DNA of 48,198 bases from Acidobacteriota bacterium (GTDB lineage: Bacteria > Acidobacteriota > Terriglobia > Bryobacterales > Bryobacteraceae). Location of the stretch: contig JANXMS010000392.1 in the NCBI GenBank assembly GCA_025354525.1, positions 1 to 48,198 on the forward strand. The letters run 5' to 3'. Under the pieces are notes generated by a model that saw only the letters and a list, made by a program, of their open reading frames with translations, had not been told where the DNA came from and made no database searches. Numbering within the stretch: the first letter of the stretch is position 1; each line of letters starts with the position of its first letter. Shown here piece by piece: positions 1 to 48,198 of the stretch. Both the position numbers and the translations under genes were made by a program.

Positions 1-62
1 ATGGCTTCCACCGCCACCTTAGCTTTCAAAGCCGGCGAGTGAGTCTTGCGTGTTCGAGGCAT
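1..62 (-). CDS. IS3-family transposase OrfA, N-terminal fragment
   Basis: The frame starts with ATG at 62-60 and runs off the window edge, giving about 20 residues that include RTRKTHSPALKAKVAVEA. This matches the start of IS3-family OrfA proteins, whose helix-turn-helix domain typically begins with a basic stretch followed by SPEFKAKVALEA. A Shine-Dalgarno GGAG lies at about 71-68, 5-6 nt before the ATG. OrfA normally binds the terminal repeats and is fused by frameshifting to the DDE recombinase OrfB, which would lie beyond the window. The call rests on a short N-terminus plus the terminal repeat. Confidence 0.7.
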   Translation of the reverse strand, partial: MPRTRKTHSPALKAKVAVEA

Positions 63-140
63 TGATTCTCCTTCATTTTCAATGCCCTCCTACACTTAAG
101 CAATAACCATTTTTGTGTCTAGTTTTTGGGGTCCACCACA
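1..140 (-). mobile_element. IS3-family insertion sequence, left end (partial)
   Basis: The minus strand from 140 downward begins TGTGGTGGACCCCAAAAAC, which resembles the terminal inverted repeats of the IS150 group of the IS3 family (TG start, run of C then A, then a GGACAC-like core). It is followed about 80 nt later by a start codon with a good ribosome binding site and an OrfA-like N-terminus. The element lies inside zorD: the zorD reading frame is recognisable up to about base 141 and turns into IS sequence afterwards. The other end of the IS and any target duplication are outside the window, so the exact junction (140 or a few bases either side) is inferred from the TG terminus. Confidence 0.8.
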
Positions 141-755
141 CCTCGCGCCATCAATATCACTCTTGCGCATATCAATCCGCAACCGATCGGGCGTCAGGAC
201 AACTGTTTTGCGGAGAAAGTCCGTAAGATCAGAATTGGCCGCTACCGCGAGAGCCCTAATTTTCGCCCATCCTCTGCGATTCAGGTCTGCCGTCCGGGAT
301 GATGCTGGTCGATTCCAAAATCCTGAAATCTCTTCCGCGAGTCTCCAGACGCCCTCGCTCAAAATGGCCACCCGCTTTCCAGCGGTGACGACGGCACCAA
401 CTCTGTCAACGTTTCCGGTGTGCTCGCGACCTTCAGCATCAATCCATCCGGCGATCACCACCGAGAAATCGCGGTCTGTGAGCGTCCCTCGGCTCGCAAG
501 TGAAAGGTGCCATTGATCGATTCCAGGTAGACCCAACAGCCCGATGCTTTGGGTGTCTTCCGACCTAACAAGCCGATAGAACTCGGACCATCTTAGGACG
601 TGACGGTCTACTTCCGTCTCGACGTAGCCTTCCTCTTCCAACTGGCGAATCAGCAGTGAAAGTTCGGAGGCCGGAAAGGCCGTTACGCTCTCGATTTGAG
701 GGGCGAGAGAAAACGCCACGCCATCTTGGTTCCATGAAACGCTCGTTTCTAACAT
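96..755 (-). pseudogene. zorD: ZorD, Zorya helicase/nuclease, N-terminal fragment cut by IS
   Basis: About 207 codons of genuine sequence are followed by 12 codons read from the IS (after about base 141) to a stop. Intact ZorD proteins are roughly 1,000 residues, with an N-terminal region, a SNF2-type helicase core and a C-terminal Mrr-like nuclease. Only the N-terminal region is present, ending around VVLTPDRLRIDMRKSDIDGAR, just before the helicase part expected from the family. No Walker A or DEAH motif is seen. Identification rests mainly on its position right after zorA-zorB-zorC. The ATG at 755 has no good ribosome binding site of its own and overlaps the stop of an 18-codon open frame (TAATG). 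The missing part may lie beyond the IS. Confidence 0.75.
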
Positions 756-811
756 TAGAGGGCTGCCTTGACTGCCGATTTGCTCTTCGATCGAACCGCG
801 GACCAGCGCAT
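755..811 (-). CDS. 18-codon leader ORF between zorC and zorD
   Basis: An ATG at 811-809 is preceded by a perfect AAGGAG (823-818) with 6 nt spacing. It opens an 18-residue basic peptide (MRWSAVRSKSKSAVKAAL) whose TAA overlaps the zorD ATG as TAATG. This is the best initiation signal in the zorC-zorD junction, yet it is out of frame with zorD. Either zorD is translated by reinitiation after this mini-ORF, or zorD originally started here and has a frameshift. No known family is recognised. Confidence is low because very short ORFs arise by chance. Confidence 0.35.
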   Translation of the reverse strand: MRWSAVRSKSKSAVKAAL

Positions 812-814
812 TCG

Positions 815-2494
815 TTACTCCTTGTGCCAGCCCCGATGCGTTTTTAGCTTAAACCCGAGCGCCTTGAGTTGGGCCACAACATGTTGGGGCTGCTCTTGGC
901 CGACTACCCAAAGCGCACCGCCGATCGGCCTACGATCTTCCACTTCAAGCTCGTTAGCCATCACAAATCGTTTCCATTCAGCACCGCTGAAGCTTCGTGC
1001 TCGTGAAAGTTGGGCAACGTCAGCTCCACGCGGCGCCTTCGCAGGCTTCCTTCCGAGGAACGGGAACATTTGATCGTCGAATTTCTGCTCCCAACTCTGC
1101 GCCGCCGAACTGATATGGTTCATCCTGGCCACAGCTATTGCCGGATCCTTCACTTTCAGTTCGCCAATCTCAACAAAAGCGCGGGCGCGACCGGATTGTA
1201 AAATATCAAGAAGCGACTCATCTAAAGCGCCCCACTTGAGGAGATAAAAGGCGTTCCCTTTCTCGCCAAATTCGACAGCCAAGTAGTTGCCGATTCGCAT
1301 AACGAACGCGTTGTTCCCGGCGGTGGTTTTCGTCAAGTCTAACAACCGACCTCTGGCACGAGACCGGAACTCATAAAAGGCAGCGCCGCGTCTAGACCGA
1401 GCATCCGTTCCAAGCGCAAACCACATGTCCTCGATAAAGGGTTCGTATCGAAGCCAGTAGTCAAGCCTTCTTGGGTCGCCCGTGCCGTCGTAGCTAAGCA
1501 GCAGGAAGAAATCCTCAATAAGTCGACGTTTCAGCCAGCCGTTAACCATCTCGCGGGCACGATCATCTGGTTTTCCGTTCGCATCCGTGACCCTTGAGTC
1601 CCACTTCGCCCTGTTTAGCCATGGATTTCCGATCGTGGATGTGGAAGCATCGCGCAAGGCCATGTTCTCTGGCCTATCGTTACATCCTCCGTACCGCGAG
1701 ACCAGTTGAGCCACACAGCGAATCCGTAACCGCTCACCGATCTTCACGCCGCCCTTGCCCATCGCCAATTCCAGAAGACTCGGTATTAGCAGCTTGAACT
1801 TATCGTCGTTGACTTTTACCGCTGCCCGAATGCGCGCGTAGACAGCCTCTTCCAACACCCAAGACTCTTGAGGTATCGCCAAGGCCTTCATCGCATCATT
1901 CAATCCAGACGAATCGCCGTTCAGCAGGGCCGCTCCGAACTTCTCACAAGGCTCGTCGCTCAACAATTGCACGTGGCGTGTCAGGTCGCCAAACCAAGGC
2001 GGCTTCGGTTCATTGGACAGCAAGATCCGTTGGCGCTCCGCGCGAAGCCACAAGCGAAGCTCCCCCCACCCCTGTACTGCAAGATCCGAGGCTTCGCCAG
2101 AGTAAATTGAAAACGTCCAGTAGCTCGACAACAGGGCCTGATAGCACCGAATTCGCCGCCGCACCTCTGTCTGAGCTTCAACGAGCTTGAACAGATGGCC
2201 GCGCGCCCAAACATCGGCAAGCACGCACCAGCCGCGCGAATTCGATACTCCTACACCAAGACAGACATACTTAAGGTTCCGAAGTCCCTCAATCTCGCTC
2301 GTCCGATGAAAGCTGTCAATGGCGGACATAATCGAGCGAGGATCGCCCGCTATACCCGCACTGCCGTGATCTCGCTGTACTCTTGCCAAGGCGCGAGAAA
2401 TTGGCGAAAGGTCTCGCCACCCTTCAGGTGCCCGAACAGCTTCAGCAAACGTTCGGGTGAGTCCGAGTTCCAAAGAGGTAAGTGCGTCGTTCAT
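815..2494 (-). CDS. zorC: ZorC, Zorya EH-signature protein
   Basis: ZorC is the cytosolic Zorya protein that acts with ZorD downstream of the ZorAB motor. The C-terminal half contains an EH_Signature-like region. Counting from the GTG at 2512, residues about 294-368 hold IGNPWLNRAKWD, then EMVNGWLKRRLIEDFF and GDPRRLDYWLRYEPFIEDMW, the pattern typical of this family. The preferred start is ATG at 2494, which overlaps the zorB stop as ATGA and gives 559 residues. A GTG at 2512 would add 6 residues but lacks a clear ribosome binding site. The length fits type I ZorC. The ATGA overlap indicates translational coupling with zorB. The gene ends 59 nt before zorD. Confidence 0.85.
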   Translation of the reverse strand: MNDALTSLELGLTRTFAEAVRAPEGWRDLSPISRALARVQRDHGSAGIAGDPRSIMSAIDSFHRTSEIEGLRNLKYVCLGVGVSNSRGWCVLADVWARGHLFKLVEAQTEVRRRIRCYQALLSSYWTFSIYSGEASDLAVQGWGELRLWLRAERQRILLSNEPKPPWFGDLTRHVQLLSDEPCEKFGAALLNGDSSGLNDAMKALAIPQESWVLEEAVYARIRAAVKVNDDKFKLLIPSLLELAMGKGGVKIGERLRIRCVAQLVSRYGGCNDRPENMALRDASTSTIGNPWLNRAKWDSRVTDANGKPDDRAREMVNGWLKRRLIEDFFLLLSYDGTGDPRRLDYWLRYEPFIEDMWFALGTDARSRRGAAFYEFRSRARGRLLDLTKTTAGNNAFVMRIGNYLAVEFGEKGNAFYLLKWGALDESLLDILQSGRARAFVEIGELKVKDPAIAVARMNHISSAAQSWEQKFDDQMFPFLGRKPAKAPRGADVAQLSRARSFSGAEWKRFVMANELEVEDRRPIGGALWVVGQEQPQHVVAQLKALGFKLKTHRGWHKE

Positions 2495-3216
2495 CTCGAA
2501 TCGTTGGGACACTTTGCATCTTCATCCCACGGGATTTCCCGCACCAGCTCGCGCTCCGCTCCTAAGTCCCTAAATTCCAATTTCAATTCCACGCGCCGCA
2601 TTTCTGCCGGGCTCTTTGAAACGGTATTAAAAGAGGATCCGCCCGCGAGAAAAAGGGTCCGGATTTGTCTGCGATCAGCGATTGCAAGCGAGTTTTCAGC
2701 TTGGGAATCCAGAAGAACGCAGAGGATTCGCTGGGATCGGAGAAAACTCAGATTCAAATTGTACAGGTACGAACCAACTTGGCTAGCGAACCCTTCAACG
2801 ACTACCCGTTTGAGCCACTGATCACAACTTTTGCGGCGAGCAACAACCAAAACCTTCGGAACAAAAGCGCGAACGAGCCGTTCCTGGTCGGAATCGAGCC
2901 GATGATCGTTGTTCTTGAATTCGGCCAGTGTGCCGAATTCAATGGAGTACCCCCTCAGGGAGATACCCTTGAACTCGTCGCGCTTGGTCAGGGCCTCAAC
3001 GTCGCTCAGGCAACTATTAATCGTCGACTGTCGTCCTTCACCCTTCTTCTGCATCGCCGCAATTCCCTGGGTAACCGCCATAAGCGCGACCGCCATAGCA
3101 ACCAAGAAAAGTACCATGAGCGCAGTCATTAAGTCAGAAAAGGAAATCCAGAATGGCTTCTCGGCCTCCTCCTTTCCGCCTTTCCCAGCTGATGCTTTGA
3201 TTCCAAACATGCTCAT
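2491..3216 (-). CDS. zorB: ZorB, MotB/OmpA-like Zorya motor subunit
   Basis: ZorB pairs with ZorA in an inner-membrane rotary motor driven by ion flow and is anchored to peptidoglycan. The 241-residue protein has a short cytoplasmic N-terminus, one membrane segment at about 29-50 (start FWISFSDLMTALMVLFLVAM) with Asp28 where MotB-type proteins carry the ion-binding aspartate, and a periplasmic OmpA/MotB-like domain at about 115-215 (VVVEGFASQVG, a central LSFLRSQRI, and late RRVELKLEF). It starts with ATG at 3216, overlapping the zorA stop as ATGA. A second ATG in frame at 3210 is an alternative. The type I layout ZorA-ZorB-ZorC-ZorD supports the assignment over a flagellar or Tol-Pal role. 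Confidence 0.9.
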   Translation of the reverse strand: MSMFGIKASAGKGGKEEAEKPFWISFSDLMTALMVLFLVAMAVALMAVTQGIAAMQKKGEGRQSTINSCLSDVEALTKRDEFKGISLRGYSIEFGTLAEFKNNDHRLDSDQERLVRAFVPKVLVVARRKSCDQWLKRVVVEGFASQVGSYLYNLNLSFLRSQRILCVLLDSQAENSLAIADRRQIRTLFLAGGSSFNTVSKSPAEMRRVELKLEFRDLGAERELVREIPWDEDAKCPNDSR

Positions 3217-5213
3217 CTCTTCTTTGGTGCTATCTCGTCTACGACGTCGCCGAGGTTTCTTATGGCTCCCGAGAGTAACTCGACCGCCTTCGAAAGCTCA
3301 TCCTGAAAGTGCCGATTGCTTTCACGCATCGTTTTTCCAACATTTTCTGCGAAGGATTCGTGGGATTTAACAAGCACTTCGGTAACGCCCTTGAGGTAGC
3401 TCTCGGACTGAGTCTGGGCCCTCGCAAGCTGGGAAGTCGCGGCTTCAATACGTCCAATCAATGCGGACGTCATGGAAGCATCTCGCTTCGCATTATCGAG
3501 GGTCACATTTAGTTCCGAGACCATCCGTGCGAACGTATCCCGGGTCTTGCCGTAGTCCTCCAACACCGCCTTGCTGCCATTCGTAGCCAATACCAACTGG
3601 CCAGCAGCCAACTTAATCGTCTCAACGGCTACGGTTGATGCCCGCATTGATTCCGAAACGCCCTGCCCGGCCTTTGCGAAGTCGGTCGCGGCGAGACATA
3701 GCGTCTCCGCTCCGGAGTTCATTCCCGTAATGGATTTGTCGGTGGCCGACGCTAGTCTTTCTACGGTTTCTTGTAGCGCCCTGTTCGTCTTAATTGATTG
3801 ATCGAGCAGCCGTTCTATATGAGCGGAAAGCGATCCAATCGCGCCTCCGGTGCTCTTCTCAAACCGTTCGTGGCGTTGGCCCTGAGATTCGGCTGAAGCT
3901 TCTGCCTGCTTTCGCAATTCCGCAACAACTCCCACGACTTGCTCGCCGACCGCGCCCAGAACTGCCTGCAATTGTTTCGACGATTCAGACTGCGACTCGG
4001 CAACCAGCGAGCGGACTTGCTCGACAAATGCTCCGGTTTGGTGGTTCATGGCCTGCTGCCGAGCCTCCATTGCTTCGAGCGACCGATTCAGCCGCTCCCC
4101 CATAGCATCGACCGCCCCGGTGCCAGCCTTGTCCATATTTGCAGCAAGCTGGCTAAACTGTAACGCGGTGGCATTCATTGACTCGCTGGTCCGCTGAAGG
4201 AGATCGGACATCCCTCGCATCTGCCCGCCGAACATCTCGCCCATCTGTGCCGAGAAGCTGGCGAGCACATCGGTGAGCATCCTATTCACCGCGTCCCCTT
4301 GATTTGCGCTTACTCCCCTGACAGCCTCGGAAATCGTTCTGATCGGTTCGCCCAAGCTATCCGCGATAGCCTTCCCTACGTCGACGGAAATCTGACCAGA
4401 CCGCACCGATTGGGCCGTGATCTGCTGTGTAGTCAACTCGGTCAATATCTGCTTAAGGTCGACCACCAGGGCGTCTTTCAAATGAGCCGACTGTGTGGCA
4501 GAAGTCTCTGAAGCCGTGACCAACCGCGCTAGATATTCCTCACCAGCACCCGTCGTAAAAAAGCTGTCGATCAGTTCGCAAAGTTCCTCCACCTGCCGAT
4601 AGCGACGAGTAACCGTTAACTTCTCAATGAATGTGATTGCTATCGCCAGTATGATCGCGGATGCCGACACGAGGAAAGCATGACCGACGGAATTGACTAA
4701 ATTGCGGAGCTGCTTTTGCGCTTCCGTTGGATCTAACGAGACACCGAATTGGTTCAGGCCAGAAATCAGCCCGGCGAAAGTGCCGATAATTCCGAGGCCG
4801 GTCAGAATCCCCGGCACGTGTTTGAAGTACTCGGAATGAAGTCGAGAGTCTATGATCGCCTGCTGGGTGAAATAAGTTCCGGCCGTCGCTGTCGCCCGCC
4901 ACTCAATAATCCTAGTCTGGCCAGAATCATCATCCCGTTTCTGTGGGTGGAGCGTTTTGATATATTCGTTCCAAAGCTGAAGCAAAAAGTGCTTCGTCAT
5001 CGCCTTCGACGCGAGCTCATCGAGGTCAATAATTTTTCCGATTGTCCTTTCCTTGACGCTTTTCAATGCGCCAATTGAGTCCTTCAGTTCCTTCGCTAGA
5101 TGCGCTGCTGGCATCACGAACCGCCGCAGAAAATCAAAGGAAATACCGAGCAGTAACGCTCCGACAATAGCGAGGTGCCAATAATCACCAATAAAGCTAG
5201 TTAAATCGCCCAC
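3213..5213 (-). CDS. zorA: ZorA, MotA/TolQ/ExbB-like Zorya motor subunit with long tail
   Basis: ZorA forms the membrane channel ring around ZorB and senses phage attack. In the 666-residue protein, membrane segments are visible at about 13-30, 133-153 (ILTGLGIIGTFAGLISGL, the MotA/ExbB signature helix) and 175-197. Residues about 240-666 form a long Ala/Glu/Gln/Ser-rich, largely coiled-coil tail with no enzymatic motif, as expected for the intracellular ZorA tail. The start is GTG at 5213 with a strong GAAGGAG 7 nt upstream. It heads the minus-strand operon zorA-zorB-zorC-zorD with ATGA overlaps. GC content is visibly lower than in the housekeeping genes at 9-12 kb, consistent with horizontal acquisition. 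Confidence 0.9.
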   Translation of the reverse strand: MGDLTSFIGDYWHLAIVGALLLGISFDFLRRFVMPAAHLAKELKDSIGALKSVKERTIGKIIDLDELASKAMTKHFLLQLWNEYIKTLHPQKRDDDSGQTRIIEWRATATAGTYFTQQAIIDSRLHSEYFKHVPGILTGLGIIGTFAGLISGLNQFGVSLDPTEAQKQLRNLVNSVGHAFLVSASAIILAIAITFIEKLTVTRRYRQVEELCELIDSFFTTGAGEEYLARLVTASETSATQSAHLKDALVVDLKQILTELTTQQITAQSVRSGQISVDVGKAIADSLGEPIRTISEAVRGVSANQGDAVNRMLTDVLASFSAQMGEMFGGQMRGMSDLLQRTSESMNATALQFSQLAANMDKAGTGAVDAMGERLNRSLEAMEARQQAMNHQTGAFVEQVRSLVAESQSESSKQLQAVLGAVGEQVVGVVAELRKQAEASAESQGQRHERFEKSTGGAIGSLSAHIERLLDQSIKTNRALQETVERLASATDKSITGMNSGAETLCLAATDFAKAGQGVSESMRASTVAVETIKLAAGQLVLATNGSKAVLEDYGKTRDTFARMVSELNVTLDNAKRDASMTSALIGRIEAATSQLARAQTQSESYLKGVTEVLVKSHESFAENVGKTMRESNRHFQDELSKAVELLSGAIRNLGDVVDEIAPKKR

Positions 5214-5927
5214 GACACTACTCCTTCACGTTCGAACACAGTCACCGCAGTATGTTCAGCCAGAAAGCTCCTCCGCGATTCATCCAACTTTGGAAGCCTA
5301 TAGCTTACTACACCGTCGCCTCCAATTTGTCCCGATGTATGCGGAAACTGGCCAAACGTCGCAGTTGTACACCGCCCCCGATGCCGAACCGAGTGCCGCT
5401 CGGCCAAGTGCGTCGCGCGTTCCTTCGCCGAAGCGCGAAGCTAGTCGGGAGCGACGGTGTTGACGTTGAGAAAGGAAACGAAGCGAGGCGACCGTTCCGG
5501 CCGACTTTTTGACGACTCACAGAACGCTTCCGTTCGCTTTGTTCTAACAGGCCGATAGGTGATATTCCCCGCAAGATGACATAAAAGCAGGGGCCACCGT
5601 CCAAGAACAGAAAATCATGGCGATCATCTAAACTACCGCCCTCGTAACCCAGGGCACCGCCACCCCGTCCGCCCCCCGGAAACGCCACTCATCAAGCAAA
5701 AATAGAGATTTTCCCGCGCCGAAATTGAGTCGTTCACAGATCATTCACATTTATTTTAGACCACTTAAGCCCATTGTTTACAACACACACCCACCACATC
5801 GGCCCCCTCCCCCCGCTCAATTCCTTGACGCCCCTCTGCTAGTTTTTTAGTGCGAAGGCGCTCTTCCCCATCTGCTGCTCACCAGCGATTCGGAACAGCG
5901 CCTTTTCCATTTCCAACGGAGAATCTT
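5214..5927. other. Intergenic region between divergent zorA and terminase-pair genes
   Basis: About 710 bp separate the zorA start from the plus-strand gene at 5928. Open frames here (for example 5308-5688 minus and 5201-5407 minus) have low-complexity or arginine-rich translations and no good start context, so they are not called. The stretch from about 5690 to 5800 is AT-richer than its surroundings. A TTGACG at about 5826 followed by AT-rich sequence is a weak promoter candidate for the plus-strand genes. No tRNA, attachment repeat or terminator hairpin was recognised. Confidence 0.5.
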
Positions 5928-6704
5928 ATGTCAACTCAACCAACGGATGAACTAAAACAGCGTCGCGCCGAAGCCTCTCGGCAAAACGGTCGCAAAAGCA
6001 AGGGACCTGTCTCGCCCGCCGGCAAATATCGCAGTTCAATGAACGCGATCACAACCGGTCTCCATGTCGAACTACACAAAGAGGACCTGCCGTCTTTCTA
6101 TAACTTGATCTCCACCGATGATCGAGAAGATTACCTCCGCGGTCTCCAAGCCCACTATCGAAAATTCAAGCCAGACTCCGAAGTCGAACAAGGCTATGTC
6201 CGGCGCATGACCTCCGAAATGTTCCAATTCGACCGAAATACGTCCCTCTATACAAGAGCCATGCAGGAAGAGTTAGACACCGTCTTGCGGGAGTATCCCG
6301 ATATCGACATGGACGCCCAGTTTCTCAACGGTCACAAACGGTCGATCACGCAGAGGGAATTTTTCCGCACCATCGAGCGCAACAAAAAAGCGCATCTCCA
6401 AGCTTACGAAAAACTGATGAAGCTCCTGGCGCAATCGAGAAAGCTGTTCCCGTTGCAGCCACCAGAACCCGTTGATATCTCCGCCGACTCGAATACCCTG
6501 GAGGACCCCGGGCCAACGCCGGAAGTTGTCGCCGAACTGCTGGGAATTGCCGACCAAGCCAAAAAGGAACCTAACTTTGTGCCGCCGGCCTATGTCCTCA
6601 ACTTCTTGGAAGATAAGGAGTTTATGCAACGTTTCGCCCCAAATTACGATGTTGCGGATTTGCTCGTCCGCTTCGGTCGGGTCAAGCCTCCGATTGCGGC
6701 CTAA
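5928..6704 (+). CDS. Small RxNGxxSxGP-type protein upstream of terminase
   Basis: A 258-residue hydrophilic protein begins at ATG 5928 with GGAG about 7 nt upstream. The open frame extends 26 codons further upstream but without a ribosome binding site. Residues about 18-46 carry SRQNGRKSKGPVSPAGKYRS followed by SMNAITTGL, a motif of the form RxNGxxSxGPxTxxGKxxSxxNAxxxGL. From general knowledge this is shared by many uncharacterised proteins of Acidobacteria, Planctomycetes and Verrucomicrobia. The rest is charged and helical, with no enzymatic motif. It ends 3 nt before the large terminase gene, so the two are surely co-transcribed; a small-terminase-like partner role is possible but unproven. 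Confidence 0.75.
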   Translation: MSTQPTDELKQRRAEASRQNGRKSKGPVSPAGKYRSSMNAITTGLHVELHKEDLPSFYNLISTDDREDYLRGLQAHYRKFKPDSEVEQGYVRRMTSEMFQFDRNTSLYTRAMQEELDTVLREYPDIDMDAQFLNGHKRSITQREFFRTIERNKKAHLQAYEKLMKLLAQSRKLFPLQPPEPVDISADSNTLEDPGPTPEVVAELLGIADQAKKEPNFVPPAYVLNFLEDKEFMQRFAPNYDVADLLVRFGRVKPPIAA

Positions 6705-6707
6705 GCC

Positions 6708-8141
6708 ATGCCGATTCCGTCTCCAACTCGAAAAACAATTCCCCGGGTACTCACCAAATGCCTGTCCGCGGCCACGGGTTCGCCCGATCTCGGCCTCTCC
6801 GACGACCCAGTAGCCTGGGCCCAAAAGGCGCTCAACTTCATAGCCGACCCCAAGCAAGCCGAGATACTCAGTTGCGCCGCTTCCCGGGTCATCGTCGTCA
6901 CCTCGCGCCAAGTCGGAAAAAGTACGATAGCGGCCCTGCGAGCTCTTTATCTGGCGCTCCGTCACGCCGGTTCCCTGATCCTCATGATCGGCCCCGTCGG
7001 CTCTCAAGCCGGCGAAATCCTCGGTAAAGCCACGCATTTCGCCGCCGAACTGGGCCTACCCATCCGAGGCGACGGCATCAACGAGCGGTCGCTCCAACTG
7101 CCCAACGGTTCCCGGCTCATCGCTCGACCCGCCGTGCCTCAGTCGCTCCGAGGTTACTCGCAAGCCCGCCTCATCATCGTCGATGAAGCCGCCTACGTCC
7201 CCGAAGCAACTTACCGAGCCATGTCTCCTATTTTGGCCACCGGAGACGGTTCCCTCTGGGTCATCTCGACCCCCAACGGACCCTCCGGCCGCTTCGCCGA
7301 ACTCTGGCACGATCTTACTAACGGTTGGACCCGATTTTCCATCCCCGCCGAGGAGTGCCCCCGACTCAGCCCAACTTTCCTAGCCGCGGAGCGCCGTCTC
7401 TACGGCGACATCTACTGCGCCCAGGAGTATAGTTGCCAATTCATCGCAGCCGGCCTGCAGCTACTAACCCGAGCCCAAATCACAGCGGCAATTATAACCA
7501 AACCAGCCGAAGTGCCCTTCCAACTTCGCGAGAAGACACGCATCTATCTCGGCCTCGACCTCGGCAAGCGGCAAGATCACACCGCCATCGTCGCTCTCGA
7601 ACTCCGCTGGCGTTTCGGCCCGAAGGACAACGTCACCCAAGGGATTGCCCAATATCCCACGCTGTTACTAAGTTACTCTACAAGGTTACCACTCGATACC
7701 GAAACCACTCGAATTCCCCAGTTAGTCCGCGACACGTTGCAGCGGTACTCTCCGACCTATGGCGAACCGCCCCGTATCGACAAGCTGTTAGTCGATGCCA
7801 CCGGCATCGGCCACACCATCGTCGAACTGATCCGCAAGAATCAGCCCAAGGCGCACGTCCAGCCCGTAACACTGACGAATGGCCACGTCGAAAGGCAACT
7901 CAAGGATAATTATCTTAGCCTGCCCCGGCCAGACCTGATCAACCGGCTCAAGATGGTCTTCGAACTCGGCAACATCCAGTTACTCGATTCCGCCCCCGGC
8001 TTCGTCGACATCGAGCGGGAGTTAGTCCAGTTCAAGCCCTCCGGCGACCAGCAGGAGCACGACGACCTCGTCATAGCCCTCTCCATGGCCGTCTGGCAAG
8101 CCGCCAAGGACTATCCAGACTTGCTCCGCGCCGCCGCCTGA
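6708..8141 (+). CDS. Phage-type large terminase (orphan)
   Basis: Large terminases package phage DNA using an N-terminal ATPase and a C-terminal RNase-H-like nuclease. In the 477-residue protein, Walker A is SRQVGKST (66-73), Walker B is LIIVDEA (155-161) and the coupling motif is STPNG (187-191). The nuclease acidic residues are Asp284 (YLGLDLGKRQDHT), Asp363 (LLVDATGIG) and Asp452/453 (HDDLVIALS). All key residues look intact, so both activities may be retained. No portal, protease or capsid gene lies nearby: the next gene is a DUF362 protein. Similar isolated terminase genes occur in Acidobacteria genomes. Alternatives are a prophage remnant, a gene-transfer-type relic or a domesticated nuclease. 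Confidence 0.85.
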   Translation: MPIPSPTRKTIPRVLTKCLSAATGSPDLGLSDDPVAWAQKALNFIADPKQAEILSCAASRVIVVTSRQVGKSTIAALRALYLALRHAGSLILMIGPVGSQAGEILGKATHFAAELGLPIRGDGINERSLQLPNGSRLIARPAVPQSLRGYSQARLIIVDEAAYVPEATYRAMSPILATGDGSLWVISTPNGPSGRFAELWHDLTNGWTRFSIPAEECPRLSPTFLAAERRLYGDIYCAQEYSCQFIAAGLQLLTRAQITAAIITKPAEVPFQLREKTRIYLGLDLGKRQDHTAIVALELRWRFGPKDNVTQGIAQYPTLLLSYSTRLPLDTETTRIPQLVRDTLQRYSPTYGEPPRIDKLLVDATGIGHTIVELIRKNQPKAHVQPVTLTNGHVERQLKDNYLSLPRPDLINRLKMVFELGNIQLLDSAPGFVDIERELVQFKPSGDQQEHDDLVIALSMAVWQAAKDYPDLLRAAA

Positions 8142-8159
8142 AAATGATCCAATAAGGAT

Positions 8160-9281
8160 GTGCTCTCCCGACGCGCCCTTCTAACAACACCGCTCTTAAC
8201 CCTGCCCCTCATCGCCGCCTCCCCCGCCGCCCCCGTAGCCATCCAACGCGCCCGCACCTACGGCCCCAGCCTCGAAAACGTCATGCGCCGCCTCTTCGAT
8301 GGCATCGGCGGCCTCGAAAACATCGTCAAGAACAAGTCCGTCGTCATGAAGATCAACCTCACCGGCATTCCCGGCCAGCACCTCTCCCATGCCCCCGCCG
8401 AACTCTCCCACTGGACCCACCCCCGCGTCATCGGCATGGCGTCCTATCTCATCCACCGCGCCGGCGCCCGACGCATCACCATCGTCGAATCCCCCTGGTC
8501 CTCCACCGAACCCCTCGAAACCTACATGCTCGCCGCCAATTGGGACCCCACCGTCCTCCGCAACGCCGGCGGCCCCATCAGCTTCCTCAATACCAACTAC
8601 CTCGCCGGCGCCAAACACTACGCCCGCTTCCAAGTCCCCACCGGCGGCCACCTGTTCCCCGCCTTCGACCTCCATCCCATCTTCCGAGATTCCGACGTCC
8701 TCGTCTCCCTCGCCAAGCTCAAAGAACACGCCACCACCGGCATCACCTTGTCCATGAAGAACATCTTCGGCATCACCCCCTGCACCATTTATGGTGACGG
8801 TGCCGGCGAAAAAGAACCCTCCCTCGCCCCCAGTGGCGACCGCGGCGCCGTCTTCCATTCGGGCAAACGGGCCCCCAGCAAAAGCGCCCCTCAGGAACTC
8901 CACCCGAACTCCCCCCGACAAGACGGTTACCGCATCCCCCGTATTGTCGCCGACCTCAACGCCGCCCGCCCCATCGATCTCGCCATCATCGACGGCGTCG
9001 AATCCATGGCCGGCGGCGAAGGCCCCTGGATCAAGTCCCGCCTCCGTCGCTGCTCCCCCGGCGTCATCATCGCCGGCTCCAACGCCGTCTGCACCGACGC
9101 CGTCGCCGCCGCCGTCATGGGCTTCGACCCCATGGCCGGACGCGGCACAGCGCCCTTTGAAACTTGCGACAATACAGTAGAGCTGGCCGAACAACACGGC
9201 ATCGGAACCCGCGATCTGAATCGCATCGAAGTGGCCGGCTTCTCGATCTCCGACGCCCTATACTCTTTCCGTAAAGTATGA
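8160..9281 (+). CDS. DUF362 domain protein, exported
   Basis: A 373-residue protein begins with a probable export signal (SRRALLTTPLLTLPLIAASPAA; the twin Arg suggests Tat). The mature part matches DUF362: an early VVMKINLTG, then ITIVESPW, a middle VLVSLAKLKEHATTGITLSMKN, and late GVESMAGGEGPW and AVCTDAVAAAVMGFDP. DUF362 proteins are uncharacterised; some carry ferredoxin domains, but none is seen here. The GTG at 8160 is the only start that keeps the signal peptide, although an AAGGA lies unusually close to it. The stop overlaps the tex ATG (ATGA), so the two genes are coupled. Confidence 0.8.
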   Translation: MLSRRALLTTPLLTLPLIAASPAAPVAIQRARTYGPSLENVMRRLFDGIGGLENIVKNKSVVMKINLTGIPGQHLSHAPAELSHWTHPRVIGMASYLIHRAGARRITIVESPWSSTEPLETYMLAANWDPTVLRNAGGPISFLNTNYLAGAKHYARFQVPTGGHLFPAFDLHPIFRDSDVLVSLAKLKEHATTGITLSMKNIFGITPCTIYGDGAGEKEPSLAPSGDRGAVFHSGKRAPSKSAPQELHPNSPRQDGYRIPRIVADLNAARPIDLAIIDGVESMAGGEGPWIKSRLRRCSPGVIIAGSNAVCTDAVAAAVMGFDPMAGRGTAPFETCDNTVELAEQHGIGTRDLNRIEVAGFSISDALYSFRKV

Positions 9282-11518
9282 CCGATCTGAAAGCCCTTCC
9301 TACCCCTGTCCTCCTACACATCGCGAAACTCCTCGAAGTCTCGCTCCAAAGCCTGGTTTCCACCATCGCCCTCTTCGACGAAGGCGGAACCGTCCCCTTC
9401 ATCGCCCGCTACCGCAAGGAAGCCACTGGCAACCTCGACGAAGTCCAGATCCTCGCCATCCAGGAAAAGCTAGAGTACTTCCGCGAACTCGAAGACCGCC
9501 GAGCCACCGTCCTCTCCTCCATCCTGGAACAAGGCAAGCTAACCCCCGAACTCCAAGCCAAAATCGAGAAGACCTTCGACAAATCCGAGCTCGAAGACCT
9601 CTACCTCCCCTATAAGCCCAAGCGCAAAACCAAAGCCAGCGTCGCCCGCGAAAAAGGCTTCGAACCCCTGGCGCTTTACATGTTGGCCCAACTCCCCAAC
9701 GGCCAGCCCCTCGCCGACTTCGCCGCCACCTTCGGCAACCCCGTCGAAGCCCTCGAAGGTGCTCGCCACATCATCTCCGAAATGGTCGCCGAAAACGCCG
9801 ACTACCGCAAAGCCGTCCGCACCATGATGGGCGAAAAAGGCATCGTCGTCTCCAAAGCCATCGAAGGCGTCCCCGACCCCGAGGACAAGTTCAAGATGTA
9901 CGGCGACTTCTCCGAACCCGTCTCCAAGATCCCCTCCCACCGCATGTTGGCCATCCGCCGCGGTGCCAAAGAAGGTATCCTCTACTTCGAAATCGAACTC
10001 AACCGCGACGAAGTCTGCGCCTGGCTCCGAGCCAAAGTCTGCCAGTCCCCCGGCGAATGGCAGCCCCATCTTCATGACGCCATCGAAGACGGCTACGACC
10101 GTCTCCTGAATCCCTCCATCCAAACCGAAATCCGCCTGGAGCTTAAGGACCGCTCCGACGAAGAAGCCATCAAAGTCTTCCGCGACAACCTCGAAAACCT
10201 ACTCCTCGCCCCGCCCGCCGGCGCGCTCAACGTCATCGGCGTCGACCCCGGCATCCGCAGCGGCTGTAAGATCGCCGTCGTCGATGATACCGGCAAGTTA
10301 CTCGAACACACCGTCATCTATCCCCTCGAACCCAAGAAGGATGTCGCCGGCTCCGTCAAAACGCTCGCCCGCCTCATCCAACAGCACAACGTCCAAGCCT
10401 TCGCCATCGGCAACGGCACCGGCTCCCGCGAAGTTGCCGATATCATCAAAGCCGCCAACCTCGGCCCGTTCAGCGTCGTCGTCTCCGAAGCCGGTGCCTC
10501 CGTCTATTCCGCCTCTGACGTCGCCCGCCAAGAGTTCCCCGATCTCGACCTCACCGTCCGCGGCGCCATCTCCATCGCCCGCCGCCTCCAAGACCCCCTC
10601 GCCGAACTCGTCAAAGTCGACCCCAAATCCATCGGCGTCGGCCAGTATCAACACGATGTCGACCAGCGCCGCCTTAAACAAGGCCTCGAACAGACCGTCG
10701 AAAGCTGCGTCAACCGCGTCGGCGTCGATCTCAACACCGCCTCCGCCCCGCTCTTGAAACAGGTCGCCGGCCTCTCCGAACGCGTCGCCCAAAAGATCGT
10801 CGAGTTCCGCAATGAACACGGCCGCTTCAAAAGCCGCGTCCAACTCATGGCCGTCTCCGGCTTCGGCCCCAAGACGTTCGAACAAGCCGCCGGCTTCCTC
10901 CGCATTCGCAACGGCGACAACCCGCTCGATATGACCGCCGTCCACCCCGAGTCCTACTCCGTCGTCGAAGCCATCGCCGCTTCGCTGGGTCTCTCCGTCC
11001 CCGAACTCATCGCCAAACCCGAAGTCGTCGAAAAGGTGAAAATGGAGGGCTTCAAAACCGAGAAGGTCGGCATCTTCACCCTCAACGACATCCGCGAAGA
11101 ACTCCGCAAACCCGGCCGCGACCCCCGCGATAAGTTCGTCGTCGCCACCTTCCGCGAGGACGTCAAGGAGATGCGTGATGTCACCGTCGGCATGATCCTC
11201 GAAGGCGTCGTCACCAACGTCACCAAGTTCGGTGCCTTCGTCGATATCGGCGTCCATCAGGACGGTCTCGTCCACGTCAGCGAAGTCAGCCACCGCTACA
11301 TTACGGACCCCGCCGAACTCCTCAAAGCCGGGCAAATCGTCAAGGTCGCCGTCCTCGCCGTGGATCTCAAAGCCAAACGCATCGCCCTCTCGATAAAGGC
11401 GCTCGAACCCAAACCATCCGGCGGCGGTCGCCCCCAACCGCAGCAGCGCCCGCAGCAGAATCAGCCCTCCATGCAGGACAAACTCAACTCCCTATCCGGG
11501 AAGTTCCGCACCCGGTAA
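9278..11518 (+). CDS. tex: Tex, RNA-binding transcription accessory protein
   Basis: Tex is a conserved cytoplasmic protein that binds single-stranded RNA and affects transcription. The 746-residue length is typical. Visible parts are the Tex N-terminal region (PFIARYRKEATGNLDE at about 45-60), a YqgF-like RNase-H fold (NVIGVDPGIRSGCKIAVVDD at about 313-332), helix-hairpin-helix segments (SVNRVGVDLNTASAPLL and AVSGFGPKTFEQAAGFLRI) and a C-terminal S1 domain (GMILEGVVTNVTKFGAFVDI to VHVSEVSH). The Gln/Pro-rich tail is variable in the family. It starts with ATG 9278, coupled to the preceding gene, and its end overlaps the convergent DinB gene by 27 bp. Confidence 0.95.
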   Translation: MTDLKALPTPVLLHIAKLLEVSLQSLVSTIALFDEGGTVPFIARYRKEATGNLDEVQILAIQEKLEYFRELEDRRATVLSSILEQGKLTPELQAKIEKTFDKSELEDLYLPYKPKRKTKASVAREKGFEPLALYMLAQLPNGQPLADFAATFGNPVEALEGARHIISEMVAENADYRKAVRTMMGEKGIVVSKAIEGVPDPEDKFKMYGDFSEPVSKIPSHRMLAIRRGAKEGILYFEIELNRDEVCAWLRAKVCQSPGEWQPHLHDAIEDGYDRLLNPSIQTEIRLELKDRSDEEAIKVFRDNLENLLLAPPAGALNVIGVDPGIRSGCKIAVVDDTGKLLEHTVIYPLEPKKDVAGSVKTLARLIQQHNVQAFAIGNGTGSREVADIIKAANLGPFSVVVSEAGASVYSASDVARQEFPDLDLTVRGAISIARRLQDPLAELVKVDPKSIGVGQYQHDVDQRRLKQGLEQTVESCVNRVGVDLNTASAPLLKQVAGLSERVAQKIVEFRNEHGRFKSRVQLMAVSGFGPKTFEQAAGFLRIRNGDNPLDMTAVHPESYSVVEAIAASLGLSVPELIAKPEVVEKVKMEGFKTEKVGIFTLNDIREELRKPGRDPRDKFVVATFREDVKEMRDVTVGMILEGVVTNVTKFGAFVDIGVHQDGLVHVSEVSHRYITDPAELLKAGQIVKVAVLAVDLKAKRIALSIKALEPKPSGGGRPQPQQRPQQNQPSMQDKLNSLSGKFRTR

Positions 11519-12058
11519 CTGCCGCGCCTGCCACAAATGCCTCCGCCCATGGGCTGCCATCGCTAAGATCGCGCAGCCCAGCGGCGGCTTGATCATCGAA
11601 CTCGCCGGCGACACCACTTTCACCTTCTCCAGGTCGTACTCCGCCGCCCGATGGATCCGTTCAATCAACCCATCGTGCGCCGCCGCGAACCCCTTCACCG
11701 TCGTCGCCACGTCCGGCCTCACACCCGGCTCAAACGCCTTGGGCACCCGAAACCGCCGCTTCACCGGAGGCTCCATCATCTTCAAAAACAACTTCCAAAC
11801 CCACCCATACCGCGGCTCCAAATTGTGTACCCCTATCTTCACCGCCCCGTCCATCGCCGCGTCCATGGCAAACAAATACTGCTCCACGGTCAACCGCATG
11901 TGGTCCAAAATCTCCACTGCGCTCCAAGCCCCCACCGCTGGCCGCTCCAGCATCTGCTGCGGCGTCATCTGCGCCGCCAGCGCCAAGCCCCCCGCCTTCA
12001 CACTCTCTATTTGCCGCCGATAATCTTCCAACACCGGCGGTAACGTCTCGTTCCTCAT
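11492..12058 (-). CDS. DinB-family protein
   Basis: A 188-residue member of the DinB-like four-helix-bundle superfamily, which are metal-binding thiol-dependent enzymes or proteins of unknown function. The pattern of His residues expected for the metal site is present: a His in VEILDHMR near residue 53, and late AAHGRRHLWQARQL. The start chosen is ATG 12058, which overlaps the stop of the upstream DUF2721 gene as ATGA. A longer frame to 12109 would lie inside that gene. The 3' end overlaps tex by 27 bp in convergent orientation. The specific function cannot be assigned. Confidence 0.8.
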   Translation of the reverse strand: MRNETLPPVLEDYRRQIESVKAGGLALAAQMTPQQMLERPAVGAWSAVEILDHMRLTVEQYLFAMDAAMDGAVKIGVHNLEPRYGWVWKLFLKMMEPPVKRRFRVPKAFEPGVRPDVATTVKGFAAAHDGLIERIHRAAEYDLEKVKVVSPASSMIKPPLGCAILAMAAHGRRHLWQARQLPGAELPG

Positions 12059-12588
12059 CTGGGCTCCTGATGCTTCTCCGCACCCCGTTCCATAAACTCG
12101 ATCTCCCACAGTAACCCCTGCGATGACATCCGGGCTTCAAAGATCAGCCGAAACATAGCATACGCCAAAAAGCAGGCACCCCCCAGCCCCATCGTAATCG
12201 GCATCCAACTCAGTTGCCTTACAAACACCGACGAAATCCCAATCGCCACGCTGGTCCCCACGAACATCCCCGCCGCCAAATACAGCACCTGCATCACCTC
12301 CTGCAGCAACCGCGCCCGCCGACCCAGAATCTCCACCTGACCCAGCAGCAGCCTCTTCCGCTCCGGATTGATGTGCATCTCATGCTTCGGGTCGAAGTCG
12401 TTCTCCAGCACTTCAGAGATCTTCCGAATCCTATCAATGCATCGACCCAAGCGGTTCGACGTCGACAAAATAAAGGTACCGGTCGCTGAAAGCAACAGGG
12501 CTGGCGTAATCATTGATGTGAGTACGGCCAACCCCGCCGACAGCGTAAAGAGCTCCGGATTGTTCAAAAACGGAGGAATGGGAAGCAC
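12055..12588 (-). CDS. DUF2721 membrane protein
   Basis: A 177-residue inner-membrane protein. It has an N-terminal hydrophobic helix (LAVLTSMITPALLLSATGTF), the family signature STSNRLGRCIDRIR, a central charged helix, and two more hydrophobic helices (VLYLAAGMFVGTSVAIGIS and MPITMGLGGACFLAYAMF). DUF2721 is widespread and uncharacterised. The start is GTG 12588 with AAGG close upstream. It begins 9 nt after the stop of the frameshifted gene before it, and its stop overlaps the DinB start, so the three form a minus-strand unit. Confidence 0.8.
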   Translation of the reverse strand: MLPIPPFLNNPELFTLSAGLAVLTSMITPALLLSATGTFILSTSNRLGRCIDRIRKISEVLENDFDPKHEMHINPERKRLLLGQVEILGRRARLLQEVMQVLYLAAGMFVGTSVAIGISSVFVRQLSWMPITMGLGGACFLAYAMFRLIFEARMSSQGLLWEIEFMERGAEKHQEPR

Positions 12589-12597
12589 CCTTATAGG

Positions 12598-13400
12598 TTA
12601 GTCGTTCTTCTTCTCAATCCGCATCCTTTGTATCACCGGACCAGTTATATTCTCCCTCTCCACCGTATAATCCGCCGGCAGTTCGAAGAATAGTCGCGAA
12701 GGCTCGCCCTTCCGCGGATTGGTCAGCTTATACGTCGTATCGCCAGCCTGAGGATCCTTCCGCGACGTCATCACGACAGTCTTCAGCTCCGCCGACATCC
12801 AACGCTCGCTCACCGTCATCATTGGCAGTTCGTTGCCGACAGCACCCGCCGGAATCGTCACACTCGTCCGCGTCCCCTCCGCCTCAATGCCCTCGATCAT
12901 TCGCTTCCCCAGCGGTTCCGTCTTCGTCTCAAACTTGCCCATCTCGCCGCTCCCCGCGACCGTACGCGAAAACGTCCGCACCATCGCCGTCCCCCCTCCG
13001 GCCGCTGGGGGCATCATTTCCCGGTTGAAAAACATGACGTTCTTCCCCGGCCAAGTCCCGCTTCCCATGTCGGGCAGAATCATCTTCCGGGCCGTCTTCT
13101 TATGCGCCTCCAACACCCATTCCACCTTCGCCACCGGATCATGGATAAACGTCACCGGACCCATCTCCCGCCGCGTCCGGCCCTCGCCGTCCCGAGCGTA
13201 AACCTCCGTCCGTTTCGAGACGATCCGGTTCCGATCCACCAACTGCTGAACGCTCTCCGTCACGAACTCCCCCGAGAACGGAGCACCCTTGACGAGCGAT
13301 ATCTCCGAATCTCAATTCGCTCCTGCGTCACCACCGTCGGCGGAGCTTGCGCCATCGCCACCGCACCCGCGCCAATTACCAAGGCAACTAGCTTCTTCAT
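12598..13400 (-). pseudogene. Exported protein of unknown function, frameshifted
   Basis: Two frames appear to belong to one gene. ATG 13400 has AGGAG 9 nt upstream and encodes a signal peptide (MKKLVALVIGAGAVAMAQA) followed by PPTVVTQERIEIR. After about base 13305 the recognisable continuation (SLVKGAPFSGEFVTESVQQL) is in another frame and runs to 12598. A one-base shift near 13290-13310 would give a protein of about 265 residues. The mature part has a YARDGEGRTRRE segment, seen in acidobacterial exported proteins next to ECF sigma genes. The shift could be a real mutation or a sequence error. The gene follows a decayed sigma/anti-sigma pair, which favours real decay. Confidence 0.65.
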
Positions 13401-13425
13401 ACTCGTTATCTCCTCTAATCTGACG

Positions 13426-13662
13426 TTACTGTATCGACGAAACTACCCGCATCGCACGCACCGTCCCGTCTTCGCCCAACGACAACTCAACCGGTGCCGG
13501 CTCGCTCAATCGTCCGCGACCCACCGGCATTCCATAACTCGCTAAAGTCGCCCACGCCACCGGTGCCCGAACGATGTTTCCCCGTTCAATTGGCTCCACC
13601 GCTTGCCACGCGCCCACCGCCACAAACGGCGCGGTCTCCGGCCTTCGCCACCACCGGAGCAA
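13426..13662 (-). pseudogene. Anti-sigma-like protein remnant (C-terminal part)
   Basis: About 78 codons read ...PFVAVGAWQAVEPIERGNIV, then APVAWATLASYGMPVGRGRL, then SLGEDGTVRAMRVV. This resembles the C-terminal half of putative anti-sigma or membrane proteins encoded after ECF sigma genes in Acidobacteria, which end with LGEDGxxRAVR. No zinc-binding anti-sigma domain or membrane helix precedes it, and the frame before it is scrambled. It lies just downstream of the degenerate sigma factor, so I call it a remnant. The family match is from memory. Confidence 0.45.
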
Positions 13663-13683
13663 ACGCCACCGGCCACCACAACA

Positions 13684-14108
13684 TCACGAGCGCCGCCGCC
13701 GCGGCCTAACCACATTCGCCGCCTCCAATCCCGCCGGAGCCAACCGCTCCGCCAGCATCGCCTTGGCCCGATGCAGCCGCGACCGAATCGTGCCCTCCGG
13801 CTCCTCTGCAATCCGTGCCGCCTCGCCGTAGGTCATCTTTTCGACCACACACAGCGCCAACACCTCGCGGTACGCCGGAGGCAGCGTCGGAATCAACGCC
13901 CGCAGTTACGCCCGCAAATCAGCGCGCTCAAACTCCTCGCGTGGATCTACCCTCGGCCCTATTTCATCCTCGCCCATCGCCTCGTACCGCCGAGCCACCG
14001 CAGACAGCCCACTCCCCTGCCGCATCGACGCCGATAGACCACCGGAAACGCCGCCTCGTCGCCTCCGGCGATCGCGGGCAGTAACTCTTCGTCGGTCCGG
14101 CTCACCAC
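13684..14108 (-). pseudogene. ECF sigma factor, degenerate
   Basis: The start at GTG 14108 reads SRTDEELLPAIAGGDEAAF, the typical ECF sigma N-terminus, and then loses its frame; most of region 2 is missing. A later frame reads EDEIGPRVDPREEFERADLR, then a TAA stop (about 13905), then an intact region 4 (LIPTLPPAYREVLALCVVEK to MTYGEAARIAEEPEGTIRSR) with the helix-turn-helix. So there is a deletion with a frameshift, plus a nonsense codon. A TATAGT hexamer lies upstream at 14125-14120. The gene would have driven the downstream anti-sigma and exported-protein genes, which are also damaged. Confidence 0.7.
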
Positions 14109-14158
14109 AGGCTGCTGTAACTATATGCGCCCCGACTCCCCCACCGTTCCAAATACTT

Positions 14159-14707
14159 TTAGCCCAACGACCGCATCACCGCCCGCCGGATCGGATCCGG
14201 CAAGTCGTAGTCCCCAAATCGCGCCACCGAGCACCACGCCGTCCCCCGCACTTCCGACGATCCCGCCACCACCGCCGTCGCCGCTCGAAACCGAAAGATC
14301 AAGTCATGGTGCAAATGGTACGGCTCCCTCTTCCGCCCCGGTATCCCATGCACATCAAGCCCCACCAGCACCGGCGACGATCCCGCATCCAGAATCACCC
14401 CCGTCTCTTCCACCGCCTCCCGAGACGCGCTACCCGCCAGCGTCACATCGATATCCACTTCCACATGCCCCCCCGGCAACAACCATCGGTCCAACCGCCG
14501 ATGATGCACGAGCAATACCGCCGCCTCCCGCGGATGCAGCACACACGCCGTCGCCGTCACGTGCCCCGGCGCAAACTGGTTCCGCGCAAACGGGTACGGC
14601 GTCTCCCGCAGCAGATGCAGGATCAACTCCCGGCTCTTCCATGCCTCCCCGTCCGACTCCGCCCGCCAACCCTTCACCAGCGTCTGAACCGTCAATGGCT
14701 CCAGCAC
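14159..14707 (-). CDS. NUDIX hydrolase
   Basis: NUDIX enzymes cleave nucleoside diphosphates linked to another group. In the 182-residue protein the NUDIX box lies around residues 79-101: WLLPGGHVEVD, then SREAVEETGV. The REAVEETG half with its catalytic glutamates is intact. The first half departs from consensus: the usual Glu five residues after the Gly is replaced, and the spacing to REU is about two residues longer. The start is GTG 14707, one base after the stop of the alpha/beta hydrolase gene, so the two are co-transcribed. The substrate cannot be predicted. Confidence 0.85.
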   Translation of the reverse strand: MLEPLTVQTLVKGWRAESDGEAWKSRELILHLLRETPYPFARNQFAPGHVTATACVLHPREAAVLLVHHRRLDRWLLPGGHVEVDIDVTLAGSASREAVEETGVILDAGSSPVLVGLDVHGIPGRKREPYHLHHDLIFRFRAATAVVAGSSEVRGTAWCSVARFGDYDLPDPIRRAVMRSLG

Positions 14708-14708
14708 C

Positions 14709-15743
14709 CTACAGGTTCCTCTTCAAAAAATTGATGATTTGGTACCCATCCATGAACTTGAACGGCGATTCGCCCATCGTGTAGTGCCCACAGGGCAACT
14801 CCACCACCTTATGCGGAATCTTGTGGTCCGCAATCGCCCCCACAATTTGGCGGCTAAACTCCGGCAAAAACGTCGTATCGTACTTCGTGTAGATGAACAG
14901 GTTCTTCTTATGCCCGTGCGCCGCGTAGTGCGGTAAATAGTTCATCGGGCTGATCGCCCCCCACAAATCCCGCAACCGATCCCGGTCCAAATGCTCCTCG
15001 AATCCCTTCTTCACATGGATCGTCGAAAGCCCCGTCCACACCACGTCGGCCACGTACGACGAGCAATGGTTGTACACGTTCACCTTGATCCGCGGATCAA
15101 ACGTACTCGCCAAAAACGCGTAGCACGATCCCAAACTCGTCCCCACAATCCCGATCTCCGTGTAGCCCACTTCGATCAACCAATCGACGCACGCCCGAAT
15201 ATCCGCCACCGCCTGCCGCGTCGCATCTAGCGTCCGGCCCACGTTCGAAGAAACCGCGTAGTCCGCCCGGTGCAACTCCGCCGGCATCCGAAAATCGTGA
15301 TACGGCAAACTCAACCGCAACGCCGAAATCCCAAACTTCGCTATCCCCTTCGCCAACCCCACATGCTGCGGCAACGCCGAATTCCAATGCGGCAATACCA
15401 CCACCGCCTTTCCCTTCGGCTTCTCCGCCGGGCACCACAACGCATGAACTAAATTGTTCGACGGATGCGGACTTAGCAACGGCGTCCGAAACCGCAGCCA
15501 ATCGCCCTCTAGCCGAAACGCCTCCGGCTTCTCATAACTAAAAAAAGCCTCCGGCGCCGCCAAAATCGCCGCGTTCAACTCCCGAAAATACTGCTCGGGA
15601 TCCTTTTTATTCCCCGCCGAAAGCGGCCATTTCTCGGTCCACTCCATACCCCATTCAAATGGCCGTACCACCCGGTCCGTTGACCGAAAGCAAAGTGACG
15701 ATTCCCATTGGGTGATCCAGTTTTCGTACCAAGTTTGGAGCAT
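14709..15743 (-). CDS. Alpha/beta hydrolase, ABHD18-like
   Basis: A 344-residue predicted serine hydrolase. The nucleophile elbow GTSLGS lies in EIGIVGTSLGSCYAFLAS. An earlier strand reads AVVVLPHWNSALPQH, and a late His in VELPCGHYTMGESPF fits the catalytic triad. The overall pattern recalls the ABHD18/DUF2048-type hydrolases. No signal peptide is seen from the chosen start. ATG 15743 is preferred, since a longer frame to 15893 would overlap the divergent gene at 15873. The NUDIX gene follows directly. The substrate is unknown. Confidence 0.75.
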   Translation of the reverse strand: MLQTWYENWITQWESSLCFRSTDRVVRPFEWGMEWTEKWPLSAGNKKDPEQYFRELNAAILAAPEAFFSYEKPEAFRLEGDWLRFRTPLLSPHPSNNLVHALWCPAEKPKGKAVVVLPHWNSALPQHVGLAKGIAKFGISALRLSLPYHDFRMPAELHRADYAVSSNVGRTLDATRQAVADIRACVDWLIEVGYTEIGIVGTSLGSCYAFLASTFDPRIKVNVYNHCSSYVADVVWTGLSTIHVKKGFEEHLDRDRLRDLWGAISPMNYLPHYAAHGHKKNLFIYTKYDTTFLPEFSRQIVGAIADHKIPHKVVELPCGHYTMGESPFKFMDGYQIINFLKRNL

Positions 15744-15872
15744 AAGCAAAGAGCGATTCCCTATTTTAGCAGCGTGCCTGCGTAGGGTGAATCCCCAATT
15801 CCCTCTGGAATAGTCGCTGAGCCATGTTGCAAATGGAAAGAATCGCCGCATCATGAAGGTGGGAACGTAGAC

Positions 15873-16841
15873 GTGAATTGCAAGTACTGCCAAAAATCGA
15901 TAGGCCTTCTCCGTAGCCTAAAGGACCGTGACTATTGCTCTGACGCCCACAAGGCCGCCGCGACCACAAGTTCCGCGCGTGTCCTCCGCGAGCTCGGCGA
16001 ACTCGACTACAGCACCGTCGACTCCCGGGACGCTTCCAGCGAAGTTGTTGAACCCACCAAACAGCCCCCGTCCAACGTCTCTTCCACTGCCACGGTACTC
16101 ATTCTTCTCGCCTTAGGCGGCGTCCTCATCCTCTCCCTCGATTCCCAAGGGGGCGGTGCGTCCGGAGCACCGGAAACCGCTGAGCGTCGTCCCACTTGGA
16201 TCTCCCACCAGACCTCATCACTGCTCAGCCACCTCCCCAGAATCTCCGCGGGAACCGAACTGCGCAGCGACTTCGTCTCGTCCAACCTGCGCGATTGGCA
16301 GGCCGCCGCGGCTTCGGCCAGTTCCGGCTGGAACATCAATAATGGGCTCCTCCGCCCGGGAGGCCTACGCATCTGGAGTGACTCGAAAAAGCTGGCCGAC
16401 TACCGCTTTCAATTCGAAGGCCGCATCGAAAATACATCCGTGAACTGGGCCATCCGCGCAGGAGATCACCGTAACTACTACGCTACAAAGCTGATGCTCT
16501 CAGGCCGCGGCGACTCCCACACCACAGAGCTCGTTCGCTTCTCCATGATCGGCGGTAAAGAAACCCGTCGCGTCCGCCTCCCCTTGCCGCTCACCCTCGA
16601 CGACAAGGCGTTCTACCAATACGAGATCCGCGCCCTCAGCGACCGGTTTGTCACCATCGTCGGGGGACGCGTCATCGACATCTTCCACGATCCCAGACTC
16701 CGCTCCGGTGGCGTCGGCTTCTTTAGCGAGGGGTCCGAACGCTCCTCCATCCGCTGGGCCAAGGTCACCGTCGGCGAAGACTTCGTCGACAAGCTTCGCG
16801 GCTTTCTCACTTTCGGCCTCATCCTCCCCCCCATGGAATAA
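15873..16841 (+). CDS. Zinc-ribbon, membrane-anchored lectin-like domain protein
   Basis: A 322-residue protein with an unusual layout. The N-terminal treble-clef or zinc-ribbon-like motif CKYCQKS..DYCSDAHK (residues 3-26) is cytoplasmic. A single membrane helix (ATVLILLALGGVLILSL) lies at about 73-89. The extracytoplasmic part at about 128-310 has the beta-sandwich pattern of a concanavalin A/DUF1080-like fold (FQFEGRIENTSVNWAIRAGD, GGVGFFSEGSERSSIRWAKV). It may bind polysaccharide outside and something through the metal site inside. The start is GTG 15873 with AGGTGGG about 9 nt upstream. The next gene starts 20 nt after the stop, across a hairpin. Confidence 0.7.
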   Translation: MNCKYCQKSIGLLRSLKDRDYCSDAHKAAATTSSARVLRELGELDYSTVDSRDASSEVVEPTKQPPSNVSSTATVLILLALGGVLILSLDSQGGGASGAPETAERRPTWISHQTSSLLSHLPRISAGTELRSDFVSSNLRDWQAAAASASSGWNINNGLLRPGGLRIWSDSKKLADYRFQFEGRIENTSVNWAIRAGDHRNYYATKLMLSGRGDSHTTELVRFSMIGGKETRRVRLPLPLTLDDKAFYQYEIRALSDRFVTIVGGRVIDIFHDPRLRSGGVGFFSEGSERSSIRWAKVTVGEDFVDKLRGFLTFGLILPPME

Positions 16842-16863
16842 ATGCTATCAATGCAGATAGCAT
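16842..16863 (+). promoter_or_regulatory. Hairpin covering the junction of two genes
   Basis: An 8-bp perfect inverted repeat, ATGCTATC and GATAGCAT, is separated by 6 nt. It sits between the stop ending at 16841 and the ATG at 16862, and its right arm includes the first two bases of that start codon. It could block initiation on the downstream gene, stop some transcripts, or be an operator. There is no T-run after it, so an intrinsic terminator is unlikely. Confidence 0.45.
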
Positions 16864-18109
16864 GCGCCCTCTTGCCGTAGCCGTTTTCTCCGCCCTCTCC
16901 ATCCTCGCCGCTGAGCCTGAAGCGCTTGCCCTCTCCGCGCTCATCCAATCCCGCCATCTCCCCTTCGGCACCGCCCTCGATCCCTTCTACGCCTCCCCTA
17001 CCTCATCCGAAATCACCGGCTATACCCGCTGCGGCGACTCCGCCCTCTGGACCGGCCACTACCTCGCCGCCGAAGCGTTCCGCTTTCGCGTCACCGCCTC
17101 CACGGACGCCCTCTCTAACGCAACCCGTGCCCTGGAAGGCCTCCAAGGCCTCGTCGACGTCACCGGCAACGACTCCCTCGCCCGCTGCCGCCTCGCTCTC
17201 AATTCGCCCTTCACCGCCGGCATCGAGCGCGAAGAAGCCGCCAACGGGATCTTCCGCAATCCCGCCCTCGGCTATTCGTGGGTCGGCAATCTATCTCGCG
17301 ACCAGTACCTCGGCGTATTCTTCGGCCTCAGCGTCGCCTACGAGCAGATCCCCTCCCTCCGACCCACCATCCGTCCCCTCGCCACCCGCCTCGCCAACTT
17401 CCTCATCGCCAGCAACTGGAGCAATCCCGTCTTCACCCTTCGCCCCGACCAGCAGCTCGCCATCCTCCAAATCGCCCGCCAAATCAACCCCGAACGCTTC
17501 ACTTCCACTTACGAAGTCGAGCGTTCTCGCCTCGCCGATTCCGTCTCCCTCCCCATCGCCTTCGATTCCCGCTCCACAAGTTCGTACTTCAAGTTCAACC
17601 TCATCTATATCTCCTTCTACTCGCTCATCCGTCTCGAGTCCTCCCCCACGAAGGCCACCTACGAACGCGCCTTCGCCATCGCCCGCCGCTACACCGCCAA
17701 CCATGAAAACCCCTTCTTCAACCTCATCGACCGCGCGCTCTCCACCCCCTACCAGCGCCGCGACGCCGAGTCTGTCGAACTCCTCGACCTCTGGCTGAAG
17801 CGCCCCCGTCGCGATTTCTTTGTCGACCGCCGCTCCGAAGTCCGCATCTGCGGAGACCAAGCCTGCGACCCCATACCCGTTGACCTCCGCACCCCCACCG
17901 ATTTCCTCTGGCAACGCAGCCCGTTCCAACTCTCGGGCGGAGGCGCTGGCACCATCGGCAACGCTGGCGTCGACTACATCCTCCCTTACTGGATGGCCCG
18001 TTACTACGGACTCATCCCCTCGCTAGGCGTCCCCGCGACCACGGCGCCCTTGGCCTCGCTCACGATCTGCAAAGGCTCCCAAACCGCCTTTGACCACTGC
18101 CGAAAGTAA
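16862..18109 (+). CDS. Exported protein of unknown function, helical-toroid type
   Basis: The 415-residue protein begins with a short signal-like segment (RPLAVAVFSALSILAA). A conserved-looking block TRCGDSALWTGHYLAAEAFR (about 59-78) and repeated helical pairs (SRDQYLGVFFGLSVAYE; FNLIYISFYSLIRLE) suggest an (alpha/alpha)-barrel-like fold as in some glycoside-processing enzymes. I do not recognise a named family or catalytic residues. The last 106 bp overlap the end of the convergent lipoprotein gene, so one of the two C-termini may be longer than in relatives. Start ATG 16862 is within a hairpin. Confidence 0.65.
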   Translation: MRPLAVAVFSALSILAAEPEALALSALIQSRHLPFGTALDPFYASPTSSEITGYTRCGDSALWTGHYLAAEAFRFRVTASTDALSNATRALEGLQGLVDVTGNDSLARCRLALNSPFTAGIEREEAANGIFRNPALGYSWVGNLSRDQYLGVFFGLSVAYEQIPSLRPTIRPLATRLANFLIASNWSNPVFTLRPDQQLAILQIARQINPERFTSTYEVERSRLADSVSLPIAFDSRSTSSYFKFNLIYISFYSLIRLESSPTKATYERAFAIARRYTANHENPFFNLIDRALSTPYQRRDAESVELLDLWLKRPRRDFFVDRRSEVRICGDQACDPIPVDLRTPTDFLWQRSPFQLSGGGAGTIGNAGVDYILPYWMARYYGLIPSLGVPATTAPLASLTICKGSQTAFDHCRK

Positions 18110-18567
18110 ACCGGCCAATCCCCCTCCGCATTGTCCAACCATCCCACCGATGGCTCGCCCTTCGCGTTCAGAGCCAAGCTCACCCCAGTCGCCGCACCCA
18201 TCTTCCGCGGAAACGGATACATCCCCGGATGGTTCCCTTGGTCCAGCCAGCCCTTCGCCTCCCGCCGTCTCACCCACACATCGGCCCGGGAGCCATACTG
18301 CTCCTCCCAAGCCAATACCGGCCTCCCCTGCGCATCCGCCACCAACGACGGGTTCCGCGAAGATCCGGTATTCGTCTGGCTCACATTCTCCACCTTCCCC
18401 CAACCCTTGCCGTCCCACCGCCGATAAACCGTTTCGTCGTTTCCGATCGACCGGTCCTGCCACCCCACCATCACGCCCCCCGACCCATCCACCGCCACTG
18501 CCGGAATCACTTCGGCGATTATGGAGCAACCTCCCGCCAACGCCGCGACTACCAACCAGCGCCACAT
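18004..18567 (-). CDS. Lipoprotein of unknown function, beta-propeller-like
   Basis: A 187-residue protein has a lipoprotein signal with lipobox LAGGC (cysteine at residue 14). The mature region has repeated strand-turn units with W-x-D/G patterns (GVMVGWQDRSIGNDETVYRR, GRPVLAWEEQYGSRADVWVR, GEPSVGWLDNAEGDWPVYFR), spaced about 45-50 residues, like partial blades of a propeller or sialidase-type repeats. The start ATG overlaps the stop of the upstream DUF1080 gene as TGATG, so they are translationally coupled. The 3' end overlaps the convergent gene by 106 bp. Confidence 0.6.
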   Translation of the reverse strand: MWRWLVVAALAGGCSIIAEVIPAVAVDGSGGVMVGWQDRSIGNDETVYRRWDGKGWGKVENVSQTNTGSSRNPSLVADAQGRPVLAWEEQYGSRADVWVRRREAKGWLDQGNHPGMYPFPRKMGAATGVSLALNAKGEPSVGWLDNAEGDWPVYFRQWSKAVWEPLQIVSEAKGAVVAGTPSEGMSP

Positions 18568-19121
18568 CAGTCCAACTTCTTAATCCGTATGTTCCGAAAC
18601 CGTACTTCCATCGCCGGCACCGCCTCCACCTCAAACGCCAGCAACCCCGCAAACCGCGAAGCTTCCAGACCCTCCCGCTTCACCTCCCCGTTCACCACCA
18701 CCTTCATCTTGCCGTCTTTGCAGGTCAGAAAATACTCCATCCATTCGTTGGTCTTCACGACCTTCTCCGCATCGGAGATCTCGACCATCGGCCCCGTCAC
18801 CACGCCCTCGGTCCGTTCCTCACCCTGCACCCACAGCTTCGCCCTGCCATTCCGCAGCCGCACTTCCATCCGCAGTTCGAAATCTTTGAACCGCTCCCCC
18901 CGATGAATCAGCGCCAAACTCCGACCCCGCCCGGTCATCTTGTCAGTCGATCCCCAGATCCGGCCGCCCTTCTCGATTTGCCAAACCTGCTCGTCCCCTT
19001 CCCAACGGCCAAACTCCTTTCCGTTAAACAGCGGCACGAATCCTTCGCCCGCCTCTCCCGGCATTAACACTTGCCCATGCAGTGTCATTATTGCCAAACT
19101 GAAAATTATCATCCAACGCAT
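18567..19121 (-). CDS. DUF1080 (3-keto-disaccharide hydrolase-like) protein
   Basis: A 184-residue exported protein: a signal peptide (MRWMIIFSLAIMTLHGQ) is followed by a DUF1080 beta-sandwich with the hallmark FVPLFNGKEFGRWEGDEQVW, a central GERFKDFELRMEVRL, and a final AMEVRFRNIRIKKL. The family is related to concanavalin-like lectins, and members have been described as 3-keto-disaccharide hydrolases acting on oxidised sugars in the periplasm. Start ATG 19121 is divergent from the molybdenum hydroxylase operon with 24 bp between start codons. It is coupled to the downstream lipoprotein gene. Confidence 0.85.
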   Translation of the reverse strand: MRWMIIFSLAIMTLHGQVLMPGEAGEGFVPLFNGKEFGRWEGDEQVWQIEKGGRIWGSTDKMTGRGRSLALIHRGERFKDFELRMEVRLRNGRAKLWVQGEERTEGVVTGPMVEISDAEKVVKTNEWMEYFLTCKDGKMKVVVNGEVKREGLEASRFAGLLAFEVEAVPAMEVRFRNIRIKKLD

Positions 19122-19132
19122 CTTCTCAAAGG

Positions 19133-19138
19133 TACACT
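19133..19138 (+). promoter_or_regulatory. Candidate -10 element, leaderless start of hydroxylase operon
   Basis: TACACT lies 7 nt before the GTG at 19146 inside a 24-bp divergent intergenic gap, so transcription would begin at or next to the start codon. No clear Shine-Dalgarno precedes that GTG. No convincing -35 was found. Confidence 0.35.
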
Positions 19139-19145
19139 AAACGAT

Positions 19146-20012
19146 GTGAAAGCCTTCGACTATACCGCTCCCGCCACCCTCCCGGAAGCCGTCGGTCTGC
19201 TCGTGAGTCAACCCTCCGCCCGGCTTCTCGCCGGCGGGACGGACCTTATCGTGCAACTCCGCTCCGGCCGCAAAGAAGCTGATCTCGTCATCGACATCAA
19301 GAAGATTCCGGAACTCAACGCGCTCGACTTCGACCCCATCGCTGGGCTCACCATCGGTGCCGCCGTCCCCTGTTACCGCCTCACCGCGCACCTGGTGATT
19401 CAATCGCACTTCCCGGCCCTCGCTGAAGTCGCCTCCTGGATCGGCGGTACCCAGATTCAAGGCCGGGCTTCGATCGGCGGCAATCTGTGCAACGCCGCCC
19501 CCAGCGCTGACTCCATCCCCCTCCTCATCGCTCTCGGAGCGACGGCGCTCATCGCCGGACCCGGCGGTCGCCGCACCGTCGCCATCGAAGACTTCTGCAC
19601 CGCCCCCGGCCGCAACCAACTGGCCTCTGGCGAACTCCTCGTCTCTATCCAAATCCCCACTCCAGCGCCCCACTCCGGCGCAGCCTACCTCCGCTTCATC
19701 CCGCGCAATGAAATGGATATCGCCGTCGTCGGCGCTGGCGTCGCTGTCACCATTGCCGATGGCGTCTTCACCGCCGCCCGCATCGCGCTCTCCGCCGTCG
19801 CTCCCACGCCGCTCTTCGTCCCCGCCGCCGGTGCCGCGCTCGTCGGCCAACCCGTCGCCCCCGCGGCGCTCGAAGCCGCTGCGCAGATCGCCCAATCCGC
19901 CGCCGCCCCCATCTCCGACATGCGCGGCACCGCCGCCTATCGCAAACACCTCTGCGCAGTGATGACTCGCCGCGCTCTCGAAATCGCCGTTACCCGAGCC
20001 CAGGAAAACTAA
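19146..20012 (+). CDS. Molybdenum hydroxylase FAD-binding subunit
   Basis: This is the medium, FAD-binding subunit of a xanthine-dehydrogenase-family enzyme (CoxM/XdhB type), passing electrons from the FeS subunit. Of 288 residues, FAD-binding segments are RLLAGGTDLIVQLRSG (near 25-40), TIGAAVP and the conserved IGGNLCNAAPSADSIP (about 115-130); the C-terminal CO_deh_flav domain ends near RGTAAYRKHL. The start GTG 19146 matches the family N-terminus (VKAFDYTAPATLPEAV). The open frame to 19071 would overlap the divergent gene and lacks a signal. The FeS subunit gene follows after 1 nt. Confidence 0.85.
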   Translation: MKAFDYTAPATLPEAVGLLVSQPSARLLAGGTDLIVQLRSGRKEADLVIDIKKIPELNALDFDPIAGLTIGAAVPCYRLTAHLVIQSHFPALAEVASWIGGTQIQGRASIGGNLCNAAPSADSIPLLIALGATALIAGPGGRRTVAIEDFCTAPGRNQLASGELLVSIQIPTPAPHSGAAYLRFIPRNEMDIAVVGAGVAVTIADGVFTAARIALSAVAPTPLFVPAAGAALVGQPVAPAALEAAAQIAQSAAAPISDMRGTAAYRKHLCAVMTRRALEIAVTRAQEN

Positions 20013-20013
20013 C

Positions 20014-20499
20014 ATGGCCCCCAAAGTTCAAGTCCAAACCACCATCAACAACGAGCCCGTTCAATTCCTCTGCGAACCCCGCCAATCGCTCCTTGAGTGC
20101 CTTCGTGACGTCGTCGGCCTCACCGGCACCAAAGAAGGCTGCGGCGATGGCAACTGCGGCTCCTGCACCATAAAACTCGGCGACCGCATCGTCACCTCCT
20201 GCCTCGTCCTCGGCGTCGAAGCCGAAGGCGAAACCATCACGACGATCGAAGGCCTCGCTCACGGCAACACCCTCCACCCCCTGCAAAAAGCCTTCCTCGA
20301 ACACGCCGCCCTCCAATGCGGCATCTGCACCCCCGGCTTTTTAATCGCCGCCGACGCCCTCCTCCAGAAGCACCCCCATCCCACCGAGGACCAAACCCGC
20401 TTCTGGCTCTCGAACAACCTCTGCCGCTGCACCGGCTACGACAAAATCATCCGCGCCGTCCAAGCCGCCGCCGTCGAAATCCACGGAGCCCCCCAATGA
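20014..20499 (+). CDS. Molybdenum hydroxylase [2Fe-2S] subunit
   Basis: The small subunit (CoxS/XdhC type) has 161 residues and two [2Fe-2S] sites. The N-terminal plant-ferredoxin-type cluster has Cys43, Cys48, Cys51 and Cys63 (GCGDGNCGSCTIKLG). The C-terminal helical cluster has CGICTPGF and NNLCRCTGYD. All expected cysteines are present. It relays electrons between the molybdopterin and FAD subunits. Its stop overlaps the large-subunit ATG as ATGA. Confidence 0.92.
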   Translation: MAPKVQVQTTINNEPVQFLCEPRQSLLECLRDVVGLTGTKEGCGDGNCGSCTIKLGDRIVTSCLVLGVEAEGETITTIEGLAHGNTLHPLQKAFLEHAALQCGICTPGFLIAADALLQKHPHPTEDQTRFWLSNNLCRCTGYDKIIRAVQAAAVEIHGAPQ

Positions 20500-22694
20500 G
20501 CGTCACCCCCTATAACGTCCTCGGCACCCGCCCCATCCGTCACGACGGTGCCGACAAAGTCACCGGTCGCGCCCTCTACGGCGCTGACCTCCAGCTCGCC
20601 CGCATGGTCCACGGCGCGATTCTCCGCAGCCCCCATGCCCACGCGCGCATCCTCCGCCTCGATACTTCCAAAGCCGCAGCCCTCCCCGGCGTCTTCGCCG
20701 TCGTCACCGCCGCCGACTTCCCCCCCGCCGCCGCCGACAAAATCGTCGACTTCGGGGAAGGCGACATGCTCCTGTCTTCCCTCCGCGGCAACATCCTCGC
20801 TTCCGGCAAAGTGCTCTATAGCGGTCATGCCGTCGCCGCCGTCGCCGCCGTCAACGCCCACGTCGCCGCCGAAGCCGTAGCGCTCATCGAAGTCGATTAC
20901 GAACCGCTGCCCTGCGTCCTCACCGCGCCCGCCGCCATGGCCCCCGGCGCACCCCTGCTTCACGAAGGCCTCGCCAACGGCAACGTCGCCGAATACATCC
21001 GCCACGAGATCGGCGACCTCACCGCCGGCTTCGCCGCTGCCACCGTTATCGTCGAACGCGAGTTCGACACCGCCACCGTCCACCAGGGTTACATCGAGCC
21101 GCAGAACGCCACAGCTTTTTGGAGCTCCGACGGCCGCGTCCACATTTGGTGCAGCACCCAGGGCAGCTTCGTCGCCCGCGACGCCACCGCCGCCGTGCTC
21201 GATCTCCCCGTCTCCCAAGTCAAGGTCACCCCCATGGAGATCGGCGGTGGCTTCGGCGGCAAAATCAACGTCTACCTCGAACCGGTCGCCGCCCTACTGT
21301 CGAAAAAGTCGGGCCGCCCCGTCAAAATCGTCATGTCGCGCCGCGATGTTTTCACCGGCACTGGGCCCACTCCCGGCTCCCGCGTCCGCGTCAAAATCGG
21401 CGTCGACACCGCTGGGAAAATCACCGCCGCCCAAGCCTGGCTTGCCTATGAAGCCGGCGCTTATCCCGGCGCCATGGTCGGTCCCGGTGCCATGACCGTC
21501 TTCGCCTGCTACGACATCGAAAACGTTCTCATCGAAGGCTTCGACGTCGTAGTCAACAAGCCCTCCACCGCCGCCTATCGCGCCCCCGGCGCTCCCAACG
21601 CGGCGCTGGCCACGGAAACCATCCTCGACGAAATCGCCGAAAAGCTCGGCATCGACCCGCTCGAACTCCGCCTCCGCAATGCCGCCAAAGAAGGCACCCG
21701 TCGCGCCGACGGCCCGCGCTATAAACGCATTGGCTGCGTCGAAGTCATCGAGGCCATGCACGCCTCGGCCCATTACAACGCCCCGCTCCCCGGCCCCCAC
21801 TGCGGCCGAGGCGTCGCCATCGGCTACTGGTTCAACATCGGCCTACCCTCCTCCGCCACGCTTTCGGTCAACGCCGACGGCACCGTCAACCTGATCGAAG
21901 GCTCCACCGACATCGGTGGCTCCCGCACGTCGCTTTCTATGCAAGCCGCTGAGGTCCTCGGCATCCGCGCCGAAGACGTCCATCCCACGATCGTCGATAC
22001 CGATTCGGTCGGTTACACCGGCGTCACTGGCGGCAGCCGAACGACGTTCGCCACCGGCCTCGCCGTCTATGAGGCCGCGCAAGACGTCGTCACCCAGATG
22101 AAGGCCCGCGCCGCCACGCTCTGGACCGCCGAGGAAGTCGACTTCTCAGGCGGGATCTTCTCCTCCGGCCCAAACACCCTGACGTTCGCCCAACTCGCCG
22201 CCCAACTCGGCGCAACGGGCGGCCCCGTCGTCGGCAGCGCCGCCGTCAATCCCCGCGGCGCCGGCGGCTCGGTCGCCGGCCTCATCATCGATCTCAAAGT
22301 CGATCCCGAAACCGGCAAGACCGACGTCCTCCGCGTCACCTCCGTCCAGGATGCTGGAAAAGCCATCCACCCCGCCTACGTCGAAGGACAAATGCAAGGC
22401 GGCACCGCCCAAGGCATCGGATGGGCGCTCAACGAAGAGTACTTCATGGATGCCTCCGGCGACATGCGCAATTCGAGCTATCTCGACTACCGTATGCCCA
22501 CCGCCCTCGACCTCCCCATGATCGATACCATCATCGTCGAAGTGCCCAACCCCGGCCATCCCTTCGGCGTCCGCGGCGTCGGCGAAGCCAACATCATCCC
22601 GCCCCTCCCGGCTGTCGCCAACGCCCTTTACCGCGCCATCGGACGACGGCTCAATTCGGTTCCTATGAACCCAGCCACCATTCTCAACCTCTGA
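20496..22694 (+). CDS. Molybdenum hydroxylase large (molybdopterin-binding) subunit
   Basis: The catalytic subunit has 732 residues. It starts RPIRHDGADKVTGRALYGAD, the family N-terminus. Cofactor-binding motifs include IGGGFGGK and GVRGVGEANIIPPLPA, whose GVGE glutamate is the expected catalytic base. The active-site loop reads AYRAPGAPNA, unlike the AYXCSFR of form I CO dehydrogenase, so CO oxidation is unlikely; an aldehyde, purine or N-heterocycle is more plausible. The start is ATG 20496 in an ATGA overlap; the longer frame upstream is a shadow of the FeS gene. Its stop overlaps the MoaD-like gene by one base (TGATG). Confidence 0.9.
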   Translation: MSVTPYNVLGTRPIRHDGADKVTGRALYGADLQLARMVHGAILRSPHAHARILRLDTSKAAALPGVFAVVTAADFPPAAADKIVDFGEGDMLLSSLRGNILASGKVLYSGHAVAAVAAVNAHVAAEAVALIEVDYEPLPCVLTAPAAMAPGAPLLHEGLANGNVAEYIRHEIGDLTAGFAAATVIVEREFDTATVHQGYIEPQNATAFWSSDGRVHIWCSTQGSFVARDATAAVLDLPVSQVKVTPMEIGGGFGGKINVYLEPVAALLSKKSGRPVKIVMSRRDVFTGTGPTPGSRVRVKIGVDTAGKITAAQAWLAYEAGAYPGAMVGPGAMTVFACYDIENVLIEGFDVVVNKPSTAAYRAPGAPNAALATETILDEIAEKLGIDPLELRLRNAAKEGTRRADGPRYKRIGCVEVIEAMHASAHYNAPLPGPHCGRGVAIGYWFNIGLPSSATLSVNADGTVNLIEGSTDIGGSRTSLSMQAAEVLGIRAEDVHPTIVDTDSVGYTGVTGGSRTTFATGLAVYEAAQDVVTQMKARAATLWTAEEVDFSGGIFSSGPNTLTFAQLAAQLGATGGPVVGSAAVNPRGAGGSVAGLIIDLKVDPETGKTDVLRVTSVQDAGKAIHPAYVEGQMQGGTAQGIGWALNEEYFMDASGDMRNSSYLDYRMPTALDLPMIDTIIVEVPNPGHPFGVRGVGEANIIPPLPAVANALYRAIGRRLNSVPMNPATILNL

Positions 22695-22942
22695 TGGCCA
22701 CCGTCTTCATCCCCACCGTCGTCCGCCCCCGCCTCAATGGCCTCGCTCAACTCGAGGCCACCGGCTCAACCGTCGGGGAACTGCTCATCGACCTCGAAAC
22801 TCGTTACCCCGGCCTCTCGCAGCATCTGCTCCGCCCCAACCTCGCCATCTCCGTCGATGACGAGGTCACCCCTCTCGGCGTGCTCGAACCAGTCCGCCCG
22901 GACTCCGAAGTCCACTTCATCGCCGCCATCTCCGGCGGCTAA
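22694..22942 (+). CDS. MoaD/ThiS-like sulfur-carrier protein of the hydroxylase operon
   Basis: An 82-residue ubiquitin-fold protein ending in Ile-Ser-Gly-Gly. It has the MoaD pattern of early VVRPRLNGLAQLE, a helix VGELLIDLETRYPGL, AISVDDEVTP and final EVHFIAAISGG. The free C-terminal Gly-Gly fits a carrier that is adenylated and thiocarboxylated. Its place as the last gene of a molybdenum hydroxylase operon suggests a role in molybdopterin synthesis for this enzyme. Its TGATG overlap with the large subunit shows coupling. Its stop overlaps that of the convergent gene. Confidence 0.8.
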   Translation: MATVFIPTVVRPRLNGLAQLEATGSTVGELLIDLETRYPGLSQHLLRPNLAISVDDEVTPLGVLEPVRPDSEVHFIAAISGG

Positions 22943-24384
22943 CTCTTCCTCTCTTTCTCCCGCCAACCGAAGAACCGCCGCTTCTTGATCACCTCAGCGA
23001 TATCCGGCGGAACCATCTCTTCCCACGAATCGTCCTGGTCCTTGATCCGTCGCAGCACGTCGCGCGAATAGATGTGCAGCACGCTTTTGTCGTAGTTCTC
23101 CATCGACCGAATCCGCCCTCGCTCCACCAAGTGCCGATAGAGGTTCCGCAATTGCTCCGGCATCTCAATGTTCTCTGCCGTCGTCAATTGCCCCGTCGCT
23201 TGCTCCAGCAACGGATAGACATAAACCCGCAAATCCCGTGTGAACAACCGACCAAACGCCTCGAGAATCCCACCCTCCAGGCCCTCGTAATACTCCTCGG
23301 TGAAAAGGTCGCGCACGCTCTGCGCCCCCATCGTCACCGCGATCGGTTCGTTCGTATATGTCCCCAGGTAAGCCGCCAGCCGATAGTATTCGAAGTAGTC
23401 GGAAATCAGCACCGTCTTGCCGGCCGTCGACAGCAGATCCGCCCGCGCCAGAAAATCGCGCAGGTCGATATCCCCCGACGCAAGCAGGTTCCGCATCGTG
23501 ATTTCCATCAGTTCGACGACATCTTTCCCCTTCACCTCCGGCTCTTGCATGAACTGCTCGCGCGCACTCTCGATCATGTCGATGTTCACTTTCGTCACCG
23601 GCCGAAAGCTCCCGCGTTCCACCAGCACCGGCTTCTTCCGCAACACCTCCGACGGTTGCAGCACGTCGCCCTTCGGCCCGAACATCGCCGCCCCGCTTAG
23701 CCCCAACTGCACCAGCTTCAAGCTCATCACCCGGTTGTCAACTCGGCGGAATTCAATCCCCGAGAAGTCGATCATGTCGATTTCCAACCGGTCCGTCGTC
23801 AAGTTGTCGAGCAGCGATTCCAACATCAGGTTCGGCGTGTGATGCAGGAAAAACGCCGCATATAACAGATTCACGCCGACAATCCCCAGCGCCTCCTGCT
23901 GCAATGGATTCTCCCGATCAAGCATCCGGACGTGCAAAATAATAGTGTTGTCCGCGTCCCCCGGGAACGCCTGGTACTTCACCCCCATCCACCCATGGCA
24001 CTCGTTGGTGCCCTTAAAGTTCAGCGCCGAAACCGTATCCGCGAAGGTGAAAAACGCCGTCGTATCGCCCCGCGAAGTCCCCAACCTCTCCACGTTCAAG
24101 CTGTGCTCATAGTCGAGCATCCGTTCAAGCCGTTCCCGCGAAACATACCGCTTGCACTTGCCGTAAATCGCGTCGCTGACGGTCATGTCGTAAGCCGAGA
24201 TCGACTTCGAAATCGTCCCCGCCGCCGCGCCCACTTTGAAGAACCACCGCGCCACCTCTTGCCCCGCCCCGATCTCGGCAAACGTGCCGTATCGCACGGG
24301 GTCTAGATTGATACTCAACGCCTTCTGATGCGTGCTCAGCCGCTGACGTTCCGCTTGCAGATTAGTTCCCGAAGTTGTACCCAT
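22939..24384 (-). CDS. Conserved protein of unknown function
   Basis: A 481-residue soluble-looking protein with no signal peptide or membrane helix. It has a strongly conserved-looking N-terminus (ALSINLDPVRYGTFAEIGAG, then QEVARWFFKVGAAAGTISKS and ISAYDMTVSDAIYG) that I recognise from a widespread bacterial family sometimes annotated loosely as a nicotinate-nucleotide adenylyltransferase. I see no nucleotidyltransferase HxGH motif to support that name. A Lys/Arg-rich tail ends the protein. It is the last gene after the Oar receptor, 18 nt downstream, so it is likely co-transcribed with an outer-membrane receptor despite being cytoplasmic. Confidence 0.65.
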   Translation of the reverse strand: MGTTSGTNLQAERQRLSTHQKALSINLDPVRYGTFAEIGAGQEVARWFFKVGAAAGTISKSISAYDMTVSDAIYGKCKRYVSRERLERMLDYEHSLNVERLGTSRGDTTAFFTFADTVSALNFKGTNECHGWMGVKYQAFPGDADNTIILHVRMLDRENPLQQEALGIVGVNLLYAAFFLHHTPNLMLESLLDNLTTDRLEIDMIDFSGIEFRRVDNRVMSLKLVQLGLSGAAMFGPKGDVLQPSEVLRKKPVLVERGSFRPVTKVNIDMIESAREQFMQEPEVKGKDVVELMEITMRNLLASGDIDLRDFLARADLLSTAGKTVLISDYFEYYRLAAYLGTYTNEPIAVTMGAQSVRDLFTEEYYEGLEGGILEAFGRLFTRDLRVYVYPLLEQATGQLTTAENIEMPEQLRNLYRHLVERGRIRSMENYDKSVLHIYSRDVLRRIKDQDDSWEEMVPPDIAEVIKKRRFFGWREKERKS

Positions 24385-24402
24385 GCCCCTAAGTCTAGCG
24401 GC

Positions 24403-27400
24403 TTAAAATGTAACTCGCAGCACCACCTCGTGTTGCCGACTAATATTGGCCTGACTCGACACCTGGCCAAATTGCGCCACGCCAAACGTCGTATTGGGAC
24501 CGCCGAAAACTGCGTGGTTCATTAGGTTGAACGAAGAGCCGCGCAGGTTCACCTTCAGCCGCTCGGTCACCGCAAAAGTCTTCGTCAACGTCAGGTTCCA
24601 ATTGTTCATGCCCGGGCTCCGCAGCCACGACGCCCGCGCCGGCGCGTTCCCAAACGTGAAGTTCGCCGGCTGCGCAAACGCCGCCGTGTTGAAATATCGC
24701 AGCAGCCGATCCTGCACTCGTCCGCTGATCCCCGCGTTCGGATCGCCCACCACATTCGGCCGCTGCCCGCCCGCACCCGCCAAAAATAGCGTGTTCTGGT
24801 TCAACCCAAAACTCAGCGGAAATCCGCTCTGAAACGTGTTGAACATCGCTACGTTCCACCCGCCAATCACCGCGTCCAACGCCTTGCTCATCTGCTGACC
24901 CACGGCCCGGCCCCGCCCAATGGGCACATCCCAACTCATCGTCGTCGTCAACCGCTGCGGCACGTCGAACGCCGCCGGCCCCCGCTCGATGCTGCGGTTG
25001 TAAGTGTTCTGATACGGCTGAACGTCCGTTAAATTCTTCGCCATCGTATACGACACAATCGTCGTTAACCCCTTGTAAGCCCGCGTCTCAAACTTCGCTT
25101 GCAGCGAGTGATACGACGAACTGCCAAACGTCGGCAGGTTCCGCGTAATGTTGCCATACGCCGGAAACGGCCGCAGCAACTGCTGCCGCTGCACGGTTCG
25201 CCCCGCCAGCGGACCGCTGGTCAACGACCCGAAATACGGATTCTCCACCACGGTCAGCAAATTCTGACCTTCAGCCAAAAACCGCGGATCCACCTGATTG
25301 ATGTTCTCCGACACGTTGTTCCCAATCGAAACCTCGCTCGTCAATCGCACGCCCTTGCCTCCGATGTAACCGACCTGCACCAGTGACCGCGCAAATAACT
25401 GCCGCTGCAGGTTCACGTTCCACGTGTGATAAATCGGCGTCCGGTCCGCCGGATCCACATAGCTCACGTTCTGACCCAGGAACGCCGCCGCGTTCGCGCC
25501 CACCGTATTCAACTGCTGCGGGAAAGGGTTCGAAAGCCGATTCAACGGCGTGATGCCGTCCTGGGACGTTACCATCGGCGTGGTCACCGAAAATCCAACG
25601 GCATCCACCGAGCCCACCACCGGCACGTAGTTCAACCCATACCCGGCGCGGATCACGGTTTTTGTATTCCACGAATACGCAAGGCCCAAGCGAGGGGCGA
25701 AGTTATTCCGATCCGGGTTATAGATTCCGCGCATGGAGTCCGTCGCATAAGCCAACGCTCCCTGCACCGTCTGCGTTCCCAACCGGTTCGTCGCCGTCCG
25801 GTCGAACCCGCGCGTCGCCCGATTGTACCGCTCCGTCCGCGGCGTCTCATATTCAAATCGTATCCCCAGATTCAGCGTCAGCTTCGACGTCACCCGGAAG
25901 TCGTCCTGCAGGAAAAACGCATAGTACTTATTCAAAATCGAAACACCCGTATTCCGATCAATCGACCCGCTCGCCGCCGTCCCCAGCAGCATCGAAGCCA
26001 TCGGGAACCCGGTCGTCGCCAGCGGCGTATCCGCTCGCGGCCCGTTCGTCCACGCGTTCGTAAAGCTGTAAGTTCCCGGCCCCGAAAGGTTCCGGAAGAA
26101 GTTTCCATACAGCAGTCGCAAGTCCGCCCCGTAACGCAGCAGATGCTTCCCGTGCTGCTCCGATACGCTCGGCTGCAGCGTGTACGTATACCCCGGATCA
26201 TTCACGAGGCCGCTCCCCGCCAAATTCATAAACCCATTCACCCGCATCAACGGAAACGACGGCGATTGCAACGTGTTCACGAACGAACTCGGAAAGCCCA
26301 ACGAAGCCAGATCGAACCCAGCCGACCACGGCTTATTGTCCTCCTTCGCCCGCGCGTAACCCAGCCGAACGTCCAGCGTCCGTCGCGGACTCAACAAAAA
26401 CGTGCTCCCCCACGAAATACCGAAATTGGGCCGGTTCACCACGTTCCGGCCGTCTGACGCTAACCCGTCAAACTGGAACGGGAAAACCAACAGCGCCGTC
26501 CCGTAGTTCACCCGCACAAACGTCGTGAACTGATCGCTGAACTTGTGATCGAACTTCACCGCCGTCATGTTGTAGTTTCGCGGCCACTTCCCACCGAACG
26601 TAAAATTATTCGCCCAGGGTTGGGCCGCCAATGGCGGCGTCCTGTTCGCGGTCGGAAAGTACGTCATCACTTTCTGCGCCACCGGGTCTTGCCGATTCTG
26701 CGGAATCACGTTCCCCGCAAACGGCGTTCGCGTCGGCGCGCCGTTCACGGTCGCCACCGAAAACGGATCGTAGATCACTTGCGGTGCCTCGCTGAAATCG
26801 CCCGCCCGCATCTTTGCCGTCGGCGTCGAACCCAAAAAGTCAATCCCGTTCCCTTCCTTCGAACCCTCAAAATTTAGGAACCAAAACGACCGGTTCCGCC
26901 CGTCGTAAAGCTTCGGCAGGAACACCGGCCCCCCCAGCGCGAACCCATACGTGTTCGCTCCGAATGCCGCCAATTTCCGTCCCTGGCCCCGCGCAAAATA
27001 GGTGTTCGCATCCAGCTTGGAATTCTTGAAGAATTCGTACATCGTTCCGTGAATCTGATTGGTCCCGCTCTTCACCACGATGTTCGTCATACTCCCGCCG
27101 GACCGCCCGAACTCGCTCGACAACGAACCCACTTCCAGTTTGAACTCGCCAATCGCATCCACCGCTGGCACCCAGCCCGAAATGTTCACGCCCCGGTTCA
27201 CGTTCACGGTATTCGCCACGCCGTCGACAAACACGTCCGTCGCCGCCACCGGCGCCCCGTTGGCCGAAAACAGAACGTTGGTAATCGTATCGTTCGGCCG
27301 CGTATCTTCGCCGTACCGGTTGTTCACGACTCCCGGCGTCAGCGTAAACAGGAACAACGAACTCCGCCCTTTCAAGGGCAGGTTGTCTCTCACCTCCTGC

Positions 27401-27798
27401 CGAATCGCCGTCCCCAGCGAAGTCGTGTCCGTCTCAATCGTCCCGACGCTGGCGTTCACCTCCACCGTCTCAGCCGCGTCGCCCAACGCCAACGCCAAAT
27501 CCAAGCGCACCGTCTGCGTCACGTTCAACTCAATCCCGCTTCGCACCAAGCTCCGAAACCCCGGCGCCTTCACCGTCACCTGATACTTCCCCGGTGCCAA
27601 AAGCTGAAACAGGTAGGCGCCGTCTCCGTCTGTCTCCATCGCCCGATCTACGCCCGTGTCCGTGTTCTTCAACACCACTTGCGCCTTCGCCACTGACGCC
27701 CCCGTCGGGTCCGTCACCGTCCCCTGCAACGTCGCTCTAAAATCTTGCGCCAAGGCTAACCCGGCCAATGCGAATACGGCCATTCGAAAAAAAATCAT
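24403..27798 (-). CDS. Oar-like TonB-dependent outer-membrane receptor
   Basis: A 1,131-residue outer-membrane protein: a signal peptide (MAVFALAGLALAQ), an N-terminal carboxypeptidase-regulatory-like domain (LQGTVTDPTGASVAKAQVVL and PGKYQVTVKAPGFRSL), a TonB plug region (about 110-240, with VNRGVNISGWVPAVDAIGEF), then a long beta-barrel ending in a terminal Phe (VVLRVTF). Such Oar-type receptors are abundant in Acidobacteria and probably import or bind large organic ligands. The ligand is unknown. It lies 14 nt after the SMP-30-like gene with a hairpin between them. ATG 27798 or the fifth-codon-later ATG could be the start. Confidence 0.85.
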   Translation of the reverse strand: MIFFRMAVFALAGLALAQDFRATLQGTVTDPTGASVAKAQVVLKNTDTGVDRAMETDGDGAYLFQLLAPGKYQVTVKAPGFRSLVRSGIELNVTQTVRLDLALALGDAAETVEVNASVGTIETDTTSLGTAIRQEVRDNLPLKGRSSLFLFTLTPGVVNNRYGEDTRPNDTITNVLFSANGAPVAATDVFVDGVANTVNVNRGVNISGWVPAVDAIGEFKLEVGSLSSEFGRSGGSMTNIVVKSGTNQIHGTMYEFFKNSKLDANTYFARGQGRKLAAFGANTYGFALGGPVFLPKLYDGRNRSFWFLNFEGSKEGNGIDFLGSTPTAKMRAGDFSEAPQVIYDPFSVATVNGAPTRTPFAGNVIPQNRQDPVAQKVMTYFPTANRTPPLAAQPWANNFTFGGKWPRNYNMTAVKFDHKFSDQFTTFVRVNYGTALLVFPFQFDGLASDGRNVVNRPNFGISWGSTFLLSPRRTLDVRLGYARAKEDNKPWSAGFDLASLGFPSSFVNTLQSPSFPLMRVNGFMNLAGSGLVNDPGYTYTLQPSVSEQHGKHLLRYGADLRLLYGNFFRNLSGPGTYSFTNAWTNGPRADTPLATTGFPMASMLLGTAASGSIDRNTGVSILNKYYAFFLQDDFRVTSKLTLNLGIRFEYETPRTERYNRATRGFDRTATNRLGTQTVQGALAYATDSMRGIYNPDRNNFAPRLGLAYSWNTKTVIRAGYGLNYVPVVGSVDAVGFSVTTPMVTSQDGITPLNRLSNPFPQQLNTVGANAAAFLGQNVSYVDPADRTPIYHTWNVNLQRQLFARSLVQVGYIGGKGVRLTSEVSIGNNVSENINQVDPRFLAEGQNLLTVVENPYFGSLTSGPLAGRTVQRQQLLRPFPAYGNITRNLPTFGSSSYHSLQAKFETRAYKGLTTIVSYTMAKNLTDVQPYQNTYNRSIERGPAAFDVPQRLTTTMSWDVPIGRGRAVGQQMSKALDAVIGGWNVAMFNTFQSGFPLSFGLNQNTLFLAGAGGQRPNVVGDPNAGISGRVQDRLLRYFNTAAFAQPANFTFGNAPARASWLRSPGMNNWNLTLTKTFAVTERLKVNLRGSSFNLMNHAVFGGPNTTFGVAQFGQVSSQANISRQHEVVLRVTF

Positions 27799-27800
27799 GC

Positions 27801-27822
27801 GCTGGAGTTATATCACTCCAGC
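27801..27822 (-). promoter_or_regulatory. Hairpin between SMP-30-like and Oar receptor genes
   Basis: An 8-bp perfect inverted repeat, GCTGGAGT and ACTCCAGC, has a 6-nt loop (TATATC on plus). On the coding strand it contains the SMP-30 gene stop and pairs the only GGAG in the region with CTCC, leaving the Oar ATG 3 nt beyond the stem. It may control translation of the receptor or be an operator. There is no U-run, so it is not a classic terminator. Confidence 0.45.
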
Positions 27823-28640
27823 CGAAACCGAACAAGCCTCCCCTTCTCCATCTCTGTCACAAACACCGTCTTCCCGTCCGCACTGATCGCGACGTTACTT
27901 GGCTTCTTCCCCAACGTGTCGATCTCTCGGATCACCTTCCCCGCCGCTGACACCATTGCCACCGTCCCCTTCCCATGCCGCGAAATCAGCAGATTGCCCT
28001 TCCGATCCATCCGCATCCCATCCATCGAAAAATCCGGAAACTCAATCAGCAGCGTCTTCCCGCTCAACGTCCCATTTCGTTCCACCCGAAACCGCCACAC
28101 CTTCCGCTGCACCGACTCATTCACATACAGATACTTCCCGTTCTTACTCAACTCAATCCCATTCGTCGTCCCCATTCCCTCCGCCGCCCGCACCACTTTG
28201 CCCTCCCGCGAGATCCGCCAAATCTGCCCCGTCCCGTTTCCCCAATTCGGGTCCGATGCCCACAGAGTCCCGTCTTTAGCCATCGCCAAATCATTCGGCT
28301 GATTCATCCCGGCCTCATGGGCAAACACGCTGATCTTCCGCGTCCCCGGATCAATCTTCAAGATGTTATGCCCCGTGTAATCCGCCACGTATAACTGCCC
28401 ATCCCGACCAATCCGAATGCCGTTGGCCAAACTCCCTTTGGGCATCTCGACAAACACTTCGCCCTTCCCTTCCGGACTCACCCGGCCAATCGTGTTCTTC
28501 CGCGCAAAACTAACGGCGTACACATTCCCGGCCCGGTCCACCGTCGGCCCTTCGATCTCTCCGGTAAAACTCTTCTCCGCCGTGAACGGCACCGCCACAA
28601 ACAAAACTTCGGCTGCCAGTAAAAAGACCATCATGTCCAT
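27813..28640 (-). CDS. SMP-30/gluconolactonase-like beta-propeller protein
   Basis: A 275-residue protein with an export signal (MMVFLLAAEVLFVAVPFTA) and a six-bladed propeller of the SMP-30/gluconolactonase/strictosidine-synthase type. Repeated units include GPTVDRAGNVYAVSFARKNT, ANGIRIGRDGQLYVADYTGH, QPNDLAMAKDGTLWASDPNW and NVAISADGKTVFVTEMEKGR. The family hydrolyses sugar lactones or serves as a sensor. The metal-binding Glu, Asn and Asp pattern (EGP, QPND, DGM) is present, so hydrolase activity is possible. The start is ATG 28640 or, better placed for a leaderless transcript, 28634. It precedes the Oar receptor. Confidence 0.8.
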   Translation of the reverse strand: MDMMVFLLAAEVLFVAVPFTAEKSFTGEIEGPTVDRAGNVYAVSFARKNTIGRVSPEGKGEVFVEMPKGSLANGIRIGRDGQLYVADYTGHNILKIDPGTRKISVFAHEAGMNQPNDLAMAKDGTLWASDPNWGNGTGQIWRISREGKVVRAAEGMGTTNGIELSKNGKYLYVNESVQRKVWRFRVERNGTLSGKTLLIEFPDFSMDGMRMDRKGNLLISRHGKGTVAMVSAAGKVIREIDTLGKKPSNVAISADGKTVFVTEMEKGRLVRFRLE

Positions 28641-28642
28641 GC

Positions 28643-28650
28643 AGTATAGT
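28643..28650. promoter_or_regulatory. Overlapping divergent -10 elements
   Basis: Only 17 bp separate the divergent start codons at 28640 and 28658. On plus, TATAGT (28645-28650) ends 7 nt before ATG 28658. On minus, TATACT (28648-28643) ends 8 nt before ATG 28634. Both fit leaderless transcripts, and the two hexamers share bases, so the genes may compete for polymerase. Confidence 0.45.
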
Positions 28651-28657
28651 TCTAACA

Positions 28658-29881
28658 ATGCGCCTCCAGCCAAAGTGGCTCCTCATCGCCCTCCTCTGGT
28701 TCTGCTACGTCCTTAACCACGCCGACCGCCAAGTCCTCTATACCCTCTTCCCCGCTCTGCAGTCTCACTTCGGCTTCTCCAACGCCACCCTCGGCCTCAC
28801 CGGTGCCCTCTTCCTGTGGATCTACGGCCTCTTCTCTCCCATCGCCGGCATCCTCGGCGACCGCTGGCCCAAGCCCGCCCTCATCGCCGGCAGCGTCGCC
28901 CTCTGGAGCCTCTTCACCGTCTTCTCCGGCCTTGCCCCCAACGGCCCGGCCCTACTCCTCTGCCGAGCCTTCCTCGGCATCGCCGAGTCCTGTTTTATGC
29001 CCGCGGCCTTCGCTCTGATGGCCAACGCCCATGGCCCGGAAACTCGCTCGAAGGCCATCGCCCTCTTCGCCACCAGTCAAATGGTCGGCGTCGCCTTTGG
29101 GGGCTCCATCAGCGGCTACATTGCCGAACAGTTCCATTGGCGCGTCGCCTTCTGGATGCTCGGTGCCGTCGGCCTCCTCTACGCCTATCCCCTCTATCTC
29201 TTCCTCAAGAGCCTCCCCGAAAACATCCGCATCTCCCCCCAATCCGCTGCCCCCGCCCGCCTCGCCGACTTCGCCCGCCTCGTCCGCATCCCCACCCTCC
29301 AAGTCGTCTCCACCTACGTCGCCGTCGCCACGTTCGGCCTCTTCCTCGTCTACACCTGGCTGCCCACGTTCCTCTACGACAAGTTCCATCTCACCCTCGC
29401 TCAGGCCGGCTACGAAGCCGCTATTTACCCGCAAATCGGCAGCCTCACCGGTCTCCTCTGCGGCGGCCTCCTCGCCGACGCCGGCTACAAGCGGACGAAG
29501 GCCGCCCGCTTCTGGCTCATCTTCGCTGCCTTCTGCGGAGCCGGCCCCTGCATCTTCCTCCTCGGTGCCGCGCCGTCGCTGCTATCAATGCGCATCGCCG
29601 CCGCCTTCTTCGGATTCTGCGCCGGCCTCGTCACCGGAAACCAAGCCGCCTCCGCCTTCGACGTCGTCCCCAGCGCCTTCCGCGCCACCGCCATCGGCGT
29701 ACTGAACTTCCTTGGCTGCTTCATCTCCGGCTTTGCGCCTTATCTCGGCGGCGTCGCGCGGGACACAATCGGAGTCGGCCAACTGATGGCCTTCACCGGC
29801 ATCGCCTACCTGATGACGGCCTGCCTTATTCTCTACGCCGTCCTCCGGCTATTTCCCAAGGACCACGCCGCCGCCCAGTAA
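28658..29881 (+). CDS. MFS transporter
   Basis: A 407-residue major facilitator with about 12 hydrophobic helices. The first helix pair holds LIALLWFCYVLNHADRQVLY, and the loop between helices 2 and 3 reads GILGDRWPKPALIAGS, the MFS GDRxGRR-type motif. RSKAIALFATSQMVGVAFGG follows. The sequence suggests the anion:cation symporter group (hexuronates, phthalate or related acids), but the substrate is not determined. The transcript is probably leaderless. Its stop is 1 nt from the stop of the convergent radical SAM gene. Confidence 0.85.
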   Translation: MRLQPKWLLIALLWFCYVLNHADRQVLYTLFPALQSHFGFSNATLGLTGALFLWIYGLFSPIAGILGDRWPKPALIAGSVALWSLFTVFSGLAPNGPALLLCRAFLGIAESCFMPAAFALMANAHGPETRSKAIALFATSQMVGVAFGGSISGYIAEQFHWRVAFWMLGAVGLLYAYPLYLFLKSLPENIRISPQSAAPARLADFARLVRIPTLQVVSTYVAVATFGLFLVYTWLPTFLYDKFHLTLAQAGYEAAIYPQIGSLTGLLCGGLLADAGYKRTKAARFWLIFAAFCGAGPCIFLLGAAPSLLSMRIAAAFFGFCAGLVTGNQAASAFDVVPSAFRATAIGVLNFLGCFISGFAPYLGGVARDTIGVGQLMAFTGIAYLMTACLILYAVLRLFPKDHAAAQ

Positions 29882-29882
29882 C

Positions 29883-31208
29883 TCAGAATGTCCAGTCGGA
29901 GAGCCAACTCCGCGTCGCGGAGTCGAGAATGGGGGGATGGACAGCAGCGGCGTATTGGCCGATGTGAGAGGGATCGATGTCGGCCTTGTGCTGGGCATCA
30001 AGCCAGTCGCAGTTCCGGCAGTGGGGATCGGCGGCATCTTGAAGGCCCGTTGCGAAATGGGCTCGGGCCGATTGATGCAGCGGAGTATTGAACAGATCCG
30101 GCGCGGAATTGGCGGGATCTAATCGGCCGAACACCAAGTTCTGCCGCGGCGTGGGAGCACAAGCGCAGGGAAGGATCCTGCCATTTGCGTCCATCACGGT
30201 ATTCATGTAGAGCCACTGGCACGTGTGGCCCGGAGTGGGTGGGTCAAGGGGACCTTGCTCTATAATCGGCCAGGCGCCTTCGAAGGCTTGTTGAATGGAA
30301 TTGACGGCGAGATCGTCAGGGAAGCGGTTCCAGTTGCGACTATAATCGTCGGGCGTGACGGGATGGAGTTCGATGCCTTGGCCGAGAGAGTCCGACGCGG
30401 GAAGCAGCGACGGATCATCCCAGCTCACATCGAAGGGCTCCGAGATACGCATCTCATTGACGCCCAGATCCGTTGCGATTTGGATGGCGGCTGGAATCTC
30501 GTGGCGGTTGTGCTCAAAGGCTAAAAACTGCCAAGCGAGGACGGGGAACTTGCAGCCAGCGCGGTCGCGCGCAGCCACGAGTTTTTCAATGTTTTGGAAC
30601 ACCAGTTTTATGTCGCCATTTTTGCGAAAGCGCTGGTAGACGGTTTGCGTGGTTCCGTCAATCGAAATGAGCATGTAGTCGAGGCCGGAGGCGACGTATG
30701 CATCGGCGTCGAAACGAGTCGTCGAGAGGCTAGTGGAGATCATGGTTTGGGCAAGAAATCGCTTGGCCATGCCGATGTACTCGGGTGTTCTCGGATTGAG
30801 CAGTGGCTCTCCGTAGTTGTAGAACATGACTTGGACCGCATACGATCCGTAGCGGCGCAGGAACGCGTCCATGCGATGCGGAGATAACATGCCCTTGGGC
30901 CAATCGAAGAGATTTTTTCTGGAATGGACGCAACCGGGGCAGGCGAGGGTGCAAGCGTTGCAAGGATCCACCAAGAGCCCAAACGGGCGGGAAACGGTTT
31001 TGATCCGGCGGGCAGCGAATTCCGTACGGGCTAGGCTCGCATTGATCATTTTTAGGGCCAAGACCTGCGCTACGGTCTCGGAGTGACCAGCCTGAACTAT
31101 CCAGTCGCGCGCGGCGAGCTTCGCGTGGCCGAGAGTAGTCGCTAGTTCAGCACCGGTTCGGGCACTGGTTATTTCAGCATCAATCTGACGCAATTTGGCG
31201 GAGAACAC
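29883..31208 (-). CDS. Radical SAM/SPASM-domain protein
   Basis: A 441-residue protein. The radical SAM cluster motif CTLACPGC gives Cys86, Cys90 and Cys93, preceded by LLVDPCNA. GEPLLNP and SIDGTTQTVYQRFRK are typical core motifs. The C-terminal SPASM-type region has TCQWLYMNTVMDANGRILPC, ACAP and HCRNCDW with several Cys for extra clusters. Similar enzymes modify peptides or build surface sugars; no precursor peptide is visible nearby. The GTG at 31208 lacks a ribosome binding site, and the real start may be downstream. Base composition is inverted: the coding strand is C-rich, unlike all neighbouring minus-strand genes. Confidence 0.8.
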   Translation of the reverse strand: MFSAKLRQIDAEITSARTGAELATTLGHAKLAARDWIVQAGHSETVAQVLALKMINASLARTEFAARRIKTVSRPFGLLVDPCNACTLACPGCVHSRKNLFDWPKGMLSPHRMDAFLRRYGSYAVQVMFYNYGEPLLNPRTPEYIGMAKRFLAQTMISTSLSTTRFDADAYVASGLDYMLISIDGTTQTVYQRFRKNGDIKLVFQNIEKLVAARDRAGCKFPVLAWQFLAFEHNRHEIPAAIQIATDLGVNEMRISEPFDVSWDDPSLLPASDSLGQGIELHPVTPDDYSRNWNRFPDDLAVNSIQQAFEGAWPIIEQGPLDPPTPGHTCQWLYMNTVMDANGRILPCACAPTPRQNLVFGRLDPANSAPDLFNTPLHQSARAHFATGLQDAADPHCRNCDWLDAQHKADIDPSHIGQYAAAVHPPILDSATRSWLSDWTF

Positions 31209-31234
31209 GGATTAGTCGAACCCAAGCCGACGTC

Positions 31235-32250
31235 TCATTGCGTCTCCTTTACCAACTCATGATGCCGCTTCCGCGCCGCCAGGGCCTTCCCCCGCGCCCC
31301 CCGTTTGGCGTACAGTTGCGCCAGCGCATAGTAGGCCGGCGCATACTCCGGGTTCAACTCAACCACCCGCTCCAACAACTCCACCGCCCGCCCCGGCTCC
31401 ACCCGTTTATGCAGCGCAAACGCCGCCGGCCAAAACTTCCCATCCAGCGCCCAAGCCTTCTCCCACAGCGCCGCTTCGCCCCGTTCCAGGCCCAACAAAT
31501 ACCATCCCAAAGCTGACTCCGCGTGCCCCGCCACGTATTTCGCCAGCCGCGCTTCCACCGCCCCCCCCCCGGCAGCAGCGTCTCGAGTCCCGCGTACAAG
31601 CTCTCCTCCTCCGGAGCCAAATCTATCGCCGCCACAAACGCCGTCACCGCCGCCGCGTTCCGCCCCTGCGCATAGAGCGCCAACCCCAGCAACCGCCACA
31701 ACTCCGCCTGCTTCGGGAACGCCTTCACCGCCACCTGCAACACCGCCTCCGCCCGCTTCTCCTGCCGCGCGTCCAACAGCCCTTGCCCCACTTCGCCCAT
31801 CCGTCGCGCAAACATGTCCCGCCCCCGTTCCACCATCGGCGACCCCGGTGCCAACCGCCCCGCCTGCTCCATCGCCTCCACGGCCAACCCCGCCTCCCCG
31901 CTCCGCAACCGCGCGTCAGCAACTGCCAGCCACATCACCGGCTCCCCGGGAGCCAACTTCACCGCCTCCTCCAGCGCCGCCCGCGCCTCCACCACATTCC
32001 CAGCCTTCAGAGCAGCAATCCCTTTTTGGAGCCACTCCTCCGCGCCGAACAACAGCAACGCCAGAACTAACGCCACGGCACCCGCCCCACCACCCCATAG
32101 CAGCCGCGCGTCAGCCACTGCCAGCCACATCACCGGCTCGCCCGGAGCCAACTTCACCGCCTCCACCACATTCCCCGCCTTCAAAGCAGCAATCCCTTTT
32201 TGGCACCACTCCGCCGCGCCGAACAACACCAACGCCAGAACTAACGCCAC
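31235..32250 (-). pseudogene. TPR protein, frameshifted at a poly-G tract
   Basis: The frame from GTG 32250 encodes TPR units (EEWLQKGIAALKAGNVVEAR, GEAGLAVEAMEQAGRLAPGS, AELWRLLGLALYAQGRNAAA) and continues to LYAGLETLLPGGG. There a run of ten G (coding strand) shifts it out of phase. With eleven G the frame continues into AVEARLAKYVAGHAESALGW and further TPR units to 31235, giving about 338 residues. The first part is a near-tandem duplication. It overlaps the end of the CRTAC1 gene by 10 bp. The tract could be a mutation, a sequencing error, or a slippage switch. TPR proteins usually scaffold complexes. Confidence 0.7.
31561..31570 (-). repeat. Ten-base G homopolymer in TPR gene
   Basis: On plus it is ten consecutive C, flanked by CCACCG and GGCAGC. 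It lies exactly where the TPR coding frame breaks. Changing its length by +1 or -2 restores the reading frame. Confidence 0.85.
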
Positions 32251-32270
32251 GGCACCCGCCCCACCACCCC
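31911..32270. repeat. Imperfect tandem duplication at CRTAC1/TPR junction
   Basis: Copy A is 31911-32096 (186 bp) and copy B 32106-32270 (165 bp). They are nearly identical, apart from a 21-bp in-frame deletion in copy B (seven residues, ARAALEE) and a few substitutions. Each copy contains the start of the TPR gene, the end of CRTAC1 coding sequence and the junction between them; copy A is now internal to the TPR gene. It keeps the frame, so the TPR protein carries a repeated N-terminal hydrophobic segment plus TPR. Confidence 0.85.
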
Positions 32271-33881
32271 GGCCCCTTCCTTCATCCGATACATCGCTCC
32301 TGCTTCCAGCTTACCCATCACCTCCGTCTCCCCGTTCGGCCACCGCACCTCCACCCGCTCGGCCTCCTTCGCCGCCCCCAATCCGAACAGCAACAGGAAG
32401 TCATGCTGCGACCCGTAGCTCCCCCCGCTCCGCACCTCCTCCGTCTGCGTCTTGCCGCCCACCGTCACTTTCACGCGAGCCCCAATCGCGCTCCGATTCC
32501 CCCGCGTCCCTTCCAATCGAACACCCAAACTGCCTCCCCGCTTTCCGTCAACTTTGTACACCGAAGGTGCCGCGTTCATATTTGCCACCACCACCTCCGC
32601 CACCCCGTCCCCGTCCAAGTCCCCCACCGCCAACCCGCGAGAAGCCATCGCTGCCCCGGTTCGGATCATCGCAAACGCGCCCCCGCCGTTCCAATACAAA
32701 CTCTTGCTCTGCCGGAACGCCGCCTTCAACTCGGGGTAGATATGCCCGTTCGCCATCACCAGATCGGGCCGTCCGTCCATGTCAAAATCCATCACCCCGA
32801 CGCCCCAACCCACGGCTGTCGCATCGCGACCGAAGCCAGTCTCCTGCGTCGCGTCGACGAAAAACCAATCCCCCAAATTCCGATACAAACTCGGCGTCTC
32901 GTCAATGAAGTTGGTCTTCACCAAATCCATTCGCCCGTCTCCATCCACGTCCACCGCCGCCACCCCCATGCTGCCTAACTCCTCCCCGTCGGCCCCATAC
33001 GCCGCGCCAGCTTCCACCGCCACATCCGTCATCGTCCCGTCACGGTTGTTCCGCAACAGAATCCCCGGCGTCGAGTCGCAGGCGATGTAGACATCCATCC
33101 ACCCATCGCCGTCAAAATCCGCCGTCACCACCCCCAGGCCATAGTGCAACCCGCTGATGCCTTTCAGCGCCGTCGCGCTCACGTCTCGAAACTTCCCTGC
33201 CCCGTCGTTGTGCAACAAAATCGGCCGATCCGTCGGGAACCCCCGCGGCCCGCAGAACACCTCCAGCCCCAACCATGTGCAGTATTTCGTGGCCCCCGGC
33301 TTCGCGGCCGTCGTCAAATCGAACCCAACATAATTCGCTATGACAACGTCCAGCAACCCATCCCGGTCGTAGTCGACAAACGCGCAGCCCGTCGCAAAGC
33401 GCTTCCCGTCCTCGGGCATCCCCGCCGCCCCCGTTACATCGCGAAACTTGCCCTGTTCATTCCGATACAGCCGACTCGCCCCGTAGTAAGTCAGCAGCAC
33501 GTCCGTCCATCCATCGTTGTCAAAATCGCCCGCGCAAACGCCTTGGCCCCACGGCCGAGCCGCCAGCCCACTCCCCGGCGAAACGTCCACGAACCCCTTG
33601 CCCGTGTTCCGATACAGCACCGGGGCCACGCCGTCGGCGAATAACAGATCGGGCTTCCCGTCGTTATCGAAATCGATGATCGCGACGCCGTTGCCAGTCA
33701 TGCTCAAAATGTACTTCGAAGTCCCGTCCCCGTACCGGTGCTTGGCCGTCAACCCCAGCGCCACCTCGCGCAAAGAAAAAGCGGGCGCGGCCACGTTCGG
33801 CCCGCCCGCTGGTTTGACCGCTCGCGGACCACCACCCATCCCTTGGAAGAGCAGCAGTCCCGTGAGTAGCCACGCTGTCAT
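32241..33881 (-). CDS. CRTAC1-family FG-GAP/VCBS and ASPIC/UnbV protein
   Basis: A 546-residue exported protein: a signal (MTAWLLTGLLLFQGMGGG), about seven FG-GAP/VCBS propeller repeats with calcium-binding DxDxDG loops (VAIIDFDNDGKPDLLFADG, VCAGDFDNDGWTDVLLTYYG, FVDYDRDGLLDVVIANYVG, VTADFDGDGWMDVYIACD), and a C-terminal ASPIC/UnbV domain (VKVTVGGKTQTEEVRSGGSY, VEVRWPNGETEVM). These are secreted or surface proteins of unknown ligand, often near Oar receptors and TPR proteins. It starts 7 nt after the Oar gene. Its last 30 bp or so are part of a tandem duplication. Confidence 0.9.
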   Translation of the reverse strand: MTAWLLTGLLLFQGMGGGPRAVKPAGGPNVAAPAFSLREVALGLTAKHRYGDGTSKYILSMTGNGVAIIDFDNDGKPDLLFADGVAPVLYRNTGKGFVDVSPGSGLAARPWGQGVCAGDFDNDGWTDVLLTYYGASRLYRNEQGKFRDVTGAAGMPEDGKRFATGCAFVDYDRDGLLDVVIANYVGFDLTTAAKPGATKYCTWLGLEVFCGPRGFPTDRPILLHNDGAGKFRDVSATALKGISGLHYGLGVVTADFDGDGWMDVYIACDSTPGILLRNNRDGTMTDVAVEAGAAYGADGEELGSMGVAAVDVDGDGRMDLVKTNFIDETPSLYRNLGDWFFVDATQETGFGRDATAVGWGVGVMDFDMDGRPDLVMANGHIYPELKAAFRQSKSLYWNGGGAFAMIRTGAAMASRGLAVGDLDGDGVAEVVVANMNAAPSVYKVDGKRGGSLGVRLEGTRGNRSAIGARVKVTVGGKTQTEEVRSGGSYGSQHDFLLLFGLGAAKEAERVEVRWPNGETEVMGKLEAGAMYRMKEGAGVVGRVPWR

Positions 33882-33888
33882 CGTTTGT

Positions 33889-36800
33889 TTAGAACGTGAA
33901 CTTCAACGCCATCTGCACTAAACGCGCGTTTACCGACGTCGACGTGATCTGTCCGTAGTTCGCGTTATCCAGGTTGTTACCCGGATTCCCGAAATTCGCT
34001 TGGTTCAGCAAGTTGAACATCTCCGTCCGGAACTGCATATTAAAGCGCTCGGCAAACTTAAAGTCCTTGAACACTGAGAAGTCCACGGTGGTTTGCCCAG
34101 GTCCGCGCAACATACCGCGGCCCGAATTGCCGTACGTCCCCCGAGGCGCCCGGAAGAATGCGCCCGGGTTGATGTAGTTCCGCAGGTTGCTCTTCAAATC
34201 ACCCGGCGTGAGAAGGTCCACTCCGGCATTCACATTCGCAAAAAACGGGGCCGCCGGATCCGTTGCAATCCCGCCCAAACCCTGGCCGCTGTCCCGGTTG
34301 AACACCGTGATCGGAGTTCCGGTCTGCGCCACGAAGAAGGCGTTTAGACTCCAGTTGTTGAGCAGGAACTTCCCCGCCCCGCCCGTGAAACGGCTCGGTA
34401 GATCCTGATTCAATACAATCGTCAATCGGTGCGTCCGGTCAAAGTTGGCCGGCCCCTTCGCCCGGCTAAAATCGTTCCACGGCGTCGCGAACATGCTTGT
34501 GAAGAACCGTGCATTGTCGTCGCCGTTGCCCAGCGTCTTGCCCCAGGTGTAAGCCCCCTGCATCGTCGTCAGCTTGCTCCGTTTCTTCACCGTCGTCTGG
34601 AACGAGTGGTAGGTCGAGGAGCCGTTCTGCGCTGTTATGAGCAGCGTGCCGAAGCCGGGATACCGGCGGACTTGCGAGCCATCGGCCTGCGGAATGATCG
34701 GGTTGAAATTCCGCCGAGCCATCAAGTTGGTTCCCTTGGTGCCGACGTAAGCAGATTCGATCAGCACGTTGCCCCGCAGTTGCCGTTGCATACTGAAGTT
34801 GTACTGCCACGCGTTGTCGTACTTCGTGTTCTTTTCGGTTCCCCAAACCTGCTGCTGGTCGGTGGTCCGAGTCGGAAACGGAATCCGCTTCGGGTCATAG
34901 CCCGGATCCAAGTACGTCCAGTTGTCTGCGGTGTTCAGCCGACAGGGGGTGCCCGGTGCCGAACAATCCGCTTCCACCTGGGAGGTAGTCGGCGGATTGT
35001 TAAACGCCTGCTGAGCAATCTGGCCCGTCCGGGTGTCGTAGTAAAGTCCGGCACCCGCCCGAATCACCCACGAATCGGCAATTCGGTAAGCGATTCCGAG
35101 CCGAGGAGCAATGTTGTTAGCGTCGTTGTATACGCCGGCCTTTGGCACCCCGTTCACGCCGCCCTGCACGATCCCCGATCCTTCCAATGTACCGACGCCC
35201 GTGTAGCGATCCGGCCACCAGTTCACCATCCCAAGGTTGTAGGCGGCCGGCTGGAAGTGATACTCGTACCGAACCCCGTAGTTCACCGTCAGCCGCTCAT
35301 TTACCTTCCAGTCATCGTTGAAGAAGGCACCCAATAGGTTGTCCCGCATCTTCAGTTCCCCACCGGTTCCCGGCGCACTGAACTGCTTCAGCCGCGCATG
35401 GCTCAGCAAGAAGTCGGCATATTCGTCGCCGCTCGCCTGGCCGTTGTACTGCCATAGGCCTCGGCTGACCAGCGCATTCTTCGGGTTATAGTCGGAAACT
35501 TGGCTCTCGGCACCGTACCTGATGTTGTGTTTCCCGCGGATCCACGTCATCGTCGCGCCCATCGTATAGCGTTTAATGAAGTCCGACCAGTTCGCCTGAT
35601 TGCCGAACTGCACGTAGTTCAGAATGTTGATGCGCGGCATCCCGTCCAGGTTCGTTACCGAGGTAGGCTTCAGCCCCACGGTGGTCGGAGCATCCGAATT
35701 CTGCATCTGCAAAAATTGCGAAGAGTCGTCAAACCCGAACCGGCCTTCCAGCACCTGGGTCGGGCTGAACAAATGAGTGTAGGTCACATTGCCCGAATCC
35801 TTCTGGCGGTTGGCGATATTGCCGAAACCCGGTAGCCCTTGGCCAAACGGAGTCAAATCGCCTTGTTTGCTCTTAAACCAACGGCCGGAAATCGTATCAT
35901 TTTGGCCGAAACGATGATCAAACTTCACCGTCCACATATCGATATCGGTCGCAATCGATTGCGCCGCGAAGAAGTTGTTGGCACCCAAAGAGAAGTTCGG
36001 CGTCGGGATGAACTTGTCTTGAATCGCCTTTGAAATCGGGTTGATCCGCGAGGCGGGAATCATCGCTCCGGGGAAGGGCTGACCGGTTACCGGATCGTTG
36101 ATCACGCGGCGCTGGGAGAAATCGCCGTTCCGCATGGCCAAGGTTGGGACAATGCGCTGAATCGCCGCGTTCGACGAGTTCGCGTTCCGTTGCCGCGAAC
36201 TTTCAAATCCGACAAAGAAAAACGTCCTGTCTTTGCCGTTGTAGACTTTCGGGATTAGGATCGGGCCTCCGATATTGCCTCCGTACTGGTTCTGATTGTT
36301 TTGGCCGCGCACCGGGTTGAAAAACGGGCGCGCGTTCAACCTTGTGTTCCGCAGGAACTCGTAGGCCGAACCGTGGAACTGGTTCGTTCCGCTGCGGGTG
36401 GTTACGTTGATAGCGGAGCCGAGATTCCGACCGTACTCGGCGCTGAACAGGCTCGTCATCACTTTGAACTCGCTCAAAAACTCAATCGACGGCGTCCCAT
36501 CGCCATCCGGAGCGTTGTTCAGCGGATTCGTTGTCGGCACGCCGTCGACAAGCAGATTATTGCTGCCCCGCCGCGCTCCGTTCACGCTCACACTCGCGCT
36601 ACCGGTCCCAGGGTTGTCAGCGTTATAAACGTCGCCGACCACGCCGGCCGACGTCCCCAAAATCTGCGTAAAGTTCCGCGTCGCCAGCGGAATCGATTGA
36701 ATCGTCCGCTGCTCGACAACCTGCCCGATCGTAACTTTCTCACTTTGGAGCAACGGCGTCTCCGCCGTCACGGTCACCGTATCCGTCAACTGGCCGACGC

Positions 36801-37119
36801 TCAGTGAAAAATCGATACGCGCCCGTTCGCTCGTGTTCACGATCACCCCCGTCTGCTGCACCCGTTGAAAGCCCTTGCTCTCCACCACCAACCGATAGGT
36901 CCCCGCTCTGAGCAGGGGGAACTGGTAGCTGCCCGATTCGTCCGAAACGGTCCGAAACTCGCCGCCGGTTGCCAAGTTACTCGCCGAAATCGCGGCCCCA
37001 ATAATTACCGCACCTGTGGGGTCTTTCACCACCCCGGTAATGCTGCCTGTCGTTTCCTGGGCGGCCAAGACGGCCAAGCTCAGAAGGGTCCCTATCGCAA
37101 AGCGCTCATAGCGAGTCAT
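33889..37119 (-). CDS. Oar-like TonB-dependent outer-membrane receptor
   Basis: A 1,076-residue receptor of the same type as the one at 24403-27798. It has a signal peptide (MTRYERFAIGTLLSLAVLAAQ), a regulatory-like domain (ITGVVKDPTGAVIIGAAISA, AGTYRLVVESKGFQRVQ), a TonB plug (about 120-250, with ASVSVNGARRGSNNLLVDGV), and a barrel ending LVQMALKFTF. The start has an extended -10 candidate (TGATATAGT) about 7 nt upstream. It lies 22 nt downstream of the phosphoesterase gene and just before CRTAC1, so it forms a probable operon. The ligand is unknown. Confidence 0.87.
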   Translation of the reverse strand: MTRYERFAIGTLLSLAVLAAQETTGSITGVVKDPTGAVIIGAAISASNLATGGEFRTVSDESGSYQFPLLRAGTYRLVVESKGFQRVQQTGVIVNTSERARIDFSLSVGQLTDTVTVTAETPLLQSEKVTIGQVVEQRTIQSIPLATRNFTQILGTSAGVVGDVYNADNPGTGSASVSVNGARRGSNNLLVDGVPTTNPLNNAPDGDGTPSIEFLSEFKVMTSLFSAEYGRNLGSAINVTTRSGTNQFHGSAYEFLRNTRLNARPFFNPVRGQNNQNQYGGNIGGPILIPKVYNGKDRTFFFVGFESSRQRNANSSNAAIQRIVPTLAMRNGDFSQRRVINDPVTGQPFPGAMIPASRINPISKAIQDKFIPTPNFSLGANNFFAAQSIATDIDMWTVKFDHRFGQNDTISGRWFKSKQGDLTPFGQGLPGFGNIANRQKDSGNVTYTHLFSPTQVLEGRFGFDDSSQFLQMQNSDAPTTVGLKPTSVTNLDGMPRINILNYVQFGNQANWSDFIKRYTMGATMTWIRGKHNIRYGAESQVSDYNPKNALVSRGLWQYNGQASGDEYADFLLSHARLKQFSAPGTGGELKMRDNLLGAFFNDDWKVNERLTVNYGVRYEYHFQPAAYNLGMVNWWPDRYTGVGTLEGSGIVQGGVNGVPKAGVYNDANNIAPRLGIAYRIADSWVIRAGAGLYYDTRTGQIAQQAFNNPPTTSQVEADCSAPGTPCRLNTADNWTYLDPGYDPKRIPFPTRTTDQQQVWGTEKNTKYDNAWQYNFSMQRQLRGNVLIESAYVGTKGTNLMARRNFNPIIPQADGSQVRRYPGFGTLLITAQNGSSTYHSFQTTVKKRSKLTTMQGAYTWGKTLGNGDDNARFFTSMFATPWNDFSRAKGPANFDRTHRLTIVLNQDLPSRFTGGAGKFLLNNWSLNAFFVAQTGTPITVFNRDSGQGLGGIATDPAAPFFANVNAGVDLLTPGDLKSNLRNYINPGAFFRAPRGTYGNSGRGMLRGPGQTTVDFSVFKDFKFAERFNMQFRTEMFNLLNQANFGNPGNNLDNANYGQITSTSVNARLVQMALKFTF

Positions 37120-37126
37120 GGGCGAA

Positions 37127-37135
37127 ACTATATCA
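37127..37135 (-). promoter_or_regulatory. Extended -10 candidate before Oar receptor
   Basis: The minus strand reads TGATATAGT about 7-8 nt before ATG 37119. It would give a leaderless or nearly leaderless transcript, an internal promoter inside the operon. No good -35 is visible at 17 nt. Confidence 0.35.
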
Positions 37136-37141
37136 TGTTCC

Positions 37142-39604
37142 TTATTTCAACGAGGTGACACCGGGATAGGGAACCGAAAAACCCTTCGCGTCGCCCCACA
37201 GAATCCGGTTGAGCGTTCCAGTCGGAATATCGTCGACGTCGTTCCAGTTCATCTTCGCCGACTCCTCCGCCGCCCATCGCTCCCGGCCCCGCAACGCCTT
37301 AAGCGGTGGGTTCAATTCGTCTAACTGTAACTTCGCCGGAATGTGGGTGTACGGGGTCAGATCGGCGTCTTTGACGAACACGCTGTTCATCGCCCGCGCC
37401 GCCGCCAGGAACCGCGTCCGCGGTTCAATTCCAAAAACATCCTGAATCGTCCGAATCATGCTCGTCTGCGTGTAGAAATTCGAATCAAGCCCCTTCCGTT
37501 TCACGTTCGGCCCAATCGCCAACGCCACCGTCCGGTTCCCCGCCACATGATCCACCCCGTCTTGGGCATCGTCCTCCACCACCAACACGAGCGACTTCGC
37601 CCACATCTTGCTTTTACTGATCCCTTCCACCATCCGACCCAACGCCAGATCGTTATCCGCCACCATTGCCCGCGGTGTCGGCGCGCCCGGAGTCCGGCCC
37701 ATCGTGTGATCACTCGTCATCGTTACGATCGTTAGCTGCGGCGTCGTCCCGTCTCGCTCCCATTTCCCCAATCGCTCTAGAAACGCCTCTGTCCGAATCT
37801 GATCCGTAATTCGCATCGCGCTGCACGGAAACTTCTCATCGTAGATCGCCTTCATTGCCGGCACTCCGCACTTAGACGCGATCACGTCCCGCCACGTGCC
37901 CTTCTTGTAATGGTCCCAATACTCGCTCCACGACAGAAGTCCCGCTTCGTCGTCCACATCTTTCACCAAACCCGTTTTTGCGTCAAACTCCGCTGGCAAC
38001 GACAAAGGCCCCAGTAACTGCACTTTTAATTGCCGTCGCGCATTCTGCCAAAAAAATCCTTGCGGCGAAATCGCCAGTCCATCAGCCATGTTCCAGGCAT
38101 AGCCTCGCGGCGCGGCTCCCAGCGCCCGCTCGACGTGGTCGCTGACGAAGCCCATCATCAGCCACTGATGGCCCTCAAAACTGATCGCTCCGCTCGCGTA
38201 AAAATTGTCGAGCAGCACATACTGCTCCGCCAACGCATGATGGTTCGGCGTCACATCGCCGCCGTAGATGGCAAACTCCTTCTTGCCGTTCCCCTTCGCC
38301 ACATCCCCAAACACTTGGTCGTAGGTTCGGTTCTCTTTGATCAACAGGAACACATGTTCAATGCCAAGCTTCGCCAGCTCTTTCACTCCGCCGTGCGGCG
38401 TAAACTTCGGTGCCCCGGCCAGCTTCACTTCCCGCATCCCGGCCACCAACTGCGCCCGGCTTGGCGCTGGAATCTGAAGTAAACTCCCTTCATACGACCT
38501 CGTGTTAAACGTCCCCGGTGCCTGCTCCGTGTTGCCGGTGCCCTTAATATTGACGACCCGCAGATCGCCCTTCCCGTCCAACGCCAGCGCCGAAGGGAAC
38601 CAGCCAGTCGGTACCGCGCCGATCATCTTGCCGCCTTCGATGACGGCGACGGCGTTCTCCCCGGCGCAGGCGACATAGAGCCGCGACCCATCATTGCTAT
38701 ATAGCACCGCAATTGGCTGTGCGGCCGTTTTTACCGTCGTCGTCTTTTTCGATTTCGTATCGATCAGCGTCACCGTATCCGAGTGGCCATTCGCCACCGC
38801 CAACTCCTTCCCGTCCGGCCGCAGCGCCAAGCCGGACGGAGCCCGGTCGACTCCAATGTCCTGCCGTGCCCCGGTCTTCAAGTTCAGCGCCGTCAGGCTA
38901 CCCGGGAGCACGGAGCCGTTGGCGTCAACCGGCACGTCGACGCCGCCGCTGGGGGCGGTGGCCGTCCCCGGCGCTACGCTTGATCCGGCCCGGTTCGTGA
39001 TGTAGGCCATCTCACCGCGGATTACGACGCCAAAGGGGGCCAGCCCGGTGTTCCATCGGCGGGTCTCCTTCCGAGTCGCTACATCGAACTCGACAAGCAC
39101 GTTGTCCCGATGCATGGCGACATAGGCTTGCGACCCGTCCGCCGAGAAGGCGATCCCGGTCGGGATCGAATGCCCGGCCAACTCGATCCGGCCCGTGGCG
39201 CTGATTTTTCCATTCGAAGCCATTGTCAGAATCAGCAGACTGTCTGGCCCGGTCCGCGTCGTCTCCGACGCCCAAAGCTCCTTGCCATTCGGCGTGAAGG
39301 CGATGCCGGCGTAGGAGGTGGTCTTCGACGGGCCCCGGTCGATGATGCTGCCGCTGGCCGCGTCGAGCACGAGCACTTCCCGACTGCTGAGCACCGCCAG
39401 CCAGCGCTTGGCCGGGTCGAAGGCGATGTCGACGGGACGCCCCTTGAAGAACGTCTGCGTCCCCCAGGGCTTCACCAGTTGGTGATTGGCGAGCAAAAAA
39501 CTGTTGTCCGGCTGCTTCCCGAGCAGCGCCGTCGAGACCAAGGGAGCCGTCGTCGCCGCTAACGCGACAGCAGCGGAGAGGAGCAGAACGGTACGAAGAG
39601 TCAT
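37142..39604 (-). CDS. YncE-type propeller fused to phosphoesterase (alkaline phosphatase fold)
   Basis: An 820-residue exported protein. The signal is RTVLLLSAAVALAATTAPL. Residues about 50-370 form a seven-bladed YncE/YVTN propeller (repeats such as GIAFSADGSQAYVAMHRDNV, GLALRPDGKELAVANGHSDT, VLYSNDGSRLYVACAGENAV). From about 400 a phosphoesterase domain follows (HVFLLIKENRTYDQVFGD, YVLLDNFYASGAISFEGHQW, TIVTMTSDHTMGRTPG, VLVVEDDAQDGVDHV) with metal ligands as in phospholipase C/acid phosphatase relatives. It probably hydrolyses phosphoesters outside the cytoplasm. It heads the minus-strand cluster with Oar, CRTAC1 and TPR genes. Confidence 0.9.
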   Translation of the reverse strand: MTLRTVLLLSAAVALAATTAPLVSTALLGKQPDNSFLLANHQLVKPWGTQTFFKGRPVDIAFDPAKRWLAVLSSREVLVLDAASGSIIDRGPSKTTSYAGIAFTPNGKELWASETTRTGPDSLLILTMASNGKISATGRIELAGHSIPTGIAFSADGSQAYVAMHRDNVLVEFDVATRKETRRWNTGLAPFGVVIRGEMAYITNRAGSSVAPGTATAPSGGVDVPVDANGSVLPGSLTALNLKTGARQDIGVDRAPSGLALRPDGKELAVANGHSDTVTLIDTKSKKTTTVKTAAQPIAVLYSNDGSRLYVACAGENAVAVIEGGKMIGAVPTGWFPSALALDGKGDLRVVNIKGTGNTEQAPGTFNTRSYEGSLLQIPAPSRAQLVAGMREVKLAGAPKFTPHGGVKELAKLGIEHVFLLIKENRTYDQVFGDVAKGNGKKEFAIYGGDVTPNHHALAEQYVLLDNFYASGAISFEGHQWLMMGFVSDHVERALGAAPRGYAWNMADGLAISPQGFFWQNARRQLKVQLLGPLSLPAEFDAKTGLVKDVDDEAGLLSWSEYWDHYKKGTWRDVIASKCGVPAMKAIYDEKFPCSAMRITDQIRTEAFLERLGKWERDGTTPQLTIVTMTSDHTMGRTPGAPTPRAMVADNDLALGRMVEGISKSKMWAKSLVLVVEDDAQDGVDHVAGNRTVALAIGPNVKRKGLDSNFYTQTSMIRTIQDVFGIEPRTRFLAAARAMNSVFVKDADLTPYTHIPAKLQLDELNPPLKALRGRERWAAEESAKMNWNDVDDIPTGTLNRILWGDAKGFSVPYPGVTSLK

Positions 39605-40808
39605 CGTCGCCAGCCTAGCAGATGAATGCTACAGCACCATGGCAAGCGGCGGGGCGGAGCTACAATTCGATCGCAGGAAAAATCATCACGTCAGTCCGGC
39701 TTTCCTTCCGAATCATACACAACCCGTGCAGTCGGCTGAGGCCAGCTCCGGGCGTCGGGCCAGCGACAGGTGCGTCCTCTCGTTTCGAGGGTTCGTTGAG
39801 CGGCAACAAGATTGTCGTCCCCGAAAGACGAGTGTTTTCCAATGCCCCACTTCTGCTCTTCGCGAAACAGTCAGCCATTGGAGCCGCCCGTTTTGCTGCA
39901 CTGTCATAGGATCACCCGGGCCGGACTTGAACGTCTCAGCGATACGATTAACCGAGATATGTATCGTATGTCCTGATCGTACTTGATTAGCGGGTTTCGG
40001 GATCATTCGCCCCCAGATCTTTGCCAGTTTCCTAGCGTTTTGGGAGTTTGTGTCGCAAAGTGCCCCTCGAAATCACGCCACAGGCTCGCGCGATGCTACA
40101 GAAACCATGGAATCTATTGGGTCGGAGGCGGCTAATCAATTACTCTTGATCCCTCCTTTTCTAGGTTGAGAAACGACGAGTCCATCCCCCGAGAGATAAA
40201 GTTATCCGCCTCGCAACTCGACGGAAAGTTCCGGGACCGGTCCGCTGGTATTGAATATGAGCCGATTCGGTTCTTCGCTGTTTGACGTGGGTAGAAGCGC
40301 CCGTTCAAGTGCGCCGGCGAGGGGCGACCAAGCGTACTTGCTTCGCGAGGTCGACCGTGGAAAGCGAGGAAACCAAAGGCTGGTTTTCACTCTTCTCCCA
40401 CCGCCGGGACGGCGATTCTCTCGCTTCCCCGCTCAAACCCAAACAAGAGCACCGCAAGCTTCGAGATCGTCTGATCGATTCGCAACACCATCTAACCCGG
40501 CACCTCCAAAAGACGAATGCCGTCGCTTCGCTTTCTCGTCCTTACCCACACCTGTTCTGATTTACCGTGCAGGAACCGCAGCAGTTGATCGTATCCAGTT
40601 TTGTAATTCTCTCCCCGCAAATCCTAGAGAGATACCCGCCTTAATGGAGGAGTTCTGGAAACCCGAACTACCGGCCCTGTCCCAGCTCAGGGCCCCGTCA
40701 GCCGAGGCTCTATCCTCCTTCCTCTCTCCCGACATTGCTCCGGATCTCTTCAGACGTCGCGGATTTGCCCTCTGTTAAGTCACGACTTGCTATAGGGCTT
40801 CGTGCCGG
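39605..40808. other. Gene-poor 1.2-kb region
   Basis: No convincing gene is visible. Overlapping open frames on plus (for example 40251-40778 and 40282-40560) share no recognisable domain, lack good starts and have atypical composition. The region is less GC-rich than its flanks and sits near the switch of strand skew. It ends at an NtrC-type gene fragment. It may hold decayed or horizontally acquired DNA. No tRNA, inverted-repeat IS end or DnaA-box cluster was found by eye; a single near-match, TTATCCGCC at about 40202, is not enough. Confidence 0.5.
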
Positions 40809-41255
<447 letters not shown>

Positions 41256-41386
41256 AGGGTGGTCGCGAGTTCCGTAACCCGCGCCTGAGGTTCAGCAAAA
41301 GACTTTCGGCATCGTGGGCTCAGCTGAGAGTATAGGTCAGTTCCGGTGCTCGCTCGGACATCGCAATTACCTGTTACCCTATCGAG

Positions 41387-42292
41387 ATGCACCTGATCGA
41401 AGCCATCGGCAATACGCCGCTCTTCCGGCTCGACCGTCTGACCTCTCATCTGCCCGGCATTGAACTTTACGGTAAGGCCGAATTCTCGAACCCCGGGGGA
41501 AGCGTTAAAGATCGTCCGGCCCTGAGCATGATTCTGGACGGCGAGCGTCGTGGACTGCTGACGCCGGATAAAGTGATTCTCGATTCGACCTCAGGAAACA
41601 CCGGCATCGCCTATGCCATGATTGCCGCCGCGCGCGGTTATAAGGTTAAGCTCTGCCTGCCGATGAACGCTTCGCCCGAGCGTAAGTCGATCCTGAAAGC
41701 CTACGGCGCTGAACTGGTTCTGACCGATGCGGACACGGGTTCCGACGGGGCCATCCGCGAGTGCAAGAAGATCTACGCGGCCGACCCCGATCGCTACTTC
41801 TACCCGGACCAATACAACAACCCGGCCAATTGGAAGGCCCACTACCTGACGACCGCGCCGGAAATTCTGGCGCAGACCGAAAATCGGATCACCCACTTCG
41901 TCGCCGCGATGGGCACGAGCGGCACGTTCGTCGGTACGACCCGTCGCCTGAAGGAGGTTAACCCGGACATTACTTGTATCTCCTGCCAGCCCTCGACCGG
42001 CTTCCACGGCCTTGAAGGGCTGAAGCATATGCCGACCGCCATCGTCCCCGGGATTTACGATCCGGCCCTCGCCGATGAAAACCTGTGGTTGGAGACCGAG
42101 GACGCTTACCGCATGGTCCGGCGCTTGGCCCGTGAAGAGGGTATCCTGATCGGGATTTCCGCCGGTGCCAACGTCCACGCCGCCCTGCGGATTGCCGAAC
42201 GAATTAAGACCGGTGTCATCGTCACCATCCTTTGCGACGGTGCCGAAAAATATCTCTCTGAACCTTTCTGGAACGACCCCCAATACTCATGA
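41387..42292 (+). CDS. cysM: Cysteine synthase, CysM type (carrier-dependent)
   Basis: A 301-residue PLP enzyme of the O-acetylserine/O-phosphoserine sulfhydrylase family. PLP lysine is Lys41 in NPGGSVKDRPAL; the substrate loop is STSGNTG; the glycine loop is AAMGTSGTFVGT; a late GISAGANVHAAL follows. The downstream JAMM protease, CysO-like carrier and MoeZ-like activase match the mycobacterial CysM-CysO-Mec arrangement, in which sulfur comes from a protein thiocarboxylate rather than free sulfide and the acceptor is O-phosphoserine. This is the inferred role here. The stop overlaps the protease ATG. A TACCCT hexamer 6 nt before the ATG is a possible leaderless -10. Confidence 0.9.
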   Translation: MHLIEAIGNTPLFRLDRLTSHLPGIELYGKAEFSNPGGSVKDRPALSMILDGERRGLLTPDKVILDSTSGNTGIAYAMIAAARGYKVKLCLPMNASPERKSILKAYGAELVLTDADTGSDGAIRECKKIYAADPDRYFYPDQYNNPANWKAHYLTTAPEILAQTENRITHFVAAMGTSGTFVGTTRRLKEVNPDITCISCQPSTGFHGLEGLKHMPTAIVPGIYDPALADENLWLETEDAYRMVRRLAREEGILIGISAGANVHAALRIAERIKTGVIVTILCDGAEKYLSEPFWNDPQYS

Positions 42293-42705
42293 TCCGTGTA
42301 CAACCTGAACCCTGGGCCACCATGGTCGCCCACGCCCAATCGACTTACCCGAACGAATGCTGCGGCGTCATGCTGGGCTCGATCGACGACGACAACAAGA
42401 CAGTCGAAATCGCGATGAACCTCGAGAACGCCTACACCGGCCCGCAAAACGAGCACTACGAAGTTCGGCCCGAGGACCTGCTGATGGCTGATCGGGAAGC
42501 CCGGAAGCTTGGCATGGACGTAATCGGGATTTTTCATTCTCATCCGGACTGCGATGCTTATTTTTCGAAAACTGACCTTGAAAACTCTTGTCCTTGGTAC
42601 AGTTTTATCGTTCTCAGCATCAAAAAAGGGACGTTTGATCATGCGAATAGCTGGCTCCCGAATGAGGAGCGGACGCATGCAGCCCAAGAGCCTTTAGAAT
42701 ATTAA
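42289..42705 (+). CDS. JAMM/MPN+ metalloprotease (Mec-like)
   Basis: A 138-residue zinc-dependent peptidase of the JAB1/MPN/Mov34 (M67) family. The motif is complete: Glu23, then His83, His85 and Asp96 (HSHPDCDAYFSKTD). In mycobacteria Mec+ releases cysteine from the CysO-cysteine adduct; in the quinolobactin system QbsD trims the tail of carrier QbsE. Either role fits, since the next gene encodes a carrier with two residues after Gly-Gly. It overlaps cysM by 4 bp (ATGA). Confidence 0.9.
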   Translation: MIRVQPEPWATMVAHAQSTYPNECCGVMLGSIDDDNKTVEIAMNLENAYTGPQNEHYEVRPEDLLMADREARKLGMDVIGIFHSHPDCDAYFSKTDLENSCPWYSFIVLSIKKGTFDHANSWLPNEERTHAAQEPLEY

Positions 42706-42715
42706 GAAAGAAGCA

Positions 42716-42994
42716 ATGGCCAAGATCCTTATCCCTACTCCCTTGCGGCAATATGCCGAAAAGAACAATTCTGTCGATGTTGCGGCCGGCACGGTCGGCG
42801 AAGCACTCGCGAGTTTGACGACACAGTTCCCCGACCTACGGAAGAACCTGTTCAACGACGAAGGCAAGCTGCGTAGCTTTGTTAACGTTTACGTGAACGA
42901 CGAGGACATCCGTTATCTGCAGAAGGACGCGACCCCTGTCGCCGACGGCGACACGATCTCGATCGTCCCTTCGATTGCAGGCGGCCGATGCTAA
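42716..42994 (+). CDS. CysO/ThiS-like sulfur carrier with GGRC tail
   Basis: A 92-residue ubiquitin-fold protein: AKILIPTPLRQYAEK, VGEALASLTTQFPDL, SFVNVYVNDEDIRYL, DTISIVPSIAGGRC. Carriers are adenylated at a terminal Gly-Gly, but here Arg-Cys follows, so the tail probably must be removed first. The neighbouring JAMM protease is the obvious candidate. The end overlaps the activase start by 7 bp, so the tail is read through the region of the next ATG; the extra residues could therefore also be a by-product of gene overlap. AGAAAG precedes ATG 42716. Confidence 0.88.
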   Translation: MAKILIPTPLRQYAEKNNSVDVAAGTVGEALASLTTQFPDLRKNLFNDEGKLRSFVNVYVNDEDIRYLQKDATPVADGDTISIVPSIAGGRC

Positions 42995-44115
42995 CCCAGG
43001 AAGAAGTTTCTCGCTACAGTCGGCACTTGATCATGCCGGAGGTCGGCGTCGAAGGCCAGGAGAAGCTGAAGGCGGCAAAGGTTTTGTTGATCGGCACTGG
43101 CGGCCTGGGGGCTCCGGTGGCTATGTATTTGGCCGCTGCCGGCGTCGGAACGATCGGTCTCGTCGACTTTGACGTGGTTGACGTTTCGAACCTGCAGCGG
43201 CAGGTGATCCATGGCACCAAGGACATCGGCAAGAAGAAGATTGATTCGGCGGAAGAAACGATGCGGGACATCAACCCGCTAGTTAAGATTATTAAGCATG
43301 ACGTCGCGCTGACGAGCGAGAACGCGCTGGACATTATGCGTGATTACGACATCATCGCCGATGGCACCGACAACTTCCCGACTCGCTTTTTGATCAATGA
43401 CGCTTGCGTCCTGCTGAACAAACCCAACGTTTACGCTTCGATTTTCCGTTTCGAAGGCCAGGCGACGATCTTCGCCGCTGAGGGCGGACCTTGCTATCGC
43501 TGCCTCTATCCCGAGCCACCGCCTCCGGGGTTGGTTCCGAGTTGCGCCGAGGGCGGGGTGCTTGGCATTCTGCCTGGCGTGGTGGGCCTGATTCAGGCGA
43601 CCGAGGTGGTGAAGTTGATCCTCGGGGCGGGCGAACCGTTGATCGGCCGGTTGCTGTTGTACGACGCGTTGGCGATGCGATTCCGCGAGTTGAAGCTGCG
43701 GAAGAATCCCGAGTGCGTTTGCGCGACTGGGGAGATGAAGCTGATTGATTATGACCATTTCTGCGGCATCGTAAAGCAGCCGGAGCCTCCACCGCTCGTA
43801 AATGAGATTGGGCCCAAAGAAGTGAAGGCCATGATCGATGAGCGGAAGGACTTCATTCTGATCGACGTTCGGGAGCCGCATGAGTTCCAGATCGGACGGA
43901 TTCCGACTTCGAACCTGATCCCGCTCGGCGACCTTCCGAAACGGATGGCGGAGCTCGACCCGAACGCGCAGTACGTGCTGCATTGCAAGATGGGCGGTCG
44001 CAGTGCCAAGGGCTGCGACGTACTGCGGGCGGCTGGTTTTAAGCGGGTCCTGAATATGACCGGTGGAATCACGGCATGGTCGGAGCAAGTGGACCCCAGC
44101 GTTCCCAAGTATTAG
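42988..44115 (+). CDS. moeZ: MoeZ-like E1 activating enzyme with rhodanese domain
   Basis: A 375-residue two-domain enzyme. The N-terminal E1-like adenylyltransferase has the nucleotide loop GTGGLG (36-41), VDFDVVDVSNLQRQVIH, ADGTDNFPTRFLIND and zinc cysteines CYRC and CVC. The C-terminal rhodanese domain (about 275-370) has active-site Cys in LHCKMGGRSAKG and VREPHEF. It would adenylate the CysO-like carrier, and possibly MoaD, and transfer sulfur from the rhodanese persulfide. It forms one operon with cysM, JAMM and carrier genes. Its end overlaps the glycosyltransferase start by 40 bp. Confidence 0.92.
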   Translation: MLTQEEVSRYSRHLIMPEVGVEGQEKLKAAKVLLIGTGGLGAPVAMYLAAAGVGTIGLVDFDVVDVSNLQRQVIHGTKDIGKKKIDSAEETMRDINPLVKIIKHDVALTSENALDIMRDYDIIADGTDNFPTRFLINDACVLLNKPNVYASIFRFEGQATIFAAEGGPCYRCLYPEPPPPGLVPSCAEGGVLGILPGVVGLIQATEVVKLILGAGEPLIGRLLLYDALAMRFRELKLRKNPECVCATGEMKLIDYDHFCGIVKQPEPPPLVNEIGPKEVKAMIDERKDFILIDVREPHEFQIGRIPTSNLIPLGDLPKRMAELDPNAQYVLHCKMGGRSAKGCDVLRAAGFKRVLNMTGGITAWSEQVDPSVPKY

Positions 44116-45401
44116 GCGTCTTCCTGCTCGCCCTGGTCTGGTTAGGCTGGGGCGTGCGGGACGTGACGCTGGCGAGCGGCTATACGGACCCGGTCCGTCA
44201 GATTCGGACCCAGGACGAAGCGCTGTATAGCTCGATCGCCATGGGGATGGCTGATCGAAACGAATGGCTGACGCCCCGTTTTCTGGGGCGTTTGGCTTTT
44301 GTGAAGCCGATTCTGGCGTTTTTGCCGTCGGCTCTGTCGGTGGAGCTATTTGGCGTTTCGAACTGGAGCCTGCGGCTGCCGTCGCTGTTGCTGGGGGCGT
44401 TGGCGTTGACCCTGGCATGGCGGATGGCCGGATGGGGCGCGTATTTTCTGTTAGCGGCGAACTATACATTTTTCTCCTTGTCGCGGGCGAATATGACGGA
44501 TGTTCCGCTGCTGGCGTGCACGATGGCGGCGATGTACTGGCAGCGCGGCGGCTGGCCTTGGGCGGCGGCGGCGATTCTATGGAAGTCGGTCGCCGGGCTG
44601 CCGGCATTGCTTTGGCAGCGGGGGCATTGGCGCTGGATCGCATTGGCGGTGGCCCCTTGGCACCTTTATCAACTGGCGACCAACACGGAGTGGTACTGGA
44701 AGGAACACATTCTGGACGAGCACTTGCATTGGGGCTTGGCGGCCGTGGCGCAGGAGCCGGCTTGGCGTTTTTATCCGGTCCGGGCTTGGGAGATTGACCC
44801 GTGGTTGGCGGTTGCCGCTTTGCCGATATTGCTGTGGCGGCGGGACCCTTGGTTGGGTTTGAGCATTGGTTTGCTGTTTTTGTTTGGTTATCGGAACCCG
44901 ACGTATCTGCTGCCGGTGTTCGCGGCGACGGCGGTGGCCGTGGGCCGGGAGTTGCAAGGGCGCTGGGCTTGGCTGCCGGTTTTGATTTTGCTTTACCGTG
45001 CTTCGGCGCTGCACGAAACGCCGGTGCCGGTGCCGAGCTACGGGGCGGGGATGGCTTACGCGGCGTTGCACCGGAGCCAAGGGCTGCTGGCTTATGGGCT
45101 GGCGGATGAGTTTGTGTTGACTACTTTGCCGTTGGCCAGGGTTCAGTATGTTTTGGCGGGCACGGAGGCGCCGCCGCATACTCTCGACTTTCGGGCTCGC
45201 GGCATCGTGTTGTTTGGGGACGAGTATCGGGAGACGATAGCGCCGGAGGGCACCGTTTTTCTTGTCCGTGACGCGGCGGAGCGGGATCGGCTGTTCGCGG
45301 CGGCGGCGGGCCACGATTTGCTGCTTCCGGAGGGGATGGCGTCGCCGAGCCACACGCCGGGGGCGGCGGTCGGCGGGTTTCGAATTTGGCTCTGTCATTA
45401 A
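44076..45401 (+). CDS. ArnT-like membrane glycosyltransferase
   Basis: A 441-residue integral membrane protein with many hydrophobic helices and an early acidic motif (RTQDEALYSSIAMGMADRNE) typical of the PMT/ArnT (GT83) family, which transfer sugars from lipid-linked donors. Later parts include NYTFFSLSRANMTDVPLLAC and WYWKEHILDEHLHW. The acceptor is unknown; lipid A or a surface glycan is possible. The coding strand is notably G-rich. The ATG at 44076 overlaps moeZ by 40 bp; a start slightly downstream cannot be excluded. Confidence 0.8.
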   Translation: MVGASGPQRSQVLGVFLLALVWLGWGVRDVTLASGYTDPVRQIRTQDEALYSSIAMGMADRNEWLTPRFLGRLAFVKPILAFLPSALSVELFGVSNWSLRLPSLLLGALALTLAWRMAGWGAYFLLAANYTFFSLSRANMTDVPLLACTMAAMYWQRGGWPWAAAAILWKSVAGLPALLWQRGHWRWIALAVAPWHLYQLATNTEWYWKEHILDEHLHWGLAAVAQEPAWRFYPVRAWEIDPWLAVAALPILLWRRDPWLGLSIGLLFLFGYRNPTYLLPVFAATAVAVGRELQGRWAWLPVLILLYRASALHETPVPVPSYGAGMAYAALHRSQGLLAYGLADEFVLTTLPLARVQYVLAGTEAPPHTLDFRARGIVLFGDEYRETIAPEGTVFLVRDAAERDRLFAAAAGHDLLLPEGMASPSHTPGAAVGGFRIWLCH

Positions 45402-45426
45402 CATTTAGCCGTTTCTGCGCTATAAC
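45398..45426 (+). promoter_or_regulatory. Sigma-70-like promoter of third Oar receptor
   Basis: TTAACA (45398-45403) and TATAAC (45421-45426) are separated by 17 bp. The start codon at 45439 lies 12 nt after the -10, with GGGA at about 45430, giving a leader of only a few bases. This is the clearest promoter in the window. Confidence 0.55.
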
Positions 45427-45438
45427 TTAGGGACGTCT

Positions 45439-48093
45439 ATGAGTAAATTCTTGCTAATTGTGATGGGGCTTGCAGCCATGCCGCTGCTTGCTCAGTTCGA
45501 CTCAGCCACGGTGCTGGGTTTGGTTCGTGACTCGTCTGGGCTGGGGATTCCGAAAGCGAAGCTGAAGTTGAGCAACACGCGGACCGGCGTCGAGGTGAAC
45601 GCGTTATCGGACAGCGGCGGGAGCTTTCAGTTCCAGACCGTGAAGCCTGGTTTTTACAAAGTTTCGGCTGAATCGGCAGGTTTTAAGACCGCCGTGGCTA
45701 AGGAATTTGAAGTAACGGTGAACGCTCGTCAGCGCGTGGACTTGCAGCTTGAGGTGGGCGCAACGACCGACAGCGTAACGGTGAACGACGCGGCGAAGAT
45801 TTTGGAGACTGATTCCAGTTCGCGTGGCACGGTGGTTGGCACGCAGCAGATGGTAAATCTGCCGTTGAACGGTCGGGCGTATGCCGACTTGGCGCTGCTC
45901 GCGCCGGGCGTTCGGCGGAGCACCATTTCGAATACGCGGGACGCTTCGTTCAATGTGAACGGGATGCGCAGTTCGCAGAATAATTTCGTCGTGGACGGCG
46001 TCGATAACAACGCTTACGGCACCTCGAACCAGGGGTTTTCGAACCAAGTGGTGCAGGTGACCCCGGACGCCATGCAGGAGTTTCGTTTGGAGACGAACAA
46101 CTTTTCGGCCGAGTTTGGCCGGGCGGGCGGCGCGGTGATCAACGCATCGATTCGGAGCGGAACGAACGAGTTGCATGCTTCGGCATGGGAGTATTTGCGG
46201 AACACGTCGTTGAATGCGACGGGCTTTTTTAAGCCGGTGAACAACCAGAAGCCGACGTTGATTCAGAACCAGTTTGGCGTGGCCATGGGCGGTGCGCTCG
46301 TGAAGAACAAGATGTTTATTTTTGGAGATTACGAGGGTTTTCGTCGGGTGAGCCGCGTGATTACTTATGCGACGCTGCCGTCGATGGCAATGCGGCAGGG
46401 CAACATGGGCATTCCGATTCGGAACCCTTACACGGGCGTGGTCTACACCGACGGTGTAATTCCGGCTTCCGTGATCGGCCGTTCGGCCCGCGAGATTTTG
46501 GCGGATTTGCCGGCCCCCAACCGGGCGGGTGCGGGCCCTCTGGGTGTGGGTAACAATTTTGAATCGCAGCCGAACCGGACGGACCGGAACGACAAGGGCG
46601 ACATTCGCTACGACCAATATTTTAATTCGAAGTGGACGGCTTTTGCGCGTTACAGCCACCGATTGCTGGGCAACCTGGAACCGCCGGCGATTCCGGGTCC
46701 GTCGGGGGGCGATGCGAACGGTTCGGTTCGCGTGCGGAACGAGCAGATGGCGCTGGGGACGACCTACACGTTGAGCCCGACTTCGCTGATTGAATTCCGG
46801 CTGGGTATTTCGCGGACCGAGGGTGGTAAGTTTCCTCTTTTTGTTGGCACTCCTACAATTGGCGAGCGCTTTGGAATTCCGAACATTCCGAACGATAAAC
46901 GATTCACGGGAGGGGTGATGAGTACCGGCATTAATGGATTCACCTCGATTGGGGTGCAGGGTTCGAATCCGCAGTTCCAGAATCCGTTCGTAATTGATCC
47001 GAAGGTCAACTACTCGAAGATTTTGAACAAGCACAGTTTGAAGTTGGGGTACGAGTATCAGAGCATCGATACGGATATTGACGACTTCAACCCGAAGTAT
47101 GGTGGGAGCAGCTTTAGCGGCCGGTATTCGCAGGCTCCGGGAACGGCGACCGACGACCGTCAGTTTGTGGCGGACTACCTGATGGGAGCACGTTCGAGCT
47201 ATCAGCTCAATACGGCGACGATTGTGAACTACCGACAGCGGATGCATTTTCTGTATCTTCAGGATGACTTTAAGGTTTCACGTCGTCTGACGTTGAATCT
47301 GGGGCTGCGTTATGAGTTTGCGACTCCCCAGTGGGAAGCGCAGAATCGGTTGTCGAACTTTGACCCGTCGAACAACACCCTGGTTTTGGCCAAAGCGGGA
47401 TCGTTGCGGGATCGAAGCCAGGTGAACCCGGACCGGAACAATTTCGGCCCCCGGTTGGGAGCGGCTTATTCGTTGAACGATAAGACGGTGATTCGGGCGG
47501 CGTTTGGCGTCAGCTACCTGCACTTCAACCGCATGGGCGGCGAGAACCTGTTGGCTTACAACCTGCCGTTCATTTTGAATCCGAACATTAACCAAGTTGC
47601 GCCGGCGGTGCCGAATGGCGGGCAGACGCTGTGCCCGACGACGGGCAATTATAATCCGGCGACGTGCTTTTTGCCCTTCGAACGGGGTTTTCCGGACAAC
47701 TTCCTGAACATCGCGAACGTGCGGACGAATACCGTGCGGACGAACCAGATTCCGTTTAATCTGCCTTCGGCTTCGGTGAAGAGCTACCATGTGACGATTC
47801 AGCGGCAGATTGCTGCCGGGTTGGTGCTCGATGTTGGCTACGTGGGCACCATCGGCCGGAACATGATGATTCTGGGCGATTTGAACACGGCGCGGGCGAA
47901 TAACCCTAACGAGAATATTCCGCTGGACGCTCGGCGGCCCATCAATGGTTTTAGCTACATTCAGTCAGCCTTCCCTGGTGGTTTCCTCGATTATCACGCT
48001 TTCCAGGCGAAGCTGGAGCGGAAGTTCTCGAACGGATTTTATCTATTGAACTCGTTTACCTGGTCGAAGGCCGGAGCGTGTCAACAACCTTGA
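45439..48093 (+). pseudogene. Oar-like TonB-dependent receptor, 3' end cut by IS
   Basis: A third Oar-type receptor: signal MSKFLLIVMGLAAMPLLAQ, regulatory-like domain (VLGLVRDSSGLGIPKAKLKL, PGFYKVSAESAGFKTAVA), TonB plug (FNVNGMRSSQNNFVVDGVDN) and most of the barrel. About 880 codons are genuine, up to LLNSFTWSKAGA. At about 48079 the sequence becomes an IS end and the frame stops after four more codons. Intact homologues continue roughly 200 residues to a terminal Phe. The receptor therefore lacks the last barrel strands and probably cannot insert, unless the remainder is restored beyond the IS. Confidence 0.85.
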
Positions 48094-48198
48094 GACACAA
48101 GTTAGGTTAATTTAGCGAGTTTGTTCGTCCGAGGTTTTCGGTTTGTTGATCCAGACTTGGGTTGGCAGTTCGAGGGCTTTGGGGGCGTTATGGACGAA
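48079..48198 (-). mobile_element. Insertion sequence end (partial), unassigned family
   Basis: From 48079 the plus strand reads TGTCAACAACCTTGAGACAC, a plausible terminal inverted repeat with TG start that interrupts the receptor gene. It differs from the IS end at the left edge, so two distinct elements bound the window. On minus, an open frame enters from the window edge and stops inside the element, as expected for a transposase C-terminus close to the IS end. The family cannot be fixed from 120 bp; an IS3- or IS481-like DDE element is possible. Confidence 0.65.
48112..48198 (-). CDS. Probable transposase, C-terminal fragment
   Basis: 28 codons enter from the window edge on minus and end with TAA at 48114-48112, about 33 nt from the IS end. 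The peptide includes FVHNAPKALELPTQVWINKP. The position and spacing suit a DDE transposase end, but no conserved catalytic motif lies in the visible part. The family is unassigned. Confidence 0.4.
   Translation of the reverse strand, partial: FVHNAPKALELPTQVWINKPKTSDEQTR

Follow-up and report, generated by a model that had tools for sequence, protein, structure and literature searches.

Terminases are known as packaging motors, and small terminases are helical proteins with an N-terminal DNA-binding part, the gene for which contains the pac site in some phages. Phage satellites (SaPI/PICI and cf-PICI) carry a small terminase of their own, and sometimes a large one (TerL), kept without a full phage. 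Gene transfer agents are described, in the part of PMC6854486 consulted, as having terminase genes in the chromosome without an infectious phage. The window that we analysed, 48,198 nucleotides of DNA from a member of the Bryobacteraceae (Acidobacteriota), contains a terminase gene pair that we compare here with these systems. We propose that the window holds one copy of a dispersed, terminase-derived, capsid-less mobile unit with a mechanism that we infer, a reading to which we give a probability of roughly 0.4.

When set against the TerS/TerL module of phages (T4 gp17 type), the unit is alike in a TerL that has both the ATPase and the RNase H-like nuclease with all catalytic residues, in a small gene directly upstream and in a motif, possibly a binding site, within this small gene. 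It differs in its many dispersed copies, in having no portal or HK97 capsid match in the source genome and most of the genus, and in a small protein that is unrelated to the phage one tested and absent from the viral collections searched. With SaPI/PICI and cf-PICI it shares a small terminase, sometimes accompanied by TerL, outside a full phage, but the unit has no integrase, replication or capsid-remodelling genes, measures 1-2.4 kb and is present in tens of copies in a single genome. Insertion sequences and transposons are likewise discrete, short, multi-copy units with a selected protein, a fixed end (here the left) and both solitary and longer forms, but the enzyme here is a terminase, and no known transposase, inverted ends or target duplication were found; indeed, the small protein and TerL are all that the unit encodes. 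Gene transfer agents also keep a terminase without an infectious phage, whereas the unit has no capsid/portal cluster and its copies are scattered. For every known type of mobile element with which we tested it, the unit lacks at least one defining trait. We found no description of the family in the literature searched, and the portions of PMC5900883 and PMC3174227 consulted make no mention of it.

Table 1. Features of the terminase unit and of the DNA to its left in the window
Feature	Position	Strand	Remarks
Whole terminase unit (pair type), left end to TerL stop	5733..8141	+	Similarity between paralogues extends from roughly the left-end motif to the TerL stop
Left-end motif TTCACAGATCATTCACATTTATTTT, start of the unit	5733..5757	+	Alignment of 43 copies from 5 genomes
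Leader, left-end motif to start codon	5758..5927	+	Common to copies of the subfamily; GGAG ribosome-binding site at its end
Small gene (258 codons) for an RxNGxKSxGP protein in the small-terminase position	5928..6704	+	ATG 5928 behind the GGAG box; stop 6702-6704; all-helical model
cis-motif in the small gene, codons 208-216	6549..6575	+	Core GCCAAAAANGAACC at 6558-6571; synonymous-site conservation; repeats in non-coding tails of other copies
TerL, terminase large subunit, 477 aa; ATPase and RNase H-like nuclease	6708..8141	+	ATG 6708; stop 8139-8141; 3-nt gap to the small gene; catalytic residues intact
ZorA, ZorB, ZorC and N-terminal ZorD piece	96-5213	other strand	PADLOC
ZorD frame	96-755	other strand	Runs into the 1-141 repeat; N-terminal piece of 219 aa against profiles of about 1000
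Repeat	1-141		At about a dozen other places in the genome, many at contig ends

A sequence-only reading of this DNA had described a TerL with complete motifs paired 3 nt from an RxNGxxSxGP-type protein, lying divergently beside Zorya with no portal or capsid gene near, and our open reading frames, profiles and residue checks bear out this description, as do the PADLOC matches on the other strand and the source genome, in which neither the PF04860 portal nor the PF05065 HK97 capsid is found. To the right of the pair lie genes for a DUF362 protein and Tex. The Zorya system of the window looks as if it had been cut by the repeat at the window's left edge or broken by the assembly.

The TerL matches the Pfam Terminase_6N model (5e-12, 46.4 bits, cut-off 22), the PHROG terminase large subunit (1.5e-37) and, in a PDB search, T4 gp17 (1.7e-11), with the C-terminal Terminase_6 model reaching 18.6 bits, below its cut-off of 22.6, and no match in PADLOC. 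It has a Walker A SRQVGKST (K71), a Walker B IIVDEA (D159/E160), an STP at 187-189 and the nuclease positions D284, D363 and D452/D453. Requiring coverage of TerL residues 80-440 and removing identical cores reduced 48 sequences to 25 distinct full-length TerLs, and the Walker and STP motifs with K71, D159, E160, D284, D363, D452 and D453 are kept in 25/25, including the aspartates whose conservation the sequence-only reading had singled out for checking. All phage relatives of TerL are distant, at 33% identity for Thermus and Meiothermus phages and 38% for the viral contig L217. In L217, the phage contig with the TerL closest to the family, a 174-aa cysteine-containing gene precedes TerL and is possibly a small terminase of another type; kinship of our small protein with this gene was rejected, as the profile does not match it.

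The small protein has no match in Pfam, NCBIfam or PADLOC and no convincing one in PHROG. Its structural model (pLDDT 80.9, pTM 0.51) is all-helical and matches no PDB fold at E 0.001; a pair of helices at the N terminus is followed by a long hairpin of helices at 85-173 and by a C-terminal part. Neither sequence nor fold relates it to known small terminases as judged from Pfam, PHROG, PDB folds and one phage candidate, and its likeness to them would lie only in its position and its predicted helical make-up. A known transposase or nuclease was likewise considered and rejected for want of any profile or fold match. With an all-helical model that resembles no solved fold, the small protein leaves the solitary units described below without a recognisable enzyme of their own. 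No relatives of the small protein were found by pattern search in the viral collection, nor in 50,697 phage records.

The source genome (7.3 Mb in 633 contigs) has 54 places similar to the small protein at E 0.1, a count that takes in distant relatives and fragments, and 12 TerL places at E 0.001. In the relatives set of 61 genomes, TerL matches occur in 23, including 19/19 of the genus, and small-protein matches in 22, while a small-protein profile run on 297 genomes across the phylum, with at most nine first-look candidates scored per genome, was positive in four, the source genome included. A scan of 84,980 species genomes yielded 222 relatives, of which the best 80 were kept; these are almost all Acidobacteriota metagenome assemblies, for the most part of Bryobacterales and in many cases from lakes, apart from isolated ones that bear the labels Verrucomicrobiales and Alphaproteobacteria. 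As TerL lies behind many of these best 80, the small gene and TerL belong together. A strong expansion of the unit is seen in this Bryobacteraceae genus.

Among 47 copies of the small gene, comprising the 43 of the upstream alignment and four of five distant copies (L032 was left out), TerL follows in 16, 26 are solitary as judged from 1 kb or more of DNA behind them, two are undetermined and three run off the contig. No other partner gene recurs behind the solitary small genes except at orthologous loci. The TerL subfamily of the window (at least 72% identity) occupies six places as told apart by their downstream DNA: window/L091, L077, L037, L038, L059/L108 and L092. Copies that are 85-95% identical elsewhere share stretches of 99-100% identity, and such long identical patches between diverged copies suggest gene conversion. 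Contigs break inside units in L072, L074, L077 and L091 of one genome (G006) and in L094-L098 of another (G009).

The left end is common to 43 copies from five genomes, where it typically reads TTCACAAGGTG(TTCA or AAAA) followed by AT-rich sequence, and it lies 108-222 bp before the start codon where measured. This alignment used 43 of 57 rows, leaving out nine TerL rows and five distant small copies (L028, L029, L030, L032, L102). With up to two mismatches, 24/43 copies match the 14-base form of the left end and the others are variants by eye, including the window copy at 5733; the left-end motif matches once in the window against zero expected. The exact first base of the unit is uncertain because some subfamilies share about 25-30 bp or a longer stretch further left. 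For 18 pairs of copies with a coding dS of 0.26-0.82, similarity at z of at least 4 is found between -220 and -100 in 15/18, and significant similarity between -420 and -220 in 0/18. On the 3′ side of the small stop, strong similarity continues for 100 bp in 11/18 pairs and is then gone, the exception being four pairs with TerL in both copies. Two of the 18 pairs, L017/L075 and L020/L080, are orthologues that share their right flank further out, and in both the stretch behind the gene is broken by local insertion or repeats. In pair copies the similarity ends at the TerL stop codon: for two TerL copies of G006, the last 120 codons have a dS of 0.27 and a dN of 0.007, and from 20 bp past the stop identity is 28%, the level of chance.

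Between copies of the small gene dN/dS is 0.07-0.13, and for TerL it is 0.08 between the window and L074 (codons 40-378) and 0.03 between L091 and L077 (last 120 codons). Solitary copies also keep the whole small reading frame, with a dN/dS of about 0.1. These comparisons show a unit that is discrete, dispersed and held by purifying selection. The unit, which has a fixed left end, a DNA motif within its small gene and an intact TerL in about a third of copies, has reached unrelated sites in several genomes of a single Bryobacteraceae genus. Hairpin-like palindromes occur at the right end of one solitary subfamily (CACACCCGAAGTGTG) and of another (TTCAC-AAG-GTGAA); hairpins at unit ends were set aside, since single-strand folding was no better than that of shuffles.

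Within the small gene, codons 205-215 have a synonymous conservation far above that of most of the gene, for example GAC in 34/35, AAA in 38/40 and GAA in 42/44 copies; the absolute size of the z values is inflated by shared ancestry, so that it is the contrast between codons that counts, and a few other codons stand out too. The core GCCAAAAANGAACC, with at most one mismatch, has 57 matches in 694 kb around the copies, 37 of them in the small gene, 16 on the same strand within 3 kb behind it and four in gene pieces at contig edges, with none elsewhere in the 694 kb. Across the whole source genome there are 13 matches to the core as against one for the reversed control. We infer that the motif is a putative binding or processing site. 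Decayed tandem repeats of the gene's 3′ part, with periods of about 200-310 bp, stand behind the small gene in several copies, and in the array of L022 the motif is among the best-kept parts. In the source genome such arrays lie directly behind the gene or at contig edges in L022, L020, L034, L023, L024 and L036, and at one orthologous locus the tail is present in several tandem copies in G000 and in one in G006. The tandem tails are probably the product of independent amplification at many copies.

At the place of the window pair, five other genomes carry DUF362 and not the pair, DUF362 being immediately preceded by two other conserved genes, and four fetched genomes have Tex without the pair, with DUF362 missing or a remnant. 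A search for empty sites by joined flanks found one presence/absence locus, L105, and no base-exact junction. Here G017 has 853 bp with the unit where G015 and G016 have 37 bp; the unit is also present in G001, and other inserts are found in G009 (3.5 kb) and G010 (5.3 kb), the insert of G010 containing a TerL fragment and, by eye, a transposase-like open reading frame. The exact ends at L105 are blurred because the left boundary coincides with the end of a coding gene. At the site of L081 the right flank is kept in six genomes without the unit, and there is no common left flank.

We compared the flanks of orthologous copies in different genomes, defined as those in which similarity extends beyond the unit, many other rows sharing TerL only. 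In 8/8 orthologous pairs, six of which have left flanks longer than 0.5 kb, colinearity is lost on the left and kept on the right for kilobases. For L017/L075 0/1523 bp align on the left and 5683/6005 on the right, for L092/L103 0/5740 and 1106/6791, and for L084/L093 0/2276 and 5191/6559. In L093/L106 similarity starts at the left end, with nothing in the 6 kb leftward of it, L025/L089 differ by about 0.5 kb of extra DNA exactly at the left end and L035/L079 by 5.75 kb of extra DNA at the unit's left boundary, while the short left flanks of L020/L080 and L024/L085 align over 0/418 and 0/334. In L025/L089, L093/L106, L020/L080, L092/L103 and L035/L079 the break coincides with the left end to within tens of bases, and in the other three pairs it lies between the start codon and -260. 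The L105 locus is the exception, in that the left flank is kept and the unit itself is variable. Left-side breaks run the risk of assembly errors at repeats, but their position is at the unit's diverged end rather than in the near-identical middle. A simple insertion of other mobile elements may also account for them, which would count against the mobile unit.

At least seven copies, the window included, have a PADLOC-recognised protein within 5 kb to their left: Zorya at the window, YhcG/PDC-S02 at L092 and L089, AbiEii at L109, a type I methyltransferase at L100, a CRISPR-associated CorA-like protein at L026 and Cmr1 at L023. Proteins of the toxin-antitoxin type lie at the same distance, namely HepT with a nucleotidyltransferase left of L035 and PIN left of L088. 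In bulk scans of 115 of 136 left-flank open reading frames and 115 of 126 right-flank ones, reduced to 112 by three L084 rows at its other unit, PADLOC gave 176 families on the left and 111 on the right, families and not genes being counted. Among the families listed, the Pfam families with at least two members included YhcG, HepT and PIN on the left and were mostly metabolic and surface families on the right, where some PADLOC names occur as well. An enrichment of defence genes left of the units is thus suggestive and a lead to follow. A PHROG scan of the same 115 left and 112 right open reading frames found, among the families listed, two integrase families with one right-flank member each and no recurrent satellite module of integrase, replication and capsid-hijack genes. 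At L079, 5.75 kb left of the unit, there is by eye an open reading frame resembling a DarG-type macro-domain antitoxin, on DNA that is absent from the orthologous site of the source genome.

The model that we favour for the capsid-less mobile unit is as follows. The small protein would act as a small terminase that binds its own DNA at the left end and/or the 3′ motif, and would call a TerL, either that of its own copy or, for solitary units, that of pair copies in trans. TerL would then cut the chromosome at the left end of the unit, and the cut together with the translocating motor would lead to the unit being copied or joined elsewhere. On the far side of the cut, neighbouring DNA would be exchanged, and it is this proposed exchange that would make the DNA of the left flank turn over fast. 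Several observations count against the mobile unit: no terminal inverted repeats, target-site duplication or base-exact empty site were found, TerL is missing from 26/47 copies, and the small-protein profile does not match one phage small-terminase candidate. Furthermore, no whole copies above 95% identity along the unit were seen that would have spoken for present-day activity. The further step, in which the terminase is the engine of the capsid-less element and each unit a hotspot on one side of which defence and toxin-antitoxin genes collect, we regard as unlikely. If true, spread by a capsid-less terminase would give the machinery of mobile DNA a new class of enzyme, explain a fast-changing part of large Acidobacteriota genomes and offer a testable path by which a packaging nuclease could come to rearrange genomes.

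In the nearest rival the terminase does its normal job. Each copy would be a packaging cassette made up of a small terminase, a pac-like site of its own and in some cases TerL, and would direct an incoming helper phage or particle-forming system to package the DNA on one side, after the manner of phage satellites (PICIs, SaPIs) and lateral transduction; directional packaging and recombination would have left the one-sided turnover as their trace. The unit indeed has no genes other than packaging genes, and its DNA motif is placed within the small gene like the pac site of some phages. The turnover is one-sided and the left flanks often hold defence genes, which would fit with the report, in the part of PMC12829572 consulted, that lateral transduction moves such genes. 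Were it correct, the units would be a chromosomal source of directional transduction that exports neighbouring DNA. Packaging by itself, however, does not place a 1-kb unit at many sites, the viral contigs and phages searched yielded no relative of the small protein, and virion genes are scarce; we consider this explanation rather unlikely. Our search for such genes covered the PF04860 portal and the PF05065 HK97-type capsid, two models that both match in 4/14 control genomes, and found each in 3/19 genomes of the genus. With TerL present in all 19, the pair is not regularly part of complete prophages, and a prophage remnant was rejected on these counts together with purifying selection and the defined ends. 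Decayed terminase genes left over from prophages beside chance neighbours, a view to which the bona fide phage type of TerL and its distant phage relatives lend something, are in fact already contradicted by the intact frames and active sites, the low dN/dS (0.03-0.13) and the many copies without TerL; the copies are not randomly decayed, and we hold this origin to be extremely improbable.

A possible role in host defence was part of the sequence-only reading, which suggested a domesticated function, perhaps mobile or defensive, for a pair that lies beside Zorya. Its mobile half fits the multi-copy, discrete units that are present or absent between species, and domestication fits a TerL under purifying selection without a phage, but a special link to Zorya fell away, as Zorya is found at 0/140 other fetched loci and such a partnership was rejected on this ground. 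The pair might still be anti-phage, as a nuclease or a decoy small terminase placed in defence islands such as the Zorya locus, and the intact nuclease and ATPase, Zorya beside the window copy and PADLOC proteins left of six other copies are in its favour. We nevertheless think this very unlikely, given that neither protein itself matches PADLOC, that some PADLOC matches lie on the right side too and that many copies sit between ordinary genes. It is decidedly unlikely, if less so, that the units are passengers, that is, gene duplicates moved by IS elements, REP-like palindromes or repeat recombination and kept for a host job. REP-like palindromes close to several units and the signs of gene conversion between diverged copies would suit such movement, but the same left end is present in all aligned subfamilies, most copies have no palindromes at their ends, and a host job would not obviously need tens of scattered copies with fast-changing neighbours.

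The REP-like palindromes near several units have the sequence GGGGCATCGAGCCCC. Those of the form GGCGGGGCATCGAGCCCCGCC stand in tandem at L025:250-700, recur at L023, L089 and L086, and lie close to many units.
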